Source: Geothrix sp. SG200
GTDB taxonomy: Bacteria > Acidobacteriota > Holophagae > Holophagales > Holophagaceae
Assembly (NCBI RefSeq): GCF_022808935.1
Contig: NZ_JAKZFR010000001.1
Location: 806,001-870,000, forward strand
Length of the DNA stretch: 64,000 nucleotides
Direction: 5' to 3'
In this document: positions 1 through 64,000 of the stretch, piece after piece
How the letters are laid out: each line of letters opens with the position of its first letter
Numbering within the stretch: the stretch's first letter is position 1
The notes under the pieces: generated by a model
Database searches by the model: none
Seen by the model: only the letters and a program-made list of their open reading frames with translations
What the model was told of the DNA's origin: nothing
Position numbers and translations under genes: made by a program

Positions 1-1226
1 ATGCGCTGGGCGCCCTGGATGGCCGCCTTCAGGTCCTCCACGGGGAAGGGCCAGAGGGTGATGGGCCGGAAGAGGCCGGCCTTGATGCCCTGGTGCCGCA
101 GCTCCTGGACCGCGCCCTTGGCGGTGCGGGCGGGCGTGTTGCAGGCGATGAGCACGACCTCTGCATCGTCGCAGAGGAAGGACTCGGCGCGAGCCTCCAC
201 CTGCATGGCCTCGTACTTGGCGTTCAGGTGGACGTTGTGCGCCTCGAGGTCGGACTCGGTCAGGAAGATCGACGTGATGACGTTCTTCCGGTGCATGGCG
301 TCGCCGTAGACCGCCCACTTGGGGATGCCGGGCTTGATCATGGTCTCGGGCAGCTGCACCTTGCCGGTCATCTGGCCCAGGTAGCCGTCCCCGAGGAGGA
401 TGACGGGGTTGCGGTACTTGAAGCTCAGCTCGAAGGCCAGCATGGTCAGGTCGAGCATCTCCTGGGGCGTGGAGGGCGCCAGGGTGATGGCCTGGGTGTT
501 GCCGTGGCCGAGGCCGTGGCAGGCCAGCTTGATGTCGGACTGTTCGGGGGCGATGTTGCCCAGGCCCGGCCCGCCGCGCATGACGTCCACGAAGACGCCC
601 GGCAGCTCCGCGCCGATCATGTAGGACACGCCCTCCAGCATCAGGCTGAAGCCCGGCGAGGAGGTGAAGGTCATGGTGGGCAGGCCCGCGCCGGCGGTGC
701 CGTACATCATGTTCACCGTGGCCACTTCGCTGACGGCCTGGATGAAGGTGCCGTCGAGCTTGGGCAGGAACTTGGCCATCAGCTCGGCGCCCTCGGTGGA
801 GGGGGTGATGGGGTAGCCGTAGACGTGGCGGCAGCCCGCCAGCAGGGCGCCCAGGGCCGAGGCGTAGGTGCCCTTGATGACCAGGGGCTCGGTGCGGGGC
901 AGCGGCAGCACTTCCGAGGGCATGTCCACGGGCTCGGGCGCGTCGCTGGGCTTCACGCCGAAGAGCTTGGCGGGATCCTCCAGTTCGAAGTCCTGGATCT
1001 CGCCCTCATGGGCGGGCCGCAGGCCGTAGGGCTCGGGGCAGGCGTCCATGCAGAGGCCGCAGGCGTTGCAGTTCGTCAGGTCCAGCTCGACCGGGACCAG
1101 GCCCGTCAGGGGGTTGATCTGGTCGCTGAGGTGGATGCAATCCTTGGCGCAGGCGTCGAGACACCGGCCGCAGCCCTTGCAGTACTCCGGCAGCAGATAA
1201 GGTTTCGGTCGTTCTTTGAGGGCCAT
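1..1226 (-). CDS. 2-oxoacid:ferredoxin oxidoreductase alpha subunit with fused N-terminal ferredoxin (partial, VorB/KorA type)
   Basis: The reading frame opens at ATG 1226 behind a GGAG site and runs off the left edge, giving 408 codons. Residues 1-64 form a two-cluster ferredoxin domain with Cys16, 19, 22, 26 and Cys53, 56, 59, 63. The rest is the pyruvate/2-oxoacid ferredoxin oxidoreductase alpha fold, with the characteristic GYPITPSTEGAE segment. The family oxidatively decarboxylates 2-oxoacids to acyl-CoA and reduces ferredoxin in the cytoplasm. In many VorB/KorA systems the ferredoxin is a separate delta subunit, so here delta and alpha are joined. The TPP-binding beta subunit is expected beyond the left edge. 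The exact substrate (2-oxoglutarate or branched-chain 2-oxoacid) cannot be told from this fragment. Confidence 0.9.
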   Translation of the reverse strand, partial: MALKERPKPYLLPEYCKGCGRCLDACAKDCIHLSDQINPLTGLVPVELDLTNCNACGLCMDACPEPYGLRPAHEGEIQDFELEDPAKLFGVKPSDAPEPVDMPSEVLPLPRTEPLVIKGTYASALGALLAGCRHVYGYPITPSTEGAELMAKFLPKLDGTFIQAVSEVATVNMMYGTAGAGLPTMTFTSSPGFSLMLEGVSYMIGAELPGVFVDVMRGGPGLGNIAPEQSDIKLACHGLGHGNTQAITLAPSTPQEMLDLTMLAFELSFKYRNPVILLGDGYLGQMTGKVQLPETMIKPGIPKWAVYGDAMHRKNVITSIFLTESDLEAHNVHLNAKYEAMQVEARAESFLCDDAEVVLIACNTPARTAKGAVQELRHQGIKAGLFRPITLWPFPVEDLKAAIQGAQR

Positions 1227-1548
1227 GGGAACTCCATGCAGGGACGCAGGTCCTACCACGGGGAAGTGTCATGCCCACCCCGTGTGCGCGTGGTCACAAG
1301 CGGGCTCCGGCGCAGACCGCCACCGACCGAAAGGTCAGGAATGGGCCCCGGCGCGGGCGGTCTGTGGGGGACAGACCACTGGTCGTCCCCGGTCCTCAGG
1401 CCTCAGTCCTCAGTCCTGGGGGCGGCGCGCCGATGGCTCCAGGTCGGCGCCGACCCGCCTGAACGGCCCAAAGGAAACCAAGGGCCGGCCCGCCGGGCCG
1501 CTCAGATTCCAGAATGAGGACCGAGGACTGAGGACTCAGGACTGAACA
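1227..1548. other. 322-bp intergenic region with an inverted heptad repeat
   Basis: This gap lies between nadK and the VorB-like gene, both leftward. No convincing gene is seen. It holds a pair of inverted arms built from repeats of CTCAGTC / GGACTGA, at 1391-1420 and 1516-1545. A closely similar pair lies at 19359-19445. The GGAG ribosome site of the VorB-like gene is at its left end. Confidence 0.7.
1391..1545. repeat. Inverted repeat built of CCTCAGT heptads, copy 1
   Basis: The left arm (1391-1420) reads as repeats of TCCTCAG/GCCTCAGT. The right arm (1516-1545) is its approximate reverse complement, with GAGGAC/TGAGGACT units. The arms are about 95 bp apart. The same heptads recur at 19359-19445, so this is a dispersed intergenic element. 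A transcript would fold into a long hairpin. Function is unknown; transcription termination is one possibility. Confidence 0.65.
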
Positions 1549-2427
1549 TCACCGATCCCCCCAATGCAGCTTCTGCTGGAGCAGGGCGAAGAAGTCCAGG
1601 CCCGGGCGCTGGAGGAGGGTGATGCGTGTCTGGGCCTGGCAGAGCCGCACCTCATCGCCGGGAAACAGCCGGTGCCCCACCTGGCCGTCCAGGGTGAGGT
1701 GGGCGTCCTCGGCTTCTTCCAGGGTGATGCTGATGGGGCGCGAGGCGGGCACCACGGAAGGGCGGAGGGTCAGGGTATGTGGGCAGATAGGGGCGACCAC
1801 GAAGGCCTCAAGACTGGGATGCAGGATGGGCCCACCCGCGGACAGCGCATAGGCGGTGGATCCCGTGGGCGTCGCCACGATGAGGCCGTCGGCCTTGATG
1901 GGGCCGGCATCCTCGTTGCCGACTCGCAGGTGCATGTCCATGATGCGGGCCAGGGCGCCCTTGGCCACCACCGCATCGTTCAGCACCGTCTGCCGCACCA
2001 TCTGACGGCCCTCGCGCCAGAGTTCCACCTCCAGGGTCGGACGTCGGTCGGCCGCCAGGGTTCCCGCCAGAAAGGCCTGCACGGTGGCGGCGGCTTCGGA
2101 TACGGGATGGGCGGTGAGGAAGCCCAGGGAGCCGAGGTTGATGCCCAGGATGGGGGTGCCCCGCATGCCCACGCGGCGGGCCGCATGCAGCAGGGTGCCA
2201 TCGCCGCCGAGCACCAGGCAGAGGTCCGCGACGGGATCTGCCGTGCCGAGATCCGGATCCAGGGTCAGCTTCGCAGAGGGCAGGCCGGCCTGGGCCCAGG
2301 CCTCGGCCAGGGCCGGCTCGCCCTTGACCGCCCAGTCCCGATCGAGGAACGGCGGCACCGCCTCGCGCAAGGTGGACACCAGGTGCGGAGACTTGGCCTT
2401 GGCCACGAGGATCAATCGCTGGGGCAT
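1549..2427 (-). CDS. nadK: NAD kinase
   Basis: 292 aa, full length for the family. NAD kinase phosphorylates NAD to NADP in the cytoplasm. The diagnostic motifs are present: GGDGT at residues 74-78 (catalytic Asp and nucleotide contacts), then an NLGSLGFLT segment, then PTGSTAYALSAGGPI. The gene is divergent from the penicillin-binding protein gene. The two starts are only about 30 bp apart, or overlap if the longer start of the neighbour is used. Confidence 0.96.
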   Translation of the reverse strand: MPQRLILVAKAKSPHLVSTLREAVPPFLDRDWAVKGEPALAEAWAQAGLPSAKLTLDPDLGTADPVADLCLVLGGDGTLLHAARRVGMRGTPILGINLGSLGFLTAHPVSEAAATVQAFLAGTLAADRRPTLEVELWREGRQMVRQTVLNDAVVAKGALARIMDMHLRVGNEDAGPIKADGLIVATPTGSTAYALSAGGPILHPSLEAFVVAPICPHTLTLRPSVVPASRPISITLEEAEDAHLTLDGQVGHRLFPGDEVRLCQAQTRITLLQRPGLDFFALLQQKLHWGDR

Positions 2428-2455
2428 GGCAACACTCTACCGCTATCCTTGTCCC

Positions 2456-4936
2456 ATGGCTTCGAACCAGGCATCCCACTCATCCCCCGCCCGGCGCTGG
2501 ATCGGGCGCGCCCTGTGGGCCTTCCTGGCCCTGGCAGTGGCCGGCGCGGCCACCCTGGCGGTGTCCTGGTCCGTGCTCTCGCGGGACGCGGACAGCTTCC
2601 TCACGCTGTTCGCCCTGCGCGTGCCCAAGACCATCACCAAGGTGCTGGATCACGACGGCAACGTCATCGGCATCTTCGCCGAGGAGCACCGGGTGGTGAT
2701 CCCCTACGGCGACATCCCCAAGGCCTTTGTGAGCGCGCTCGTGGCCACCGAGGACTCGGACTTCTGGAGCCACAGCGGCGTCTCCGCCCGGGGCATCATG
2801 CGCTCGGGCGTGAACTTCATCACCAGCTTCGGCCGGCGGCGGGAGGGCGCCTCCACGCTCACCATGCAGCTCATCCGCACGGTCACCGCCAAGCGCCAGA
2901 AGCGCCTGGACCGCAAGCTGAAGGAGATCATCCTCGCCCGCAAGCTGGAGAAGGCCTACTCCAAGAAGCAGATCATGGAGATGTACGCCAACGAGGTGTA
3001 CTTCGGCGGCGGGCGTTACGGCATCGAGGCTGCTGCGGAGTTCTACTTCGGCAAGAGCGCCCCCCAGCTGAACGTGGAGGAATGCGCCCTGCTGGCGGGG
3101 CTGGTCCAGAATCCGAACTGGTACAACCCCTACAATCCCGACCCCAAGGCCCGCGCCGCCGCCAAGGCCCGGCGCAACCACGTGCTGCTCCGGATGGTGA
3201 AGGAGGATTACCTCAAGGCGCAGGAAGCCAGCCTGCTGATGGACAAGCCCATCCGCCTGGCCCGCGAGAACGCCCGCGAGGAGGCCGTGGCCCCCTATGT
3301 GGTGGAAGAGGTCCGCAAGTACCTCTACGAGAAGTACGGCCGTGAGCAGGTCCTGAACGGCGGCCTGGAAGTGACCACCACCGTGGACAGCTACTGGCAG
3401 GAAGCCGCCAACGAGGCCGTGCGGAATGGCTTGAAGGCGGTGGATCGCCGTCGCGGATTCCGGAAGGATGCCGTGCAGTTCGTGACGGATCCCGATACGA
3501 CACAACTCAACGGATGGAAGCGCTACTTCGAGGCCGGCGACAACGTTCGGGGCGTGATCCTCGCCTGGAAGGGCGGCAAGGCCCAGGTGCGCATCGGCAA
3601 GACCACCCTCGAGGTCCCCGACAGCGCCTTCGCCTGGATCGGCAAGGATCCCCAGAAGCTGCTGCCTCGCGGCGCCGCGCCCCTCTTTCTGGTGAAGGCG
3701 GCGGATGACGGCACGCCGAAGACCCTGGAACTGGACCAGGAGCCCCAGGTGGAAGGCGCATTGATGGCGTTGGACCCGAAGACAGGCGAGATCCGTGCGA
3801 TGGTGGGCGGCTACGACTTCAACCGCTCCAAGTTCAACCGGGCCATGCAGGCGCAGCGCCAGGTGGGATCCACCATGAAGGCCTTCGTCTACGGTGCGGC
3901 GTTCACGGCCGGCAAGACGCCCGCCAGCATGGTCCTGGACGTGCCCACGCGCTTCGTCAACACGGTGGACTACATGACCGTGACCCTTCCGGACGGCACC
4001 TCCGAATACAAGCCCCTGCGCGGTGGCGTGAAGCCTTACGAGCCCAAGAACTACGAGCGGGATTTCTGGGGCCCCATCCCCATCTGGGAGGCCCTGCGGG
4101 ATTCCCGGAACGTGCCCGCCGTCCGCACGCTGGAGGAGACGGGCGTCCTCAACGTCGTCGATTTCGCCCGCAAGTGCGGGCTCACCAGCAACATCCCCCC
4201 CTATCCCAGCATGGCCCTCGGTTCCGCCGACCTGACGCTGAAGGAGATGGTGCGCGGCTACGCCACCATCGCCAACGACGGTCTCCAGGCGCCGGTCCCC
4301 TTCTTCATCAAGAAGGTAGTGGACCGCAATGGCCGCGTTCTCGAAACCCACAGCGGAGCGGCCACTGAGCAGGTGCTGGACGCGCAGAGCACCTACCAGC
4401 TCATCCAGTGCCTCCAGGGCGTGGCCACCAGCGGCACCGGCGCCAAGAGCAACGACCTGAACTGGCCCGTGGCCGGCAAGACCGGCACCACCGATGATCA
4501 CACGGATGCCTGGTTCATCGGCTTCTCCACCCGCGTGGTGTGTGGTGTGTGGGTGGGGCTGGACGAAAAGAAGACCATTTACCGCGGGGCCGACGGCGGC
4601 AAAGTGGCGCTGCCCATCTGGGTGGACTTCATGAAGGCGGCGCTCCCCACCACCCCCAAGGAGGACTTCCAGGCGCCCGAGGGCATGGAATGGGCGGACA
4701 TCGACCGCTACACGGGCCTGCTGGCGACCTCCGCCACGGCCGACAAGGTGCTCCACCTGGCCTTCAAGCCCGGGACCGTGCCCAAGTCCGGCAGCGACGC
4801 CGAGGCCATCCAGAAGGTGAAGGAGGCCCGGGACAAGGCGGCCGCCCAGCCCGTGGAGAACCGTGTCTGGGGCCAGCCCCCCAAGGTCGAGGCACCCAAG
4901 CCCGTGGATCTGAACGCGACGGATCCGAACGGGTGA
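2456..4936 (+). CDS. Class A penicillin-binding protein (glycosyltransferase 51 plus transpeptidase)
   Basis: 826 aa. A short cytoplasmic N-terminus and one transmembrane helix (about residues 15-40) are followed by a GT51 domain with catalytic Glu99 in the ATEDSDFWSH segment. A linker follows, then a transpeptidase domain with Ser472-T-M-Lys475, an SRN motif and Lys675-Thr-Gly. Class A PBPs polymerise and cross-link peptidoglycan at the outer face of the inner membrane. The closest family name is PBP1A (mrcA/ponA). An in-frame ATG at 2426 would add ten residues but overlaps the nadK start codon; neither start has a clear ribosome site, so 2456 is a choice. Confidence 0.93.
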   Translation: MASNQASHSSPARRWIGRALWAFLALAVAGAATLAVSWSVLSRDADSFLTLFALRVPKTITKVLDHDGNVIGIFAEEHRVVIPYGDIPKAFVSALVATEDSDFWSHSGVSARGIMRSGVNFITSFGRRREGASTLTMQLIRTVTAKRQKRLDRKLKEIILARKLEKAYSKKQIMEMYANEVYFGGGRYGIEAAAEFYFGKSAPQLNVEECALLAGLVQNPNWYNPYNPDPKARAAAKARRNHVLLRMVKEDYLKAQEASLLMDKPIRLARENAREEAVAPYVVEEVRKYLYEKYGREQVLNGGLEVTTTVDSYWQEAANEAVRNGLKAVDRRRGFRKDAVQFVTDPDTTQLNGWKRYFEAGDNVRGVILAWKGGKAQVRIGKTTLEVPDSAFAWIGKDPQKLLPRGAAPLFLVKAADDGTPKTLELDQEPQVEGALMALDPKTGEIRAMVGGYDFNRSKFNRAMQAQRQVGSTMKAFVYGAAFTAGKTPASMVLDVPTRFVNTVDYMTVTLPDGTSEYKPLRGGVKPYEPKNYERDFWGPIPIWEALRDSRNVPAVRTLEETGVLNVVDFARKCGLTSNIPPYPSMALGSADLTLKEMVRGYATIANDGLQAPVPFFIKKVVDRNGRVLETHSGAATEQVLDAQSTYQLIQCLQGVATSGTGAKSNDLNWPVAGKTGTTDDHTDAWFIGFSTRVVCGVWVGLDEKKTIYRGADGGKVALPIWVDFMKAALPTTPKEDFQAPEGMEWADIDRYTGLLATSATADKVLHLAFKPGTVPKSGSDAEAIQKVKEARDKAAAQPVENRVWGQPPKVEAPKPVDLNATDPNG

Positions 4937-4951
4937 CCCGTGGTTCACCCC

Positions 4952-4993
4952 CTCCAGAACAAAGGGCGCCGATCGGCGCCCTTTGTTCTGGAG
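4952..4993. terminator. Perfect 42-nt palindrome, probable bidirectional terminator
   Basis: The sequence is a perfect 21+21 palindrome centred on GATC, with left half CTCCAGAACAAAGGGCGCC plus GA. It lies between the convergent PBP and helicase genes, 15 bp after one stop and 17 bp from the other. AAAG and CTTT runs lie within the arms rather than after them. A shared two-way terminator is the natural reading. Confidence 0.75.
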
Positions 4994-5010
4994 ATTAGGA
5001 GGATGCAAGG

Positions 5011-6621
5011 CTACTTCTTCTTCCACGCCTTCGCGGGCGTGGTCTTCCAGGGGCGGGGCGTGTCCTTGGGAGCGGGGCGCTCCTCCCAGGTGCGGCGCGG
5101 GCGAGTGTCAGCCTCCGGCTTGGGCTTCTGGTAGGGGCGCGGCTTCTCGTCGAACTCGCGGCGGGCCTTGAAGCTGCCGTCGGGGCGGGTCTTGGAGAAG
5201 GCGGAATCGGGTCGGGGAACCTCCCCGCGGGTGGCGCTGCGTTCCGCGTAGGAACGCTGGGGGCGGGGACCGCCCTCCTTGCGCTCGCGGGGGGTGTCGA
5301 AGCGGGGCTTGGCCTTCTTCTCAGGCTCGTTCGGGATATCGAACCCCGCGGACTTCTCGGCCTGGACCAGCCCCAGGAGGCCGGCGACGAGGCGCACGGG
5401 GTCGGCGTCCTTCAGCAGCTGGGTGGCCTGGGCGAGCAGGGCGGCGCTGGCGGCGCCCTGGATGCCGTCCAGGAGCTTGGCGGCCTGGGCCTCCCGGATC
5501 TCCGCGGGCGTGGGCACGGCGCGCCAATCCAGCTTCAGTCCGCCGCGGCGGCCCCAGGCCAGCAGGATGCGACTCTCCTTCCAGTTCACGAGGGCGAGGC
5601 TGGTGCCCTTCGCACCGGCGCGGCCCGTGCGGCCGCTGCGGTGGATGTAGCTTTCCAGCTGGGTGGGGATGCCCACGTGCACCACCAGGGGAAGGCCGCC
5701 GATATCGAGGCCCCGCGCCGCCACGTCCGTGGCCACGAGGTAGCGCAGCTTGCCATCCTTGAACTGGCCGAGGATGCGGGTGCGGGTCGCCTGGGCCAGG
5801 TCGCCGTGCAGGAAGGCCGCGGGGAGGCCGGAGACCGTCAACTCTTCGGCGACTTCCTCGGTCTGGGCCTTGGTCTTGGTGAAGATGAGCGCGGCACTGG
5901 GCTCGTCTTTCAGCAGCAGGTTCACGAGGGCGCGCACCTGCTGGTGGTCAGGCACCAGCACGGGGGTGTGGGCGATGTCGGCATGCACGGCGTGTTCGCC
6001 GGCCTCCGCGAGCTGGATCTGGACCGGGTCCTTGAGGAACCGCTTCGCCAGCTTGGCGATGGGGGCGGGCAGGGTGGCCGAGAACAGATAGGTCTGGGGA
6101 CCCGCGGGCACCTTGGCGAGGATGGTCTCCACATCTTCCAGGAAGCCCATGTTGAGCATCTCGTCGCACTCGTCGAGGACGATCATGCTGACGCGGCCCA
6201 GGTCCAGCGTCCCGCGCTCCAGGTGGTCCATCACGCGGCCCGGCGTGCCCACCACCACGGGCGCGCCCATGCTGAGGGCGCGCAGCTGCGGCGTGTAGCT
6301 CACGCCGCCCACGAGGGAGGCGATGGGCAGTTTGGGCACGAGGCTGTGCAGCTCAGCGCCCACCTGCTGGGCGAGCTCGCGCGTGGGCGCGAGGATGAGG
6401 GCCTGGGGATGGCGTTCGTCCGCGAGGCGGTGCAGCAGCGGAAGGCCGAAGGCCAGGGTCTTGCCGGAGCCGGTGCGGCTCTGCACCAGCAGGTCGCGCC
6501 CTTCGAGGCCCGGCTTGAAGGTCTGAGCCTGCACGGGCATGGGGGTCTCGAAGCCGCGCTTGGCCAGGGCGGCCAGCAGAGCTTCGCTGCAGCCAAGGGC
6601 TGCGAAGGTCAGGTCGTTCAC
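5011..6621 (-). CDS. DEAD-box family ATP-dependent RNA helicase with DECD motif II
   Basis: 536 aa from a GTG start at 6621 behind GGGAG. Two RecA-like domains carry the Q-motif region, Walker A SRTGSGKT, PTRELAQQ, GTPGR, motif II DECD (150-153), SAT (182-184), ATDVAARGLDI and HRSGRTGRAG. From about residue 440 the tail is low-complexity, rich in Arg, Lys and Pro, as in the RNA-binding tails of DeaD/CsdA and RhlE. The family unwinds RNA in ribosome assembly and mRNA turnover. Motif II has Cys where most bacterial members have Ala. The longer open frame to 7494 is rejected because it would cover the divergent thioesterase gene. Confidence 0.93.
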   Translation of the reverse strand: MNDLTFAALGCSEALLAALAKRGFETPMPVQAQTFKPGLEGRDLLVQSRTGSGKTLAFGLPLLHRLADERHPQALILAPTRELAQQVGAELHSLVPKLPIASLVGGVSYTPQLRALSMGAPVVVGTPGRVMDHLERGTLDLGRVSMIVLDECDEMLNMGFLEDVETILAKVPAGPQTYLFSATLPAPIAKLAKRFLKDPVQIQLAEAGEHAVHADIAHTPVLVPDHQQVRALVNLLLKDEPSAALIFTKTKAQTEEVAEELTVSGLPAAFLHGDLAQATRTRILGQFKDGKLRYLVATDVAARGLDIGGLPLVVHVGIPTQLESYIHRSGRTGRAGAKGTSLALVNWKESRILLAWGRRGGLKLDWRAVPTPAEIREAQAAKLLDGIQGAASAALLAQATQLLKDADPVRLVAGLLGLVQAEKSAGFDIPNEPEKKAKPRFDTPRERKEGGPRPQRSYAERSATRGEVPRPDSAFSKTRPDGSFKARREFDEKPRPYQKPKPEADTRPRRTWEERPAPKDTPRPWKTTPAKAWKKK

Positions 6622-6762
6622 GATGTCTCCCGGGGCTGTTCCCGCAGAAGATGGCAGACAGCGCCAGCCGGGAGAGGCCCAAACAGGAAGGCTCTCACGA
6701 AATCCAGTAATTTCAAAGGGATATTCCAATTCTGTACCGACAACCTTCCGCCATACTGGTCC

Positions 6763-7818
6763 ATGGCTGATCCCGAAGACCGCATCCTCACCGTCCCTTT
6801 GGGTTCCGATCCATCCCTGCGACGGCGCTACATGGTGCTCGACCAGGACCTTCCGGCCAACGTGCGCTTCGGCCTGATCCTCGAGGTGCTCGACAAGGTC
6901 GCGGAAGAGTGCGCCCTCGACTACGTGCGCCGCACCCATCCCCAGGCCCGGGTGGTGACGGCGGCCATCGACAACATCTTCGTGCGCAGCGCCGCGGACG
7001 TGCACCGCGACCTGGTGTTTCGGGCCCGGGTCAACTTCGTGGGGCGCACCAGCCTGGAGGTGGGCATCCGCGTGGAGCACCCGGCGGAAGCGGGTCTGCC
7101 CGCCGCCCACATCGCCTCCTGCTACTTCACCATGGTGGCCCGCAGCACGGCCAGGGCCGGGGCGGAGAGTCTGGTCCTGCCTGGCTTCGAACCCGGCGAT
7201 GCCCTGGCGGTCCGGCGCTGGGAGCGCGCCATCGCGCGGCGGGAAAGCTACCGCCAGCAGCTGCATCAGGCCCAGGAGCCGCCCAGCCGCGAAGAATATG
7301 CCCTGCTGGCGTCCCTGCACGCGGCCCAGGATGCCCCCGGCTTCCAGGGGCTGATGGCGGCAGAGTGTGTCACCAGTGGCTGGGAGCGCACCTATCCGGA
7401 GCACGAGAATGTTCCCACCAAGATCTTCGGGGGACATCTCATCCGCCAGGCCTTCGAACAGTCGGCCATCTGCGTGGAGCAGGTGGCGCCCCACCGGCCC
7501 GTCATCGTGGCCGTGAACCGGATCAACTTCGTCCAGCCGGTGCGCATGGGTGACAAGCTGCAGTTCCTCAGCCGGGCCGTCTACTCGGGAAGCACCAGCG
7601 TCTGCGTGGAGACGGACATCATCCGTGTGAGCCGCGACCGGACCCAGACGAACCTATCCAACAGCTGCGTCTTCACGTTCGTGAATGTCGATGACGACCT
7701 CCGCCCCCAGCCGGTGCCGACCATCCACCCAGCCACCTACGCGGAGGACGCCCGCTACCTCGCGGCGCACCGCCGCCGGGAAGCACGACTGGCGTGGAAG
7801 GCGTCGCGGGGGAGGTAA
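6763..7818 (+). CDS. Acyl-CoA thioesterase with two hotdog domains
   Basis: 351 aa with two hotdog folds. The N-terminal domain contains HRDLVFRARVNFVGRTSLEV (about residues 84-103). The C-terminal one contains IFGGHLIRQAFEQSAICV (about residues 223-240). This double-hotdog layout matches the acyl-CoA thioesterase (ACOT9-like) family, which hydrolyses acyl-CoA to free acid and CoA. The substrate chain length cannot be judged. It is divergent from the helicase gene across 141 bp that must hold both promoters, and ends 9 bp before sixA. Confidence 0.82.
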   Translation: MADPEDRILTVPLGSDPSLRRRYMVLDQDLPANVRFGLILEVLDKVAEECALDYVRRTHPQARVVTAAIDNIFVRSAADVHRDLVFRARVNFVGRTSLEVGIRVEHPAEAGLPAAHIASCYFTMVARSTARAGAESLVLPGFEPGDALAVRRWERAIARRESYRQQLHQAQEPPSREEYALLASLHAAQDAPGFQGLMAAECVTSGWERTYPEHENVPTKIFGGHLIRQAFEQSAICVEQVAPHRPVIVAVNRINFVQPVRMGDKLQFLSRAVYSGSTSVCVETDIIRVSRDRTQTNLSNSCVFTFVNVDDDLRPQPVPTIHPATYAEDARYLAAHRRREARLAWKASRGR

Positions 7819-7827
7819 GATCACGGC

Positions 7828-8301
7828 ATGACTTCGATCCTCCTCATCCGCCACGGCATCGCAGAGGATGCCCTGCCTGGCCAGCGCGATGCGGACCGGG
7901 CCCTGACCCGGGAAGGCTGGACCAGGACCCGCGCGGCGATGAAGGGGCTTGTGACCCGCGGCCACCGCCCCACCAGGGGATTCAGCAGCCCCTACCGGCG
8001 CGCCATGGAGACCATGGCCTGCCTCCAGGAAGCCGCCGGGGTCTTCCCCATGGAGACGTCCCTGCTGGTCGTGCCGGAAGGCAACCCTCCGCAAGCCGAT
8101 CTCTGGTTGCGTGGGCTGGCGGCCGAAATGCCGGGTGGTGTCCTGGCGCTCGTCAGCCACCAACCCTTCCTCGGCGAGCTGATCTTCCACCTCACGGGCC
8201 GCAGCCTCGAGGTGAAGAAGGCCAGCTGCACCGTCATCCGCTGGGAGGACGGCGCCTGGCGCTTCGAGGCGCAGTACCAGCCTGCAGAGCTGAGGGGCTG
8301 A
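7828..8301 (+). CDS. sixA: Phosphohistidine phosphatase, SixA family
   Basis: 157 aa histidine-phosphatase-superfamily protein, the usual SixA size. The catalytic RHG motif is LIRHGIAEDA near the N-terminus. A second conserved His lies in LVSHQPFLGE (about residue 111). The SSPYRRAMET segment is the typical SixA substrate-loop region. SixA dephosphorylates phosphohistidine on signalling or PTS proteins. Its stop TGA shares one base (TGATG) with the start of the truncated hydrolase copy, so the ancestral operon was sixA-hydrolase with coupled translation. Confidence 0.88.
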   Translation: MTSILLIRHGIAEDALPGQRDADRALTREGWTRTRAAMKGLVTRGHRPTRGFSSPYRRAMETMACLQEAAGVFPMETSLLVVPEGNPPQADLWLRGLAAEMPGGVLALVSHQPFLGELIFHLTGRSLEVKKASCTVIRWEDGAWRFEAQYQPAELRG

Positions 8302-8534
8302 TGCGCGCCCAACCTACGTTCGCCACGCTGCCCTCGGGCCTGAAGCTCCACTACCGCGTGCAGGGGAATCCCCATGGCCCATGGCTGGTGTTGCTGAACG
8401 GCCTGTTGTCCGACACGACCATGTGGGACGGGGCCCCCTCCGCGACCGAGCGCAGCGAGGAGCGGGAGCGCAGGACTAGATGTCCTGCGCGATCGGGGGG
8501 TAGTCAGGGCCCACACAGCAAGGTGCAGATATGA
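8301..8534 (+). pseudogene. Truncated 5' copy of the downstream alpha/beta hydrolase gene
   Basis: The frame opens at ATG 8301, coupled to the sixA stop. It encodes about 43 residues closely matching the start of the next gene, then leaves homology at 8428 and runs through unrelated sequence to a TGA at 8532-8534. That stop overlaps the ATG of the intact gene (ATGA). Bases 8343-8427 are identical to 8573-8657 over 85 bp, while the first 14 codons differ at several places. The catalytic part is missing, so no enzyme can be made. Confidence 0.85.
8468..8490. repeat. Small hairpin inside the duplication junction
   Basis: A 9-bp perfect stem (gcgcaggac / gtcctgcgc) with a 5-nt loop tagat. It lies in the about 100 bp of foreign-looking sequence (8428-8530) between the broken and intact hydrolase copies. 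The adjoining gagcgcagcgaggagcggg stretch resembles, in composition, the insertion inside radA. It may be the remains of a palindromic mini-element. Confidence 0.5.
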
Positions 8535-9367
8535 GGCCGGTCCCGACTTTCGCGATGCTCCCTTCGGGTGTAAAGCTCCACTACCGCGTGCAGGGGAATC
8601 CCCATGGCCCATGGCTGGTGTTGCTGAACGGCCTGTTGTCCGACACGACCATGTGGGCCGGCGTGCTGCCGGGCCTGACGGGGCGCTATCGCATCCTCAC
8701 CTTCGACAGCCGAGGGCAGGGGAAGTCGGACGCGCCGGACGCGGGCCCCTATCCCACTCCCCAGCTTGCCGCGGACGCATGGGACCTGTTCGGGGCCCTG
8801 GGCGTGGAGCGCCCCTGGCTCGTGGGTCTCTCCAACGGAAGCGCCATGAGCCTGGAGCTGCTCACCGCCCATCCCGGCGCCTTTGCCGGGGCGGTGCTCA
8901 CCAGCGCCATGCCCCGCATCGACTTCGCCATGGCCCTCAAGGCCGAGCACTGGGCCCGCTGTCTGGAGGTAGGCGGCCCGCTCATGCAGTTCGACGCCGT
9001 GGCACCCTTCCTCTGGGGCGACGCGTTCCTGGAGGCCAGACACGGCGTCCTGCGGGCCTACCACCAGGTGGTGACGGGCGGCTCCGGGAAGCCCATGCAT
9101 GGCAACCTGCACCAGATCCGGGGGATCCTGGGCTGGGACATCCGTGAGCGTCTGAGTCTCATCCAAGCTCCAGTCCTGGTGCTCTCCGGTGCCGAGGACC
9201 TCCTCACCCCCCCCTGGAAATGCCTGGAGACGGCCCAGCGCATTCCCGGGAGCCGCTTCGAGGTCGTGCCAGGCATCGGCCACGCCTACCCTGTCGAGGA
9301 CCCCAAAGGATTCGTGGCCAGGGTTCGGGACTTCATGGATAAAGTCGATGCCGGGTTTGGCCGATAA
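8531..9367 (+). CDS. Alpha/beta hydrolase
   Basis: 278 aa. The alpha/beta hydrolase triad is visible: nucleophile Ser101 in GLSNG, an acid in VLSGAEDLLTPP, and His in GIGHAYPVE near the C-terminus. The early FDSRGQGKSD segment is typical of the 3-oxoadipate enol-lactonase / haloperoxidase-like branch. The reaction and substrate are unknown. This is the intact member of the partial tandem duplication described at 8301-8534. It is followed 67 bp later by rho. Confidence 0.88.
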   Translation: MRPVPTFAMLPSGVKLHYRVQGNPHGPWLVLLNGLLSDTTMWAGVLPGLTGRYRILTFDSRGQGKSDAPDAGPYPTPQLAADAWDLFGALGVERPWLVGLSNGSAMSLELLTAHPGAFAGAVLTSAMPRIDFAMALKAEHWARCLEVGGPLMQFDAVAPFLWGDAFLEARHGVLRAYHQVVTGGSGKPMHGNLHQIRGILGWDIRERLSLIQAPVLVLSGAEDLLTPPWKCLETAQRIPGSRFEVVPGIGHAYPVEDPKGFVARVRDFMDKVDAGFGR

Positions 9368-9434
9368 GGGAAACTGGCCTACCATACATCCTTCCCCGAG
9401 CCACTTCCGACTCGCCCTGCCCCTGAGGTGACCT

Positions 9435-10727
9435 ATGGCCACCCCTTCTCAGTCCCCGGCCGTCCTGAGCTTGCAAGAGCTCAAGGAACTCTCCATCGGC
9501 AAGCTCGCCGAACTGGCGAAGGATCTGCAGATCGAGAATCCGCTCGCCATGCGCAAGCAGGAGCTGGTGTTCCGGGTGCTCCAGGCCCAGGCCGAGCGCG
9601 AGGGGCAGTTCTTCGCCGAGGGCGTGCTGGAGGTTCTGCCCGAGGGCTTCGGCTTCCTGCGCAGCCCCGACCAGAACTACCTGGCGGGTCCCGAGGACAT
9701 CTACATCTCGCCCAGCCAGATCCGCAAGTTCAACCTGCGCACCGGCGACACGCTCTCCGGCATGATCCGCGCGCCCAAGGAGGGCGAGAAGTTCTTCGCC
9801 ATGCTGCGGGTGGATGCCGTGAACTTCGATCCGCCCATGGTGGCCAAGGACCGCGCCCACTTCGATGACCTCGTGCCGCTCTATCCGAAGCACCACCTGC
9901 GCATGGAGCGGGACGCCCAGGAGATCAGCACCCGCGTCATGGACCTGATGACGCCCCTGGGCAAAGGCCAGCGCGCCCTCATCGTGGCCCCGCCCCGCAC
10001 GGGCAAGACCGTGCTGCTGCAGAACATCGCCAACTCCATCACCGCCAACCACCCGGAAGTCTTCCTCATCGTCCTGCTCATCGACGAGCGGCCCGAGGAG
10101 GTCACCGACATGGAGCGCAGCGTGAAGGGTGAGGTGGTCTCCAGCACCTTCGACGAGCCCGCCACCCGACACGTCCAGGTGGCCGAGATGGTCATCGAGA
10201 AGGCCAAGCGCCTGGTGGAGCACAAGAAGGACGTGGTGATCCTGCTGGATTCCATCACGCGCCTGGGCCGGGCGTACAACACCGTGGTACCCCCCAGCGG
10301 CAAGGTGCTCTCCGGCGGCGTGGACAGCAACGCCCTCCAGCGCCCCAAGCGCTTCTTCGGCGCGGCACGCAACATCGAGGCCGGCGGCTCCCTCACCATC
10401 ATCGCCACGGCGCTGATCGAGACCGGTTCGAGGATGGACGACGTGATCTTCGAGGAGTTCAAGGGCACCGGCAACAGCGAGATCGTGCTGGACCGCAAGC
10501 TCAGCGACAAGCGCATCTTCCCCGCCATGGACATCCAGAAGTCCGGCACCCGCAAGGAAGACCTGCTCATCGACGCCGCCAAGCTGGCCAAGATCTGGGT
10601 GCTGCGCAAGATTCTCAGCGCCAGCGGCCCCAGCGAGAGCATGGAGCTGCTCGTGGATCGCCTGGGCAAGGCCAAGACCAACGATGAGTTCCTGGCGAAC
10701 CTCCAGGAGCCCGCGCCAAGGCGATAG
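9435..10727 (+). CDS. rho: Transcription termination factor Rho
   Basis: 430 aa, close to the E. coli length of 419. An N-terminal helical domain is followed by the RNA-binding cold-shock-like domain (EGFGFLR, about residues 70-80). The RecA-like motor has the P-loop APPRTGKT (about 188-195), the Walker B segment [16 protein letters not shown], and a Q-loop/R-loop region with the [15 protein letters not shown] segment. Rho is a hexameric helicase that ends transcription of untranslated RNA. The start is preceded by GAGGTGACCT. Confidence 0.97.
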
Positions 10728-10961
10728 CCAGGCGGGATGCCCAGGCCGGCGCTGCCGGTCCTCGGCCCCGCCGACCCAACCCGGCGACGGGCCGACTATC
10801 ATGTGGCGGTCTCCTGGGGAATTGATCCCGGCCGGGCCCACGCCTTCCGGTACGCATTCCCCTCTCATCACAGGTCTCACCAGGTTCTTTCGCAGTCGCA
10901 TCAGGCAGTCCGGCATTTCGTCACGCCCACCTCGAGTGGGATCCACGAACGAGGAGAGCCC

Positions 10962-12014
10962 ATGAGACACATGCGAGTCGTTGTTTCCCACTACGGCGGG
11001 CCCGAGGCACTTCAGGTGATCGAGGAGGCTTGCCCCGAGCCGGAAGCCGGTGAGGTCCGGGTGAAGGTGCTGGCCGCAGGGGTCGCCATGCCCGACATCA
11101 TGGCGCGGGAGGGCATCCACCCCGAGACTCCCCCGGTACCCTATACGCCAGGCTGGGACTTGATCGGAGTGGTGGATCTGCCTGGCCCCGGGGTCACAGG
11201 AGTGACGCCAGGCGAGGTGGTCGCTGCGATGCCGATCCATGGCGCCTACGCAGAGTTCGTCTGCCTGCCGCAGCGGGAACTCGTCCCGGTGCCTTCCGGG
11301 TTGGATCCTGCAGAGGCCGTGAGCCTCGTCCTCAACTACATCACCGCCTATCAGATGCTGCATCGTTCCGCCAAGGCCAAGCCGGGGCAGCGCGCACTGA
11401 TCCATGGCGCGGCTGGCGGGGTGGGAACCGCGCTCCTGCAGCTCGGGCGCCTCGCCGGCCTGGAGCTGTACGGCACCTGCTCCCAGCGCTCCGCGTCCAT
11501 CGTTTCAGGGCTGGGCGCGACAGCCATCGATTACCGGGATCAGGACTTCGTGACCGAAATCCGGCGCCTCACCGGCGAGGGCGTCGACGCTGTCTTCGAC
11601 CCCATCGGGGGGGCCCATCTTTGGCAATCCCGAGAGGCCTTGCGGCCTGGAGGAAGGGTGGTGGGGTACGGCAATACCACCACCCTGCGCGGTGAGGGAT
11701 TGGATGCCGGCCGTGCCGGCCGTCGCAACCGGCTCCATGGAATCCCCATCTACCTGCTCTACATCCTCGGGGGTTGGGTCCTGCCGGGTCGCAAGCGGGT
11801 GGTCCCCTACAGCATCCAGACGCTGAAGCGGCTGCGACCGGCGCAGTTCCGTGAAGATCTCACCACTTTGCTGGATCTGCTCAAGCAGCAGAGGATCAAG
11901 CCGCTCGTTGCCCAGCGCTTGCCGCTTTCCGCCGCGAGGGAAGCCCAGGAGCTGCTGGGGAGGGGGGGAGTGATCGGGAAGATCGTCCTGGTCTGCGACG
12001 ATTCGAGGATGTGA
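10962..12014 (+). CDS. Zinc-free medium-chain dehydrogenase/quinone-reductase-like protein
   Basis: 350 aa from ATG 10962 behind GAGGAGA. This is a medium-chain dehydrogenase/reductase: a GroES-like N-terminal half (GWDLIGVVDLPGPGVTG) and a Rossmann half with HGAAGGVGTALLQLGRLAG (about residues 147-165) for NAD(P)H. The Cys ligands of zinc alcohol dehydrogenases are absent, pointing to the quinone oxidoreductase (QOR) group. Substrate unknown. An upstream open frame from 10737 is rejected for lack of a ribosome site. The 234 bp between rho and this gene show no other gene. Confidence 0.85.
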   Translation: MRHMRVVVSHYGGPEALQVIEEACPEPEAGEVRVKVLAAGVAMPDIMAREGIHPETPPVPYTPGWDLIGVVDLPGPGVTGVTPGEVVAAMPIHGAYAEFVCLPQRELVPVPSGLDPAEAVSLVLNYITAYQMLHRSAKAKPGQRALIHGAAGGVGTALLQLGRLAGLELYGTCSQRSASIVSGLGATAIDYRDQDFVTEIRRLTGEGVDAVFDPIGGAHLWQSREALRPGGRVVGYGNTTTLRGEGLDAGRAGRRNRLHGIPIYLLYILGGWVLPGRKRVVPYSIQTLKRLRPAQFREDLTTLLDLLKQQRIKPLVAQRLPLSAAREAQELLGRGGVIGKIVLVCDDSRM

Positions 12015-12108
12015 AGGGGTCCCTCCCTCCCAGGGCGAGGCCTCTGGCTCCGAATTTGGCCCCAGGATGAATCCGGAGCCCCCGTTACACTGGAAGGTCG
12101 GACCGGCC

Positions 12109-13089
12109 ATGACCTTCCCCCATTCCCCCTTCCACATCCGCGACATCGAGGTGCCCAACCGCCTCGTGATGGCACCGCTGCATGAAATCACCGATCAGCC
12201 CTTCCGCAAGTTCATCCGGGAGATCGGCGGGGTGGGGCTCACGGTCTCGGAGATGATCAGCAGCGAGGCGCTGATCCGGCACGCGGTGAAGGCGGAGCGC
12301 ATGATGGCGGCCACCGGCGAACGGCCACTCTCCATGCAGATCTCCGGCGGGCGGCCCGAGGCGCTGGCGGAGGGCGCGGCGCTGTGCCAGGCTGCGGGCG
12401 CCGATCTGGTGGACCTGAACATGGGCTGCCCGGCCAGCAACGTCACCAAGGGCGGGGCTGGCTCGGCGCTGCTGAAGGACATCCGCCTGGCGGAGCGCTG
12501 CGTCACGGCGATGGTGAAGGCCGTGAAGGTGCCCGTGACGGTGAAGATGCGCGCCGGCTGGGACGCGTCACAGAAGGAGCGGGGCGAGTTCCTGGACTTC
12601 CTGCGCATGTTCGAGGCCGCGGGCGTGCAGGCCCTGGCCATCCACCCCCGCACCCGGGCCCAGCAGTACGAGGGCCACGCGGACTGGAGCATCATCGCCC
12701 GGGCCGTGGAGGCGGGCACCTCGTACCCGATCATCGGCAACGGGGATGTGAACGCGAGGGAGGACGCTTTCCGGATGGTGGAGGAGACCGGCTGCGCCGC
12801 CGTGATGATCGGGCGCGGGGCGCTCTACAACCCGTTCCTGTTCCGCCAGATCCTGGACCCGGAACTCGTCGTGACCACGGACATGCGGATCGACGCCACG
12901 CTGCGGCTCTTCCAGATCCTGCTGGACCTGCTGGAGCCCCGCGAGGCCTTGCACAAGATCAAGAAGATCGGCGCCTGGTTCACCAAGGGCGTGCCCGGCG
13001 GGCACGGCTTCCGCCAGAACCTTCACGCCGCCAGCGACCCCCAGGCCCTCCTGGCCGCCATTGACGCCCTGAGGCACCAGGCGGCCTGA
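12109..13089 (+). CDS. tRNA-dihydrouridine synthase (Dus family)
   Basis: 326 aa FMN TIM barrel. Early MAPLHEITDQPFRKF, the active-site Cys in DLNMGCPASNVTKGGAGSALL, and the FMN-phosphate region ending in GRGALYNPFLF are all present. Dus enzymes reduce specific uridines in tRNA using NADPH. DusB is the nearest bacterial type, but the subtype is not certain. ATG 12109 is preferred over the in-frame ATG 12067, since family homology begins just after it. The stop abuts the convergent ATPase stop in TGATCA. Confidence 0.92.
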   Translation: MTFPHSPFHIRDIEVPNRLVMAPLHEITDQPFRKFIREIGGVGLTVSEMISSEALIRHAVKAERMMAATGERPLSMQISGGRPEALAEGAALCQAAGADLVDLNMGCPASNVTKGGAGSALLKDIRLAERCVTAMVKAVKVPVTVKMRAGWDASQKERGEFLDFLRMFEAAGVQALAIHPRTRAQQYEGHADWSIIARAVEAGTSYPIIGNGDVNAREDAFRMVEETGCAAVMIGRGALYNPFLFRQILDPELVVTTDMRIDATLRLFQILLDLLEPREALHKIKKIGAWFTKGVPGGHGFRQNLHAASDPQALLAAIDALRHQAA

Positions 13090-14562
<1,473 letters not shown>

Positions 14563-14600
14563 GGGGGCCTCATGATGATGATGGAGAAGAGTCTAACGGC

Positions 14601-15590
14601 TCAGGCTGGCCCGGCGGCCGTGGCCTCCTCCAGGGCGAAAACCGCATCGCCGGTGTGGGGGGTGCGTCGGATGGCGCAGGCTTCTGCCGGGCAGCGCTCG
14701 CAGTACAGGCGGCCGCAGGGATCCACATGCGTGTGCACTTCGCCTTCGATGTCGGCCCCTTCCAGCGCGCGCTTGCCGAAGCCTTCGCAGAGGTCGTGGG
14801 CCTGGCGCACGGGGTAGTACTCGGGCACCACCATGTGCACGTCCACGTGGGTGTAGCGGCCCGAGCGGAAGGTGCGCATCTCGTGGACAGCGATGATGTC
14901 CCAAGTCCGCACGCGGTTCATGGCGGCCAGCACCTTTGCCAGCACCTCGGGGTCTTCCATGTCCAGCAGGGCCTGGGAGGATTCCTTCACCAGGCGGAAG
15001 CCCGTGCGGGCCAGCAGCAGGCCCACGACCATGGCCATGACGGGGTCGAGCCACTTGATGCCGGTGAGCTTCACGGCCAGCAGGCCCGCGACGATGCCCA
15101 CCGTGGTCCAGAAATCCGACAGGATGTGGTGTCCATCCGCCTCCAGGGCCTTGGACCGCGTCTTGCGGCCCTGGGAGAGCATGAACCAGCCCAGCAGGCC
15201 GTTGAGGGCGCCGGCAGCCAAGTTCACGACCAGGCCCAGGCCCAGGTTCTTCAGTTCCACCCCGTGGATGAGCCCGTTGGCGGCCTCGAAGAGGATGAAG
15301 GCCGCGGCCAGGGAGATGAGGCCACCCTCGAAGGCGGCGCTGAAGTGCTCGATCTTGCCGTGCCCGTAGGGGTGCTCCTTGTCCGCGGGCTTGCCGGCGA
15401 AGACCACGGCGCCCAGGGCGAAGATGGCCGCCACCACGTTCACGACGCTCTCGATCGCGTCGGATTTCAGGGCCACCGAACCCGACAGCAGGAAGGACAG
15501 GTACTTCAGCCCCAGGACGGCCACGCCCGCCGTGATGGACAGGAGGGCGACGCGAACTCGTGAACGCTGTTCGAGGTGTTCGGCGGACAT
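14601..15590 (-). CDS. Cation diffusion facilitator metal exporter with Cys-rich C-terminus
   Basis: 329 aa from ATG 15590. Six transmembrane helices are expected in residues 10-200. The transmembrane metal site is represented by LKSDAIESVVN (TM2) and DGHHILSDF (TM5). The cytoplasmic ferredoxin-like domain follows, with HVDVHMVVPE and ending at VHTHVDP. CDF proteins export Zn, Fe, Mn, Co or Cd by proton exchange. TM2 has Asp followed by Ser at +4 rather than the usual D-x3-D. After the normal end, about 30 residues carry Cys in CGRLYCERCPAEAC, which could bind metal or form disulfides. It lies 43 bp behind the 395-aa gene. Confidence 0.9.
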   Translation of the reverse strand: MSAEHLEQRSRVRVALLSITAGVAVLGLKYLSFLLSGSVALKSDAIESVVNVVAAIFALGAVVFAGKPADKEHPYGHGKIEHFSAAFEGGLISLAAAFILFEAANGLIHGVELKNLGLGLVVNLAAGALNGLLGWFMLSQGRKTRSKALEADGHHILSDFWTTVGIVAGLLAVKLTGIKWLDPVMAMVVGLLLARTGFRLVKESSQALLDMEDPEVLAKVLAAMNRVRTWDIIAVHEMRTFRSGRYTHVDVHMVVPEYYPVRQAHDLCEGFGKRALEGADIEGEVHTHVDPCGRLYCERCPAEACAIRRTPHTGDAVFALEEATAAGPA

Positions 15591-15633
15591 GGCGGCTCCG
15601 GGTTCCACGGTACCAGCGGGGGCGGACCCTGGA

Positions 15634-16821
15634 TTATTCGAATTCCTCGAAGAGCCCCCGCTGAACCCCGTTTCCGGGATCGGCCGGGAAGGGGAAGGTC
15701 GCAGATGGGGACCAGGGGCGGTCGGGATCGAAGGGCGATGGTGGCGGGAGATCCGGCGGCAGCCAGCGGAGGGCTGGGGCGGGTTGGATCTGGGCCAGCA
15801 TCGCCTGCGCCCCGGCTTCGGGAGGCACCGCGGGCACGCGCAGCAGGATCGTCGGCGGGTGGTCCAGGGTCTCGGTCCAGCCGGCGGGCTGGAGGGCGCG
15901 GGCCTCGATGGGCGCGGGATCCCGGGGATCCGCGGCGAGGCCGGGGGTGAAGGCCCCGGGCGCTGGAGGAAGGGGCAGGCTCGCCCGCCAGGGCAGACCC
16001 TCGCGCAGGGCCTGGCGCCCAAGCAGGGCCGCCACGACGGGATCGCCGCAGGCACCCAGGTGGATGGGTGTCCTCAGACGCTCCTGGAGCAGGGCCTTGA
16101 GGGCGCGCAGTTGGCCGAAGGCCGCGGGCCAGGCGCCGCCAGCGCGCTGGAACTCGATGCCGCCCGCCAGGGCCAGGCGCCAGCCCGCCGTGCGGCGCAG
16201 GAAAGGCAGGTCCACCCAGGCATTCGCGGACATGCGCTGGGCCAGGCCCCGTTCCGCCGAGCCCTGGGCTTCGGACATGGCCGCGGCAAGCGCCTCGCCC
16301 GAGGCCAGCGTGGAAAGCGCGCCGAGGGGCAGGATCACCTCGCCCCAGAGCCAGCCCGGCGGCACTTCATCACCAGGAGCTGGGGTGCCCAGGTCCGGCA
16401 GGCGCCAGGCGGTCCCGGCCCGCGGCACCCAGCCGATGACCCCCTGGCGCCAGACTTCGCCCAAGGGGCCTTCCGGCGCTTCCGGAGCATGCAGCCAGGC
16501 GCGGAAGGCGCCGCCCGGGAGCTGGGCAGCGGCCTCCGGACCCAGGTGCAGGGCGAGGCCGGGGATGGCCGAGATGGCCTCCCACCAGCCCTGGCGCGAC
16601 TCGGAGGGCAGGGCTTCCATCCAGGCGGGGGGGTGGTCCCACACCAGGCCGAAGCCTCCCGGAAGCAGGGACACCAGGTTCATGAGCCGGGCCAGGGCCC
16701 GTCCAGGCGCCGCATGGACCGAGGCCAGGCCCTCCTCGAGGAAGCGCGACCCGGCCCAGCCGGCCCAGGGCCCGTCCGTCGCCGTGCGCAGGATGAAGCC
16801 CCGACCTTCGTGCTCCGTCAC
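15634..16821 (-). CDS. Hypothetical protein, 395 aa
   Basis: Not recognised. The start is GTG 16821, which shares GTGA with the stop of the upstream ThiD-like gene, so translation is coupled. The protein is rich in Ala, Gly, Leu, Pro and Trp, with no clear signal peptide or transmembrane segment. The C-terminal third is Pro-rich and ends in the acidic FEEFE. Middle segments such as WVDLPFLRRTAGWRLALAGG and ACGDPVVAALLGRQALREG could belong to a globular fold. Coupling to the kinase suggests a linked role, but no function can be assigned. Confidence 0.75.
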   Translation of the reverse strand: MTEHEGRGFILRTATDGPWAGWAGSRFLEEGLASVHAAPGRALARLMNLVSLLPGGFGLVWDHPPAWMEALPSESRQGWWEAISAIPGLALHLGPEAAAQLPGGAFRAWLHAPEAPEGPLGEVWRQGVIGWVPRAGTAWRLPDLGTPAPGDEVPPGWLWGEVILPLGALSTLASGEALAAAMSEAQGSAERGLAQRMSANAWVDLPFLRRTAGWRLALAGGIEFQRAGGAWPAAFGQLRALKALLQERLRTPIHLGACGDPVVAALLGRQALREGLPWRASLPLPPAPGAFTPGLAADPRDPAPIEARALQPAGWTETLDHPPTILLRVPAVPPEAGAQAMLAQIQPAPALRWLPPDLPPPSPFDPDRPWSPSATFPFPADPGNGVQRGLFEEFE

Positions 16822-17666
16822 CGGGCCTCCCCGGCAGCTGATCCAAGGGGGACGGGCATGGGCGCGAACATGGGCCGTCCCAACCCGCCCGGAGTGAAGG
16901 CCTGATCCCAGCGCTCCCGCAGACGGCGGGCGGCCTCCCGGGCCGCGGCCCGGTCATCCCGCCCTCGCAGACGCAGACCCAGCCAGGAAGCCGACAGGAG
17001 ACACCCCGTGCCCCGGCGCTGGCCCGGCAGCCGGGGCGCGGCATCCAGGGCCTCGGTCCCGTCCCGGGTGATCCACAGATCCTGCACCACCTCGCCGGCG
17101 GCGTGCCCGCCCTTGAGCCACACCGCGGCAGCCCCGGCTTCGAGCCAGGGGGTCGCGAGGGCCGAGGGATCCGCGGTGCGGATGGCCTCCGGTGGCAGGC
17201 CGGCGAAGGCGGCGGCCTCGCCCCGGTTGGGGCTCACCACCCAGCCGCCCATGGGCAGCAGATCCGCGGCCAGGCGGCGGAGGTCCCCGCCATCGTGCAG
17301 GCCCACGCCAGCGCTGGGGGCGAGGATGGGATCCCAGATCCGGACGGGCGGGGCGAGGTGGCGCAGGGTGGCACATAGGCGGCGGAAGGTGTCCGCCTCC
17401 AGGGCGCAGAGGCCGACCTTCACGCCCCAGCGGCCCGCCAGGTGGGGGGCGAGGGCCTCCAGGCGCTGGACCGGGTCCATGGCGGGCGCGTCGATCCGTG
17501 AGCAGCCCAGGCCATTCTGGAGGGTCTCCGCCAGGCTCACCGCCATGGGTTGGCAGCCCAGCTCCGCCAGGGCCAGGGCATCCCGCAACAGGCCTGCCCC
17601 GCCGGACGGATCCATCCCGCCCAGGCACAGGGCGACGGGCGGGGCGCTGGGGTGGGTGGCATCCAT
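16818..17666 (-). CDS. Hydroxymethylpyrimidine/phosphomethylpyrimidine kinase-like protein (ThiD family)
   Basis: 282 aa from ATG 17666. GGMDPSGGAGLLRD near the N-terminus matches the ThiD substrate/phosphate motif, and RGTGCLLSAS near the C-terminus carries the catalytic Cys of the ribokinase-like ThiD/PdxK group. ThiD phosphorylates HMP and HMP-P in thiamine synthesis. No other thiamine gene is nearby, and the partner downstream is of unknown function, so the substrate should be held open. An in-frame ATG at 17705 would add 13 residues; 17666 has a GGA 9-10 bp upstream and sits next to the domain start. Confidence 0.8.
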   Translation of the reverse strand: MDATHPSAPPVALCLGGMDPSGGAGLLRDALALAELGCQPMAVSLAETLQNGLGCSRIDAPAMDPVQRLEALAPHLAGRWGVKVGLCALEADTFRRLCATLRHLAPPVRIWDPILAPSAGVGLHDGGDLRRLAADLLPMGGWVVSPNRGEAAAFAGLPPEAIRTADPSALATPWLEAGAAAVWLKGGHAAGEVVQDLWITRDGTEALDAAPRLPGQRRGTGCLLSASWLGLRLRGRDDRAAAREAARRLRERWDQAFTPGGLGRPMFAPMPVPLGSAAGEAR

Positions 17667-17841
17667 GGCGAAATTCCAGGATGACACAGGATGATCGCCA
17701 GACACGCTTCGATGGATTCGGCCCCATCACAAAGAGAAGAGGGGTTTACCGCCTGCCATCCACAGGAAACCGAGAAGGCAGGCCAGTTGTGGCTTCAGGG
17801 GCATGCCCGACCATTAATAAATAAAAAAAGGCTTTTGGTAC

Positions 17842-17868
17842 AAAACAGGACCCGCCGAAGCGGGTCCT
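17842..17868 (-). terminator. Rho-independent terminator of the HU gene
   Basis: On the minus strand an AGGACCCGC stem, TTCG loop and GCGGGTCCT stem are followed by GTTTTG and, 15 bases on, a longer T-rich run. It sits about 40 bp after the HU stop codon. The UUCG tetraloop on a 9-bp GC stem is a textbook intrinsic terminator. Confidence 0.88.
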
Positions 17869-17905
17869 GAGATCCTGGTGTCCGGCAGGGCCGGCCAGCC
17901 TGATC

Positions 17906-18202
17906 CTACTTGCGCTTCTTGCCGCCCTTGCCGTTGACTTCGTCAGCCAGCTTCTTGCCGGGCTTGAACTTGGCGACCTTCTTGGCAGCGATCTTGATGG
18001 GCTTGTTGTCGCGGGGGTTGCGGCCGGTGCGGGCGCCGCGGTTGGCGACGGAGAAGGTGCCGAAGCCCACGAGGGTGACCTTGTCGCCACTGCGCAGGGC
18101 GGAAGCGATGCCACCGAGCACCTGGTCGAGGGCGGCAGCGGCCTGGGCCTTGGTGATACCGGCCTTATCGGCGACGGCGCTGACCAGTTCAGCCTTGTTC
18201 AT
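17906..18202 (-). CDS. hup: HU-family DNA-binding protein
   Basis: 98 aa, slightly longer than the usual 90 because of a Lys/Gly tail (GKGGKKRK). The HU signature GFGTFSVANRGARTGRNPRD is present, including the DNA-intercalating Arg-Asn-Pro loop. HU bends and compacts DNA. It is monocistronic: its own terminator follows and a long AT-rich leader precedes it. The ribosome site is GGAGG, 7 bp before ATG. Confidence 0.96.
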   Translation of the reverse strand: MNKAELVSAVADKAGITKAQAAAALDQVLGGIASALRSGDKVTLVGFGTFSVANRGARTGRNPRDNKPIKIAAKKVAKFKPGKKLADEVNGKGGKKRK

Positions 18203-18563
18203 GGAAACCTCCGAATTTGGGGATCTGTGTCCCCGGGTTGAGGAAAACGGAATCGGCTCCGTGTGGAGACGACCGTACCTATTGGATTTTCGAATATCAC
18301 TGGCCCGGAAAGGCCGATGAATACTGTATTTCCTAAACTGCCAAGAAGCTACGCCGCAGACGCAGCGTGGTCAAGGTTTTTCTTTCAAAAAAAATCGCAG
18401 ATCGGCCGCCCTTGGGATTCTTGGGTGTCATGGAACACATGAATGGCCGGAAACGCTAGAGCCTAAGTGCCATGGATGTCGCAGATCACCGTAGAACGGG
18501 CCATTGGGCTGAAGCCCCTCCGCGGAAGGGGCGCCAGAGGCGGTTCGCGGCCTATGATGTCCT
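18203..18563. other. 361-bp divergent promoter region between hup and truA
   Basis: No gene is seen. The part nearest hup is AT-rich, with an A/T run at 18377-18395, fitting a strong hup promoter. Nearer truA a GC-rich inverted stretch (gaagcccctccgcggaagggg, around 18510-18535) could fold. Confidence 0.6.
18346..18374 (-). promoter_or_regulatory. Candidate sigma70-type promoter of hup
   Basis: On the minus strand, TTGACC (18374-18369; five of six consensus bases) is followed after 17 bp by TAGCTT (18351-18346; three of six). An A/T-rich tract lies just upstream, as an UP element would. This would give a hup leader of about 135 nt. The weak -10 makes this only a candidate. Confidence 0.4.
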
Positions 18564-19355
18564 ATGGCACATCCCTACTTCCTCACCGTGGCCTACGCGG
18601 GCGGGGGTTTCCACGGCTGGCAGATCCAGACGAGCCTGCGGAGCGGGCAGGGCGACCTGTGGAAGGCGCTGCGCGCCTTCGATCCGGAAGCACCCATGCC
18701 CCAGGGCACAGGGCGCACGGACGCGGGCGTGCATGCCCGCGCTCAGGGGGTGCTGATCCACACCGCGCGGGCCTGGGACCCCTACCGGCTCCTGGCCGCG
18801 CTGAACGCGCATCTGCCGAAGGACATCCGGGTGATGGGAGCGCAACCAGCCCCAGAGGGTTTCTTCCCCCGGCAGCACGCCGTGGCCAAGCGCTACGTCT
18901 ACCGGCTGGGCCTTGGGCCGTCAGAGGATCCGCTGATGGCGCCGTTCCGCTGGCACGTCCACCAGGCGGCGCCGCTCGACCTCGCGGCCATGGCGGAGGC
19001 TGCGCGCCACGTGCTGGGGACCCATGACTTTTCCAGCTTCCGCTGTGCAGAATGCGTGGCGAGGACGCCCGTGCGCACCATCCACGCCCTTCGCCTGGAA
19101 CCGATGGAAGGCGGCCTGGACCTCATCTTCGAAGGCGGCAGCTTCCTCATGCACCAGGTCCGCATCATGACCGGCACGCTGGTGGAAGTGGGGAAGGGGA
19201 AGCGGAACCCGGCTTCCCTCGGCGCTTTGATCGCCGCGAGGGACCGCGCCCAGGCCGGCCTCACCGCCCCGCCCGAGGGCCTCTGCCTGGAGAAGGTGTG
19301 GTACGAGGCCCGATGGGCCATCGGCGAGCCCAGCCCCTGGGGTGAGCGGGAGTAG
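18564..19355 (+). CDS. truA: tRNA pseudouridine synthase A
   Basis: 263 aa, the usual TruA size. It makes pseudouridine at positions 38-40 of tRNA anticodon arms. The catalytic Asp53 is in GTGRTDAGVHA. The N-terminal FLTVAYAGGGFHGWQ and the C-terminal FLMHQVRIMTGTLVEVGKGK segments are typical. It is convergent with the TonB-like gene across the second CTCAGTC inverted repeat. Confidence 0.95.
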   Translation: MAHPYFLTVAYAGGGFHGWQIQTSLRSGQGDLWKALRAFDPEAPMPQGTGRTDAGVHARAQGVLIHTARAWDPYRLLAALNAHLPKDIRVMGAQPAPEGFFPRQHAVAKRYVYRLGLGPSEDPLMAPFRWHVHQAAPLDLAAMAEAARHVLGTHDFSSFRCAECVARTPVRTIHALRLEPMEGGLDLIFEGGSFLMHQVRIMTGTLVEVGKGKRNPASLGALIAARDRAQAGLTAPPEGLCLEKVWYEARWAIGEPSPWGERE

Positions 19356-19358
19356 GCA

Positions 19359-19445
19359 GGCCTCGGTCCTCAGTCCTCAGGCCTCAGTGACACCTCGCCC
19401 TCCCCGTCCTTTACTGAGGACTGAGGACCGAAGCCTGAAGCCTCA
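19359..19445. repeat. Inverted repeat built of CCTCAGT heptads, copy 2
   Basis: The left arm at 19359-19390 and right arm at 19411-19445 are near reverse complements made of CCTCAGT / ACTGAGG units, with a 20-bp loop. The element fills the gap between the convergent truA and TonB-like genes and slightly enters the latter's stop codon. It matches the element at 1391-1545 in unit sequence. It could act as a two-way terminator. Confidence 0.7.
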
Positions 19446-20150
19446 ATCCAAATAGAACCCCACGCCCTGCCAGACTTTGAAGCGCGTCTTGCCGTCCAAC
19501 GAGGCGGCCGGGTCGAAGACGAGCTTCTTCGCCGCTTCCACGCAGGCCTCGTCCGCTTCCTTCTCGTCGGGACCGTCCCCGGGAAGGCCCTGGATCAGCC
19601 GTGAGGCGACCACTTCGCCCTTCTCGTTGACCAGGACGTTCACCACGACGACCCCCTTGGGCCGGGCCTTGAAGAAGCCCGAGGACTTCAGGCGCGGAAC
19701 CACCCGGTTCAGGTTGATGGGGCGGGCGGGCTGGACATCCTGGCTCAACACCACCAGATCGCCCTCCACTGGAACAGCGCTCGCCTTGGCGCGAAGCTGC
19801 TCATTCTCCGCCTGGAGCTTCGCCGCCTCGGCCTTGGCATCCTCGGCCTCCTGGCGGGCGGCCTTCACGTCCTTCAGGATGGCGTCGCCGCCCCGCTCGT
19901 TCTCCTTGAGCGAGGCGCGGACCTGGTCCAGCTCCTTCCGGGCGGCCTCCGCCTCGGTCTTGGACAGGTCCCGGGCCTTCTGGGCCGCGGCCAGTTCCTG
20001 CTGGATGTCCTCGGTGGCCGCGAGCCGCTGTTTGAGGCTGTCCCGCTCTTCCGTGAGCCGCTTCACCTGGGCCTGGAGCTGGGCGGCCGTGGGCTTCTTC
20101 GCCGCAGCGAGGGGCAGGGTGATCAGCAGCAGGGCGATGGCAATCCGCAT
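19443..20150 (-). CDS. Exported coiled-coil protein with TonB-like C-terminus
   Basis: 235 aa. MRIAIALLLITLPLAAA is a signal peptide. Residues about 20-115 are heptad-rich coiled coil (Ala, Glu, Lys, Gln). The last 90 residues resemble the TonB/energy-transducer C-terminal fold: VVVVNVLVNEKGEVVASRLIQG, then a helix with EACVEAAKKLVFDPA. Periplasmic location is inferred. The longer open frame to 20273 is rejected, since it would overlap the upstream gene and bury the signal peptide. It lies 22 bp behind the PATAN gene, probably one operon. Confidence 0.75.
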   Translation of the reverse strand: MRIAIALLLITLPLAAAKKPTAAQLQAQVKRLTEERDSLKQRLAATEDIQQELAAAQKARDLSKTEAEAARKELDQVRASLKENERGGDAILKDVKAARQEAEDAKAEAAKLQAENEQLRAKASAVPVEGDLVVLSQDVQPARPINLNRVVPRLKSSGFFKARPKGVVVVNVLVNEKGEVVASRLIQGLPGDGPDEKEADEACVEAAKKLVFDPAASLDGKTRFKVWQGVGFYLD

Positions 20151-20172
20151 GGCACCTCCGGATCCGGGGGGA

Positions 20173-21300
20173 TCAGCGCAGGGCGGCACCCGCCTGATCG
20201 CTCCCCTTGATGGGTTTCGATGTCCTGAGAATCCCACGCTTGATGAGGCGGGAGAAGATGGCAAGGCATTCATCCTGCTCGAAAGGCGCGATGGACAGGA
20301 TGTCGCGGATCGACCACAGGCCGTTCACGCGGGTGGCCAGGAAGGCCTCGTTGGATCCGAGATCGGTGGTCACCAGCTGATCCAGGCTCACCGCCAATTC
20401 GGGCACCAGCTCCTGATCCAGCTTCTTGTCCTCCAGGAGGTTCTGGACCACGGCCATCATCCGGCCCGCGTCCAGGTGTCTGGGCTGATCCTGGAGGATG
20501 CGCCGAAGCTCCTCCTGGGCCTCCTGGAGCTTCTGCGTCTCCATGAAGGCGCGGGCCCGCTGGAGGTGGAGGCTCGGGTTCTCGCCCAGCCCGCCGCCTG
20601 GATCCACGATGCGGACCAGGCCCTTCTCGTGGAGGTCGAAGAGCAGCTTGTTGATCTTGTACTCGGGCATGCGGATGGTGAGCATGAGCTGGTCCACGCG
20701 GACCTGCCCATCCATGCGCGCCAGGATGTCCGCGTCCTCGGGGGCGAGGGGCAGGCGTTCGGCGATGGCCTCGGGGATGGGCGCGAGCACGGCGTCGCCG
20801 CCCCGGATGATCCGCCGGATGCGCTTCCATTCATCCATCCGGCGCGCGCCCTCCAGCACGATGCCGGTGACGTCGAGGCTGAGCAGCATGGACTTCTGAT
20901 GGGAATCGACACCGTCGTGGTAGTCGAAGCTGCCCACGCTCCAGAGGAACGTGTCGTAGATGCTCTCCTCGACCTTCACCTGGACGATGCGCCGGATCTC
21001 CGCCTCGGTGACCAGGTGGCGATCGACGAGGATGCGTCCGAGCAGCTGCTGCTCGTCCTCCTGGGTGGCCAGGGCCTCGCGCAGCTGGTCCTCGGTGATG
21101 CGGTTGAAGGCGAGCAGGTACTGGCCCAGGTACTCCCTGGGATCGGAGGACCAGACACTGGTGATGCGGCCCTCATGGAGCGCCACGCGCTTGGTGTGCA
21201 GGGGACCGCGGAGCTCCAGCACGCCGGATTTCTTGCCGACGGCCAGCCACTGGAAGAGGTCTTCCAGGCCCATCGTCGCCAGATCACCGCTCAGGGCCAA
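20173..21300 (-). CDS. DUF4388 (PATAN) domain protein
   Basis: 375 aa. The N-terminal 100 residues (LSGDLATMGLEDLFQWLAVG, then GVLELRGP and VALHEGRITSVWSSDPREYL) match the DUF4388/PATAN module found in two-component and gliding-related proteins of Myxococcota, Desulfobacterota and Acidobacteriota. The middle contains a helical region, and the C-terminal third repeats a winged-helix-like pattern (VNGLWSIRDILSIAPF). No enzymatic site is seen. Cytoplasmic signalling or scaffold role is inferred. Confidence 0.78.
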   Translation of the reverse strand: MALSGDLATMGLEDLFQWLAVGKKSGVLELRGPLHTKRVALHEGRITSVWSSDPREYLGQYLLAFNRITEDQLREALATQEDEQQLLGRILVDRHLVTEAEIRRIVQVKVEESIYDTFLWSVGSFDYHDGVDSHQKSMLLSLDVTGIVLEGARRMDEWKRIRRIIRGGDAVLAPIPEAIAERLPLAPEDADILARMDGQVRVDQLMLTIRMPEYKINKLLFDLHEKGLVRIVDPGGGLGENPSLHLQRARAFMETQKLQEAQEELRRILQDQPRHLDAGRMMAVVQNLLEDKKLDQELVPELAVSLDQLVTTDLGSNEAFLATRVNGLWSIRDILSIAPFEQDECLAIFSRLIKRGILRTSKPIKGSDQAGAALR

Positions 21301-21409
21301 GACCTTGCCTCCCGTTCCGTCAAGGGTACCTCGATCCTTGGCTGGAACCCAGGACGATCAGGAATATCCAAGCTTCGCGCCGCCTGATCCGCGGCCGATC
21401 TGGCTTTCG

Positions 21410-22399
21410 TCAGAGCCGGTCCAGGGTGGCGCGGATGGCCTGGTTCAGCAGGTCGGGGTGGTGCCGCGCCATGGGGGCCTCTGGATCCAGCAGGGGGAAC
21501 CGGTGCACGGGAATGCCCAGGACCTCGCTGGCGGGCGCGGAGATGGGCTCGCCACCCTCCTCCCGGTACCGGGCGAGCATGTCGGGGCGGAGCGGCGCCG
21601 AATTGGCGATCACCGCCGAAATGCCGACGCGCCCGAAGGCGGCGATGGCGGCCACATGGTTCTCCAGGTCCATCCCGGAGGATTCCCCTGGCTCGGTCAT
21701 GAGGTTGGCCACGTAGATCACCGGGGCCCGGGAGATGGCTACCGCTTCCTGCAGCTCGGAGAGCAGGAGGTTGGAGATGGTGGAGGTGTACAGGCTGCCT
21801 GGGCTGAGGATCACCAGGTCCGCCCGCAGGAGGGCCAGCACGGCCTCGGGCAGGGGCTCGGCGTCCGCGGGCTCCATCCAGAGGCGGGCCAGGGGAGGGC
21901 GGCAGGAGCCCACGGCGGTCTCGCCCTGATAGAGGCACCCGTCCATGTCCTCGGCGCAGAGGGTGATGGGAACCACGGTCGAGGGGAAGAGGCGTCCCAC
22001 CGTCACCAGCACCCCCGAGAGCTGGCGGATGGCGCGGACCCAATCTCCCGTCAAATCCGCCAGGGCCCAGAGCATCAGGTTTCCCAGGGAGTGGCCCGAC
22101 AGGCTGCCGTCTCCCTTGAACCGGTAGTTCAGGAGGTCCGAGAGCGCCGAATCCTCCAGCGTCAGCGCCGAGAGGCAGTTGCGGAGGTCCCCGGGCGGGA
22201 TGCCGCCCAGCTCGTCGCGGAGCCGGCCGGAGGATCCGCCGTTATCGGATACGGTGACGATGCCCGTGAGCTTCCAGGGGTCGCGGCTCCGCCCCGCCTC
22301 GCGCTTCAGGGCCCGCAGCAGCGCGGCGAGGCCGGTGCCCCCGCCCAGGGCCACCACTTTCAGCGGCTGGTCGGCATGGAGACCCAGGGGGCCCGGCAC
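21410..22399 (-). CDS. YvcK/CofD-like gluconeogenesis factor
   Basis: 329 aa. The N-terminal VVALGGGTGLAALLRALK and TVSDNGGSSGRLRDELGG segments match the YvcK (YbhK, CofD-like) family. These proteins bind nucleotide sugars and affect the switch between carbon use and cell-wall synthesis. The SPGSLYTSTISNLL segment near the middle is also typical. It is 18 bp behind the TPR-like gene, so probably co-transcribed. Confidence 0.88.
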   Translation of the reverse strand: MPGPLGLHADQPLKVVALGGGTGLAALLRALKREAGRSRDPWKLTGIVTVSDNGGSSGRLRDELGGIPPGDLRNCLSALTLEDSALSDLLNYRFKGDGSLSGHSLGNLMLWALADLTGDWVRAIRQLSGVLVTVGRLFPSTVVPITLCAEDMDGCLYQGETAVGSCRPPLARLWMEPADAEPLPEAVLALLRADLVILSPGSLYTSTISNLLLSELQEAVAISRAPVIYVANLMTEPGESSGMDLENHVAAIAAFGRVGISAVIANSAPLRPDMLARYREEGGEPISAPASEVLGIPVHRFPLLDPEAPMARHHPDLLNQAIRATLDRL

Positions 22400-22417
22400 G
22401 AGGATGGTCCTGCTGGC

Positions 22418-22948
22418 CTAGTGGCCTTCGGTGAAGGCGAAGAGCGGCGACTTCCGGACGGAGTTGAAGTCCGGCTCCATGTGCCACTGGAAGAGCAGGT
22501 CGCCGTCGAGCTCCACAGCCTTCTTCATGCTTTCCGCGGAGGCCTCGGCGTTCTCGGCCTGGGCGAAGGCCACGGCGCGCAGGTAGTGCAGGGTGCCCTG
22601 AGCGGGGTGCGACTTGATGGCCTTCTCCAGGAGCTTGAGGGCGCCATCCGTATCGCGCCGGTTGAGGCAGGCCTGGATCTCGGTGATGGCGTCGGCCGCG
22701 GCGGCCTTGGGGGGATGCAGCTTCGATTCGGCCAGGGCGCGATAGACCTCGGCCCGGCGCTTGACGGCCCAGTCACCGGCGGTCCGGGCTTCTTCCATCA
22801 GCGTGTCCAGGGCTTTCACGGCCTCGGCGTGCTTGCCGCCGTCCACCAGCTTCACGGCCTTCGCGAACGCCTCCGCGAACGGAGATGGCTGGCCGGCCGG
22901 GGCGTGGGTGGACTTGGGAGCTTGTTCTGACTTGGCTTTCGTAGCCAT
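22418..22948 (-). CDS. TPR-like helical repeat protein
   Basis: 176 aa from ATG 22948, which has GAGG 7 bp upstream. The Lys/Pro-rich N-terminus (about 30 residues) is followed by helical pairs that look like degenerate tetratricopeptide repeats: GGKHAEAVKALDTLMEEA, then DGALKLLEKAIKSHPAQGTLHYLR, then ENAEASAESMKKAVELDGDL. No signal peptide. A protein-protein interaction role is inferred. The longer frame to 23083 has a basic, unlikely N-terminus. Confidence 0.7.
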   Translation of the reverse strand: MATKAKSEQAPKSTHAPAGQPSPFAEAFAKAVKLVDGGKHAEAVKALDTLMEEARTAGDWAVKRRAEVYRALAESKLHPPKAAAADAITEIQACLNRRDTDGALKLLEKAIKSHPAQGTLHYLRAVAFAQAENAEASAESMKKAVELDGDLLFQWHMEPDFNSVRKSPLFAFTEGH

Positions 22949-23033
22949 ACGGGATCCTCTGGAAGCCTTGGAGAAACTATAGGATGACAGCTTTCCCCGG
23001 GCAAATCCCATGGCGGCGCCCCGGAATCGGCCG

Positions 23034-24224
23034 TCAAGCCTTGAACAAGGCCTTTTCGCGGTTGAGGAGCCGGGTGGAGACAAAGGTCATGAGCCCCGCC
23101 AGGCCTACCGTCATGGCGAAGGCCACGAGGTATTCGAGCTGGTCGAACTGCTGGCTGAAGAGCTTGCGGAGGGACAGGCAGACGTTCACCACGGGCACAT
23201 AGGTCAGGAAAGGCATCTTGTCCACGCCCGGGGCCATGGTGAACACGCCCAGGAACACGACCAGGAAGATGCCCGGCGTGATGGCGCTGCCCGCCTCGAT
23301 GGTGTTCCGGGCCTGGATGCCCATGAGCAGGATGAAGTTCGAGAAGAAGAGGCCCAGCGGCACCATGATCATGAAGGTGAGGCCCAGGGTCATGGGGTTG
23401 GCCACGGCCGCCAGGGCCTGCATGGAACTCGTGGCCCCGCCGGTCATGAAGGGGATGGAGAGGCCCATGCTCAGCAGGTTCAGCAGGGCCGCGATCACGC
23501 CCATGCTGAAGATGTAGAGCAGCTTGCCGAGGATGATCTGGTTCCTCGGCAGGCGGGTGGCCATGAGGCTCAGGAGGGTGTGGCGCTCCTTCTCCCCCGC
23601 TGTGGCGTAGATCCCGTGCTGCATCGATCCGGTGTACATCATGATCATCAGCAGGTAGGGGAGGATCCGCCCCATGACCTTGCCCATCTCCAGGGCCGGG
23701 TCCGCGGCGTTCTTCACGTCCAGCTTCAGGGGCTCTGCCAGCTGGGGGGACGCGCCAAGGCCCTCGAGCCGGGTCTGGATCCAGCTCTTCTCCTGGTTTC
23801 GCAGGGCTTCCTTGACCCGCCTCAAGGCCAGCTCCGAGGTGTGCTCGCTTTCATCGACGGTGGCGGTCAGGGAGAAGGTCTCGTGCTTTTGAAGCGCCTC
23901 CATCGCCCCGGGATCCGCCTCCAGGACCAGGTCCAGCTTCTGGTCCCGGACAGCCTGCCTGAGGTCGCCCTCGGGTTTTGGCACCAGCTCGAAGCGTTTC
24001 GGATCGGACCGCAGCGTCCCGGTAAGGGCGCCGGATGCATCCGCCAGATAGATGCGGCTGGCCTTGCCGCGGTTCTGGGCCTCATCCCGTTTCGCCATCT
24101 TGGCCATCATGCCGAAGATGGCCGGGTAGAGGAGGAAGGGCAGCACGAAGGCGAAGAAGAGGGTCTTGCGGTCCTTGGAGAGCTCCAGGAACTCCTTCTT
24201 GGCGATGAGCAGGGCGCCGCGCAT
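23034..24224 (-). CDS. ABC-2 type transporter permease (NatB-like)
   Basis: 396 aa. One N-terminal transmembrane helix (FAFVLPFLLYPAIFGMM), a large extracytoplasmic domain of about 150 residues, then five or six more helices. This is the ABC-2/NatB exporter layout. KKEFLELSKDRKTLF at the start is typical of the family. It exports an unknown substrate (sodium in the named NatAB system). The start codon overlaps the ATPase stop (ATGA), so the two are translated together. Confidence 0.88.
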   Translation of the reverse strand: MRGALLIAKKEFLELSKDRKTLFFAFVLPFLLYPAIFGMMAKMAKRDEAQNRGKASRIYLADASGALTGTLRSDPKRFELVPKPEGDLRQAVRDQKLDLVLEADPGAMEALQKHETFSLTATVDESEHTSELALRRVKEALRNQEKSWIQTRLEGLGASPQLAEPLKLDVKNAADPALEMGKVMGRILPYLLMIMMYTGSMQHGIYATAGEKERHTLLSLMATRLPRNQIILGKLLYIFSMGVIAALLNLLSMGLSIPFMTGGATSSMQALAAVANPMTLGLTFMIMVPLGLFFSNFILLMGIQARNTIEAGSAITPGIFLVVFLGVFTMAPGVDKMPFLTYVPVVNVCLSLRKLFSQQFDQLEYLVAFAMTVGLAGLMTFVSTRLLNREKALFKA

Positions 24225-24991
24225 CAGTGGCCTCCTTCGACTTCGGATTCCGCCGCCAGCTGGAAGAAGACTTCATCGAGGGTCTTCGCGCGCCGGGAGA
24301 GCAGCAGGTCCCTGGGCGGCGCGTCGCCATGCAGCTTGCCGTCGAAGATGATGCCCACACGATCGCAGATGTCCTCCACCATGGGCATGACGTGCGTGGA
24401 CACGATCACCGTGCGGCCCTCTTCGCGCATGATGCCGAGCAGGTCCAGGACAGTCTTGGCGGTGAGGACGTCCAGGCCCGTGGTGGGCTCGTCGAAGATC
24501 ACCACCTTGGGGTCGTGCAGCAGGGCTCGGGCGATGCTCACCTTCTGCTTCTGCCCCGAGGAGAACCCCTCCATCTTCACGTCCGCGAAATCCGCCAGCT
24601 GGAGCTTCTCCAGCAGGTGCATGCCCCGGCGCTCGGCGATCCGCGGGTCCACGTCCTGGAATTCGCCGAAGATCCGCAGCAGCTCCCTGGGCGTGAAGCG
24701 GGCGTAGACCCCCATGTCCGTGCTGAGGTAGCCCAGGCACCCGCGCACCGCCTCCGGCGCCTGGCGGGTCTCGTGGCCGCAGACGTGGATGGAGCCCGCA
24801 TCCGGATCCATGAGCCCGGCGATCATGCGCAGGGTGGTGGACTTGCCGGCGCCGTTGGGGCCCAGCAGGCCGTAGATCTCACCCGGCCTCACTTCCAGTG
24901 AGATCCCACGCACCGCGTCGATCCGCTTGGCGACATGGGTTTTCCTGTCCTTCACCGTGAAGGATTTGTGGACCTCGTGGAGCTGGATCAC
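24224..24991 (-). CDS. ABC transporter ATP-binding protein (NatA-like)
   Basis: 255 aa from GTG 24991 with GGAGG 4 bp upstream. Walker A is GLLGPNGAGKST, the signature is FSSGQKQKVSIARAL, and Walker B is VVIFDEPTTGLD, followed by the H-loop STHVMPMVED. It energises the permease encoded next to it. An open frame to 25066 is rejected because the GTG has the ribosome site and begins the domain. Confidence 0.93.
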   Translation of the reverse strand: MIQLHEVHKSFTVKDRKTHVAKRIDAVRGISLEVRPGEIYGLLGPNGAGKSTTLRMIAGLMDPDAGSIHVCGHETRQAPEAVRGCLGYLSTDMGVYARFTPRELLRIFGEFQDVDPRIAERRGMHLLEKLQLADFADVKMEGFSSGQKQKVSIARALLHDPKVVIFDEPTTGLDVLTAKTVLDLLGIMREEGRTVIVSTHVMPMVEDICDRVGIIFDGKLHGDAPPRDLLLSRRAKTLDEVFFQLAAESEVEGGH

Positions 24992-25096
24992 CGGACCTCC
25001 GGAAGGACAGGCCCCAGTGTAGGGGGAAGCGTGCTCCCCTGGCCCGGGGACCGGCGAATGGGCCAAACCGGCCGGCGAACGGGAGCGGCCGGGCCT

Positions 25097-25978
25097 TCAG
25101 TGGTGGCCGAGGGCACCCGTGGCGCTGAGTGCCAGCATCACCAGGCCCAGGCCCAGGCAGTAGACTGCGAAGCCATTGAGCTTCGGCTTCCGGGTGAAGC
25201 GGTCCAGGAGGCCGATGGCCAGGTACCCCGAGATGGCCGCCGCCAGGACGCCGATCCCGCAGAGCAGGGCGGGGGAGGCCGATCCCGCGGGGAAGGCCAG
25301 GTCCGCGGGCAGGGGCTGGTGCTTCAGGATGGGCTTCAACAGGCCCCGGAGCTCCACGGCCGCGGCGGCGGCGATCGTGGGCACCCCCAAGAGAAAGCTG
25401 AACCGCGTGGATTCAGGGAGGCGCAGGCCCTGGAACACGCCCATGGAGATGGTGGACCCGGACCGCGACAACCCGAAGCCGCCGCCGATGCCCTGGATGG
25501 CGCCCACGGCGAGGGCGTCCGAGGCGCGCAGGTCGCTGATCCCGCGCCCCGCCTGGTCCTCATGGCGCAGGTTGATCCGCTCGCGACTCAGGCGGTTGGC
25601 CAGATAGAGGAGGCCGGCGGTGCAGATCAGCCCGATCCCGTAGACCCAAAGGTGCTCCTTCGCCGCCTCCTTGACCGCCTTGGTGGCGAGGCCGAAGACC
25701 CCCGTGGGGATCATGGCGATGAAGAGCCACAGCGCCAGCTTCCGGCCTTCGGAATCCCGGCCCACGCAGCCCATGGCCACCTGGAGCAGTTCCCGGCGGA
25801 AGTAGATGATCAGGGCGATCAGCGTGCCCCCGTGCAGCAGGACGTCGAAGGCCAGCGGCATGGGCCGCCCGCCGAACATCAGGTGCTCCGCCAGCGTCAG
25901 GTGCGCCGTGGAGGATACCGGCAGGAATTCCGTCAGGCCCTGGATCAATCCCAGGAGGATGGCGTGCAGCAGGTTCAT
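25097..25978 (-). CDS. uppP: Undecaprenyl-diphosphatase
   Basis: 293 aa, polytopic membrane protein. LTEFLPVSSTAHL near the N-terminus carries the conserved Glu and Ser region, and GGFGLSRSGSTIS carries the second catalytic motif with Arg. UppP (BacA) recycles undecaprenyl diphosphate to the phosphate carrier at the periplasmic face, for cell-wall synthesis, and gives bacitracin resistance. Length fits the family. Confidence 0.95.
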   Translation of the reverse strand: MNLLHAILLGLIQGLTEFLPVSSTAHLTLAEHLMFGGRPMPLAFDVLLHGGTLIALIIYFRRELLQVAMGCVGRDSEGRKLALWLFIAMIPTGVFGLATKAVKEAAKEHLWVYGIGLICTAGLLYLANRLSRERINLRHEDQAGRGISDLRASDALAVGAIQGIGGGFGLSRSGSTISMGVFQGLRLPESTRFSFLLGVPTIAAAAAVELRGLLKPILKHQPLPADLAFPAGSASPALLCGIGVLAAAISGYLAIGLLDRFTRKPKLNGFAVYCLGLGLVMLALSATGALGHH

Positions 25979-26016
25979 TCAGTCCCTCGGCGCAAAGAAA
26001 CAGTGTGCCAGAGGAA

Positions 26017-26742
26017 TCAGGCCTCCCGCGGAAGCGCCCGCAGGATGGCCAGGTACTCACGGTGTTCCTTCCAGCCGCGCACCATGGCCAGGGCGCTCCA
26101 GATGAGGATGGCCAGCAGGAGGACTACCAGGATGATCTGGACGATGGTGGTGGCGGTTTCCATGGAGGGTTGACGATAGGACCGGGTGCTCCAGAAGGCC
26201 AGGAACGAGGCCAGGAACCAGAGCATGCACTCGCCGACCAGGACGGCGTAGGCCCGCGCTTCTTCGATGCCGCGGAGCATCCAGGGCATGGGGGCTAGGT
26301 AGAGGAGGGGGAGCCAGAGCGCGCCCAGGGAAGGCATGCTCACGCATGCGCCCGCCGGGATGGCGTGCAGGAACCCGGAAGCGAACCCCAGGATGCAGAG
26401 AATGAGGAAAACACCGATAAACAGGGCGATGCCCAGGATCCAGAACCACCGGCGGCGCTCGTAGGCGGCATCCGGGATGGCCTTGACCTCGCCAAGATCG
26501 CGATAGAGGACGCGGCCCAGGAGGGCTTTCAGGATCAGCCAGACAAACGGCGCGAGCAGCAGGTATTCCAGGAGGTAGCGCCCCATCAGGCGGATACCGA
26601 GCGCATCGACGTACATCGGCGCCGTCAGGAAGAGCACCGCCATGAGACCGCCCAGGGCTGTGGCCAGGCCGCTCTTGCGGGCCTGGAACGCGGCATAGTC
26701 CCGAGTCAGGGATTCGAGGGCCTTCAAGTCCGGCGTGTTCAT
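26017..26742 (-). CDS. Hypothetical membrane protein paired with a winged-helix regulator
   Basis: 241 aa, with about six hydrophobic helices (residues 25-45, 55-75, 98-120, 128-150, 165-185 and 198-222). No known family is recognised with certainty. The start overlaps the stop of the regulator (ATGA). Small regulators of this type are often paired with such membrane proteins. The Cys residues are in the helices. Function unknown. Confidence 0.75.
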   Translation of the reverse strand: MNTPDLKALESLTRDYAAFQARKSGLATALGGLMAVLFLTAPMYVDALGIRLMGRYLLEYLLLAPFVWLILKALLGRVLYRDLGEVKAIPDAAYERRRWFWILGIALFIGVFLILCILGFASGFLHAIPAGACVSMPSLGALWLPLLYLAPMPWMLRGIEEARAYAVLVGECMLWFLASFLAFWSTRSYRQPSMETATTIVQIILVVLLLAILIWSALAMVRGWKEHREYLAILRALPREA

Positions 26743-27062
26743 GGCTTTCCTTCCTTCGGGAGCAGGGCCCGGAGCTGCTGTTGGTAAGCGCGGAGGGCGG
26801 TCCGGCCGTCCTCCGTGATGCGGAAGCTGGTGACGGGGATGCGGCCCTGGAAGGCCTTGACGGTCTCCAGATAGCCCGCCGCCTCGAGCTTCTGGGTGTG
26901 GCTCGAGAGGTTGCCCTTGCTCAGCCCTGTGACCCGCTGGAGGAAGAGGAAGGACACTTCCTCCGCGGAGGCCAGGACGGTGAGGATTGCCAGCCGGGCC
27001 GGCTCGTGGACGATCCGGTCGAGGTCGAGGATGGCTCTGGGGTCAGGTCCGTTTTTGGGCAT
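26739..27062 (-). CDS. Small winged-helix transcriptional regulator
   Basis: 107 aa. The winged helix spans most of the protein: RLAILTVLASAEEVSFLFLQRVTGLSKGNLSSHTQKLEAAGYL holds helices 2 and 3, followed by the wing PVTSFRITEDGRTAL. It matches the one-domain MarR/ArsR-like group (winged-helix DNA-binding PF13601 type). It is translated with the membrane protein downstream. An inverted repeat one base upstream of its start codon is probably its own operator. No ribosome site is seen. Confidence 0.85.
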   Translation of the reverse strand: MPKNGPDPRAILDLDRIVHEPARLAILTVLASAEEVSFLFLQRVTGLSKGNLSSHTQKLEAAGYLETVKAFQGRIPVTSFRITEDGRTALRAYQQQLRALLPKEGKP

Positions 27063-27063
27063 G

Positions 27064-27090
27064 AAACAAGTTTGTAGCGCAAACCTGTTT
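27064..27090 (-). promoter_or_regulatory. Operator-like inverted repeat at the regulator start
   Basis: AAACAAGTTTG (27064-27074) and CAAACCTGTTT (27080-27090) form an 11-bp inverted repeat with one mismatch and a 5-bp spacer. It lies directly between the regulator ATG (27062) and a consensus -35 box TTGACA (27097-27092, minus strand). Binding here would block the promoter, so autorepression is the simple reading. Confidence 0.72.
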
Positions 27091-27091
27091 T

Positions 27092-27097
27092 GTCAAC
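27092..27097 (-). promoter_or_regulatory. Consensus -35 box of the regulator operon
   Basis: A perfect TTGACA on the minus strand lies 29 bp before the regulator ATG. A plausible -10 (TACAAA) is 14 bp downstream, a short spacer. With so little room the transcript would start at or within a few bases of the ATG, so it may be leaderless. Confidence 0.5.
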
Positions 27098-27128
27098 CCT
27101 CACCGCTCGTCCATGCTTGAATCTCCCC

Positions 27129-28157
27129 ATGCGATCCATCGACCTCCGCTCCGACACCGTGACCCAGCCCTCGAAGGAGATGCGTGCCGCCATGGCGGCC
27201 GCGGAAGTGGGAGACGACGTGCTGGAGCGCGATCCCACCATGGTCCGCCTGGAGGGCTGGGTGGCGGAGCTGCTCGGGATGGAGGCCGCCCTCTGGGTGC
27301 CGTCGGGCTGCATGGGCAACCTCATCGCCCTGATGCTGCACCTCAAGCGGGGCGACCGCTTCCTGGCGCCGGCCCAGGCCCACGTGCTGGGGTCCGAGCT
27401 GGGCACGGCCGCATGGCTGGCGGGCGGCATGCCCGAGGCCCTGGCCTGGGAAGGCGGCCCCGGCCGGCCCACGCCGGCCCAGGTGACGAAGGCCGCGGGA
27501 ACGCCTGGCCCCTACTACACCCTGCACACCACCCTGCTCTGCCTGGAGAACACCCACAACTTCGCCGGCGGCACCGTGACGCCGCGGGAGGAGCACCGCG
27601 CCCTCGTGGCCGCCGCGAAGGCCGCGAAGCTGGCGGTGCACCTGGACGGCGCGAGGATCTGGCACGCCGCCGCGGCGCTGGGGCTTCCGCCCTCCGCCCT
27701 CACCGAGGGCGCCGACACGGTGCAGGTCTGCCTCAGCAAGGGCCTGGGCGCGCCCATGGGCTCCCTCGTCTGCGGGTCGAAGTCCGCCGTGGCCGAGGCC
27801 CGGCGGCTCCGCAAGATGCTGGGAGGCGGCGTGCGCCAGGGCGGCGTGGTGGCGGCCGCGGGCCTGGTGGCCCTGGACTACCTGCCCCGCATCGTCGAAG
27901 ACCACGCCAAGACCCGGAGGCTGGCAGAGGGAATGCGGGCTTTCGGCATCGCGGCTCCCGCGCCCGAGACGAACATCCTGCTGGTGCCCGTGCCCAACGC
28001 CGCCGCGGCCCTGGCCGCCCTGGAAGCCGTCGGCGTCCGCGCCCTGCCGGTGGGATCGGCCATCCGCTTCATCCCCCACCGGGACATCGAGATGGCCGAC
28101 ATCGAAGAGGCCCTGCGCCGCATCGAGCCCCTGGCCCACCTCCTGCGGACCGCCTGA
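27129..28157 (+). CDS. ltaE: Low-specificity L-threonine aldolase
   Basis: 342 aa. It cleaves threonine or allo-threonine to glycine and acetaldehyde, using PLP. The N-terminal [19 protein letters not shown] and [13 protein letters not shown] segments are diagnostic, and the PLP Lys is in [15 protein letters not shown]. The start is ATG 27129; an in-frame upstream start at 27090 would fall in the operator. It is divergent from the small regulator. Confidence 0.92.
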
Positions 28158-28158
28158 C

Positions 28159-29025
28159 ATGAAGCTCCGCCTGGCCCTCCTGACCCTTGCGCTGGCCGCC
28201 CTGGCCGCGGGCGGGTACTGGCTGTACCAGGACGCGCTGGTACCGGTGCCGCTGGCTCCAGGTGATGCCCTGTTCGTGCCCGGCCAACCCGAGTTCGGCG
28301 AGGACGAGGCGGTGGTGGAGGCCCTGCTGCCCGCGGGCCCCGGCGTCGAGGCCTTCCTGGCCGCCCAGTCCGACCTCGCCTTGGTGGCGAAGGCGCCGGA
28401 AGGCGAGTGGACGGGACAGTTGCTGTCGACGCTTGAGGGGTCGCGGCATGGTCGCCGGTGGCGCCTCGGGGTCCGGCCAGGGTGGCGGATGCAGGACGGG
28501 ACCGTGCTTGACGCGCCCCGGGTGGCCAAGGCCCTCGAGCCCGACCTGGGAAAGCTGGGAGGAACCTCTCGCCTGATCGATGGCGCCACGCTGGATCTGC
28601 GCTTCAGGACCCCCCAGAAAGGCCTGCCGGACCTGCTCACCCGCTGGCGGGTCCCCGGCAGCGGGCCGTTCGTGCGGCAGGGGATGACACTGACCCGCTT
28701 CGGGCGGTTCACCCCCGGGCGCCCCGGGCTGGCGGGCGTGCGGGTCAGCACCGATCCGGCCCTGCTGGAGAGTCGCGCCTGGGCCGAGGGCCTGGCCGTC
28801 CGCCGCTGGGCCTGGGCCGCGTTCCCCGGGCAGGTCACTCCGGAGGACATGGCGAAGGCCCGTCTCGCCCCCTACGACGAATTCCGCATGAAGGACGGCA
28901 CCGTGTGGTTCCTCTCCCGCCGCATGCGGCGCCTCAGGCCGGATGCCGCGGACTGGACGCGCACACGCCTCTTCGGCGCCTGGCGGAGCAGCACCGAGCT
29001 GCCCTACGATCCGCTGGGGTTCTGA
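28159..29025 (+). CDS. Exported protein resembling a reduced family-5 solute-binding protein
   Basis: 288 aa. An N-terminal hydrophobic segment (residues 4-22) is followed by GYWLYQD, so it is a signal anchor or signal peptide. The segment WRLGVRPGWRMQDGTVLDA and the later LTRWRVPGSGPFVRQG resemble the conserved segments of peptide/nickel-binding proteins (SBP family 5). The usual length is about 500 residues, so a large part is missing. It begins one base after the ltaE stop. No permease is nearby. The assignment rests on two short motifs and is tentative. Confidence 0.6.
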   Translation: MKLRLALLTLALAALAAGGYWLYQDALVPVPLAPGDALFVPGQPEFGEDEAVVEALLPAGPGVEAFLAAQSDLALVAKAPEGEWTGQLLSTLEGSRHGRRWRLGVRPGWRMQDGTVLDAPRVAKALEPDLGKLGGTSRLIDGATLDLRFRTPQKGLPDLLTRWRVPGSGPFVRQGMTLTRFGRFTPGRPGLAGVRVSTDPALLESRAWAEGLAVRRWAWAAFPGQVTPEDMAKARLAPYDEFRMKDGTVWFLSRRMRRLRPDAADWTRTRLFGAWRSSTELPYDPLGF

Positions 29026-29026
29026 C

Positions 29027-29902
29027 CTATTCCAAATTCGCCGACTGCTCCCGGATCTGATCCAGGGCGCCCTTGGCCTCCATGACGGCGCGGGTCATGG
29101 CGATGCGTTTGCACTTGCTGCCGGTGGTGTTGAGTTCGCGGAGGACTTCCTGGCACCACACGTCGATGGCCTTGCCTTCGAGGCGGCCGGCGGTGAGGCG
29201 CTCGGCGAAGTCGTCCAGGTGGGCGGCGAGGCGGGTCAGCTCTTCACGAACGTCCTGGCGTTCGGCCAGGATCCCCGCTTCGGCCAGGAGGCGTTCGGCG
29301 GGGAGCTGGCCGGCGAGGCGCGCGTCCTCCAGGAGCTGCTCGATGCGCTGGCGGTAGAGGCCGGGGAGTTCGGCGGCCTGCTGTTCGGCTTCGGCCTTGA
29401 GGCGTTCGTGCAGGGACCGCAGCCGGGCCAGCCCATCCTCGAAGAACGGCCGCAGGCGCTCGGCTTCGCGGATTCGGCCCGCGTTCCAGAGCTCCAGCAG
29501 GGCGGCCATGGCCTCACGCACGGGGGCCTCCAGCCGCTCCGCCAGATCCGGGTCCGGGGCCTGGAAGGCACCGGGCACCCGGAAGAAGGCCTCCGCCGTC
29601 ATGGGGGGCAGGTTCAGCCATTCGGCGTCCTCCTGCCAGCCCTTGGCGAGGGCGCGCAGCAGGGCGCGGTTCAGGCGAGGCTCGAGAGAAGGGTCGTCCT
29701 GCACCTCCACCGCGAGGTCGAGCTTCCCGCGCGACCCCGCTTCGCGCACCTGGGCGCGGAGACCCGCCTCCAGGGCGAAGAGGGCGGGGGGCAGGCGCAG
29801 GCTGAGATCCAGCGCCTTGTGGTTGACGCTGCGCAGCGTCAGGCGGAGCTGTCCGGCGGCCAGGGGCCGGACGACCTCGGCGAAGGCGGTCATGGATTTC
29901 AT
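29027..29902 (-). CDS. yicC: YicC family endoribonuclease-like protein
   Basis: 291 aa. The N-terminal KSMTAFAEVVRPLAAGQL and SVNHKALDLSLRLPPAL segments, and the C-terminal LNTTGSKCKRIAMTRAVMEAKGALDQIREQ, are hallmarks of YicC/YloC. E. coli YicC has been linked to RNA decay. It is convergent with the SBP-like gene, the stops 1 bp apart. Confidence 0.92.
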   Translation of the reverse strand: MKSMTAFAEVVRPLAAGQLRLTLRSVNHKALDLSLRLPPALFALEAGLRAQVREAGSRGKLDLAVEVQDDPSLEPRLNRALLRALAKGWQEDAEWLNLPPMTAEAFFRVPGAFQAPDPDLAERLEAPVREAMAALLELWNAGRIREAERLRPFFEDGLARLRSLHERLKAEAEQQAAELPGLYRQRIEQLLEDARLAGQLPAERLLAEAGILAERQDVREELTRLAAHLDDFAERLTAGRLEGKAIDVWCQEVLRELNTTGSKCKRIAMTRAVMEAKGALDQIREQSANLE

Positions 29903-29966
29903 GGGCGGAACCTCGGATGCAGGTTGGCCTTCCAGGGTAGCGCCGGCGAGGAGGCTTCATTCAGCT

Positions 29967-30089
29967 GAAAACGCGGAACACGAAGCGCGCGAAGAAAAGC
30001 GCGAAGGATGAAAGGATGCCTTTCTTCGGGCCGGCCTTCCATTCGCGGTCTTCGCGCATTCGTTCGCGCTCTTCGCGTTCCGGTTTTTC
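29967..30089. repeat. Long imperfect inverted repeat with GCGAAGA units
   Basis: The left arm at 29967-30012 is rich in GCGCGAAGA and GCGAAGG units. The right arm at 30042-30089 is its imperfect reverse complement (CTTCGCG units). It fills the gap between leuD and yicC, both leftward. It would form a long hairpin and may separate the two transcripts. No gene is seen in the gap. Confidence 0.6.
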
Positions 30090-30098
30090 CGATGGATC

Positions 30099-30701
30099 TC
30101 AGCGCCCGCTCACGGCCAGCCAGGGCGCCTCGGCGCGACGGCGGGTCTCGTAGGCCTCGATGTCGGCGAGGTTCGCCTCGCTGCGCTTGATCTCGTCCAG
30201 GCCCTCCAGCAGGGTCGTCTTGCGCGCCGGCTCGATCTCGAAACGGAAGGACCGCCCGCCGCCGGAGATGGTCTGGGCCGGCAGGTCCACGGTGAGGGGG
30301 CCCTCCGCTTCCGCGAGCTGCGCGATCTGCTCCGCAGGCAGGACCACAGGGAGGATCCCGTTGGCGAAGCAGTTGTTGAAGAAGATGTCGGCGAAGCTGG
30401 GGGCGACGACGCAGCGGATGCCGAAGTCAAGCAGGGCCCAGGGGGCGTGCTCGCGGCTGGAGCCGCAGCCGAAGTTCGGGCCCGAGAGCAGGATGGTGGC
30501 CTGCCGATAGGGCTCGCGGTTCAGCAGGAAATCCGGAAGCTCCCGTCCCTCGGGGCTGTAGCGGATCTCGTGGAAGAGGTGGCGGCCCAGGCCCGAGCGC
30601 ACCAGCGTGGTGAGGAACTGCTTGGGGATGATGAGGTCCGTGTCCACGTTGGCGCGGAGGAGGGGCGCGGCGATGCCCGTGAGGGTGGTGAAGGCTTTCA
30701 T
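30099..30701 (-). CDS. leuD: 3-isopropylmalate dehydratase small subunit
   Basis: 200 aa from ATG 30701. LeuC-LeuD isomerises 2-isopropylmalate to 3-isopropylmalate in leucine synthesis. [17 protein letters not shown] near the start and [15 protein letters not shown] are the small-subunit signatures. The start overlaps the leuC stop (ATGA), giving 1:1 coupled translation. An open frame to 31580 is a shadow over leuC. Confidence 0.96.
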
Positions 30702-32110
30702 CGCGGCACCTCCATGCGGCGGACATCCGTGAAGTGGCCCGCCACGGCGGCGGCGGCGGCCATGCCCGGGCTCACCAGATGGGTGCGGCTGCCGCGGCCC
30801 TGGCGGCCCTCGAAGTTGCGGTTGCTGGTGCTGGCACAGCGCACGCCGGCCGCCAGCCGGTCCTCGTTCATGCCGAGGCACATGCTGCAGCCGGGCTGGC
30901 GCCACTCGAAGCCAGCCTCGAGGAAGACGCGGTCCAGGCCCTCGGCCTCGGCCTGCCTCTTCACCAGGCCGGAGCCGGGCACCACCAGAGCCCGTACGCC
31001 CGAAGCCACCTTCCGGCCTCTCGCGACGAGCGCGGCTTCGCGAAGATCCTCGATGCGGCCGTTGGTGCAGGAGCCGATGAACACCGCCTGGATGGGAATG
31101 GCCTCCATGGGCGTGCCCGGCTCCAGGCCCATGTAGTCCAGGGCGCGCAGGATGGCCTCCCGTTCCTCCGCGTTGCGGGCCTGGGCGGGATCCGGCACGC
31201 GGCCCGTGATGTCGGTGACCCACTGGGGGCTCGTGCCCCAGGTGACCTGGGGGGCCATGCCGCGGAGGTCCACCACCACCTCCTGGTCGAAGGCGGCGCC
31301 GGGATCGGAGGCGAGCGTGCGCCAGTGGGCCACGGCAGCGTCCCACAGCTCGCCCTTCGGAGCGAGAGGCCGGTCCGCCACGTAGGCGAAGGTGGTGTCG
31401 TCCGGGGCCACCAGGCCCGCGCGCGCGCCGCCCTCGATGCTCATGTTGCAGAGGGTCATGCGGCCTTCCATGGTGAGCGCGCGGACGGCGGGGCCCGTGT
31501 ACTCCATCACGCAGCCGGTGCCGCCGGCGGTGCCGATCTGGCCGATGAGGCGCAGGGCCATGTCCTTGGCGCCCGTCCACTCGGGAAGGTCCCCCTCGAA
31601 GCGCACCCGCAGGTTCTTCGAGCGGCGCTGGGGCAGGGTCTGGGTGGCCATGACATGCTCGACCTCGCTGGTGCCGATGCCGAAGGCCAGGGCCCCGAAG
31701 GCGCCGTGGGTGCTGGTGTGGCTGTCCCCGCAGACCACGGTGGTGCCGGGCAGCGTGAAGCCCTGCTCGGGCCCCACCACGTGGACGATGCCCTGGCGGT
31801 CATCCAGGAGGGGGATGTAGGGCACGCCGTGGGCCTTCACGTTGGCTTCCAGGGCTTCCACCTGGAGGCGGCAGGTCTCGTCGGCGATGCCCTTCTCGCG
31901 GTCGACGGTGGGCACGTTGTGGTCCGCCACCGACAGGATGTTCGCGGGGCGACGCAGGGCGCGCCCGGCCAGGACGAGGCCTTCGAAGGCCTGGGGGCTG
32001 GTGACCTCGTGGACCAGGTGGCGGTCGATGTAGATCAGGCTGGTGCCGTCGGCGCGGTTGGCCACCAGGTGCTCGTCCCAGATCTTGTCGTAGAGGGTGC
32101 GCGGGCTCAT
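30698..32110 (-). CDS. leuC: 3-isopropylmalate dehydratase large subunit
   Basis: 470 aa, the standard length. The [4Fe-4S] ligands are Cys in FIGSCTNGR and in [25 protein letters not shown] is the aconitase signature. The start overlaps the stop of the LysR-type regulator gene (ATGA), and its stop overlaps the leuD start, so lysR-leuC-leuD is a translationally coupled operon. Confidence 0.97.
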
Positions 32111-33027
32111 GGGCTCTTCCTTGCTGGAGCGGGGTCGGGGTGGTCGAAGTCGATGGCGCGGATCAGGTCGAGGAAGGCCCGCGTGGCGGGGGACAGGGCC
32201 GCCTCGCGGCGGGTGACGATGCGAATGAGCTTCTCCACCTGGAGCTCGCGGACGGGGATCTCCACCACCCGGCCCTCGCGGACGGCGGCGGTGGTGGTCA
32301 TGCGGGGCAGGATGGCCAGTCCGGCTCCCAGGCTCACGAACTCCAGGATGGTGGCGATGGAGGCCAGCTCCATGGTGAGGCGCAGGGGGGTGTTGCAGCG
32401 GGCGAACAGCTCGATGATAGCGGTCCGGGTGGGCGTGGGCGCGTTGTGGGCCACGAAGCGCTCCTCCCCCAGGTCCGTGATGCTGACGTTCTTCCGCTTC
32501 GCGAGTCGGTGTCCGGGCGGGACCACGAGCACCATGCGGTCCCGGTGGATGACCTCGCTCACCAGCTCGGGATGGAGGGCGTCGTAGGAGACGAAGCCCA
32601 CGTCCAGCCGGCGCTCCAGCACCTCGGTGGGGATGCGCTCCGAGGTCTGGCGGTAGGCCTGGATCTTGATGGCGGGCCAGGCCTGCTGGTAGGCCAGGAG
32701 GATCCGGGGGAGCAGGAACTCGGACACGCTCTCGTTGGCGCCCACGTTCAGCCGGCCCTGCTGGAGGCCCTTCAGGGCCCCGAAGGTGTCGAGGATCTCC
32801 TGGCGCAGGTCGAACATGCGCTGGGCCAGGGGGAGCAGGGTGGCGCCCGCGTCTGTGAGGGTGCCGCCCTTGGTGGTGCGGTCCACCAGGGTCTCGCCCA
32901 GCTCCTCCTCGAGGCGCTTCAGGGCGAGGCTCACGGCGGGCTGGGTGCGGAAGAGACGCTCCGCCGCGCGGGAGAAGCTCTTCTCGCGCGCGACCACCAG
33001 GAACGTTTCCAGCTGTCCGAGGTCCAT
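32107..33027 (-). CDS. LysR-type transcriptional regulator of the leucine genes
   Basis: 306 aa. The N-terminal winged helix is [28 protein letters not shown]-like (residues 5-32), followed by the linker helix and a periplasmic-binding-like effector domain. It is the first gene of the leuCD operon and divergent from leuA, so it is well placed to control both. The effector is likely a leucine-pathway intermediate such as 2-isopropylmalate; this is an inference from position only. Confidence 0.88.
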
Positions 33028-33055
33028 GGACCCTCCGTCGGGAAGTGTAGGGTTT

Positions 33056-33079
33056 TAAGTATTACTTATGTAATCATAA
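33056..33079. promoter_or_regulatory. Candidate LysR-regulator operator in the lysR-leuA divergent region
   Basis: In the 132-bp AT-rich gap, TAAGT-ATT-ACTTA (33056-33068) is a perfect inverted repeat, overlapped by TTATG-TAAT-CATAA (33066-33079). Both have the A/T-rich dyad form expected of LysR boxes. A poly-A tract follows and could hold the leuA promoter. Whether one or both dyads are used is not known. Confidence 0.5.
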
Positions 33080-33159
33080 AAAAAATTAAATGTATTTATG
33101 GGCTGGATGGGAGGATCTTTTGGTGATCCCTCCGGCCCCGGCCGGTCCAGGAGTCCTTT

Positions 33160-34722
33160 ATGGGCAGTGAGCGGATCGCCATCTTCGACACCACCCTCCG
33201 CGACGGAGAGCAGTCGCCGGGCTGCAGCATGAACCTGGACGAGAAGCTGCTGATGGCGCGCCAGCTGGAGGCCCTGGGCGTGGATGTCATCGAGGCCGGC
33301 TTCCCGGTGGCCTCCGAGGATGACTTCGCCGCCGTGCAGGCCGTGGCCCGGGAGTGCCGGAAGCCCGTCATCGCCGCCCTCTGCCGCGCCCTTCCCAGGG
33401 ACATCGAGCGCGCCTGGCAGGCGGTCTCCGGCGCCGCCCGGCCGCGCATCCACACCTTCCTGGCCACGTCGGACATCCACCTGGAGTACAAGCTCCAGAA
33501 GACCCGCGAAGAGGCCCTGGCCATGATCCGCGAGGGCGTGCGGACGGCCAAGGGCTTCACGCCGGACGTGGAGTTCTCGGCCGAGGACGCCACCCGCAGC
33601 GACTGGGACTTCCTGGTGGCGGTGTTCACCGCGGCCATCGAGGAGGGGGCGACCGTCCTCAACGTGCCCGACACCGTGGGCTACACCGTGCCCGACGAGT
33701 ACGGCCGCCTCATCCGGTACCTGCGGGACAAGGTTCCGGGCATCGAAGGCGTCACCATCAGCGTCCACTGCCACAACGACCTGGGCCTGGCCGTGGCGAA
33801 CTCCCTGGCGGCCGTGGCCGCGGGGGCCCGCCAGGTGGAGTGCACGGTGAACGGCATCGGCGAGCGGGCCGGTAACGCCGCCCTCGAGGAAGTGGTCATG
33901 GCGCTGTCCGTGCGCCGGGACGCGCTGCCTTACGAGACGGGCATCCACCGGGAGGTGATCACCCGCGCCAGCCAGACCCTCGCCAACATCACCGGCGTCC
34001 AGGTGCAGCCCAACAAGGCCATCGTGGGGAAGAACGCCTTCGCCCATGAGAGCGGCATCCACCAGCACGGCATGCTGAGCCACCGCTCCACCTACGAGAT
34101 CATGACCCCCGAATCCGTCGGGGCGAACCGCACCAGCCTGGTGCTGGGCAAGCACTCGGGCCGCCACGCCCTGGGCAAGCGCTTCGAGGAGCTGGGCTAT
34201 CCCCTGGACAAGGCGGCCCTGGAGAAGGCCTACAAGCTCTTCACCAAGCTCAGCGACCAGAAGAAAGAGATCTTCGACGAGGACCTCCTGACCATCGTCC
34301 GCGACGGGCTCGCGCACATTCCCGAGGCCTTCAAGCTCCGCGCGGTGCAGGCCACGGCGGGCACCGCCATGTTCGCCACGGCCCTGGTCACCCTGGCCGG
34401 CGAGGCGGGGGAGGCCACGGAGACCGCCATGGGCGACGGCCCTGTCAACGCGGTCTTCGCGGCGGTGGACAAGCTCACGGGCCTGAAGGGGAAGCTCGTG
34501 GATTTCCGGATGCATTCCATCACGGGCGGCGCGGACGCGGTGGGGGAGGTGTTCGTCCAGGTCGAGTTCGGCGGCGTCGTCCAAGGGGGGAAGGGCGCCA
34601 GCACGGACATTGTCGAGGCCAGCGCCCGGGCCTACCTGAACGCCTCCAACAAGGTGCTGTTCGCACGCCGCTCCGCCGAGACGCCCGCCGCCGGTCCCGT
34701 CCGCCGCCAGGAGGTGATGTGA
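33160..34722 (+). CDS. leuA: 2-isopropylmalate synthase
   Basis: 520 aa, full-length class with a C-terminal regulatory domain. [16 protein letters not shown] is the active-site/metal segment and [15 protein letters not shown] the metal-binding His pair. The last 130 residues form the LeuA dimer allosteric domain where leucine binds. It condenses acetyl-CoA with 2-oxoisovalerate. The stop overlaps the following small ORF (TGATG). Confidence 0.97.
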
Positions 34723-34853
34723 TGAAGGAAACCCTGCCGCAAGGCCTTGAATCCGCCGACGCCAGGACGGACATTGCCGTCCAGGCCGCCGCGCTGCCCG
34801 CCCCGCCCCCGGAGGACGGGGCGGACGCTGACCAGTACCTCTGGGGAGTCTGA
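34722..34853 (+). CDS. Small ORF of 43 aa between leuA and leuB
   Basis: The ATG at 34722 shares one base with the leuA stop (TGATG), and its TGA at 34851-34853 is 2 bp before the GTG of leuB, whose GGGGAG ribosome site lies in its last codons. It begins [15 protein letters not shown] and ends DQYLWGV. It is not rich in leucine codons, so a leader-peptide role is doubtful. A GC-rich inverted pair (GCCCCG / CGGGGC) lies within its 3' half. It may only keep ribosomes moving into leuB. No family recognised. Confidence 0.5.
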
Positions 34854-34855
34854 AC

Positions 34856-35992
34856 GTGGAAGCCCGCATCACCCTTCTTCCCGGCGACGGCGTGGGCCCT
34901 GAAGTGGTCCGCGAGGCGGCCGCCTGCCTCGCCGCCGTGGCCAAGGCCTTCGGCCACCAGTTCCACCTGGAGGAGGCCCTCGTCGGCGGGGCGGCCGTGG
35001 ACGCCACGGGCGATCCGCTGCCGGCGGACACCCTCGCCGCGTGCCAGGCCAGTGACGCCGTCCTGCTGGGCGCCGTGGGCGGGCCCGCCTGGGACCGCCA
35101 CCCGCGCGAGCAGCGGCCCGAGTCGGGCCTGCTGCGCCTGCGGCGCGCCCTGGGCCTCTACGCCAACCTGCGCCCCGTCAAGGTCCATCCGGCCCTGGAG
35201 GATGCCTCGCCGCTCCGCCCGGAGGTGGTGCACGGCACGGACCTGATGATCGTCCGGGAGCTGGGCGGCGGCCTCTATTTCGGAGAGCCCCGGTCCTTCT
35301 CGGAGGAGCGGGCCGTGAACACGCTGCCGTACACCCGCACCGAGGTCGAGCAGGTCGCCCGGGTGGCCTTCGAGCTGGCCGCCTCCAGGCGGCGGCTGCT
35401 GGTTTCCGTGGACAAGGCCAACGTGCTGGAGACCTCCCGCCTCTGGCGGCAGGTGGTGGATGAGCTCGCGCCCGCCTATCCCACGGTCAAGGTCAGCCAC
35501 GCCTACGTGGACAGCTTCGCCATGGCCCTCATCACCCGGCCCCGCGACTTCGACGTGGTACTGACGGAGAACCTCTTCGGGGACATCCTCAGCGACGAAG
35601 CCGCGGTGCTCGCGGGCTCGCTGGGCCTGCTGCCCTCGGCGAGCCTGGGTGGTCCCGTAGGACTCTACGAGCCCATCCACGGCTCTGCGCCGGACATCGC
35701 CGGGAAGGACGCGGCCAACCCCATCGGCACCATCCTCTCGGCGGCCATGCTGCTCCGCCACAGCCTCCGGCTCGAGGCGGAGGCCCGCGCCCTGGAATCC
35801 GCGGTGGACTGCGTCCTCAAGGGCGGCCATGGCACCTCGGACCTGGGGGGCCTCAAGCACCATCACGGCACCCAGGCCCTGGGCGCCAAGGTCCGCGACG
35901 CCATCCGCCCCCCCGGCGCCAAGGGTGCCCGGCTGGCTGACTCCGCCTACGCCTGGTGCGGCTCGCCCGAGGGCGCCCGCCACCATCTTTGA
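34856..35992 (+). CDS. leuB: 3-isopropylmalate dehydrogenase
   Basis: 378 aa from GTG 34856. It oxidatively decarboxylates 3-isopropylmalate with NAD. The N-terminal [17 protein letters not shown], the substrate region [15 protein letters not shown] and the [12 protein letters not shown] plus [16 protein letters not shown] segments are all present. A leaky open frame on the other strand is a shadow. Confidence 0.96.
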
Positions 35993-36015
35993 ACCCCCGA
36001 CCCGGAACCCGACCC

Positions 36016-36120
36016 ATGCTCCCCGTCTCCGCCTCCGCCGACGCGACCCCCACCTTCGTGGTAGGGACCATCGGCGTGATTTCCGGGCTGCCTGGGCTGG
36101 TTCTGCGGCTGACGGGCTAG
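36016..36120 (+). CDS. Branched-chain attenuator leader peptide 1
   Basis: 34 aa. Twelve of 34 residues are Leu, Val or Ile, and ten of these lie in the stretch FVVGTIGVISGLPGLVLRL. The TAG stop at 36118-36120 is followed by a GGGCGGGG run that can pair with the left arm of the terminator, as an antiterminator would. It starts 23 bp after the leuB stop with no ribosome site. Stalling at these codons when branched-chain aminoacyl-tRNA is short would favour read-through into ilvD. Confidence 0.75.
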   Translation: MLPVSASADATPTFVVGTIGVISGLPGLVLRLTG

Positions 36121-36147
36121 GGGCGGGGACGGCAGCATCCGGATCCC

Positions 36148-36172
36148 GGCCCCGCACCCAGGCGGGGCCTTT
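36148..36172 (+). terminator. Attenuator terminator 1
   Basis: GGCCCCGC (36148-36155) pairs with GCGGGGCC (36162-36169) around a 6-nt loop and is followed by TTTCC. An upstream GCGGGG at 36123-36128 can pair with the same CCCCGC, giving the competing antiterminator. Confidence 0.75.
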
Positions 36173-36248
36173 CCACATCGACACGACCCCTTGAACAGAG
36201 GTTCTCCTGAGGATTTCCATGACTCCCCGATATGGCCTGACTTCACGG

Positions 36249-36277
36249 TTGACTTTTCCCGCGCCATCCCCAAGACT
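36249..36277 (+). promoter_or_regulatory. Candidate promoter for leader peptide 2
   Basis: TTGACT (36249-36254; five of six consensus bases) is followed after 17 bp by AAGACT (36272-36277; three of six). Transcription would start just before the ATG of leader 2 at 36286, which has no ribosome site, so the peptide could be read from a near-leaderless message. Confidence 0.4.
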
Positions 36278-36285
36278 CATCGCCC

Positions 36286-36411
36286 ATGAGTCTCTCCCAC
36301 CCCGTCCACTCGGCTGCCGCGGCGATGTCGCCCGCGGTGGTGCGCCCCGTGGCCGGCCTGGTGGGCATTCCCGCCGTGCTGATGATTAGCGGCGAGGTGG
36401 GGGCCTTCTAG
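36286..36411 (+). CDS. Branched-chain attenuator leader peptide 2
   Basis: 41 aa. Twelve residues are Leu, Val or Ile, clustered in [18 protein letters not shown]. The TAG at 36409-36411 is followed by terminator 2. It is different in sequence from leader 1 but has the same plan and the same type of following hairpin, so the unit is probably an old duplication. No ribosome site is seen. Confidence 0.75.
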
Positions 36412-36435
36412 ACGTTCTCGGAACCAACCGAAACC

Positions 36436-36466
36436 GGCCCCGCACCTCGAACGATGCGGGGCCTTT
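36436..36466 (+). terminator. Attenuator terminator 2
   Basis: GGCCCCGCA (36436-36444) pairs with TGCGGGGCC (36455-36463) around a 10-nt loop and is followed by TTTCCACATC, the same tail as terminator 1. It lies 51 bp before the ilvD start. Confidence 0.75.
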
Positions 36467-36517
36467 CCACATCCGGTCCTGCACCCCGAGGTCGGTGGCC
36501 TTCCACAGAGGAAGACC

Positions 36518-38206
36518 ATGTCAGACGCAGGACAACCGCTCAACCGCCGCAGCCGGGTCATCACCCAGGGCCCCGATCGCGCCCCGGCCCGGGCCATGCT
36601 CAAGGCCATCGGCTTTACGGACGAGGACCTGGCGAAGCCCATCATCGGCATCGCGAACACCTGGACCGAGATCGGTCCCTGCAACTACCACCTGCAGGCG
36701 CTGGCGGAGCGCGTGAAGGCGGGCGTCCGCGCCGCCGGCGGCACGCCCATGGAGTTCTGCACCGTCTCCATCAGCGACGGCATCACCATGGGCACCGAGG
36801 GCATGAAGGCCTCCCTGGTGAGCCGCGAGGTCATCGCCGACTCCATCGAGCTGGTGGCCCGGGGCAACGCCTTCGACGGCCTGGTCTGTCTCTCCGGCTG
36901 CGACAAGACCAACCCCGGCGTGGCCATGGCTCTGGCCCGGCTCGACATTCCGGGCCTGATCCTCTACGGCGGCTCCACGGCCTCGGGGCACTGCGGCGGC
37001 AAGGACCTCACGGTGCAGGATGTCTTCGAGGCCGTGGGCGCCCACAGCGCCGGCAAGCTGGACGACGCGGGCCTCAAGGAAGTGGAGGATGCGGCCTGTC
37101 CCGGGGCCGGTGCCTGTGGCGGCCAGTTCACCGCCAACACCATGTCCGCCAGCCTGGAGCTCATCGGCCTGAGCCCCATGGGCCTCAACGGCATCCCGGC
37201 GGAGGATCCCCGCAAAGGCGAGGCCGCTGAGACCTGTGGACGCCTGGTGATGGAGCTGCTGAAGCGCGATCTGCGCCCCAGCGCCATCCTCACCCGCGAG
37301 GCCTTCGAGAACGCCGTGGCGGCCGTGGCGGCCACGGGCGGCTCCACCAATGCCGTGCTGCACTACCTGGCCCTGGCCCGGGAGGCGGGCGTGCCCTTCA
37401 CGCTGGAGGACTTCGACCGCGTCAGCACGCGCACCCCGCTGCTGGCGGACATGAAGCCCGGCGGGCGGTTTATGGCGCCGGACCTCCACGCCGCGGGCGG
37501 CATCCGCCTGGTGGCCAACCGCCTGCTGGAGGGCGGCCTCATCCACGGCGCGGCCCTGACTGTGACCGGCCGCACGCTGGGCGAGGAGCTGGCCGGCGCG
37601 CCGGAGACGCCGGGGCAGGAGGTGGTGCGCTCCTTCGACCGGCCCCTGAAGCCCAGCGGTGGCCTCGTGATCCTGCGGGGCAGCCTAGCGCCGGAGGGCT
37701 GCGTCATCAAGGTGGCGGGCCACGAGCGCCTGCACCACACGGGCCCGGCGCGGGTCTTCGAGCACGAGGAGGACGCCTTCGCGGCCGTGCAGGCGGGCCG
37801 CATCGATCCCGGCGACGTGGTGGTGATCCGTTACGAGGGCCCGAAGGGTGGCCCCGGCATGCGCGAGATGCTGGGCGTCACCGCGGCCCTGGTGGGCGCG
37901 GGGCTCGGCGAGTCCGTGGCGCTCCTCACCGACGGCCGGTTCTCAGGGGCCACCCGGGGTCTCATGGCGGGCCATGTGGCCCCGGAAGCGGCCGTGGGCG
38001 GCCCCATCGCCCTGGTGCGCGAGGGGGACACGGTGGTCTTTGACATTCCCACTCGGCGGCTGGACCTGAAGGTGCCCGAAGACGAGCTGGCCCGGCGCCG
38101 GGCCGAGTGGAAGGCCCCGGCGCCGCGCTACCGGACGGGCGTCTTCGCCAAGTACGCCGCCACGGTCGCCAGCGCGGCCGAGGGCGCCATCACCCTGGCC
38201 CAGTGA
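36518..38206 (+). CDS. ilvD: Dihydroxy-acid dehydratase
   Basis: 562 aa. It dehydrates 2,3-dihydroxy-3-methylbutanoate (and the methylpentanoate) to the 2-oxoacid in valine and isoleucine synthesis. Iron-sulfur and Mg ligands are seen in [15 protein letters not shown] and [14 protein letters not shown]. The first gene after the double leader region. The ilvB ribosome site AAGGAGG starts right at its stop. Confidence 0.97.
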
Positions 38207-38216
38207 AGGAGGGACC

Positions 38217-39959
38217 GTGAGCAAAGCGGGAACGCACACCGGGGCCCAGCTCATCTGGGAATGCCTGACACGGGAGGGCGTCACCACCGTCTTCGGCTAT
38301 CCGGGCGGGGCCATCCTGCCCGCCTACGACGCCATGGTGGACTTCTCCATCCGGCACGTGCTGGTGCGCCACGAACAGAGCGCCGTGCACATGGCAGACG
38401 GCTATGCCCGGGCCTCGGGCCGCGTGGGTGTGGTGGTGGCGACCTCCGGTCCCGGCGCCACCAACCTGGTGACGGGGCTGGCCACGGCCATGATGGACTC
38501 CACACCCATGGTGGCCATCACGGGCCAGGTGGGCTCCGGCGTGCTGGGCACGGACGCCTTCCAGGAAGTAGACATCACGGGCATCACGCTGCCCGTCACC
38601 AAGCACAACTACCTGGTGACGCGGGCCGCGGACATCGTGCCCGTGCTGCGGGAGGCCTTCGCCGTGGCGAAGAGCGGACGCCCGGGACCGGTGCTGGTGG
38701 ACATCACCAAGGACGCGCAGCAGGGCCGCGCGGATCTCGACTGGGAGGCGGCGGAGCCCATCCGGCACCTGCGCCACCTGCCGCCGCCCCTGGATTCCGA
38801 GGCCCTGGCCCGGGCCCTGGAGCTGATCCGCCACGCCAAGCGGCCCATCATCCTGGCGGGCCACGGCATCCAGATGTCCGGCGCCCGGGCCGAAGTCCTG
38901 ACCCTGGCCGAGCGGGCGGACATCCCCTTCGCCCTGACCCTTCTGGGACTGGGCGCCGTGCCCGCCACCCATCCCCTCAGCCTCGGCATGATGGGCATGC
39001 ACGGCGAGGCCTGGGTGAACAAGGCCATCCAGGAGGCGGACCTGCTGCTGGCCTTCGGCATGCGCTTCGACGATCGCGTGACCGGCAAGCTCAAGGAGTA
39101 CGCCCCCCACGCGAAGAAGATCCACATCGACATCGACGCCAGCGAGCTGGGGAAGAACGTGCCCGTGGACGTGGCCATCGCCGGGGACCTGCTCACGGTC
39201 CTGCGGGCCCTGCTGCCGGACATCCCCGTGGCGGACCGGTCCAAGTGGCTGAAGCAGATCCGCGGCTGGCGGGGCGATTCCGCCGTGCGCGACATCAAGA
39301 ACCTGCCCGATGACGGCCACCTCTACGCGGCCCACGTGATGCACGACCTCTGGCGCCTCACGGGCGGGAACGCCGTGGTGGTGACGGACGTGGGCCAGCA
39401 CCAGATGTGGGAGGCCCAGTACTACCACCACGACGCGGAGCGCAGCCTCATCACCAGCGGGGGCGCCGGGACCATGGGCTTCGCCCTCCCCGCCGCCATC
39501 GGCGCCAAGCTGGCCCGGCCCGAGGCCGAGGTCTGGGTGGTGGCGGGGGACGGCGGCTTCCAGATGACCTTCGCCGAGCTGATGACCGCCGTGCAGGAGG
39601 GCGTGAAGGTGAACATCGCCATCATCAACAACGGCTTCCTCGGCATGGTCCGCCAGTGGCAGGCCCTGTTCTACGAGGGCCGCTACGCCGCGACGCCCAT
39701 CCTGTCGCCGGACTTCGTGAAGCTGGCCGGGGCCTTCGGCATCCATGGCCAGCGCGTGGACACGCGGGCGGACCTCGCCAGCGCCGTGGCCGCGGCCCGG
39801 GCCGTCGAGGGCACGGCTCTCATCGAGTTCCGGGTGGAGCAGGAGGACAGCGTCTATCCCATGGTCCCCGCCGGCGCTGCCCTGCACGAGATGATCCGCC
39901 GTCCCAGTTCCCAGGTCGGCGCCAGCGCCATCGCCGAAACCGGGTCCGACCCCGTCTGA
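38217..39959 (+). CDS. ilvB: Acetolactate synthase large subunit
   Basis: 580 aa from GTG 38217 behind AAGGAGGGACC. A TPP enzyme: FGYPGGAILPAYDAM, HEQSAVHMADGYARASGRVG (catalytic Glu), FAD-binding middle domain and the TPP motif GDGGFQMTFAELMTAV with downstream Asn in IAIINNGFLGMV. It joins two pyruvates, or pyruvate and 2-oxobutyrate. Confidence 0.96.
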   Translation: MSKAGTHTGAQLIWECLTREGVTTVFGYPGGAILPAYDAMVDFSIRHVLVRHEQSAVHMADGYARASGRVGVVVATSGPGATNLVTGLATAMMDSTPMVAITGQVGSGVLGTDAFQEVDITGITLPVTKHNYLVTRAADIVPVLREAFAVAKSGRPGPVLVDITKDAQQGRADLDWEAAEPIRHLRHLPPPLDSEALARALELIRHAKRPIILAGHGIQMSGARAEVLTLAERADIPFALTLLGLGAVPATHPLSLGMMGMHGEAWVNKAIQEADLLLAFGMRFDDRVTGKLKEYAPHAKKIHIDIDASELGKNVPVDVAIAGDLLTVLRALLPDIPVADRSKWLKQIRGWRGDSAVRDIKNLPDDGHLYAAHVMHDLWRLTGGNAVVVTDVGQHQMWEAQYYHHDAERSLITSGGAGTMGFALPAAIGAKLARPEAEVWVVAGDGGFQMTFAELMTAVQEGVKVNIAIINNGFLGMVRQWQALFYEGRYAATPILSPDFVKLAGAFGIHGQRVDTRADLASAVAAARAVEGTALIEFRVEQEDSVYPMVPAGAALHEMIRRPSSQVGASAIAETGSDPV

Positions 39960-39969
39960 AAGGAACCCC

Positions 39970-40512
39970 ATGCCCCATGTGCTCGTGGTCTACACCGATG
40001 ATGAACCGGGCGTGCTGACGCGGGTGGCCTCGCTGTTCCGCCGCCGCGGGTTCAACATCCACTCGCTCACCGTGGGCCCCACGGAGCGACCCCGCCAGTC
40101 CCGCATGACCGTCGTCGTGGACGCCGAAGAAGCTACCGTGCGATTGGCGGTGGAGCACCTCAAGAAGCAGGTGAGCGTCCTCGAGGTCCAGCAGCTGGGG
40201 GACCGGCCCAAGGTGGTTCGGGACCTGGCCCTCATCCGGGTGGCGGCGGGCCTGGAAGTGCGATCCGAGGTCCTCCAGCTCGCCCAAGTCTTCCGGGCCA
40301 ACGTGGTGGACATTGCCGGCGACAGCCTCGCCATCGAATGCACCGGCGGCCCCGACAAGATCGACGCCCTGGTGGACGCCCTGCGGCCCTTCGGGATCCT
40401 CGAGCTGGGCCGAACCGGGGCCGTCGCCATGGCCCGTGGCCCGCGGGCCTCGCCGGAAGTCCCCCGTCGCGCCCCCACCCCCGCGCCCAGCAACCAGGCC
40501 ATGTCCGTCTGA
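39970..40512 (+). CDS. ilvN: Acetolactate synthase small (regulatory) subunit
   Basis: 180 aa. An N-terminal ACT domain (LVVYTDDEPGVLTRVASLFRRRGFNI) where valine binds, then the C-terminal small-subunit domain (MALI- and RPFGILELGRTGAVAMARG-type ending). It activates the large subunit and gives feedback control. It starts 10 bp after ilvB. A Pro-rich tail of about 20 residues follows the domain. Confidence 0.93.
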   Translation: MPHVLVVYTDDEPGVLTRVASLFRRRGFNIHSLTVGPTERPRQSRMTVVVDAEEATVRLAVEHLKKQVSVLEVQQLGDRPKVVRDLALIRVAAGLEVRSEVLQLAQVFRANVVDIAGDSLAIECTGGPDKIDALVDALRPFGILELGRTGAVAMARGPRASPEVPRRAPTPAPSNQAMSV

Positions 40513-40554
40513 CCCTTCCTTCCACCCACCGCCCATCCACCCAAGGAGCCTCCC

Positions 40555-41577
40555 ATGGCCAAGATCCACTACGACGCCGACCTCGGCCTCATCCGCGCCC
40601 GCAAGGTCGCCATCCTGGGCTACGGCTCCCAGGGCCACGCCCACGCGCTCAACCTCAAGGACAGCGGGGTCCACGTCCGCGTGGGCCTCCCCGCCGGTTC
40701 CGCCTCCCGCGCCAAGGCGGAAGCCCAGGGCCTCACCGTCACCACCCCCGCCGAGGCCGCGGCCTGGGCGGACGTGGTCATGGTGCTCACGCCGGATACG
40801 GGCCAGGCGGCGCTCTACCAGGAATCCATCGCGCCCCACCTCACCCCGGGCAAGACGCTGATGTTCGCCCACGGCTTCAACATCCGCTACGGCTGCATCG
40901 AGGTGCCCGCAGGCGTGGACGTGAGCCTGGCGGCCCCGAAGAGCCCGGGCCACCGCGTCCGCGAGGTCTTTGTGGAAGGGGGCGGCACACCGGGCCTCGT
41001 GGCCGTCCACCAGGACGCCAGCGGGCAGGCCCTGGCGGTGGCGCTCTCCTACGCGGCGGCCATCGGCCTGACCCGGGCGGGCGTGCTGGAGACCACTTTC
41101 ACCGAGGAGACCGAGACGGACCTCTTCGGCGAGAAGGCGGTGCTCTGCGGCGGCACCAGCGCCCTGGTGAAGGCCGGCTTCGAGACCCTGGTGGAAGCGG
41201 GCTACCAGCCCGAGATCGCCTACTTCGAGTGCCTGCACGAGCTGAAGCTCATCGTGGACCTGATGCAGCGGGGCGGCCTCAGCTACATGCGCTACAGCAT
41301 CAGCGACACCGCCGAATACGGCGACTACACCGGGGGCCCCCGCATCGTGACTGCCCAGACCAAGGCGGAAATGAAGGAGATCCTGAAGGAGATCCAGGAC
41401 GGCCGCTACGCCGAGGCCTGGCTGGAGGAGAACCGCACGGGCCGGAAGTGGTTCGAAGCCCAGCGGGCTGCCGACTACGACCACCCGCTGGAGCAGGTGG
41501 GCCGCGAGCTGCGCCGCATGATGCCCTTCCTGGATCCCGTCGAGGTTCCGGCCCCGGCCCCGGCCGCCAAGGGCTGA
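40555..41577 (+). CDS. ilvC: Ketol-acid reductoisomerase
   Basis: 340 aa, class I (short) KARI. It isomerises and reduces acetolactate with [25 protein letters not shown] is the nucleotide-binding loop and [10 protein letters not shown] follows. [14 protein letters not shown] and [18 protein letters not shown] supply the Mg and substrate ligands. Last gene of the ilv operon; strong hairpins follow. Confidence 0.96.
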
Positions 41578-41581
41578 CAAA

Positions 41582-41648
41582 ACAGCTTTTAAAGCTGTGC
41601 CATTCCCTGCTGCGAGATCCGGCGGCTTTTGCCGCCGGATCTCGCAGC
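41582..41648 (+). terminator. Double hairpin after ilvC
   Basis: A small dyad ACAGCTT-TTA-AAGCTGT (41582-41598) is followed by a perfect 18-bp stem, gctgcgagatccggcggc / gccgccggatctcgcagc, with a TTTT loop (41609-41648). No T-tract follows the second stem, so it is not a classical intrinsic terminator, but it marks the operon end. Confidence 0.72.
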
Positions 41649-41760
41649 CATTCCAGGCGACCGATTTTGACTTCGAGTAGAAGGTTGAACCCCGTCACAG
41701 GGGGAAAGGCCTCAGAATGACATTGGGAGAAAAGCCATTTCCGCTCCCACGGAGCCAAGC

Positions 41761-43488
41761 ATGTCCGAGTCTTTCTTCAACACCGCGTCCCTGCCGACCC
41801 TCCAGGGCTGGCAGGCGCCCGGGTCCCTGGATTTCCAGGCCGCCTTCCTCCGTGCGGGGGGCTGGGCCCTGCCGCGCACCGAAGCCTTTCCGGATACCGC
41901 CAAGCTGCGGGAACGCCTGCAGGAACTGAAAGCCTCCATGCGCGAGGGCGCCCGGATTGGGTTGGACCTGCGCGGCCTCCGGGACAGCGCGGATTCGGTC
42001 ATGGCCGCCGCCCGCGAGGCGGGCGTGGCCTTCCTGCTCCACACGGCGGAGCTGCCCCCCACCCTGGCCCTGCTCCGCCACGCGAACCTGCCCCGCATCG
42101 TGGCCGTGCAGAACGCCGAGGAGGCGGCCCAGGCCAAGGCTGGCGGCGCCTCGGGCCTCCTGGCCCGGGCGGGCCTGGTGGCGGCCCTTCGGCACCTGGG
42201 CCTCCCCGTGGTGGCCACCGCCGACACCGAGGCCGAAGCCCGGCAGGCCATGGCCGACGGCGCCGTGGGCCTCCAGCCCCGCACGCCCTCCCTCCTGGAC
42301 GCCTCGCCCCTGGCGGCCTTCCGAACCCGGCTCATGGCGGGCCTCGATTCCATGGCCCAGTCCCTGGTGCGCAAGGGTGCCTGCACGCTGCCTCGCCTGC
42401 GCATCCGCAACCTCGACCTGGCCTATCCCATCCAGCAGGGCGGCATGGGTGTGGGCATCTCCTGGGAGGGCCTCGCCGGGGCCGTGGCCCACGAGGGCTG
42501 TGTGGGCCTGGTCTCCGCCATCGGCACGGGCTACCACGGTTCCGCCAGCCCCAAGATGCGCCTGGGGCGGCCCGACGGCACCGATTCGCTGAACCCCCCC
42601 AAGGCCCTGGAGTGGATCGTCCGGGCCGCGCGCGAGCGCGCCGAGGGGCGAGGCGCCGTGGGCGTGAACATCCTCTGCGCCATCGAGGGCTACGAGGCCG
42701 CCGTGAAGGCCTCCCTGGCCGGCGGCGCCCAGATGATCGTGTCCGGAGCGGGCCTGCCCCTGGGTCTGCCGGGCATGGTGGGTGACGCGGACGTGGCCCT
42801 GGTGCCCATCGTGTCTTCGGGCCGCGCGCTCCAGGTCATCTGCAAGCAGTGGCAGCGGAAGTTCAGCCGCCTACCGGACGCGGTGGTGCTGGAGGGCCCC
42901 GAGAGCGGCGGCCATCAGGGCTTCAGCCACGAGGGCTGCGCCGATCCGGCCCACACGCTGGAGAACATCCTGCCCGAGGTCATCGAGGAGCGGGACAAGT
43001 GGGGCGACTTCCCGATCCTGGTGGCCGGCGGCGTCTGGGACCACGCGGACATCCAGAAGTTCCTGGCCCTGGGCGCCTCCGGCGTTCAGATGGGCACCCG
43101 CTTCATCGGCACCTTCGAGTGCGACGCCTCGCCCATCTTCAAGGAGGTCATCCTGCGGGCGAAAGCCGAGGACATCGGCCTCATGAAGTCCCCCGTGGGC
43201 CTGCCTGCCCGGGGGGTGCGCACCAGCCTCCAGCGCCGCATCGAAGAGGGCACCGCCCCTCAGGTCCGCTGCGTGAGCAACTGCCTGTCGCCCTGCGGCC
43301 ACGGCAAGGGCGCCGCGGCCGTGGGCTATTGCATCGCCGACCGCCTGGCGGACGCCATGAAGGGCGACGAGGAGAATGGCCTCTTCTTCACGGGCAGCAA
43401 CGGCGCCAAGCTCCGCGAGCTGGTGAGCGTCCGCGACCTCATCGAGGAGCTGACCCAGGATCCGGGGCTGCAGCGCGTCTACGCCTGA
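41761..43488 (+). CDS. Nitronate-monooxygenase-like FMN enzyme with a second degenerate barrel
   Basis: 575 aa. Residues about 220-575 match the nitronate monooxygenase / 2-nitropropane dioxygenase TIM barrel: LAYPIQQGGMGVGISWEGLA, EGPESGGHQG with the conserved His, and GASGVQMGTRFIGTFEC with the FMN-phosphate segment. Residues 1-210 are extra and show a barrel-like, catalytically blank pattern (VAVQNAEEAAQAKAGGASGLL). SCLSPCGHGKG near the end is a two-Cys motif. PfaD-like trans-acting enoyl reductases are a related possibility. It stands alone, after the ilv terminator. Confidence 0.8.
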   Translation: MSESFFNTASLPTLQGWQAPGSLDFQAAFLRAGGWALPRTEAFPDTAKLRERLQELKASMREGARIGLDLRGLRDSADSVMAAAREAGVAFLLHTAELPPTLALLRHANLPRIVAVQNAEEAAQAKAGGASGLLARAGLVAALRHLGLPVVATADTEAEARQAMADGAVGLQPRTPSLLDASPLAAFRTRLMAGLDSMAQSLVRKGACTLPRLRIRNLDLAYPIQQGGMGVGISWEGLAGAVAHEGCVGLVSAIGTGYHGSASPKMRLGRPDGTDSLNPPKALEWIVRAARERAEGRGAVGVNILCAIEGYEAAVKASLAGGAQMIVSGAGLPLGLPGMVGDADVALVPIVSSGRALQVICKQWQRKFSRLPDAVVLEGPESGGHQGFSHEGCADPAHTLENILPEVIEERDKWGDFPILVAGGVWDHADIQKFLALGASGVQMGTRFIGTFECDASPIFKEVILRAKAEDIGLMKSPVGLPARGVRTSLQRRIEEGTAPQVRCVSNCLSPCGHGKGAAAVGYCIADRLADAMKGDEENGLFFTGSNGAKLRELVSVRDLIEELTQDPGLQRVYA

Positions 43489-43512
43489 AGCCCGGAACTG
43501 ATCTGACAAGAG

Positions 43513-43624
43513 GACACACGCGGAGGTCGCTGAAGAAGCGGAGGCAGGCAGAGAAGATCGTCGTCAGGCTGTTGCCGGATCTCCTCTGCCTCCCTCAGCC
43601 TTCTCCGCGACCTCCGCGTGTGTC
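43513..43624. repeat. Long inverted repeat between convergent genes (ACACACGCGGAGGTCGC)
   Basis: A perfect 18-bp stem gacacacgcggaggtcgc (43513-43530) / gcgacctccgcgtgtgtc (43607-43624) is extended inward by an imperfect stem (GAGGCAGGCAGAGAAGATC and its partner). It fills the gap between the convergent NMO-like and methyltransferase genes. It likely acts on transcript ends. Confidence 0.7.
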
Positions 43625-43635
43625 GCTGCCTTCAG

Positions 43636-44460
43636 TCAGCCCCGCCGCTCCGCCACGATCTCGAGGACCATGGGCGTGATCATCAGGGTCTTCGGATCGG
43701 CTTCGGCGGCGCGGAGGGCCTCGCGCACGGAGCGGACCCATGCCTCATCCACCCGGCCCAGCTCCAGGAGGCGCAGGAGGTTGGTCTCCACGAAGGCGGA
43801 GGGCCACTTCCAGATGAAATCCGTGGGCGGGATCACGAAGATCTTCGGCTCGAGGCGCGTCACGGTAAGGCCGGCGGCCTCGAGCAGGGTGGGGAGGGAG
43901 AGCGCGATGTCCGGCTCGCCGCCGGAGGCCCGCCAGCTGGCCATGACCTCCGAGACGAACGATTCCAAGGGCGGGCAGGGGGGCGCCAGGCGCCAGGTGC
44001 GATAGTCCAGGTATTCGTGGAAGATGGCCACGCCGCCGGGCTTCAGGGCCCGGGCCACGGTGGCCACCAGCTTCGCGGGATCGGACACGAAGGAAGCCAC
44101 CCAGCGGCACCAGGTCGCGTCCATGTCCGCCACTTCCAGGGGGCCCGCCATGAGGTCCTGCTCGTGGAAGCGGACGTTCGCGAGGCCGCGCGCCTGGCAG
44201 GCCCCGCGGGCATGCTGGAGGAAGTTTCCCGAGCGCTCGGCCGCATGGACCTCGCCCGTCGGCCCCACGATCTCCGCCAGGTCCAACGTGGCGTAGCCGG
44301 GACCGGCGCCCACATCGAGCACGCGGGAGCCGGTGGTGATCCCCGCCCGCCGCCAGCACTCGAGCACCTGGGGACGCCAGACCCGGTGCTGCAGACCCAG
44401 CCGCTCGATCTCCTCCCAGTGCGTCCCGAGGACATAGTCGCGCTCGTCGGATCCGGCCAT
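43636..44460 (-). CDS. Class I SAM-dependent methyltransferase
   Basis: 274 aa. Motif I is VLDVGAGPGYATLDLAEIVG, and HEQDL is the motif II region. The family methylates small molecules or macromolecules; the substrate is unknown. ATG 44460 is preferred because GGAG lies 6 bp before it; in-frame ATGs at 44472 and 44481 are possible. Confidence 0.88.
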   Translation of the reverse strand: MAGSDERDYVLGTHWEEIERLGLQHRVWRPQVLECWRRAGITTGSRVLDVGAGPGYATLDLAEIVGPTGEVHAAERSGNFLQHARGACQARGLANVRFHEQDLMAGPLEVADMDATWCRWVASFVSDPAKLVATVARALKPGGVAIFHEYLDYRTWRLAPPCPPLESFVSEVMASWRASGGEPDIALSLPTLLEAAGLTVTRLEPKIFVIPPTDFIWKWPSAFVETNLLRLLELGRVDEAWVRSVREALRAAEADPKTLMITPMVLEIVAERRG

Positions 44461-44538
44461 CCCTGCCTCCATGCCTGTCATGACGCCAGTCTAGCGGAGG
44501 GAGCGGGACCGCCTCGGGGGGAAGGGCCTGCATGATTC

Positions 44539-44550
44539 ATTTCATGAAAT
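44539..44550. promoter_or_regulatory. 12-bp palindrome in an AT-rich promoter region
   Basis: ATTTCATGAAAT is a perfect 12-bp palindrome in the AT-rich gap between the methyltransferase and the membrane-protein gene. It may be a regulator site for either gene. Only one copy is seen. Confidence 0.35.
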
Positions 44551-44656
44551 TAAATAATGTCGTTAATTTGCAATTGATTTTGTGTCTCATGAGCTTAGTT
44601 TGGATGGACCACTCCCGAAGTGCCTCACCCATGGGATCCCATCCCGGAGAATGGAC

Positions 44657-45370
44657 ATGGCCCCTGATTCGCGCCCCATCGCACTCGCACCTCCACACCG
44701 CCTCTACACGTTCGCGGCCTGGGCGGTGGCGGCCATCGTGGTCCTCGGCTTCGCGAAGACGTACTACCTCAAGGCGGTCTTCGGCACTCCGACGCTGTCT
44801 CCCATGCTGCATCTCCACGGACTGGTCATGAGCCTCTGGTTCGGCCTGTTCGTGGTGCAGACGCGGCTGGTGGCGGTTCGCCGGCTGGACCTGCACCGGC
44901 AGCTTGGGATGCTCGGCGCCTTCCTCGCCGTGGCGGTGCTGGTCATCGGCACGATGACAGCCATCAACGCCGCGCGTCTGGGGCGTTCTCCGGGGCCGCC
45001 GCCGCTGATCTTCCTGGTGGTGCCCCTCGGGGACATGGTGGCGTTCGGTACGCTGGTGGGCACGGGCCTCTGGTTGCGGGCCCGGGGGGACTACCACAAG
45101 CGGCTCATGCTGCTCTCCTGCGTGGGAATCCTCGCGGCGGCCATCGCGAGGATTCCCCTCGACGCCATCGCCAAGGCCGGACCTCTGGCCTATTTTGGCC
45201 TGACGGACCTCGCGGTGATCGGTTGCGCGATCTACGACCGCCGCCGCACGGGCCGCCTGCACCCCGCCTTCCTGTGGGGCGGGCTCTTCGTCATCCTGTC
45301 GCACTGGCTGCGCCTGGCCCTGGCCGGAACCGGGCTCTGGATGAGCTTCGCTACCTGGGTGACGAGGTAG
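44657..45370 (+). CDS. Hypothetical polytopic membrane protein
   Basis: 237 aa with about six or seven transmembrane helices. Conserved-looking polar groups lie in helix loops: LHLHGLVMSLWFGLF (two His) and HRQLGMLGAFLA, then YHKRLML and SHWLRLAL. The His pattern recalls small heme- or metal-linked membrane proteins, but no family is assigned. ATG 44657 has GGAGA 6 bp upstream; ATG 44651 is in the same frame. Confidence 0.75.
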   Translation: MAPDSRPIALAPPHRLYTFAAWAVAAIVVLGFAKTYYLKAVFGTPTLSPMLHLHGLVMSLWFGLFVVQTRLVAVRRLDLHRQLGMLGAFLAVAVLVIGTMTAINAARLGRSPGPPPLIFLVVPLGDMVAFGTLVGTGLWLRARGDYHKRLMLLSCVGILAAAIARIPLDAIAKAGPLAYFGLTDLAVIGCAIYDRRRTGRLHPAFLWGGLFVILSHWLRLALAGTGLWMSFATWVTR

Positions 45371-45413
45371 CTCAGCTCGCGGTCATCAGCTCGCAGCAGT
45401 CGGCCCGCAGCAG

Positions 45414-46403
45414 CTAGCCCGCATTGGGATGCCGTTCCAGCAGCTGTCGCAAGGGCGCGTTGCGCTTCACGGCGTCCTGGCGCCGGAGGTGGGCGATGAG
45501 CTGAGGTGGCGTGGCGCTCCAGCGGCCCAGGTTCTGGATGAGCAGGGTGGAGACGTAGGTGCGGCGGCAGAGCAGGGCGGTGGCGTGGCCGTCCAGGGTG
45601 AGGCCCACCAGGCTCGCCAGACAGCGGCCCTCGGTGGTGAGGATGAGCTCGGCCTTCTCCTCGCCCGTGCGCTGGGTGAAGCTGGCGCGAAGCAGATCCC
45701 GGGCCATGGCGCGCACCTGTTCCGGCGCGTCGCGGGAGGTGGCCACCAGGTATTGCTCCGCCAGACGCCGGGCGGACCAGAGCCGACGGTAGAGGCCGGC
45801 CGGGAGCAGCGGATTCTGGAGGAGGGCCCGGCGCACGCCGGTGTCGTTTGTGAAACCCGCCCGTCCGCCCAGGGCCTCCAGGCCCGCCGCGGTGCGATGG
45901 TGGGCCGCGATGAGGCGAGCGTGGACAGGGCCCACCTGGGGATTCTCCAGCACCGAACGGATCACCTCGGCGGTGGGGTCGAAGCACCAGGCGCTCAGCT
46001 CGGGCTCCACGGCGGTCCGGGCCAGGGCCACACGCTCGTCCAACGGCTTCGGGTGCAGCTGGTGCTCGAAGAGCTGGCGGTGGGTCGCCGTCCGGGCGGC
46101 CGAGGCGGGAGATTCCGCTTCCTCCGCCTCCTCGTCTGGGGCGGATTCCAGCACCGGAACCAACGGAGCCGGGGGAGGGGCCACGGGCCGCGGCGCGGGT
46201 GCTGGCGCCTCTGGCAGCACCGCTCCCAGGGCGACGAGCTCCCCGAGCATGCCCGTCAGCTGATCCTGCTCCAGCCCCGTGAGGGCGGCCAGGGTAGGGA
46301 TGTCCAGCGTCCCATCCAGGCGCGACAGCAGATAGCCCTGCTTGGGATCGAGGGGCAGCGAGTGGGCATCCACTTCCGCCCGCGGGACGGGTCTCCAGGT
46401 CAT
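45414..46403 (-). CDS. Hypothetical protein with a PqqD/winged-helix-like N-terminal module
   Basis: 329 aa from ATG 46403. Residues about 15-60 (LDPKQGYLLSRLDGTLDIPTLAALTG) match a small helical module seen at the start of many Acidobacteriota and Myxococcota proteins. A Pro/Ala/Glu linker (65-105) leads to an all-helical region in which HEAT-like repeats are possible (SAWCFDPTAEVIRSVLENPQVG). No catalytic motif. It is next to radA but 32 bp separate. Confidence 0.72.
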   Translation of the reverse strand: MTWRPVPRAEVDAHSLPLDPKQGYLLSRLDGTLDIPTLAALTGLEQDQLTGMLGELVALGAVLPEAPAPAPRPVAPPPAPLVPVLESAPDEEAEEAESPASAARTATHRQLFEHQLHPKPLDERVALARTAVEPELSAWCFDPTAEVIRSVLENPQVGPVHARLIAAHHRTAAGLEALGGRAGFTNDTGVRRALLQNPLLPAGLYRRLWSARRLAEQYLVATSRDAPEQVRAMARDLLRASFTQRTGEEKAELILTTEGRCLASLVGLTLDGHATALLCRRTYVSTLLIQNLGRWSATPPQLIAHLRRQDAVKRNAPLRQLLERHPNAG

Positions 46404-46435
46404 CGGAAGAGCATAGGCTGGATGGGGGACACGGC

Positions 46436-47896
46436 CTACTCTTCCACCACGCCCTTCAGCCAGGCCTTGCCCCGCAGGCGCTCGACGCTGGTCTCGGGGA
46501 AGAGGTCGAGGGGGCTCCGTCCCTCCAGCCCCAGGCGGGGCACGGCGGCGCAGGCGAAACCGAGGCGGGCGCCCTCCTGGAGACGCAGCGGAAGCTGGGC
46601 CACGGGGCGGACCTCTCCCGTCAATCCGACCTCGCCCATGAAGAGTCCCTTCTCCGCCAGCAGCCGGCCCGTGGCGCTGCTGCACAGGGCGGCGATGACG
46701 GCCAGGTCCGCGGCGGGATCCTCGATCTCCAGGCCGCCGGCCACGTTCACGTAGACGTCGCGGTCGTGGAGCTGCACGCCGCCGCGGCGCTCGGCCACGG
46801 CGCAGAGCATGGACAGCCGCTGGCCGTCGATGCCGAGCGCCGTGCGGCGGGGGATGCCCAGGCCCGCGGCGGCCACCAGGGCCTGGATCTCCACCACCAT
46901 GGGACGCGTGCCGCTGAGCACCACGGTGGCGGCGCAGCCAGGGCGGGGTTCGGCGTCCAGGAAGAAGGGATTGCCCTCGGCGGGCACCAGGCCCTTCTCG
47001 GTCATGGCGAAGACGCCCAGCTCGAAGGCTGCGCCGAAGCGGTTCTTGAGGGCCCGCAGGAGGCGGTGGTGGTGGTGCCGGTCGCCCTCGAAGGCCAGCA
47101 CGGTGTCCACCAGGTGCTCCAGGACTTTCGGGCCGGCCAGGCCGCCGTCCTTGGTGACGTGGCCCACCAGCACCAGGGGCGTGCCTGTGGTCTTGGCCCA
47201 GCGGGTGAGCATGGCGGCGCAGCCGCGCACCTGGCTCACGCTGCCGGCGCTGGATTCGAAGTCGGGATCGAAGAGGGTCTGGATGCTGTCCACCAGCAGG
47301 AGGTCCGGCTTCATGCGCTCGGCCTCCTCGATGATGCGGCGCACGTCCGTCTCCGCCAGCAGGTGGATGCCGGGGTTCTCGGCCCCCAGGCGCTGGGCCC
47401 TCAGCTTGATCTGGCGCTCGCTCTCCTCGCCGCTGGCGTAGAGGACGGTACTAGACGAGGGGGACCGCCCGTTCGCTTCGCTCTCTCTGCGTCCCCCTCG
47501 CGCTCCCCGCGTGTCCTCCGGGCCAAGCCCGGATTCCACGCCTGATTCTCCTGCCTGCGCGGCCCACTGGAGCAGCAGAGTGGACTTGCCGATGCCCGGC
47601 TCACCACCGAGGAGGACCACCATGCCCGGCACCACGCCGCCGCCCAGCACGCGGTCGAGCTCGACAAGCCCCGTGGGGCTGCGCTGGGTGTCCGTCACTT
47701 CCACGTCCGGCAGTGCCACGGGGCCCGTGTAGTGGCTCTGCGAATAGGCCGATCCGGCGCGCTGGAGGTCGCGCTTCAGGCTTCCGCGCACCTCCTGCAC
47801 CGTGTCCCAGGCGCCGCAGGCCGTGCACTTGCCCAGGGCCTTGGGATGGCGGGCGCCGCAAGCCGTGCACTCGAAGAGCGGGCTGGTCTTGGCCAT
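46436..47896 (-). CDS. radA: DNA repair protein RadA with an in-frame insertion
   Basis: 486 aa, about 30 longer than usual. The zinc finger is CTACGARHPKALGKCTAC (residues 10-27). Walker A is GGEPGIGKST (98-107), Walker B LLLVDSIQTL. The KNRF motif (ALKNRFG) and Lon-like C-terminal domain follow. RadA promotes branch migration in recombination. Residues about 117-149, between Walker A and the VLYASGEES motif, are foreign to the family and encoded by a palindromic stretch. The start overlaps the stop of the B12-binding gene (TGATG). Confidence 0.94.
   Translation of the reverse strand: MAKTSPLFECTACGARHPKALGKCTACGAWDTVQEVRGSLKRDLQRAGSAYSQSHYTGPVALPDVEVTDTQRSPTGLVELDRVLGGGVVPGMVVLLGGEPGIGKSTLLLQWAAQAGESGVESGLGPEDTRGARGGRRESEANGRSPSSSTVLYASGEESERQIKLRAQRLGAENPGIHLLAETDVRRIIEEAERMKPDLLLVDSIQTLFDPDFESSAGSVSQVRGCAAMLTRWAKTTGTPLVLVGHVTKDGGLAGPKVLEHLVDTVLAFEGDRHHHHRLLRALKNRFGAAFELGVFAMTEKGLVPAEGNPFFLDAEPRPGCAATVVLSGTRPMVVEIQALVAAAGLGIPRRTALGIDGQRLSMLCAVAERRGGVQLHDRDVYVNVAGGLEIEDPAADLAVIAALCSSATGRLLAEKGLFMGEVGLTGEVRPVAQLPLRLQEGARLGFACAAVPRLGLEGRSPLDLFPETSVERLRGKAWLKGVVEE
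47450..47548 (-). repeat. In-frame palindrome-containing insertion within radA
   Basis: These 99 bp encode about 33 extra residues after the P-loop helix of RadA. It contains a 10-bp perfect inverted repeat, cgagggggac (47456-47465) and gtccccctcg (47491-47500), around a 25-nt loop. The encoded peptide is Gly/Arg/Ser/Glu-rich and looks disordered. This resembles palindromic elements that insert in frame into genes. Confidence 0.65.
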
Positions 47897-48294
47897 CAGT
47901 CGCGGACTTCCTTCCGGATGAAGGCCACCACGTCGTCGGTGTTCGTGCCGGGCTGGAAGATCTCGCGGATGCCGAGGGCCTTGAGGCCGGGGATGTCCTC
48001 GTCGGGGATGATGCCGCCGGCGAAGACCAGCACGTCGTCCGCGCCCTGCTCCTTCAGCAGCCGCATGACTTCGGGGAAGATCTGGTTGTGGGCGCCGCTG
48101 AGGATGCTCAGGCCCAGCACGCGCGCGTCTTCCTGCACCACGGCGGCCGCGATCTGCTGGGGCGTCTGCCGCAGGCCGGTGTAGATCACCTCCATGCCGG
48201 CGTCCCGCAGGGCGCGGGCCACGACCTTGGCGCCGCGGTCGTGCCCATCGAGGCCCGGCTTGGCGATGACGACGCGGATCGGCGCTTGGCTCAT
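47896..48294 (-). CDS. Cobalamin-binding domain protein (methylmalonyl-CoA mutase C-terminal type)
   Basis: 132 aa, a stand-alone B12-binding domain. DGHDRG supplies the lower cobalt ligand His, and GLSILSGAH and FAGGIIP complete the family signature. As a separate protein it is the small subunit of a two-part mutase (methylmalonyl-CoA, isobutyryl-CoA or ethylmalonyl-CoA type). No large subunit is in this window. The stop overlaps the radA start by one base. Confidence 0.9.
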
Positions 48295-48314
48295 GGAGGC
48301 TCCGGTGGGGCGAT

Positions 48315-48770
48315 TTACCAGTTTTCAGTCTGCCTCAGCGCCTCGTAAAGGCCAATGGCCACTGCCTGTGCGAGATTCAGGCTGCGGTGGTGGTCCCCGA
48401 TCATGGGGATGCGCACCAGCTGGTCCTTGTGGGCGTCCAGGATGGCGTCGGGCAGACCCACGGTCTCCTTCCCGAAGACCAGCCCATCCCCGAAGGCCCA
48501 GGGGATCTGGGTGTGGCGCTTGGCGCCCTTGGTGCTGAAGAACCACAGTCGCCGAGCGGGGTTGCGGGCCAGGAAGTCCTCCCAGCTTTCGTAGTGGGTG
48601 GGCTCCAGCTTCTCCCAGTAGTCCAGTCCCGCCCGGCGCAGGTAGTAGTCGCTGGTGTCGAAGCCCAGGGGATGGATCAGGTGGAGCTTCGCCCCGTTGT
48701 TCACGCAGAGGCGCCCGATGCTTCCGGTGTTCTGCGGAATCTCGGGCTGGTGCAAGATGATGTGGAACAT
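48315..48770 (-). CDS. trmL: tRNA (cytidine/uridine-2'-O-)-methyltransferase TrmL
   Basis: 151 aa SPOUT enzyme. Start [28 protein letters not shown] and the C-terminal knot [21 protein letters not shown] are signatures. TrmL 2'-O-methylates position 34 of tRNA-Leu. It is 20 bp before the B12-binding gene, same strand, and divergent from the HIT gene across 11 bp. Confidence 0.95.
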
Positions 48771-48781
48771 GGGGGGTCCTG

Positions 48782-49141
48782 ATGGGCAGCGCTAGGAACG
48801 AATGTCTGTTCTGCAAGATCGCGCGGAAGGAGATTCCCGCGACCCTAGTGTATGAAGATGACAGCTTGCTCGCCTTCAAAGACATCTCGCCCCAGGCGCC
48901 GGTGCACCTTCTGATCATCGCGAAGGCGCACTGCGAGGGCCCGGCGGACATGACACCCGAGATCGCCGAGGCCGTGGGGCGCATCCCCCAGGTGGCCGCG
49001 CGCCTGGCCCAGGAATTCGGGGTCGCCGCCAGCGGTTGGCGCCTCCTCACCAACTCGGGGCCCGATTCGGGGCAGACCGTGTTCCATCTCCACTTCCACC
49101 TCCTCGGCGGCAAGCCCCTGGGCGGGAAGCTCTGCCTTTGA
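48782..49141 (+). CDS. HIT-family nucleotide-binding protein
   Basis: 119 aa. The histidine triad is HLHFHLLGG near the C-terminus, and ECLFCKIARKEIPA near the start is the zinc-binding-type entry of the HINT group. HIT proteins hydrolyse nucleoside phosphoramidates. The promoter must overlap the divergent trmL start, only 11 bp away. Confidence 0.92.
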   Translation: MGSARNECLFCKIARKEIPATLVYEDDSLLAFKDISPQAPVHLLIIAKAHCEGPADMTPEIAEAVGRIPQVAARLAQEFGVAASGWRLLTNSGPDSGQTVFHLHFHLLGGKPLGGKLCL

Positions 49142-49251
49142 ACTGAACCCGGTTACCTTCTATTCATATTTAGCGAAAAAGACACGCCTTTGCGTGCGGA
49201 TTCGCATTGCATTTGGCCGGAATGATGCAAAATTAGATATTACAATAAATA

Positions 49252-49266
49252 AGACCGAATCGGTCT
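49252..49266. promoter_or_regulatory. TetR-type operator-like palindrome
   Basis: AGACCGA-A-TCGGTCT is a perfect 7-1-7 palindrome, in the form that TetR-family repressors bind. A TACAAT -10-like sequence lies 6 bp upstream. The TetR gene at the right end of the window is a possible partner, but is 14 kb away. Confidence 0.5.
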
Positions 49267-49304
49267 AGGAGCTTTTGAATTGATTCTGTTCGTGAAGGTT
49301 GTAA

Positions 49305-49320
49305 TGAGAATTAATTCTCA
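49305..49320. promoter_or_regulatory. Fur-box-like palindrome
   Basis: TGAGAATTAATTCTCA is a perfect 16-bp palindrome. It resembles Fur-type operators (TGATAATNATTATCA), with G for T at the fourth position of each arm. Confidence 0.45.
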
Positions 49321-49493
49321 CGCAATTTTCGGCAAGGTTCATCCTCAGACCTCAGCGGAATCTGATAGACCCTGTTTGCAAGCGAGATGGGGATCGAGAA
49401 TATAAATCCGTCGCTGGCAAGGCTCAGGGCATCGCATGCCACTTCAGGAGTTAGTAAGTGAGGGAGACGGTACAATTGCCTTAACCTGAAGAG

Positions 49494-52154
49494 CTACTTC
49501 CGCCGCCATAGATCGAAAGGCCGGGCGCCCAGGAGGATCGACACCCGGTTCTCGTGCTGGGAAGCGGAGCCTCGGTGGAGGTGCACCCGGCCAGCAGAAA
49601 GCTCCATGAAGAATTCCCGGAAGCCAGTCCTGGCCACCAGGCCCAACCCTTCGAGGCGCAGGCCATCGCCCAGAGTGGACGGCTGGTCCGAGGCCCGACC
49701 AACGTCAAAGCGGGGGCCGATCTGCCAGCCCGTGCCCACCATCGAAGCCTTGGTGTAGGGCAGGCCGATCTTTAGGGCCGCCAAGTTCGGCATGAGGTAG
49801 GCGGCACTGCGGGTGCCGATGAAGGAATCGCTGCCGCCCGCGATCCACAGGCGATCCGGCGGCGCATCCTTCGACAGGGCCACTTCGGTGTCCAACATCA
49901 GTCCCCAGTTGGAGCTCAGAGGCTGGTGGCGCTTGGCCCGGGCATAGCTGCGCCAATACGGGCGGGCCTCGCCTTCCACGGAGAGGCTCCGGTCCGCCGA
50001 AATGCGCAGGAGGGTGCCTTCGGTGGGGATGGTGTGGAAGTCCAGATCGTCCCACTCCAGCCAGCCCCGCACCACCGTGGCATTCGGCGTGTCGGTGTCG
50101 GTCCCGGCGCGGGTGAAGGTGCCCCTGTGCTGGAAGGCCGCGAGGCCGAAGCGGGCTCGATCCTCCTTGCCCCAGCGCAGGATGGCCTCCACGCCCAATT
50201 CCTTCCGGGTGAAGCGCGAGGCTAGGTCCGCCAGGGGCTCCACGAACAGGACGCCGCCACGCACGTCGTTCTGCGACCAGGAGCCGAAAGCCCCCAGCGA
50301 CAAGGCTGGAAGGGAGGGGAAGCTCCAGGCCACGTGTCCCTCCAGGCGCTTCTGGAGGTTGTCGGCCACCGCTTCGATGGAGCCGCTCTCGCCGCCGCCG
50401 AAGAGGTTCCGGCCTCGCATAAGGACGCCGCCGTGCGGGCCCCAGTCACTTTCGTAGGCTAGGGTGAGGTTCAGCAGGGTGGGTTGGCTGCCCACGGGGC
50501 GGAGGTTGAGGACAAGGCCCTCTTCGCGCTCTTGGAGGCGAGTCTCCAGCCGCTGGATGCCCATGCGGTCCTGGGTGCGTCCCAGTACCTCCTCCAGTTC
50601 CGAGGCGCGAAGCGCTTGGCCTTCCAACCCCTGGGCGATGGCGCGGGTGGAGGCCGCCATGGGGCCGGGCTCCACTTCGACGCGCACCAGGCTGGGCTCA
50701 CGCACCGCGAGGGTGAGCACCCCGTCGGCGAAACCGCTGCCCCGCAGATCCAGCATGGCTGCGCCCTTGCCGACGGCCTCGGCGAGGAGTTCCTGTTCAG
50801 CCAGTCCGAAGCGTGCGGCGTGGAAGGGCTGCCCCGGGACCAGGCCCCGCTCGCGCAGGCTCTGGGCCACTCGGGCCTTGTAGGCCGTGGCCCAGTCCGC
50901 GGGCAGGTCCAACTGTACCCGCTGGATGAGAGCCGCAGGCTCCCAGTGGAAGGTAGCCTCGCCTTCAGGAGTAGCGGGCAAGTCCACCCAGGCCCGATCC
51001 AGAGGCAGCCTCCGGTGGGCGCGGCGGAGCAGGCGCCAGAGGTCGGCCCGGCACCAGGGACCGGCGGCCGGCCGGGTGTCGGCCAGCAACCCAGCCAGAT
51101 CAGGATGGCCGGGGCCATCCACCCTCAGGGTGGCTGCGGCCGGAACCCCGGCATCCGTCATCAGGAGGGACTCCAACTGGGGCAGGGCGCCACTTAGGGC
51201 GGCCGCGCCAGCCTCGAAGAGCAGGGACTCCTTGCCCCGGTAGGCGAACTCGTCCACCTTGTCGGTCTCGGGCCGGATCACCAGATCCGAATTCGCCTCG
51301 CTCCGTGCTTCGGTGACCCGCATGGCCAGGTCGAGGCTACGGTCCAGCAGGGCTAGGATGTCGGAAGGTGGTGTGGCATCCCAGGTGCGCCCGATGTTCA
51401 CGGCGAGGATGCGGGCGCCGGGAAAGGCCGAGCGGGCTGCCATGGCGGGCAGGTTCTCCACCAGGCCGCCGTCCACCAGGCGCTCATCGCCGATGGTCAC
51501 GGGGGCCAACAGCCCCGGGATGGACATGGAGGCCTTCACCGCATCCACCAGGTCCCCCTCGGCCAGGATGCGGGCCTCGCCCCGCGTGAGGCTGGAAGTC
51601 ACAATCCGCAGGCGTGAACCAAGCCGGTCGAAGTCGGAGCCACCCAGCGCCTGAGCCCGGGCCAGGGTTTCGAACAGGCCGATCCGCAGGCGGCGCGCGC
51701 GCTCCTCACCTGGAACCAGGATGGGCCGACCGCCGACGAAGGAGAGTCCCATCAAGGTGCCATGCCGTTCCTCGTCCTCGGAGGCGCTCAGGCCCGGCGT
51801 CCGCCGGCGATCATCGAGCACCAGGGAGTAGTCCCGGCGCAGGAAGATCCGCTCGGCCCCGACCCCACCGAAACCGCTGGCGTAGAGCGCCGCCGCGAAG
51901 CTGCCGGCGCTGGTGCCCACGATTCCCTCGGGGTGCCAGCCTTCCTCCTCCAGGCGCCGCAGCACGCCGGCGTGGGCCAGGCCCTTGGCGCTCCCGCCCC
52001 GCAGAGCCAGCACGAGGGGGCGCTCGCCGGGGGCGTGGAGCACCGGCAGGAAACGGAACCGCTGGTCCGGCGGACTCACGGTCAGCGCGAGGCGTTCCTG
52101 GGCCTGCGCCCCGAGGCAGAAACTCAGGAAGAGGATGGCAAGGAAACTTCGCAT
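49494..52154 (-). CDS. Patatin-like phospholipase fused to POTRA and an outer-membrane beta barrel
   Basis: 886 aa. Signal peptide MRSFLAILFLSFCLGAQA. Patatin domain about 45-300: oxyanion loop GGSAKG (G-G-G-x-R-G in most), nucleophile GTSAG, and catalytic Asp in VDGGLVENLP. One or more POTRA-like domains (about 330-560) lead to a C-terminal BamA/Omp85-like barrel with alternating strands. This is the type Vd/PlpD-like layout, in which the lipase domain is exposed by the barrel. Last gene of the leftward sigma54 operon, 6 bp after the MscS gene. Confidence 0.88.
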   Translation of the reverse strand: MRSFLAILFLSFCLGAQAQERLALTVSPPDQRFRFLPVLHAPGERPLVLALRGGSAKGLAHAGVLRRLEEEGWHPEGIVGTSAGSFAAALYASGFGGVGAERIFLRRDYSLVLDDRRRTPGLSASEDEERHGTLMGLSFVGGRPILVPGEERARRLRIGLFETLARAQALGGSDFDRLGSRLRIVTSSLTRGEARILAEGDLVDAVKASMSIPGLLAPVTIGDERLVDGGLVENLPAMAARSAFPGARILAVNIGRTWDATPPSDILALLDRSLDLAMRVTEARSEANSDLVIRPETDKVDEFAYRGKESLLFEAGAAALSGALPQLESLLMTDAGVPAAATLRVDGPGHPDLAGLLADTRPAAGPWCRADLWRLLRRAHRRLPLDRAWVDLPATPEGEATFHWEPAALIQRVQLDLPADWATAYKARVAQSLRERGLVPGQPFHAARFGLAEQELLAEAVGKGAAMLDLRGSGFADGVLTLAVREPSLVRVEVEPGPMAASTRAIAQGLEGQALRASELEEVLGRTQDRMGIQRLETRLQEREEGLVLNLRPVGSQPTLLNLTLAYESDWGPHGGVLMRGRNLFGGGESGSIEAVADNLQKRLEGHVAWSFPSLPALSLGAFGSWSQNDVRGGVLFVEPLADLASRFTRKELGVEAILRWGKEDRARFGLAAFQHRGTFTRAGTDTDTPNATVVRGWLEWDDLDFHTIPTEGTLLRISADRSLSVEGEARPYWRSYARAKRHQPLSSNWGLMLDTEVALSKDAPPDRLWIAGGSDSFIGTRSAAYLMPNLAALKIGLPYTKASMVGTGWQIGPRFDVGRASDQPSTLGDGLRLEGLGLVARTGFREFFMELSAGRVHLHRGSASQHENRVSILLGARPFDLWRRK

Positions 52155-52160
52155 ATGGAT

Positions 52161-53576
52161 TTAGAGCCCGAACCAGCGCTTAATCTCCACCCGCGCCAAG
52201 TCTCGGCGATTGGCCGCCTTGGGCAAGTCAGCCATGTGCCCGGATCTGGATTCCTTCAGCTCGACCAGACCCTCCACCAGATGGGGGGCGCTTCGCAGAA
52301 TGCGCTCAAAGGCGACTTTGGGTACTTCCACCAGCTCGCAGGCTGTCGCGGCCACCACCGTGGCACGGCGAGGGGCGCCTGTGAGCAAGGAGCCTTCGCC
52401 GAACCAGTCGCCGGGACCGAGTTCCCCGATCACTTCCCAGAACAGCCCGGTGTAAGGTTCGAATCGCTCGACCACCTTCACGGCCTGCAAGGTGCCCGTC
52501 ATGACCATGAACAGGGATTCGCCTGGATCCCCTTCCCGGATCACCCCTTCGCCAGGCTCGGACCGGCGCAGGACCACGCCCTTCTTGAGTTCCGGGGCCC
52601 ACTCCCGGGGAAGTCCGAAGCGATCCAGAAGGTCCTCCAGGACATTGTCACGCAGCACCATCAGCTCGGTCCTGGTGGGGGTGGGGCCGTGGATGCCCAT
52701 CAGGGGCACCCCCATCCGATTCAATACGGTCTGGGCAATCCGCACGGCCTGGTAGTTGGCAGCCCGGCCGTCCCGCCAACCCAGGGCCCAGAACCGAATC
52801 TCTAACACCACCCCGCCCATGTCGAAGCTGTGGGATCTGACCTCGGGCTTGTGGTCTGGAGGGTGGGGGATGCCACCCAGGGCCTGCTCCATGGCTGCCA
52901 GAGTGGCCACCATGGTGTCGTGGGGCGCCACGGTCACCTTCAGGGTGCGCCGGTGCAGGCCTGAAGGGGCATAGAGGTTGGTGACCACCGCCTGGGCGAG
53001 GATCCGGTTGGGAAAGATGCTGGTATCTCCGTTTTCGGTGATGATCTGGACCGTGCGCCAGGTCATGGCATCCACGCGGCCGATGAAGGTCTCTTGACCG
53101 CTGCCGCCCCTCAGGTTGCCCGTGACCTCCACCCAGTCGTCGACACGGAACGCCGGAGCCAGGCTCATGGAGACGCCGGCGAACAAGTTGCCAAGGGTCT
53201 CCTGCAGTGAGAGGCCCACCACTGCGGCAGCGATGGCCCCGGTGCTCATTAGGGTGCCCAGGTTCACACCCACAGACCTGTGCAGCAGAAACACGGATGC
53301 ACTCAGGTACAGAACCACCACCACCAGATCCCGGGCGAACCCGGGGGTGGAGGTACGCCAGTGGCTCAGCAGCGGGTCCAGCAGCAGATGGGTGAATATC
53401 CGGATTCCCAGGTAGGAGCCCAGGGCCCAGAACACAAGCTCACGCGCCCGCACCAGCACGGGGTAGCCGTGGCCATCGCCCAGCACTGAGACGGCCAGAA
53501 CGCCTGCCGTCAGCAGCAGGCCGATGGCCACCCATCGCCGCCACGGGCTGACAACAGTCCTCAGATCCCTGAACAC
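52161..53576 (-). CDS. MscS-family mechanosensitive channel with cyclic-nucleotide-binding domain
   Basis: 471 aa. Four hydrophobic helices in residues 15-150, then the pore-lining TM3 region GAIAAAVVGLSLQETLGNLFAG and the MscS beta domain (WVEVTG, VDAMTWRTVQIITENGD). From about residue 325 a cNMP-binding domain follows (EGVIREGDPGESLFMVMTGT and GDWFGEGSLLTGAPRRATVVA). Ligand-gated MscS channels of this form (bCNG) respond to cyclic nucleotides more than tension. Its start overlaps the preceding gene by 16 bp. Confidence 0.9.
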   Translation of the reverse strand: MFRDLRTVVSPWRRWVAIGLLLTAGVLAVSVLGDGHGYPVLVRARELVFWALGSYLGIRIFTHLLLDPLLSHWRTSTPGFARDLVVVVLYLSASVFLLHRSVGVNLGTLMSTGAIAAAVVGLSLQETLGNLFAGVSMSLAPAFRVDDWVEVTGNLRGGSGQETFIGRVDAMTWRTVQIITENGDTSIFPNRILAQAVVTNLYAPSGLHRRTLKVTVAPHDTMVATLAAMEQALGGIPHPPDHKPEVRSHSFDMGGVVLEIRFWALGWRDGRAANYQAVRIAQTVLNRMGVPLMGIHGPTPTRTELMVLRDNVLEDLLDRFGLPREWAPELKKGVVLRRSEPGEGVIREGDPGESLFMVMTGTLQAVKVVERFEPYTGLFWEVIGELGPGDWFGEGSLLTGAPRRATVVAATACELVEVPKVAFERILRSAPHLVEGLVELKESRSGHMADLPKAANRRDLARVEIKRWFGL

Positions 53577-54379
53577 GGCTGGACCTGGCTTACAGGAACA
53601 GAATGACTGACGTATACGCCCAAGTTCTCCAGCATCTTCTTGCCTGAGTCTTCCATCTGGTAGTCCGAAGGCAGTTCGAAGGCTGAGGGAGGGATGGGCC
53701 CTTCTTCGATATGAGTGGTGATGGTGGTCGTCTGCCCGGCAATGGGTAGTACGATGCGGTACTTCAGGGCGAGGCCTTGCACTCTGGCCAGTTCTTCACC
53801 GGCTTTGAGGAGTGGGCCAGCATTGGTCTGTGGCTGACCGATGACGGTATGAAGCCTGAGAAAGCGCTGATAGGGGATAGCGGGTACCGGAGGAGTGACC
53901 GACGGATCATTGCTGGTCTCGATGGTCGCCGGGCCCACGACGATCTTCCACTTGTGGCACTCGCGGTCCAGGATGATCTCAGAACCTTGGTCCACCACGG
54001 AGACGGGAGGATCGTTGGCACCCAACGCCTTCTGAATCAAGGGAGGCAGGTTCTTCAACCTCTCTCCAAGAACCTTCGCTGCAATCTCAAGGTCATCCCA
54101 GTTCATCTTCTGGATGAGCTTCTTGTCGTGATCGATGTGGTAGGAAACTCCCTGGGTGAAATCGAACAGAAAGTCCACTTGATTTCCAGGTTGGTTGATA
54201 CGCATGAATCGGGACGACCAAAGCTGGATCTGTTCCCGTTCCTGACCGTGGTCAATGCTGGTTTGGTTAAGGGTGATATCCGAAGCCAAGAGGCTGATCG
54301 CAGGTAGAAGGAGGGCGACCATCACCAACGGAACCGTTCGCATGTATCTCGTCAGGCTTCCCACAGAAATCGGCCCCAT
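53561..54379 (-). CDS. Exported DUF4412-like protein
   Basis: 272 aa from ATG 54379 behind GGAGGTGAAGG. A signal peptide covers residues about 10-33 (VPLVMVALLLPAISLLASD). The mature part has a beta-rich pattern with FMRINQPGNQVDFLFDF, IILDRECHKWKIVVG and a C-terminal GVYVSHSVPV segment, resembling DUF4412 and LolA-like periplasmic proteins. A Cys lies in DREC and one in the C-terminus. First gene after the leftward sigma54 promoter at 54413-54427. Confidence 0.75.
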   Translation of the reverse strand: MGPISVGSLTRYMRTVPLVMVALLLPAISLLASDITLNQTSIDHGQEREQIQLWSSRFMRINQPGNQVDFLFDFTQGVSYHIDHDKKLIQKMNWDDLEIAAKVLGERLKNLPPLIQKALGANDPPVSVVDQGSEIILDRECHKWKIVVGPATIETSNDPSVTPPVPAIPYQRFLRLHTVIGQPQTNAGPLLKAGEELARVQGLALKYRIVLPIAGQTTTITTHIEEGPIPPSAFELPSDYQMEDSGKKMLENLGVYVSHSVPVSQVQPCSGI

Positions 54380-54412
54380 CCTTCACCTCCCAATCGGATC
54401 GGTGTAGTAAGG

Positions 54413-54427
54413 GCAGGTAAGATGCCA
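54413..54427 (-). promoter_or_regulatory. Sigma54 promoter of the leftward envelope operon
   Basis: On the minus strand TGGCATCTTACCTGC keeps the GG/GC spacing of sigma54 promoters (TGGCAC-N5-TTGC). Transcription would start near 54401, 22 bp before the DUF4412-like start, with GGAGG between. Two other promoters in the window have the same TGGCATC core. Confidence 0.78.
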
Positions 54428-54518
54428 GGATGTATGATCTATTATAACAAGAATCAAATTAAAATTTACTAATACATGAGGCCTGGTGCAGTTGCCTTAG
54501 TGCCCTTCTCAGTGGCTT

Positions 54519-54546
54519 GATTTCGTCGCGAGGACTCTATTTCGTC
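54519..54546 (-). promoter_or_regulatory. Enhancer-like site 1 (upstream activating sequence)
   Basis: On the minus strand GACGAAATA (54546-54538) and GACGAAATC (54527-54519) form a direct pair. The stretch TGACGAAATAGAGTC aligns with TGACGACATGAAGTC of sites 2 and 3. It lies about 112 bp upstream of the leftward sigma54 promoter. It departs from the dyad of the other two sites. Confidence 0.6.
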
Positions 54547-54735
54547 ACGGGTGAACTCGAATTCTGGCGATCGTTCGGTAGATCGCCTATGCGAGGTGCA
54601 TCGAACTCAATTCCACGTATGATGCCTGTCGGCCTGGACGAACGACCCACTTGATCCAAGGGGAAATGAACCGACACATGCGACGTGCAGATCTCCATCC
54701 TGCCCCGATGATGTAACCCCGAAGAAGGATGTCCC

Positions 54736-56409
54736 ATGCAAGACGACCACGTGACACCCCCCTCCCACCATGGCCGGAGTCCGAATCAGAACGCGGCGCG
54801 AGAGAAATTCGCGGGTCACCGCAGGTGGCAAGGTGTATCTCGCAAACTGATGGTGCTGCAGGGGCTCCGTCGCCGATTGGACCAGCTGGCGCAAGAACGC
54901 GACGAGCTGCGACTCGTGCTGCACATCAACAAGCTTCTTCTGAACAACCTGGACCCAGAGCAGCTATTCGTGGCCATCTCGTCGGCCTTATGGGAGCGCA
55001 CGCACCACGATTTCATGACCCTGAGCACACTGGAGTCGAAAGGTACCATGGAGCGTCTTCGGCTCTTGGACTTCACTCGCTCTCGGGGGCAGTTCAGAAT
55101 TGGCGATCAGGTCCCTGAATCCCTGGAGTTGGCTAGCAGGGCCCTGGACACCAAGCAGATCGATATCCTCGATCCGGCTCGGATCGCCGCTCTTCAACCG
55201 CCTGAGCTTGCCCGACTGCTACAGCAGGAGCACATCCAGTCCATCTGCCTCATTCCCTTGCATTCCCGAGGTAAGGCGTTGGGAGTGATGAGTCTGGGAA
55301 GCCAAAAGGAGCTTGGCTTCCAAGGGGCCAACCTGCGCCTGCTGGAACTCGTCGCGGGCCAGATTGCTCTCGCATTGGATAACGCAATGGCCTTCCAGGA
55401 CATCCGCCACTCACACGATAAACTGGTGGAGGAAAAGCTGTATCTGGAAGAGGAAAGGGCCCAGGACTTCGCAACCCAAGAGATGGTCGGTGCTAGCCCA
55501 TCTTTCGCAAAGGTCCTGCAGCAGATTGAAACTGTGGCCCCCTCCGACGCCACGGTCCTCCTGCTGGGAGAAACCGGAACTGGCAAGGAACTGCTGGCGC
55601 GAGCCATCCATGAGCGGAGCAAACGGAAGGAACGCACCTTCATCAAGCTCAACTGCTCGGCCATCCCCATGGGTCTGGTGGAGAGCGAGCTGTTCGGCCA
55701 TGAACGAGGGGCCTTCACAGGAGCCATCGCCAGAAAGGTCGGCCGATTCGAGCTTGCCCACCTGGGTTCCCTGTTCCTGGACGAAATTGGTGACCTCCCC
55801 CTGGAGCTTCAGCCAAAGCTTCTACGCGCCCTTCAGGAGCGAGAATTTGAACGCCTGGGCAGCACCCGAACCCTTCGAGTCGATGTGCGGTTGATCGCCG
55901 CGACTCATCAGGATCTGGCACAGATGGTCGAGAATGGGAGCTTCCGCCGGGATCTGTTTTACCGCCTAAATGTGTTTCCGGTCCGGGTCCCGCCGCTGCG
56001 TGATCGCAAGGAGGACATTCCCAACTTGGTCCGATATTTCACTCAGAAGTTTTCCAGGGCCATGGACAAGCGCATCGTGCGCATTCCTGCCGAAACCATG
56101 GAATTCTTGGTTCGATGGCCTTGGCCTGGAAACATCCGGGAATTGCAGAACCTGGTGGAGCGATCGGTGATCCTCAGCCCAGGTCCGGACCTGCATGTGC
56201 CCATGGGTGAGATGATCCTGCCGGCGGTCCACTCACCAGTTGCCGCTGCCCAGACCTACGAAGACCTGGAACGCCAGGGCATCCTGGAGGCTCTGAAGGC
56301 GAGCGGGGGCGCTGTGGGGGGGCCTCACGGCGCAGCTGCGCGCCTTGGCCTGAAACGCACAACCCTGAATTCCAAGATGAAGCGTCTCGGACTTGATCGG
56401 CCCAAATGA
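54736..56409 (+). CDS. Sigma54-dependent enhancer-binding regulator (GAF-AAA-Fis)
   Basis: 557 aa. N-terminal helix and GAF domain (about 70-220; VLHINKLLLNNLDPEQLF start) rather than a receiver, so control is by ligand, not by phosphorylation. AAA+ domain about 245-480: Walker A GETGTGKE (278-285), GAFTGA (325-330), Walker B LFLDEIGD, and sensor Arg. C-terminal Fis-type helix-turn-helix (GGPHGAAARLGLKRTTLNSK). FhlA/NtrC family. Three sites matching its likely operator lie beside the three sigma54 promoters, so it is the expected activator. Confidence 0.92.
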   Translation: MQDDHVTPPSHHGRSPNQNAAREKFAGHRRWQGVSRKLMVLQGLRRRLDQLAQERDELRLVLHINKLLLNNLDPEQLFVAISSALWERTHHDFMTLSTLESKGTMERLRLLDFTRSRGQFRIGDQVPESLELASRALDTKQIDILDPARIAALQPPELARLLQQEHIQSICLIPLHSRGKALGVMSLGSQKELGFQGANLRLLELVAGQIALALDNAMAFQDIRHSHDKLVEEKLYLEEERAQDFATQEMVGASPSFAKVLQQIETVAPSDATVLLLGETGTGKELLARAIHERSKRKERTFIKLNCSAIPMGLVESELFGHERGAFTGAIARKVGRFELAHLGSLFLDEIGDLPLELQPKLLRALQEREFERLGSTRTLRVDVRLIAATHQDLAQMVENGSFRRDLFYRLNVFPVRVPPLRDRKEDIPNLVRYFTQKFSRAMDKRIVRIPAETMEFLVRWPWPGNIRELQNLVERSVILSPGPDLHVPMGEMILPAVHSPVAAAQTYEDLERQGILEALKASGGAVGGPHGAAARLGLKRTTLNSKMKRLGLDRPK

Positions 56410-56439
56410 CGACATGAAGTCGCGAGACGTCATGTCGTC
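56408..56439 (+). promoter_or_regulatory. Enhancer-like site 2
   Basis: GACGACATG (56408-56416) and CATGTCGTC (56431-56439) form a perfect 9-bp dyad around a 14-bp spacer. It begins at the stop codon of the regulator gene. It lies about 100 bp upstream of the sigma54 promoter at 56526. Confidence 0.82.
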
Positions 56440-56525
56440 TCGTCAAAGCAGAATGGTCCATGAATGGAGTCGACAGGTACAAGCTAAATCGCATTGATTT
56501 CGCGATTTGAGTGCTATTGGAAGAT

Positions 56526-56540
56526 TGGCATCGTGTGTGC
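56526..56540 (+). promoter_or_regulatory. Sigma54 promoter of the lipoprotein gene
   Basis: TGGCATCGTGTGTGC has the correct GG-N10-GC spacing. The 5' leader that follows (start about 56552) is homologous to that at 57547: both have GGAGG-N6-GTG. Confidence 0.82.
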
Positions 56541-56568
56541 CCAGGGGCTTCATGATTGGAGGCCCGAG

Positions 56569-57144
56569 GTGCCACGAATCCACGATGAAAAAGGGCACCA
56601 GGCCGAAAGGCGGGCCAGTGCTCCTCCGAGTCAAGCGGTGCGAACGCTGATTCGAGGTGTGGCGTTCCTGTGTGCTCTGCTTCTACTCCAGGCACTGCTC
56701 TCATGCAGGAGGCTCAATTTCACCGGCACCTCCCTGGAGGAGGATCGCCTCACCACCATGAAGACGTTCTGCATCGATAGCCAGCCAGATTCAGCGCTTT
56801 GCATCTGGAATATGCGGACCATTCCCTTCGAAGAGTTGAAGCCATTGGTGTCTGACCGACTCATGGAGAAGGGTTACCGGATGGCGCTGCCTCAGGAGGC
56901 GGATTTCCAAATTGTCCTGACCACGTTCACTGAGGAGTCGTCCCCACGCACCCGGGTTCCAGTCATTGAGATATTCGAGCGACATGGCGCACGAAAGCTC
57001 TGGTGGGGGCACGCCGAGATTCCTTACAAGCTGGATCCGAGACAAGGGGTGAGGGATCAACCCGCTTTGACGGGGCTGCTGGACCTCATAGCACCTCACA
57101 CTGAATCCGATCGCACCCCATCCCGCTCCATGCTTCGGGATTGA
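56569..57144 (+). CDS. Sigma54-driven lipoprotein of unknown function
   Basis: 191 aa from GTG 56569 (GGAGG, 6 bp spacing). The N-region of 24 residues is followed by a hydrophobic segment and a lipobox LLSC (about residues 45-48), so the mature form begins at Cys; an in-frame GTG at 56638 would give a normal-length signal. The mature part (about 145 residues) has a pattern similar to DUF4136 lipoproteins: MKTFCIDSQPDSA, then SDRLMEKGYRMALPQEADFQIVLTTF. An open frame from TTG 56494 crosses the sigma54 promoter and is rejected. Confidence 0.72.
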   Translation: MPRIHDEKGHQAERRASAPPSQAVRTLIRGVAFLCALLLLQALLSCRRLNFTGTSLEEDRLTTMKTFCIDSQPDSALCIWNMRTIPFEELKPLVSDRLMEKGYRMALPQEADFQIVLTTFTEESSPRTRVPVIEIFERHGARKLWWGHAEIPYKLDPRQGVRDQPALTGLLDLIAPHTESDRTPSRSMLRD

Positions 57145-57426
57145 CGCGAAGTGGTTCCTTCCTTGATCGAAGGTCCGGATTCTCTTCATGAATCGAAGGG
57201 TGAAGGGCTCCTTGCTGCATGAGGCCTGTGGGGCCTCGGGCCCTTCGGAACTCGTACGGGAACATGATTACCAGGGAGGTTGGGGAAGGACCTCCCACAC
57301 GGCCCGTTCCACCCAGCCCGCTGTGCCTCTACTGCCTGGGTGAGCCGGAGGCATCGACGCCTTTCCTGGGCAGAAGCACGGCATCTCTCACGCCGAGGCA
57401 CAAGGACTCCTTTGGCCGAGCCAACT

Positions 57427-57458
57427 GACGACATGAAGTCGCGAGACTCCATGTCGTC
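57427..57458 (+). promoter_or_regulatory. Enhancer-like site 3
   Basis: GACGACATG (57427-57435) and CATGTCGTC (57450-57458) form the same 9-14-9 dyad as site 2, with a spacer that matches at 12 of 14 bases. A further partial copy (CGACGATGTCGTC) follows at 57465-57477. It lies about 104 bp upstream of the promoter. Confidence 0.82.
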
Positions 57459-57546
57459 TCGGGGCGACGATGTCGTCTTCGGAGCAGAGGCAGGCTCTTT
57501 CGATACAAATATTAATATAAAAAGAGTTAAAATTGTTTGAACAAAC

Positions 57547-57561
57547 TGGCATCAAGTGTGC
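57547..57561 (+). promoter_or_regulatory. Sigma54 promoter of the STAS-RND operon
   Basis: TGGCATCAAGTGTGC with GG/GC in the sigma54 register. Start is expected near 57573, 18 bp before the GTG of the STAS gene. Same TGGCATC core as the other two. Confidence 0.82.
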
Positions 57562-57590
57562 GCATAGGGCTCCGTGAATGGAGGTTCTGT

Positions 57591-57875
57591 GTGCTGAGAA
57601 TCCATGTTGAATCTGAACAAGAAGCTGTGCGGCTGCGCCTAGAAGGGAAGGTCATCCATCCCTGGGTGGACGAACTCTTCAGGGTGTGGATGGATGCCTC
57701 CCCCCGAATTCCCGGTCACTGGGAAGTCGTCGTGGACTTATCTGAGGTCTCCTTCGTGGATGCCCGTGGCAAAGCAATGCTCGCGGCCATGCGCCGAGCC
57801 GGGTGTTTGCTGCAAGGTCCAACCCCATTCATCGAAGCCGTCATCGAGGAAGTCGAATCCCTTTCCAAGGACTGA
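57591..57875 (+). CDS. STAS-domain protein
   Basis: 94 aa from GTG 57591 (GGAGG, 6 bp). It reads as one STAS domain: strand VRLRLEGKVIH, then VVVDLSEVSFVDARGKAMLAAM, the usual STAS core where a Ser would be phosphorylated in anti-sigma antagonists, here replaced by Asp-Ala-Arg. It resembles the stand-alone STAS proteins next to lipid or efflux genes (MlaB-like). A TTG frame from 57537 covers the promoter and is rejected. First gene of the RND operon. Confidence 0.78.
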   Translation: MLRIHVESEQEAVRLRLEGKVIHPWVDELFRVWMDASPRIPGHWEVVVDLSEVSFVDARGKAMLAAMRRAGCLLQGPTPFIEAVIEEVESLSKD

Positions 57876-57900
57876 CCTTTTCCCATTTCAGGAGAATTCC

Positions 57901-58980
57901 ATGCACCGCAAACTTCTCATCCTATCTCCTCTGTGCCTGACCCTTGCCTGCGGCAGTCACCAAGAGGCCGTTGAGACTGCCAAGGCCAACATCTCGGTGG
58001 CACAGCCCACCCGTGTCCAGGAACTGGAACGCGTTGGCGTCAGCGGCACCTTGACGCCCCAGGGTGGATCCTCCATGGTGGCCTTTCAGGTGCCGGGCCG
58101 GGCGGTTCAGGTCCTTCTGAGGGAAGGTGAGCCAGTGCGGAAAGGACAGCTCCTGGCCGTCCTGGATTCCGAGAACCTCGCCCATGCGATGGAAGCAGCC
58201 CGTGCCCAGGTGGCGGCTGCAAGGGCGGGAGCGGACCAGGCAGACCAGGAATTCCGCCGCATGAAGCAGCTGTTCGACACTCAGAGCCTGGCGCCCAATG
58301 ATTTCGCAAAGTTTACTGCGGCCCGGGACGCCTCCCGCGAGCAGCTTCAGCAGGCGATCGCCGGGGAAGGCGTGGCTCGCAAGAACCTGACCGAAGCCAG
58401 GCTGGTGGCACCCATCAACGGTTTCATCGCGCGGCGGATGGTGGAGCCGGGCGTCATGGTGGGCGCAGGCCAGCCCGTCTTCGAAATCGCGCAGCTGGAT
58501 CCCATTGAGGTGAACGTCGGAATCCCCGAAACCGACGTAAGGCTCGTGAAGGTGGGGCAGTCCGCCTCGATCACGATTCCCGCTTTGCCCGGCCGCCTCT
58601 TCCAGGGCCGCGTGCGGGTGGTGAACATTTCAGCCGATCCTGCGACGCGAACCTACATGGCTCGCGTCAGCGTCCCCAATCCGCAACGTGAGCTCAAGGT
58701 GGGCATGGTTGCCGAGGTCTCCATCACCGGATCGCAGCATTTGGACATGCTCACCCTGCCATCCGAAGCCATCGTTCGGGATCCCCAAGGCGCCACCCAG
58801 GTATTTCAGTTCTTCCCCGATCAGCAGCGGGTCTACTCGAAGCGGGTGGAAGTGGGGGCGGTGTACGGGCGCAGCATCCAGATTCGATCCGGCCTTACAG
58901 GGAACGAGTCCATCGTGGTGGCCGGCCAGAACACCCTGCGTAACGGCATGATCGCCGAACCCGTCCAGGGGGGTAAGTAG
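57901..58980 (+). CDS. RND efflux periplasmic adaptor (membrane fusion protein)
   Basis: 359 aa lipoprotein: signal ending LTLACGSH, with Cys anchored. Typical adaptor order: barrel-sandwich (VAFQVPGRAVQVLLREGEPVRKGQLL), a helical hairpin (about 95-155), the second lipoyl half (ARLVAPINGFIARRMVEPG), beta barrel and membrane-proximal domains. It joins the RND pump to an outer-membrane factor. It lies 25 bp after the STAS gene and 2 bp before the pump gene. Confidence 0.93.
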   Translation: MHRKLLILSPLCLTLACGSHQEAVETAKANISVAQPTRVQELERVGVSGTLTPQGGSSMVAFQVPGRAVQVLLREGEPVRKGQLLAVLDSENLAHAMEAARAQVAAARAGADQADQEFRRMKQLFDTQSLAPNDFAKFTAARDASREQLQQAIAGEGVARKNLTEARLVAPINGFIARRMVEPGVMVGAGQPVFEIAQLDPIEVNVGIPETDVRLVKVGQSASITIPALPGRLFQGRVRVVNISADPATRTYMARVSVPNPQRELKVGMVAEVSITGSQHLDMLTLPSEAIVRDPQGATQVFQFFPDQQRVYSKRVEVGAVYGRSIQIRSGLTGNESIVVAGQNTLRNGMIAEPVQGGK

Positions 58981-58982
58981 CC

Positions 58983-61900
58983 ATGAACAAAGCCATCAAA
59001 GCCTTCCTACGCTACCCGACCATCACGGCCATTCTCGTCATCATGGCCGTGGCGCTGGGGATCCACGCCCTGATGGGCATGCCTCGTACCGAGGACCCGA
59101 GCATCACCATCCGGACCGGGATCGTCGCCGCCATATATCCTGGTGCCACCACGGAACAGGTGGAGAAGCAGGTCACCAAGACGCTGGAATCGCACATCTT
59201 CAAGTTCCAGGAAGTGCGCAAGGAGAAGACCTACTCCACCAGCCGACCTGGCCTCGCGATCATCAACGTGGAGCTGGAGAAGAACGTCAAGACTCCGGAT
59301 GTGTTCTGGGCGAAGCTGCGCCACGAGATGAACCTGGTGAAGGCCACCGAATTGCCGGGCGAGGTGATGGGACCGGTGGTGGATTCGGATTTCGGAGACA
59401 CCGTGGCCATGCTCATCTGTGTGAGCGGCGAACGCTACGGCTACCGTGAGCTGCGCGATTACGTGGACACGATCCAGGATGCCCTTCGCACCGTGCCCGA
59501 AGTCGGGAAGATCGCGGTCTACGGCCGGCAGAACGAACAGATCTGGGTGACCAGCAGCCTCGAGCGCATGAGCCAGTACTTCACGGATCCCCGGCAGATC
59601 GTGGGAGCGCTGAATCAAAGAAACGAGATTCAGGCCGCCGGGAACGCCCGCACAGACAACGGCCAGATCCCCCTCCACACGACGGGGTCCTTCAATACGG
59701 AAGAACAGATCAAGAAGGTGATGGTCGGCATGTCCCCGACCGGTCAGCCAATCTACATCGGGGACTTCGCCAGTGTGGAGCGTCGGTACCAGGATCCGGA
59801 ATTCATGGTCCGCTACGACGGCAAGCCCGCCCTGATGATCTCCGTGGAGATGCAGAAAGGTCACAACATCGTCGAGATGGGCAACAAGGTGACCGAGGTG
59901 CTCAACCACCGGGTCAAACCCATGCTCCCGCCCGATCTCCACATGGACTACATCGCAAACCAGCCGCAGGTCGTGGAAGAGCGGATGACCCACATGGGCC
60001 GTGAGTTCCTCATCGCCATCGGGTGCGTCATCGTCGTGACGGTCCTCCTGCTGCCCTTCCGGGTCTCGCTCATCGCGGCCCTGGCCATCCCGACGACCAT
60101 GTTGACGACCATCGCCGTCATGAACGTCTTCGGGATCCAACTCCACCAGGTCTCCATCGCAGCCCTGATCGTGGTGCTCGGCATCGTCGTAGACGACGCC
60201 ATCGTCATCGCCGACAACTACGTGGAGCTGCTGGACCACAAGGTCCCGCGACCCGAGGCTGCCTGGCGATCCGCCACGGAAGTGCTCGTTCCGGTGCTGG
60301 CGGCGACCCTCACGATCATTGCCTCCTTCCTGCCTCTGATCATCATCTCCGGAAGTGCCGGTGAGTTCATCCTGGCCCTCCCCATCACCGTGGCGGTAGC
60401 CCTCTCCGTCTCCTTCCTCGTGGCGGTCTTCGTCACCCCGCTCCTTTGCCGAACCTTCATCCACAAGGGCTTGCACGACCACGACGCGGAACCTACGGAT
60501 CACGTCAAGAAGTTCAATGCCCTGGATCTCCTCCAGGTCGCCTACAAGAAGGCCATCACGTACTTCATGTCCAAGCCCATGCTCGCGGTCGGTCTGGGCG
60601 TGGCAGGAATCGTCCTGGGTGCCTTCCTATTCCGGTTTGTCCCCCAGGAATTCTTCCCCAACGCCGAACGCAACCAGTTCGTCGTTGACCTCTGGATGCC
60701 CCAGGGAACACGCATCGAGGCCACAGACGCCACCATGAAGCGCATCGAGGGCGAACTCCTCCGCGACAAGCGGGTGACTCACCTTGCCGGCTTCGTGGGG
60801 CAGAGCTCCCCCCGCTTCTACTACAACGTGAACCCACAGCAGCCCGATCCGGCCTACGGCCAGTTCATCGTGAACACGGTGGACGTGAAGGCCACCACGG
60901 CGCTCGTGGAGGAGCTCCGGTCACGCCTGGCACGCCTGGCGCCCGAGGGCATGGTCCTGGTTCAGGAACTCCAGCAGGGAGCTGTGATGGAGGCGCCCAT
61001 CGAATTCCGGATCTCCGGGGATGACGAGGCGAAGCTGAAAGCCATCGGTGAGCAGATCGGGGACATCCTCCAGAAGGACCCCCGGGCCCAGTTCCTCCAC
61101 ACCGACTACCGGAACGACTCCCCCATGATCAATGTGGACCTCAACACGGAGCTGGCCAACCGCCTGGGCATCACCCACATGGGCGTGTCGAACCTCCTCT
61201 ATGGCGCCTTCGATGGTGCACCCGTCAGCACGTTCTGGGAGGGCGACCGGGCGGTGAACCTCGTCCTGAGGGTCGACCCTGCCCACCGAGCCACCTTCGA
61301 TGATGTGCGAAACACGTACGTCGGTTCTTCCATCACCAACGGGAAGGTACCTCTGCGGGCCATCGCGGATCTCGCTCCCACGTGGCAGACCAGCCGTCTC
61401 GTGCGCAGGAACGGCGTGCGCACCCTGACCGTCCGCTGCCTCCAGGCCCCGAGGACCTATGCCTCTTCCATCCTCAAGGACGCTCTGCCGAAGGTGAAGG
61501 CTCTGAAGCTTCCTCCCGGGTACCGGCTCGAACTGGGCGGCGAATTTGCCAACCAGGAAGAAACACAGCCCGAGATGGTTGTGGCCCTTGGCATCAGTCT
61601 CCTGGCCATCTTCTTCATCCTCATGATCCAGTTCCGGAACCTGGTCGAACCCCTTGTGGTCATGGCTTCCATTCCACTTTCGCTCTTTGGTGTGGTCGTG
61701 GGCCTCCTCATAACCCGCAATTCCTTCGGTTTCACGGCTTTCATGGGCATGATCAGCCTCTGCGGCATCGTGGTCCGGAACGCCATCATCCTCATCGACT
61801 ACATCAAGGAGAAGCTGCGCGAGGGTATCCCCCTTGTGGAGGCCGCCACCCTCGCCGGTGAGCGTCGACTGCGACCCATCTTCCTCACCACCATGGCTGC

Positions 61901-63413
61901 GGCCGTCGGTGTAACACCCATGGTTCTTTCGGGCTCGAAGATGTGGAGCCCTCTGGCCAGCGTCCTCGCGGTCGGTCTGATCTTCTCGATGTTCTTCACG
62001 CTTCTGGTGGTCCCCGTCATCTACGTGCTCGTGTTCCGGTCCAAAGAGAGCTCATCCACTGGAAGCCGGGTGGTTTCGGTCATCCCGATGTTCATCCTGG
62101 CCTTGGTCCTGGCGTCCCCGCTCAGTGCGGGGGTGTCGGAACCGAAGCACCTGACGCTCGAGCAGGCTGTGGCCAGCGCCCTCGACCACAGTGCGGCCAT
62201 CCGCATCGCACGGGCCAAGGTCGATGAGGCAGCGGGGAAGAAACGCACGGCGCGAGCCGACTACTTCCCGCAACTCGCAATGGATGCCACCTGGTTGAAG
62301 CGCAACGATCAGCCCTTCATGACCATTCCTGCGGGCTCTCTTGGCAACGTTCCTGGCCTAGGTCCCTTCCCGACCCAGGACGCCAACCTGGGCCAGGGTA
62401 AGACGCATCTTTTCTATCAGAACATCACCTTGAGCCAGCCCCTCACCCAGCTTTTCAAGATCCACCATGGGAACGAGGTCGCCTCTGCCGAGGAGCGGGG
62501 GGCAAAGGCCGAGCTGCGAAAGATGGAGACCGAGATCGCCTATCAGACACGCCAGGCTTACTACGGCCTTCTGATCGCTCAGGCCCAAATCACGGCTGCT
62601 CAGGCAGGCGTGGCTGCGGCCGAATCCCAGGATCTGGATGCCCAAGATGCCGTCAAAGCGGGGAATGCCCTGAAGGTGCAGCAAATCGGGAGTCGGGCCA
62701 AGCTCCTCCAGAACCGCTACAAGCTGAGTACCGCTCAGGCCACAGCCTCTGATCTCGCGTCGGAACTCAACGACTTGATGGGTGAACCCCTTCAGACACC
62801 TCTGGACCTTGCCCCTGTCTCCACTGAAGCACGGCCGCTTCCAGCGCGTGAAGCGATGCTGGATCAGATCCGGAAGTCCAATCCCGATCTGGCAGTAGCC
62901 CAGGCGTCGCTCGAGAAGAGCCGCAGCGCCCTCAAGGCAGGCAAATCCGAATACATTCCTGAACTGGGTGCCTTCATCCGTCAGACCCACCAGGATGGAC
63001 TTCCTTTCGTCCAGGCCAACTCCACCTCCTACGGGCTCTCCCTGAGTTGGACCATTTTTGACTGGGGCAAGCGATCCGGTGTGGTCCACCAGCGGGCTGC
63101 CCTGGCGAGCCAAGCCTCGAGCAACTACGACCGGGTGCGCAACCGTACTGAGATCGATCTCGATCGGCTGCTCCGTAAGCTGGAAACGGCGCGAATCCTG
63201 TCAGAGGCCGCTGAAGATGCGAATGCCATGAACGTTGAAAAGGCCCGTCTGGCCGGGAATCAGCACAAGTCCGGACTGATTCCAGTCTCAAAAAAGTTGG
63301 AAGCGGATGCCGAGGCCACTGCTTCCGAGGCCGAACTTCTCGCCGCTCGCCTGGGACTTGATCTCACGCGCGCCGAGCTGGATCGACTGCTCGGAGGAGG
63401 TTTAAATCAATGA
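58983..63413 (+). CDS. RND efflux pump fused to a TolC-type outer-membrane factor
   Basis: 1476 aa. Residues 1 to about 1023 are a complete RND (HAE-type) pump: 12 helices, TM4 proton-relay Asp404-Asp405 in GIVVDDAIVIADNY, and Arg932 at the TM10 Lys position in GIVVRNAIILID. A hydrophobic segment (about 1030-1052, VVSVIPMFILALVLASPLSAG) with a signal-peptidase-like end then leads to a full TolC/OMF (about 1055-1476; LTLEQAVASALDHSAAIRIA and the duplicated SLSWTIFDWG half). Whether it is cut or the TolC part is reinitiated (GTG/ATG about 62070-62088) cannot be told. No stop or frameshift separates the two. Confidence 0.93.
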   Translation: MNKAIKAFLRYPTITAILVIMAVALGIHALMGMPRTEDPSITIRTGIVAAIYPGATTEQVEKQVTKTLESHIFKFQEVRKEKTYSTSRPGLAIINVELEKNVKTPDVFWAKLRHEMNLVKATELPGEVMGPVVDSDFGDTVAMLICVSGERYGYRELRDYVDTIQDALRTVPEVGKIAVYGRQNEQIWVTSSLERMSQYFTDPRQIVGALNQRNEIQAAGNARTDNGQIPLHTTGSFNTEEQIKKVMVGMSPTGQPIYIGDFASVERRYQDPEFMVRYDGKPALMISVEMQKGHNIVEMGNKVTEVLNHRVKPMLPPDLHMDYIANQPQVVEERMTHMGREFLIAIGCVIVVTVLLLPFRVSLIAALAIPTTMLTTIAVMNVFGIQLHQVSIAALIVVLGIVVDDAIVIADNYVELLDHKVPRPEAAWRSATEVLVPVLAATLTIIASFLPLIIISGSAGEFILALPITVAVALSVSFLVAVFVTPLLCRTFIHKGLHDHDAEPTDHVKKFNALDLLQVAYKKAITYFMSKPMLAVGLGVAGIVLGAFLFRFVPQEFFPNAERNQFVVDLWMPQGTRIEATDATMKRIEGELLRDKRVTHLAGFVGQSSPRFYYNVNPQQPDPAYGQFIVNTVDVKATTALVEELRSRLARLAPEGMVLVQELQQGAVMEAPIEFRISGDDEAKLKAIGEQIGDILQKDPRAQFLHTDYRNDSPMINVDLNTELANRLGITHMGVSNLLYGAFDGAPVSTFWEGDRAVNLVLRVDPAHRATFDDVRNTYVGSSITNGKVPLRAIADLAPTWQTSRLVRRNGVRTLTVRCLQAPRTYASSILKDALPKVKALKLPPGYRLELGGEFANQEETQPEMVVALGISLLAIFFILMIQFRNLVEPLVVMASIPLSLFGVVVGLLITRNSFGFTAFMGMISLCGIVVRNAIILIDYIKEKLREGIPLVEAATLAGERRLRPIFLTTMAAAVGVTPMVLSGSKMWSPLASVLAVGLIFSMFFTLLVVPVIYVLVFRSKESSSTGSRVVSVIPMFILALVLASPLSAGVSEPKHLTLEQAVASALDHSAAIRIARAKVDEAAGKKRTARADYFPQLAMDATWLKRNDQPFMTIPAGSLGNVPGLGPFPTQDANLGQGKTHLFYQNITLSQPLTQLFKIHHGNEVASAEERGAKAELRKMETEIAYQTRQAYYGLLIAQAQITAAQAGVAAAESQDLDAQDAVKAGNALKVQQIGSRAKLLQNRYKLSTAQATASDLASELNDLMGEPLQTPLDLAPVSTEARPLPAREAMLDQIRKSNPDLAVAQASLEKSRSALKAGKSEYIPELGAFIRQTHQDGLPFVQANSTSYGLSLSWTIFDWGKRSGVVHQRAALASQASSNYDRVRNRTEIDLDRLLRKLETARILSEAAEDANAMNVEKARLAGNQHKSGLIPVSKKLEADAEATASEAELLAARLGLDLTRAELDRLLGGGLNQ

Positions 63414-64000
63414 CTGACTCCAGAGACAACCTGAAAACGCCTGCGCCGATCACGAACTCGCGACTGATGCTACTGAAGGCCGCCATCCGCATTTTTGCCG
63501 AGAAGGGGTTCGAAGGCGCCTCCATCCGAGAGATCGCCGATGCGGCAGGAGTCAACAGCAGCCTCATCTCCTTCCACTTCGGGGGAAAGGCCGGTCTGCA
63601 TGCCGCCTCCCTCCACCTCGCCTCCCGGATGGCAATACACACCGCCAAGACATTGCCAATGCCGCCATTGCCAGTTGGCCCATTTGCGGGCAAGTCTGCG
63701 GTGCTTCGACAAGCGGTCACCGCACTTCGAGCCTACATTCGCGAATTCATCCGGATGAGCCTCCGCCAGAAGTCCAACCTTCCCCCCGACAAAGAACCTG
63801 AACTTGAACGAGCTGTCCTGGTTCTCATCGCGAAATCCATGATCTACCCACCTGAGGAATCCATGGGTAGTTTGATGGAAGCGATTCAGCCACACATTGA
63901 GTATTTGAACCGCTGCCTTCGCGTTCTCAGATCCGACCTGGATCACGATGGGCTAGTGCGGATGGGAATGAGTATTCATGCACAGCTGGTCTTCTTCCTC
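63410..64000 (+). CDS. TetR-family transcriptional regulator (partial)
   Basis: 197 codons run off the right edge. The start overlaps the pump stop (ATGA). The TetR helix-turn-helix is KAAIRIFAEKGFEGASIREIADAAGVNSSLISFHFGGKAGL (about residues 23-63), the standard first domain; the rest is the ligand domain. It probably represses the efflux operon. Its operator is not seen near 57.5 kb; the palindrome at 49252-49266 is the only TetR-like site found in the window. Confidence 0.92.
   Translation, partial: MTDSRDNLKTPAPITNSRLMLLKAAIRIFAEKGFEGASIREIADAAGVNSSLISFHFGGKAGLHAASLHLASRMAIHTAKTLPMPPLPVGPFAGKSAVLRQAVTALRAYIREFIRMSLRQKSNLPPDKEPELERAVLVLIAKSMIYPPEESMGSLMEAIQPHIEYLNRCLRVLRSDLDHDGLVRMGMSIHAQLVFFL

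Follow-up and report, generated by a model that had tools for sequence, protein, structure and literature searches.

Paralogous copies of a probable enhancer, sigma-54-type promoter and translation start ahead of a lipoprotein gene and a STAS-efflux operon in the Geothrix group

INTRODUCTION

Why should two neighbouring genes with different products, one for a lipoprotein and the other for a STAS-like protein that heads an efflux operon, begin with nearly the same control region? The question arises in a 64,000-nt stretch of the Geothrix sp. SG200 genome (G000:C1:806001–870000; a 3.36-Mb genome, 98.4% complete), which we call the window. A preliminary description of this DNA had noted that the first ∼65 bp of the two transcripts align and had proposed that a promoter-leader cassette was copied, along with an upstream dyad, in front of two unrelated coding sequences. 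The promoter motifs concerned are of the sigma-54 type; in the sigma-54 consensus ten bases separate GG from GC, within TGGC…TGC.

RESULTS

Genes of the locus and genomes compared

Genes of the locus run in the order p272 and MscS on the minus strand, followed on the plus strand by the genes of an activator (EBP), the lipoprotein, the STAS-like protein, an adaptor and an RND permease with an outer-membrane factor. The EBP (557 aa, 54736–56409) combines GAF, an AAA+ sigma-54 activator domain with GAFTGA and a Fis-type HTH; its Pfam matches were Sigma54_activat (2e-71), GAF_2 (2.6e-11) and HTH_8 (1.9e-4), the last one, with 21.5 bits, narrowly missing the cut-off of 22. Among the NCBIfam matches listed (25 of 29) the EBP stayed below the cut-off of every model, the best match, formate hydrogenlyase activator (NF011958), having 513 bits against a cut-off of 830. 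A GAFTGA-bearing ORF was present in all 11 loci searched for this motif, and the sigma-54 gene was represented by a single PF00309 match in the genome (52.4 bits, cut-off 23.8).

The lipoprotein ORF (191 aa, GTG start, 56569–57144) has a signal peptide with …LLSC at residues 43–46, as judged by eye; no Pfam family matched it at E ≤ 0.001, and its counterpart in one relative (G072) matched DUF4136 below threshold (18.2 of 32.8 bits). The STAS-like protein (94 aa, GTG start, 57591–57875) matched Pfam STAS_2 (PF13466) at 5e-6, its 27.0 bits falling narrowly under the gathering score of 29.2. Then come the periplasmic adaptor (membrane fusion protein) of the RND pump (57901–58980; TIGR01730 at 3e-68, above cut-off) and a single 1476-aa ORF for the permease and a TolC-type outer-membrane factor (58983–63413; ACR_tran at residues 5–1017, best OEP stretch at 1291–1471). 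The permease portion of this ORF is of AcrB type, and tblastn matches of the permease and of the outer-membrane factor abut without a gap in G017, G001 and G011. At two loci from other genera of the family (L036 of G057 and L038 of G044) a single ORF begins with the STAS-like domain and goes on into a TolC-type outer-membrane factor; midway along these ORFs there is, as judged by eye, a stretch resembling a signal peptide, and a related EBP is again found upstream.

In a search of 77 genomes of the family, a relative of the STAS-like protein was found to be encoded in 13. Its identity was at least 87% in six genomes of the same genus: the window genome G000, G017 and G001 (in the same genus group as the window genome), G072, G028 and G011. 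Both copies of the control region were compared in these six genomes, the Geothrix group.

Two control regions of the same layout

All elements of the two regions are on the plus strand. Copy 1 begins with dyad 1, a probable EBP-binding enhancer (UAS; 56407–56439) with a 32-bp imperfect palindrome at 56408–56439; the EBP stop codon forms its beginning. It is followed by the −24/−12 sigma-54-type promoter of the lipoprotein gene, P1 (TGGCATCGTGTGTGC, 56526–56540), with GG-N10-GC spacing, and by a leader with the ribosome site TGGAGG (56541–56568). Copy 2 consists of dyad 2 (57426–57458, palindrome 57427–57458), the sigma-54-type promoter P2 of the STAS-efflux operon (TGGCATCAAGTGTGC, 57547–57561) and the STAS gene leader with its ribosome site (57562–57590). 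As described earlier, TGGCATC-N2-GTGTGC is shared by both promoters and is followed at both sites by GGGCTTC or GGGCTCC and then by TGA(N)TGGAGG-N6-GTG. The dyad had been placed ∼1 kb away; we found dyad 1 119 nt upstream of P1 and dyad 2 121 nt upstream of P2, while 1,019 bp is the distance between the two copies in the window (the D1 repeat, dyad 2 included, spans 57412–57461).

The search for more copies genome-wide yielded none beyond these two: the promoter pattern had two exact matches in the whole genome, P1 and P2, and the dyad pattern with up to three mismatches matched dyad 1 and dyad 2 only (0 matches in 100 shuffled windows). The patterns used matched nothing beyond the two copies and a divergent third pair, P3, described below.

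The distance from dyad to promoter is 118–121 nt in 12 of 12 copies (P1 and P2 in six genomes), and P1, P2 and P3 all show the consensus spacing and context. A cognate-type GAFTGA activator adjoins the dyad-bearing promoters, and the dyads are its putative binding sites. In dyad 1 of G072 and G011 both arms are changed from those of G000 in a matched manner (GACGAC..GTCGTC and GACGAA..TTCGTC), in keeping with a symmetric site; four other dyad copies differ on a single arm. At the sixth dyad pair both arms are changed in 2 of the 12 copies and one arm alone in 4, so the symmetry is not strict. The outgroups conform less closely: in G053 a possible dyad lies 109 nt from the promoter, and in G070 none is recognisable.

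Comparison of the promoter-to-start leaders of copies 1 and 2 gave z = 5.4 in the window, with 0 of 1000 shuffles as good, so that the alignment noted earlier held up against a motif-only expectation; in the other five genomes z was 3.6–8.4 (0 to 6 of 1000 shuffles). Over the 16 nt ahead of the ribosome site, identity was 63% for P1 × P2 (four by five copies) versus 16% for P1 × P3 and 15% for P2 × P3 (three P3 copies). The spacers between dyad and promoter gave no alignment of the two copies in any of the six genomes (996 of 1000 shuffles were as good in the window).

Both leaders have an inverted repeat, CTTC or CTCC/GGAG (56545–56568 and 57566–57590), around the expected transcription start. 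A leader RNA hairpin masking the ribosome site was considered and rejected: the leaders folded no better than shuffles (z of −0.68 and 0.21). Moreover, the transcription start expected from the sigma-54 rule falls within the 5′ arm of such a hairpin, which speaks against it.

Likeness extending into the coding sequence

The copied unit proved to be larger than first noted, reaching past the start codon to codon 15. At its N-terminus (56569–56613, plus strand) the lipoprotein ORF carries the copied STAS start codon and codons 2–15, as seen from P1 × P2 identity, which was 62% over codons 2–15 versus 26% over codons 16–35. Codon register 0 was the best of 230 registers, the runner-up having 44%. 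These counts were made with four P1 copies (leaving out G017, which is near-identical to G000, and G028, where these codons are largely deleted) and five P2 copies (leaving out G017); the same copies and three P3 copies were used in the control, with identities over codons 2–15 of 27% for P1 × P3 and 32% for P2 × P3. Homology between the copies ends sharply at codon 15/16, a single junction of STAS 5′ sequence and captured gene. An example is G072, with VLRIHIENHQDAVQL at the lipoprotein start and VLRIHVENEPEAVRL at the STAS start.

Per genome, the comparison of codons 2–21 (nt 4–63) gave z = 6.5 and 0 of 1000 shuffles as good in G072; the numbers of such shuffles were 10 in G001, 45 in G017, 50 in G000 (z = 2.0 in the window), 71 in G011 and 468 in G028, G072 being alone among the six genomes below 10 per 1000. 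The alignment of ∼65 bp is real but was drawn too short, as the likeness runs 45 nt into the coding sequences and upstream across the dyad. Similarly, the statement that the coding sequences are unrelated is right beyond codon 15; the first 15 codons are common by descent.

A relic of the EBP gene before copy 2

Upstream of dyad 2 (57337–57425, plus strand) lies the place of a relic of the EBP 3′ end; in G000 it is recognisable at the dyad-adjacent bases only. At the same place in relatives the relic was detected with z = 22.6 in G072 (locus L031), 20.8 in G011 (L033) and 4.7 in G028, each with 0 of 1000 shuffles as good. G072 and G011 kept it at a length of 125–137 nt, in broken form, and since it has a one-base gap relative to the EBP gene it no longer codes in frame there. 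With the exception of the dyad-adjacent bases in G000, the relic was not significant in G000 (978 of 1000 shuffles), G017 (551) and G001 (84). The 3′ end of the donor's upstream neighbour is thus significant in both repeats in G072, G011 and G028 and not significant in G000, G017 and G001. Since codons 2–21, the spacer and the relic are weak blocks in the window, descent of these parts rests on the relatives.

The G072 and G011 relics aligned with scores of 97–129 to the six Geothrix-group EBP tails, and to the G053 and G070 tails with scores of 23–61. The G028 relic is short, and its scores with the two sets overlap. A blastn search for remnants of the barrel gene that some relatives have (see below) in the gap 57145–57425 of the window matched, at E < 1e-3, the dyad-adjacent bases alone.

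The relic upstream, together with shared codons 1–15 downstream, indicates duplication of one segment that reaches from the EBP 3′ end as far as STAS codon 15. The captured lipoprotein gene is flanked on both sides by the direct repeat of the donor promoter.

Age and direction of the duplication

In a tree of the copies, six P1 and six P2 sequences split with support 0.990. On the P1 side the main groups are those of the EBP protein tree, (G000,G017),G001 and G072,G011,G028; on the P2 side (G000,G017),G001 had support 0.950, with no supported order among the P2 copies of G072, G011 and G028. The P1 group was placed beside the P2 copy of G072 with weak support (0.712). There was no sign of later exchange between the copies. 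The P1/P2 split and the agreement of P1 groups with EBP groups point to one duplication, which most likely preceded the divergence of the six genomes.

The outgroup genomes G053 and G070, from another genus of the family, have the EBP gene directly ahead of the promoter and the STAS gene, with no lipoprotein gene. As this order is unduplicated and the copied codons are STAS codons, the direction of copying is from STAS to lipoprotein.

Fate of the lipoprotein gene

The lipoprotein ORF is intact in G000, G017, G072 and G011, frameshifted in G001 (a draft genome) and reduced to a signal-peptide scrap in G028, where both cassettes are kept. An Omp85-type barrel gene follows it in G072 and G011 and is absent from the other four genomes. 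The six genomes thus present different states: G072 and G011 have lipoprotein and barrel, G000 and G017 have the lipoprotein without the barrel, G001 has a frameshifted lipoprotein gene, and in G028 the gene is lost and the control sites are decaying.

All five genomes that have the gene can be read without a stop from the copied GTG into the signal peptide, a stretch of 25 codons whose length is the same in each. Among six pairs taken from G000, G001, G072 and G011, the residues of these 25 codons drift (dN 0.45–0.70, dS 0.60–1.46) much faster than those of codons 31–50, the signal peptide region, where changes are mostly silent (dN 0.08–0.22, dS 0.43–1.59). Translation would then start from the copied GTG, using the copied ribosome site, with the STAS-derived codons making a long n-region; an inner start is the alternative. 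Wherever the gene persists, whole or frameshifted (five genomes), P1 and dyad 1 are retained. In G028 the −12 GC of P1 is lost (TGC to TGT) and dyad 1 has fewer symmetric pairs than any of the other 11 copies (10 of 16 versus 12–15).

A third dyad–promoter pair

On the minus strand, a third and divergent pair, P3 (54413–54546), stands ahead of p272-MscS-patatin, with a UAS ∼120 nt from TGGCATCTTACCTGC. The spacing is 119–121 nt in four of four copies (G000 and its counterparts at loci L029, L030 and L031). The P3 dyad is a direct repeat, GACGAAAT..GACGAAAT, 19 nt apart, not an inverted one, and it is exact in three of the four genomes. The start codon after P3 is joined straight to p272 in G000, and a longer sequence intervenes in three relatives; in G072 the first start after P3 runs into a stop and hence is not p272's own start there.

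A composite dyad–promoter pattern, searched with 0 mismatches, had three matches in the genome, all around the EBP gene; more divergent sites would be missed by a search of this stringency. The reversed pattern gave 0 matches, and in the window the same three were found, with 0 expected from shuffles. This suggests a closed local regulon of P1, P2 and P3. Judging from the EBP architecture, the sigma-54 gene and the strict spacing, transcription from the three promoters is probably enhancer-dependent. The EBP would bind both dyads and the third, divergent site, reach sigma-54 polymerase on the three promoters by looping, and switch on the envelope and efflux genes together; EBP binding, sigma-54 dependence and co-induction are predictions of this kind.

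DISCUSSION

Taken at the level of sequence, the existence of the two copies, their extent, their single origin in the six genomes and the STAS-to-lipoprotein direction are established by the comparison of relatives. We regard it as very probable that one stretch, running from the EBP 3′ end through dyad, sigma-54 promoter, leader and ribosome site to STAS codon 15, gave rise to both sites as paralogous copies, that the STAS operon was the donor and that the copies have a regulatory role. That a promoter-leader cassette was copied along with its dyad, as first proposed, is borne out by homology of non-regulatory sequence on both sides, by the 0.99 split and by the unduplicated order in the outgroups. 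One could argue that P1 and P2 are alike merely because sigma-54, the EBP and the ribosome demand the same motifs: dyad, −24/−12 elements and ribosome site are all functional, the equal spacing at P3 speaks of an imposed architecture, and in the window alone the spacer and the relic fail to align and codons 2–21 are matched by 50 of 1000 shuffles. Such convergence would leave the likeness of STAS codons 2–15, and of EBP 3′ coding sequence in G072, G011 and G028, without a regulatory reason, and P3, under similar constraint, shows no such likeness; we consider it extremely improbable and reject it. An origin of the two promoters with two EBP paralogues, such as G070 has, was also rejected: the G070 EBPs group together (0.967).

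By what route the lipoprotein gene acquired the copy is a matter on which the map and the junctions bear. We lean towards a tandem duplication whereby an upstream gene captured the promoter. A single duplication would have run from an upstream lipoprotein gene through the EBP gene to STAS codon 15; the new junction would have fused codon 15 in frame with the upstream lipoprotein gene (perhaps with the Omp85-type barrel behind it), which thus captured the promoter; afterwards the spare first lipoprotein copy and the second EBP gene would have been lost, with an EBP 3′ relic remaining. The map predicted in this way (EBP, cassette, STAS codons fused to lipoprotein, barrel where present, EBP relic, cassette, STAS) is the one observed. 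Ahead of the EBP gene, no further copy of the lipoprotein or barrel gene was found, either in the upstream spans (133 nt in G011) or in whole-genome searches, so that it is the junctions that support a tandem duplication; the missing copy of the captured gene could have been deleted. The same final map would result if DNA with the segment from EBP 3′ end through promoter to STAS 5′ end, and with the lipoprotein gene (and barrel), had entered by one crossover, leaving the shared segment as flanking direct repeats. The barrel is patchy, being present in 3 of 77 genomes of the family, and G070, of another genus, has a barrel 81% identical on the contig of its EBP-STAS cluster, behind a different EBP and MscS; both facts indicate that such modules move. 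Against this stands the need for a donor molecule already holding the fused junction, of which none was seen, and the relic is nearest to Geothrix-group EBP tails, so that the donor would have to be a close relative. Insertion therefore appears to us rather unlikely, and tandem duplication stays the preferred route.

Two further observations concern modules of this kind. At locus L057 of G070 homologues of patatin, a second EBP, MscS (83%) and the barrel (81%) stand in a row, on the contig of the EBP-STAS-RND cluster; similar modules are thus arranged differently in another genus. In G011 (L033, ∼2,950–3,045 of the reversed locus) a second lipoprotein-gene fragment (query residues 34–66 of 139) lies between lipoprotein and barrel, a sign of more local duplication. 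As to the source of the lipoprotein gene, weak relatives in G022, G003, G029 and G065 (E of 7e-4 to 1e-3) did not reveal its origin.

Does the captured copy still function? It could be a dead leftover, with P2 alone functional; the frameshift in G001, the loss in G028 and the absence of the barrel from four of six genomes would agree with that. We find this improbable, as the ORF is intact in four genomes, codons 31–50 change mostly silently, and P1 and dyad 1 are kept where the gene persists and decay in G028. We think it fairly probable, rather, that the Geothrix group holds a natural multi-species record of an enhancer-dependent promoter captured together with a translation start. In such a record, the export signal of the lipoprotein would have got a new start and n-region from another gene's codons, which have drifted widely with the frame kept in all five genomes that have the gene, and dyad and promoter would decay where the gene is lost.

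In the long-term experiment with E. coli, the gene for the citrate transporter reportedly captured a promoter through tandem duplication. Like regulons of the FhlA/NorR/NtrC type, the locus has −24/−12 promoters, a GAF-AAA+-Fis activator with GAFTGA and a dyad ∼120 nt upstream; unlike them, it has three sites that were all found around the EBP gene, and among the matches listed the EBP reached no NCBIfam cut-off. The operon has the adaptor, permease and outer-membrane factor of RND tripartite efflux operons; it differs in that a STAS-like gene leads and that permease and outer-membrane factor share one ORF.

Promoter capture by duplication has been described for E. coli, where transferred genes without a promoter come under a duplicate of a resident one (PMC11111574); that paper also cites the citrate-transporter and Salmonella his cases. 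The present case is similar in that a gene lacking the promoter has gained a duplicate of the resident one. It is different in that the Geothrix-group copy is old and common to six genomes, has an activator-type promoter with a dyad, and brings along a ribosome site and a start codon, with 15 codons joined in frame to the captured gene. In an open literature library we found nothing on sigma-54 promoter duplication with an enhancer-binding protein and nothing on sigma-54 in Geothrix; titles and abstract beginnings of the matches listed for STAS domain, RND efflux and sigma-54 mentioned no such locus. Promoter capture by duplication as such is already known; new here is a natural, unusually complete case, with enhancer and translation start.

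Wild relatives thus show a result that laboratory evolution yields quickly, the gain of regulated expression by duplicating a neighbour's promoter, and the captured unit is unusually complete, with dyad, activator-type promoter, ribosome site, start codon and first codons. If this reading is true, the working sister copy within a genome could serve as the reference for measuring how sigma-54 control sites decay. The predicted small closed regulon would tie an efflux pump to envelope genes.
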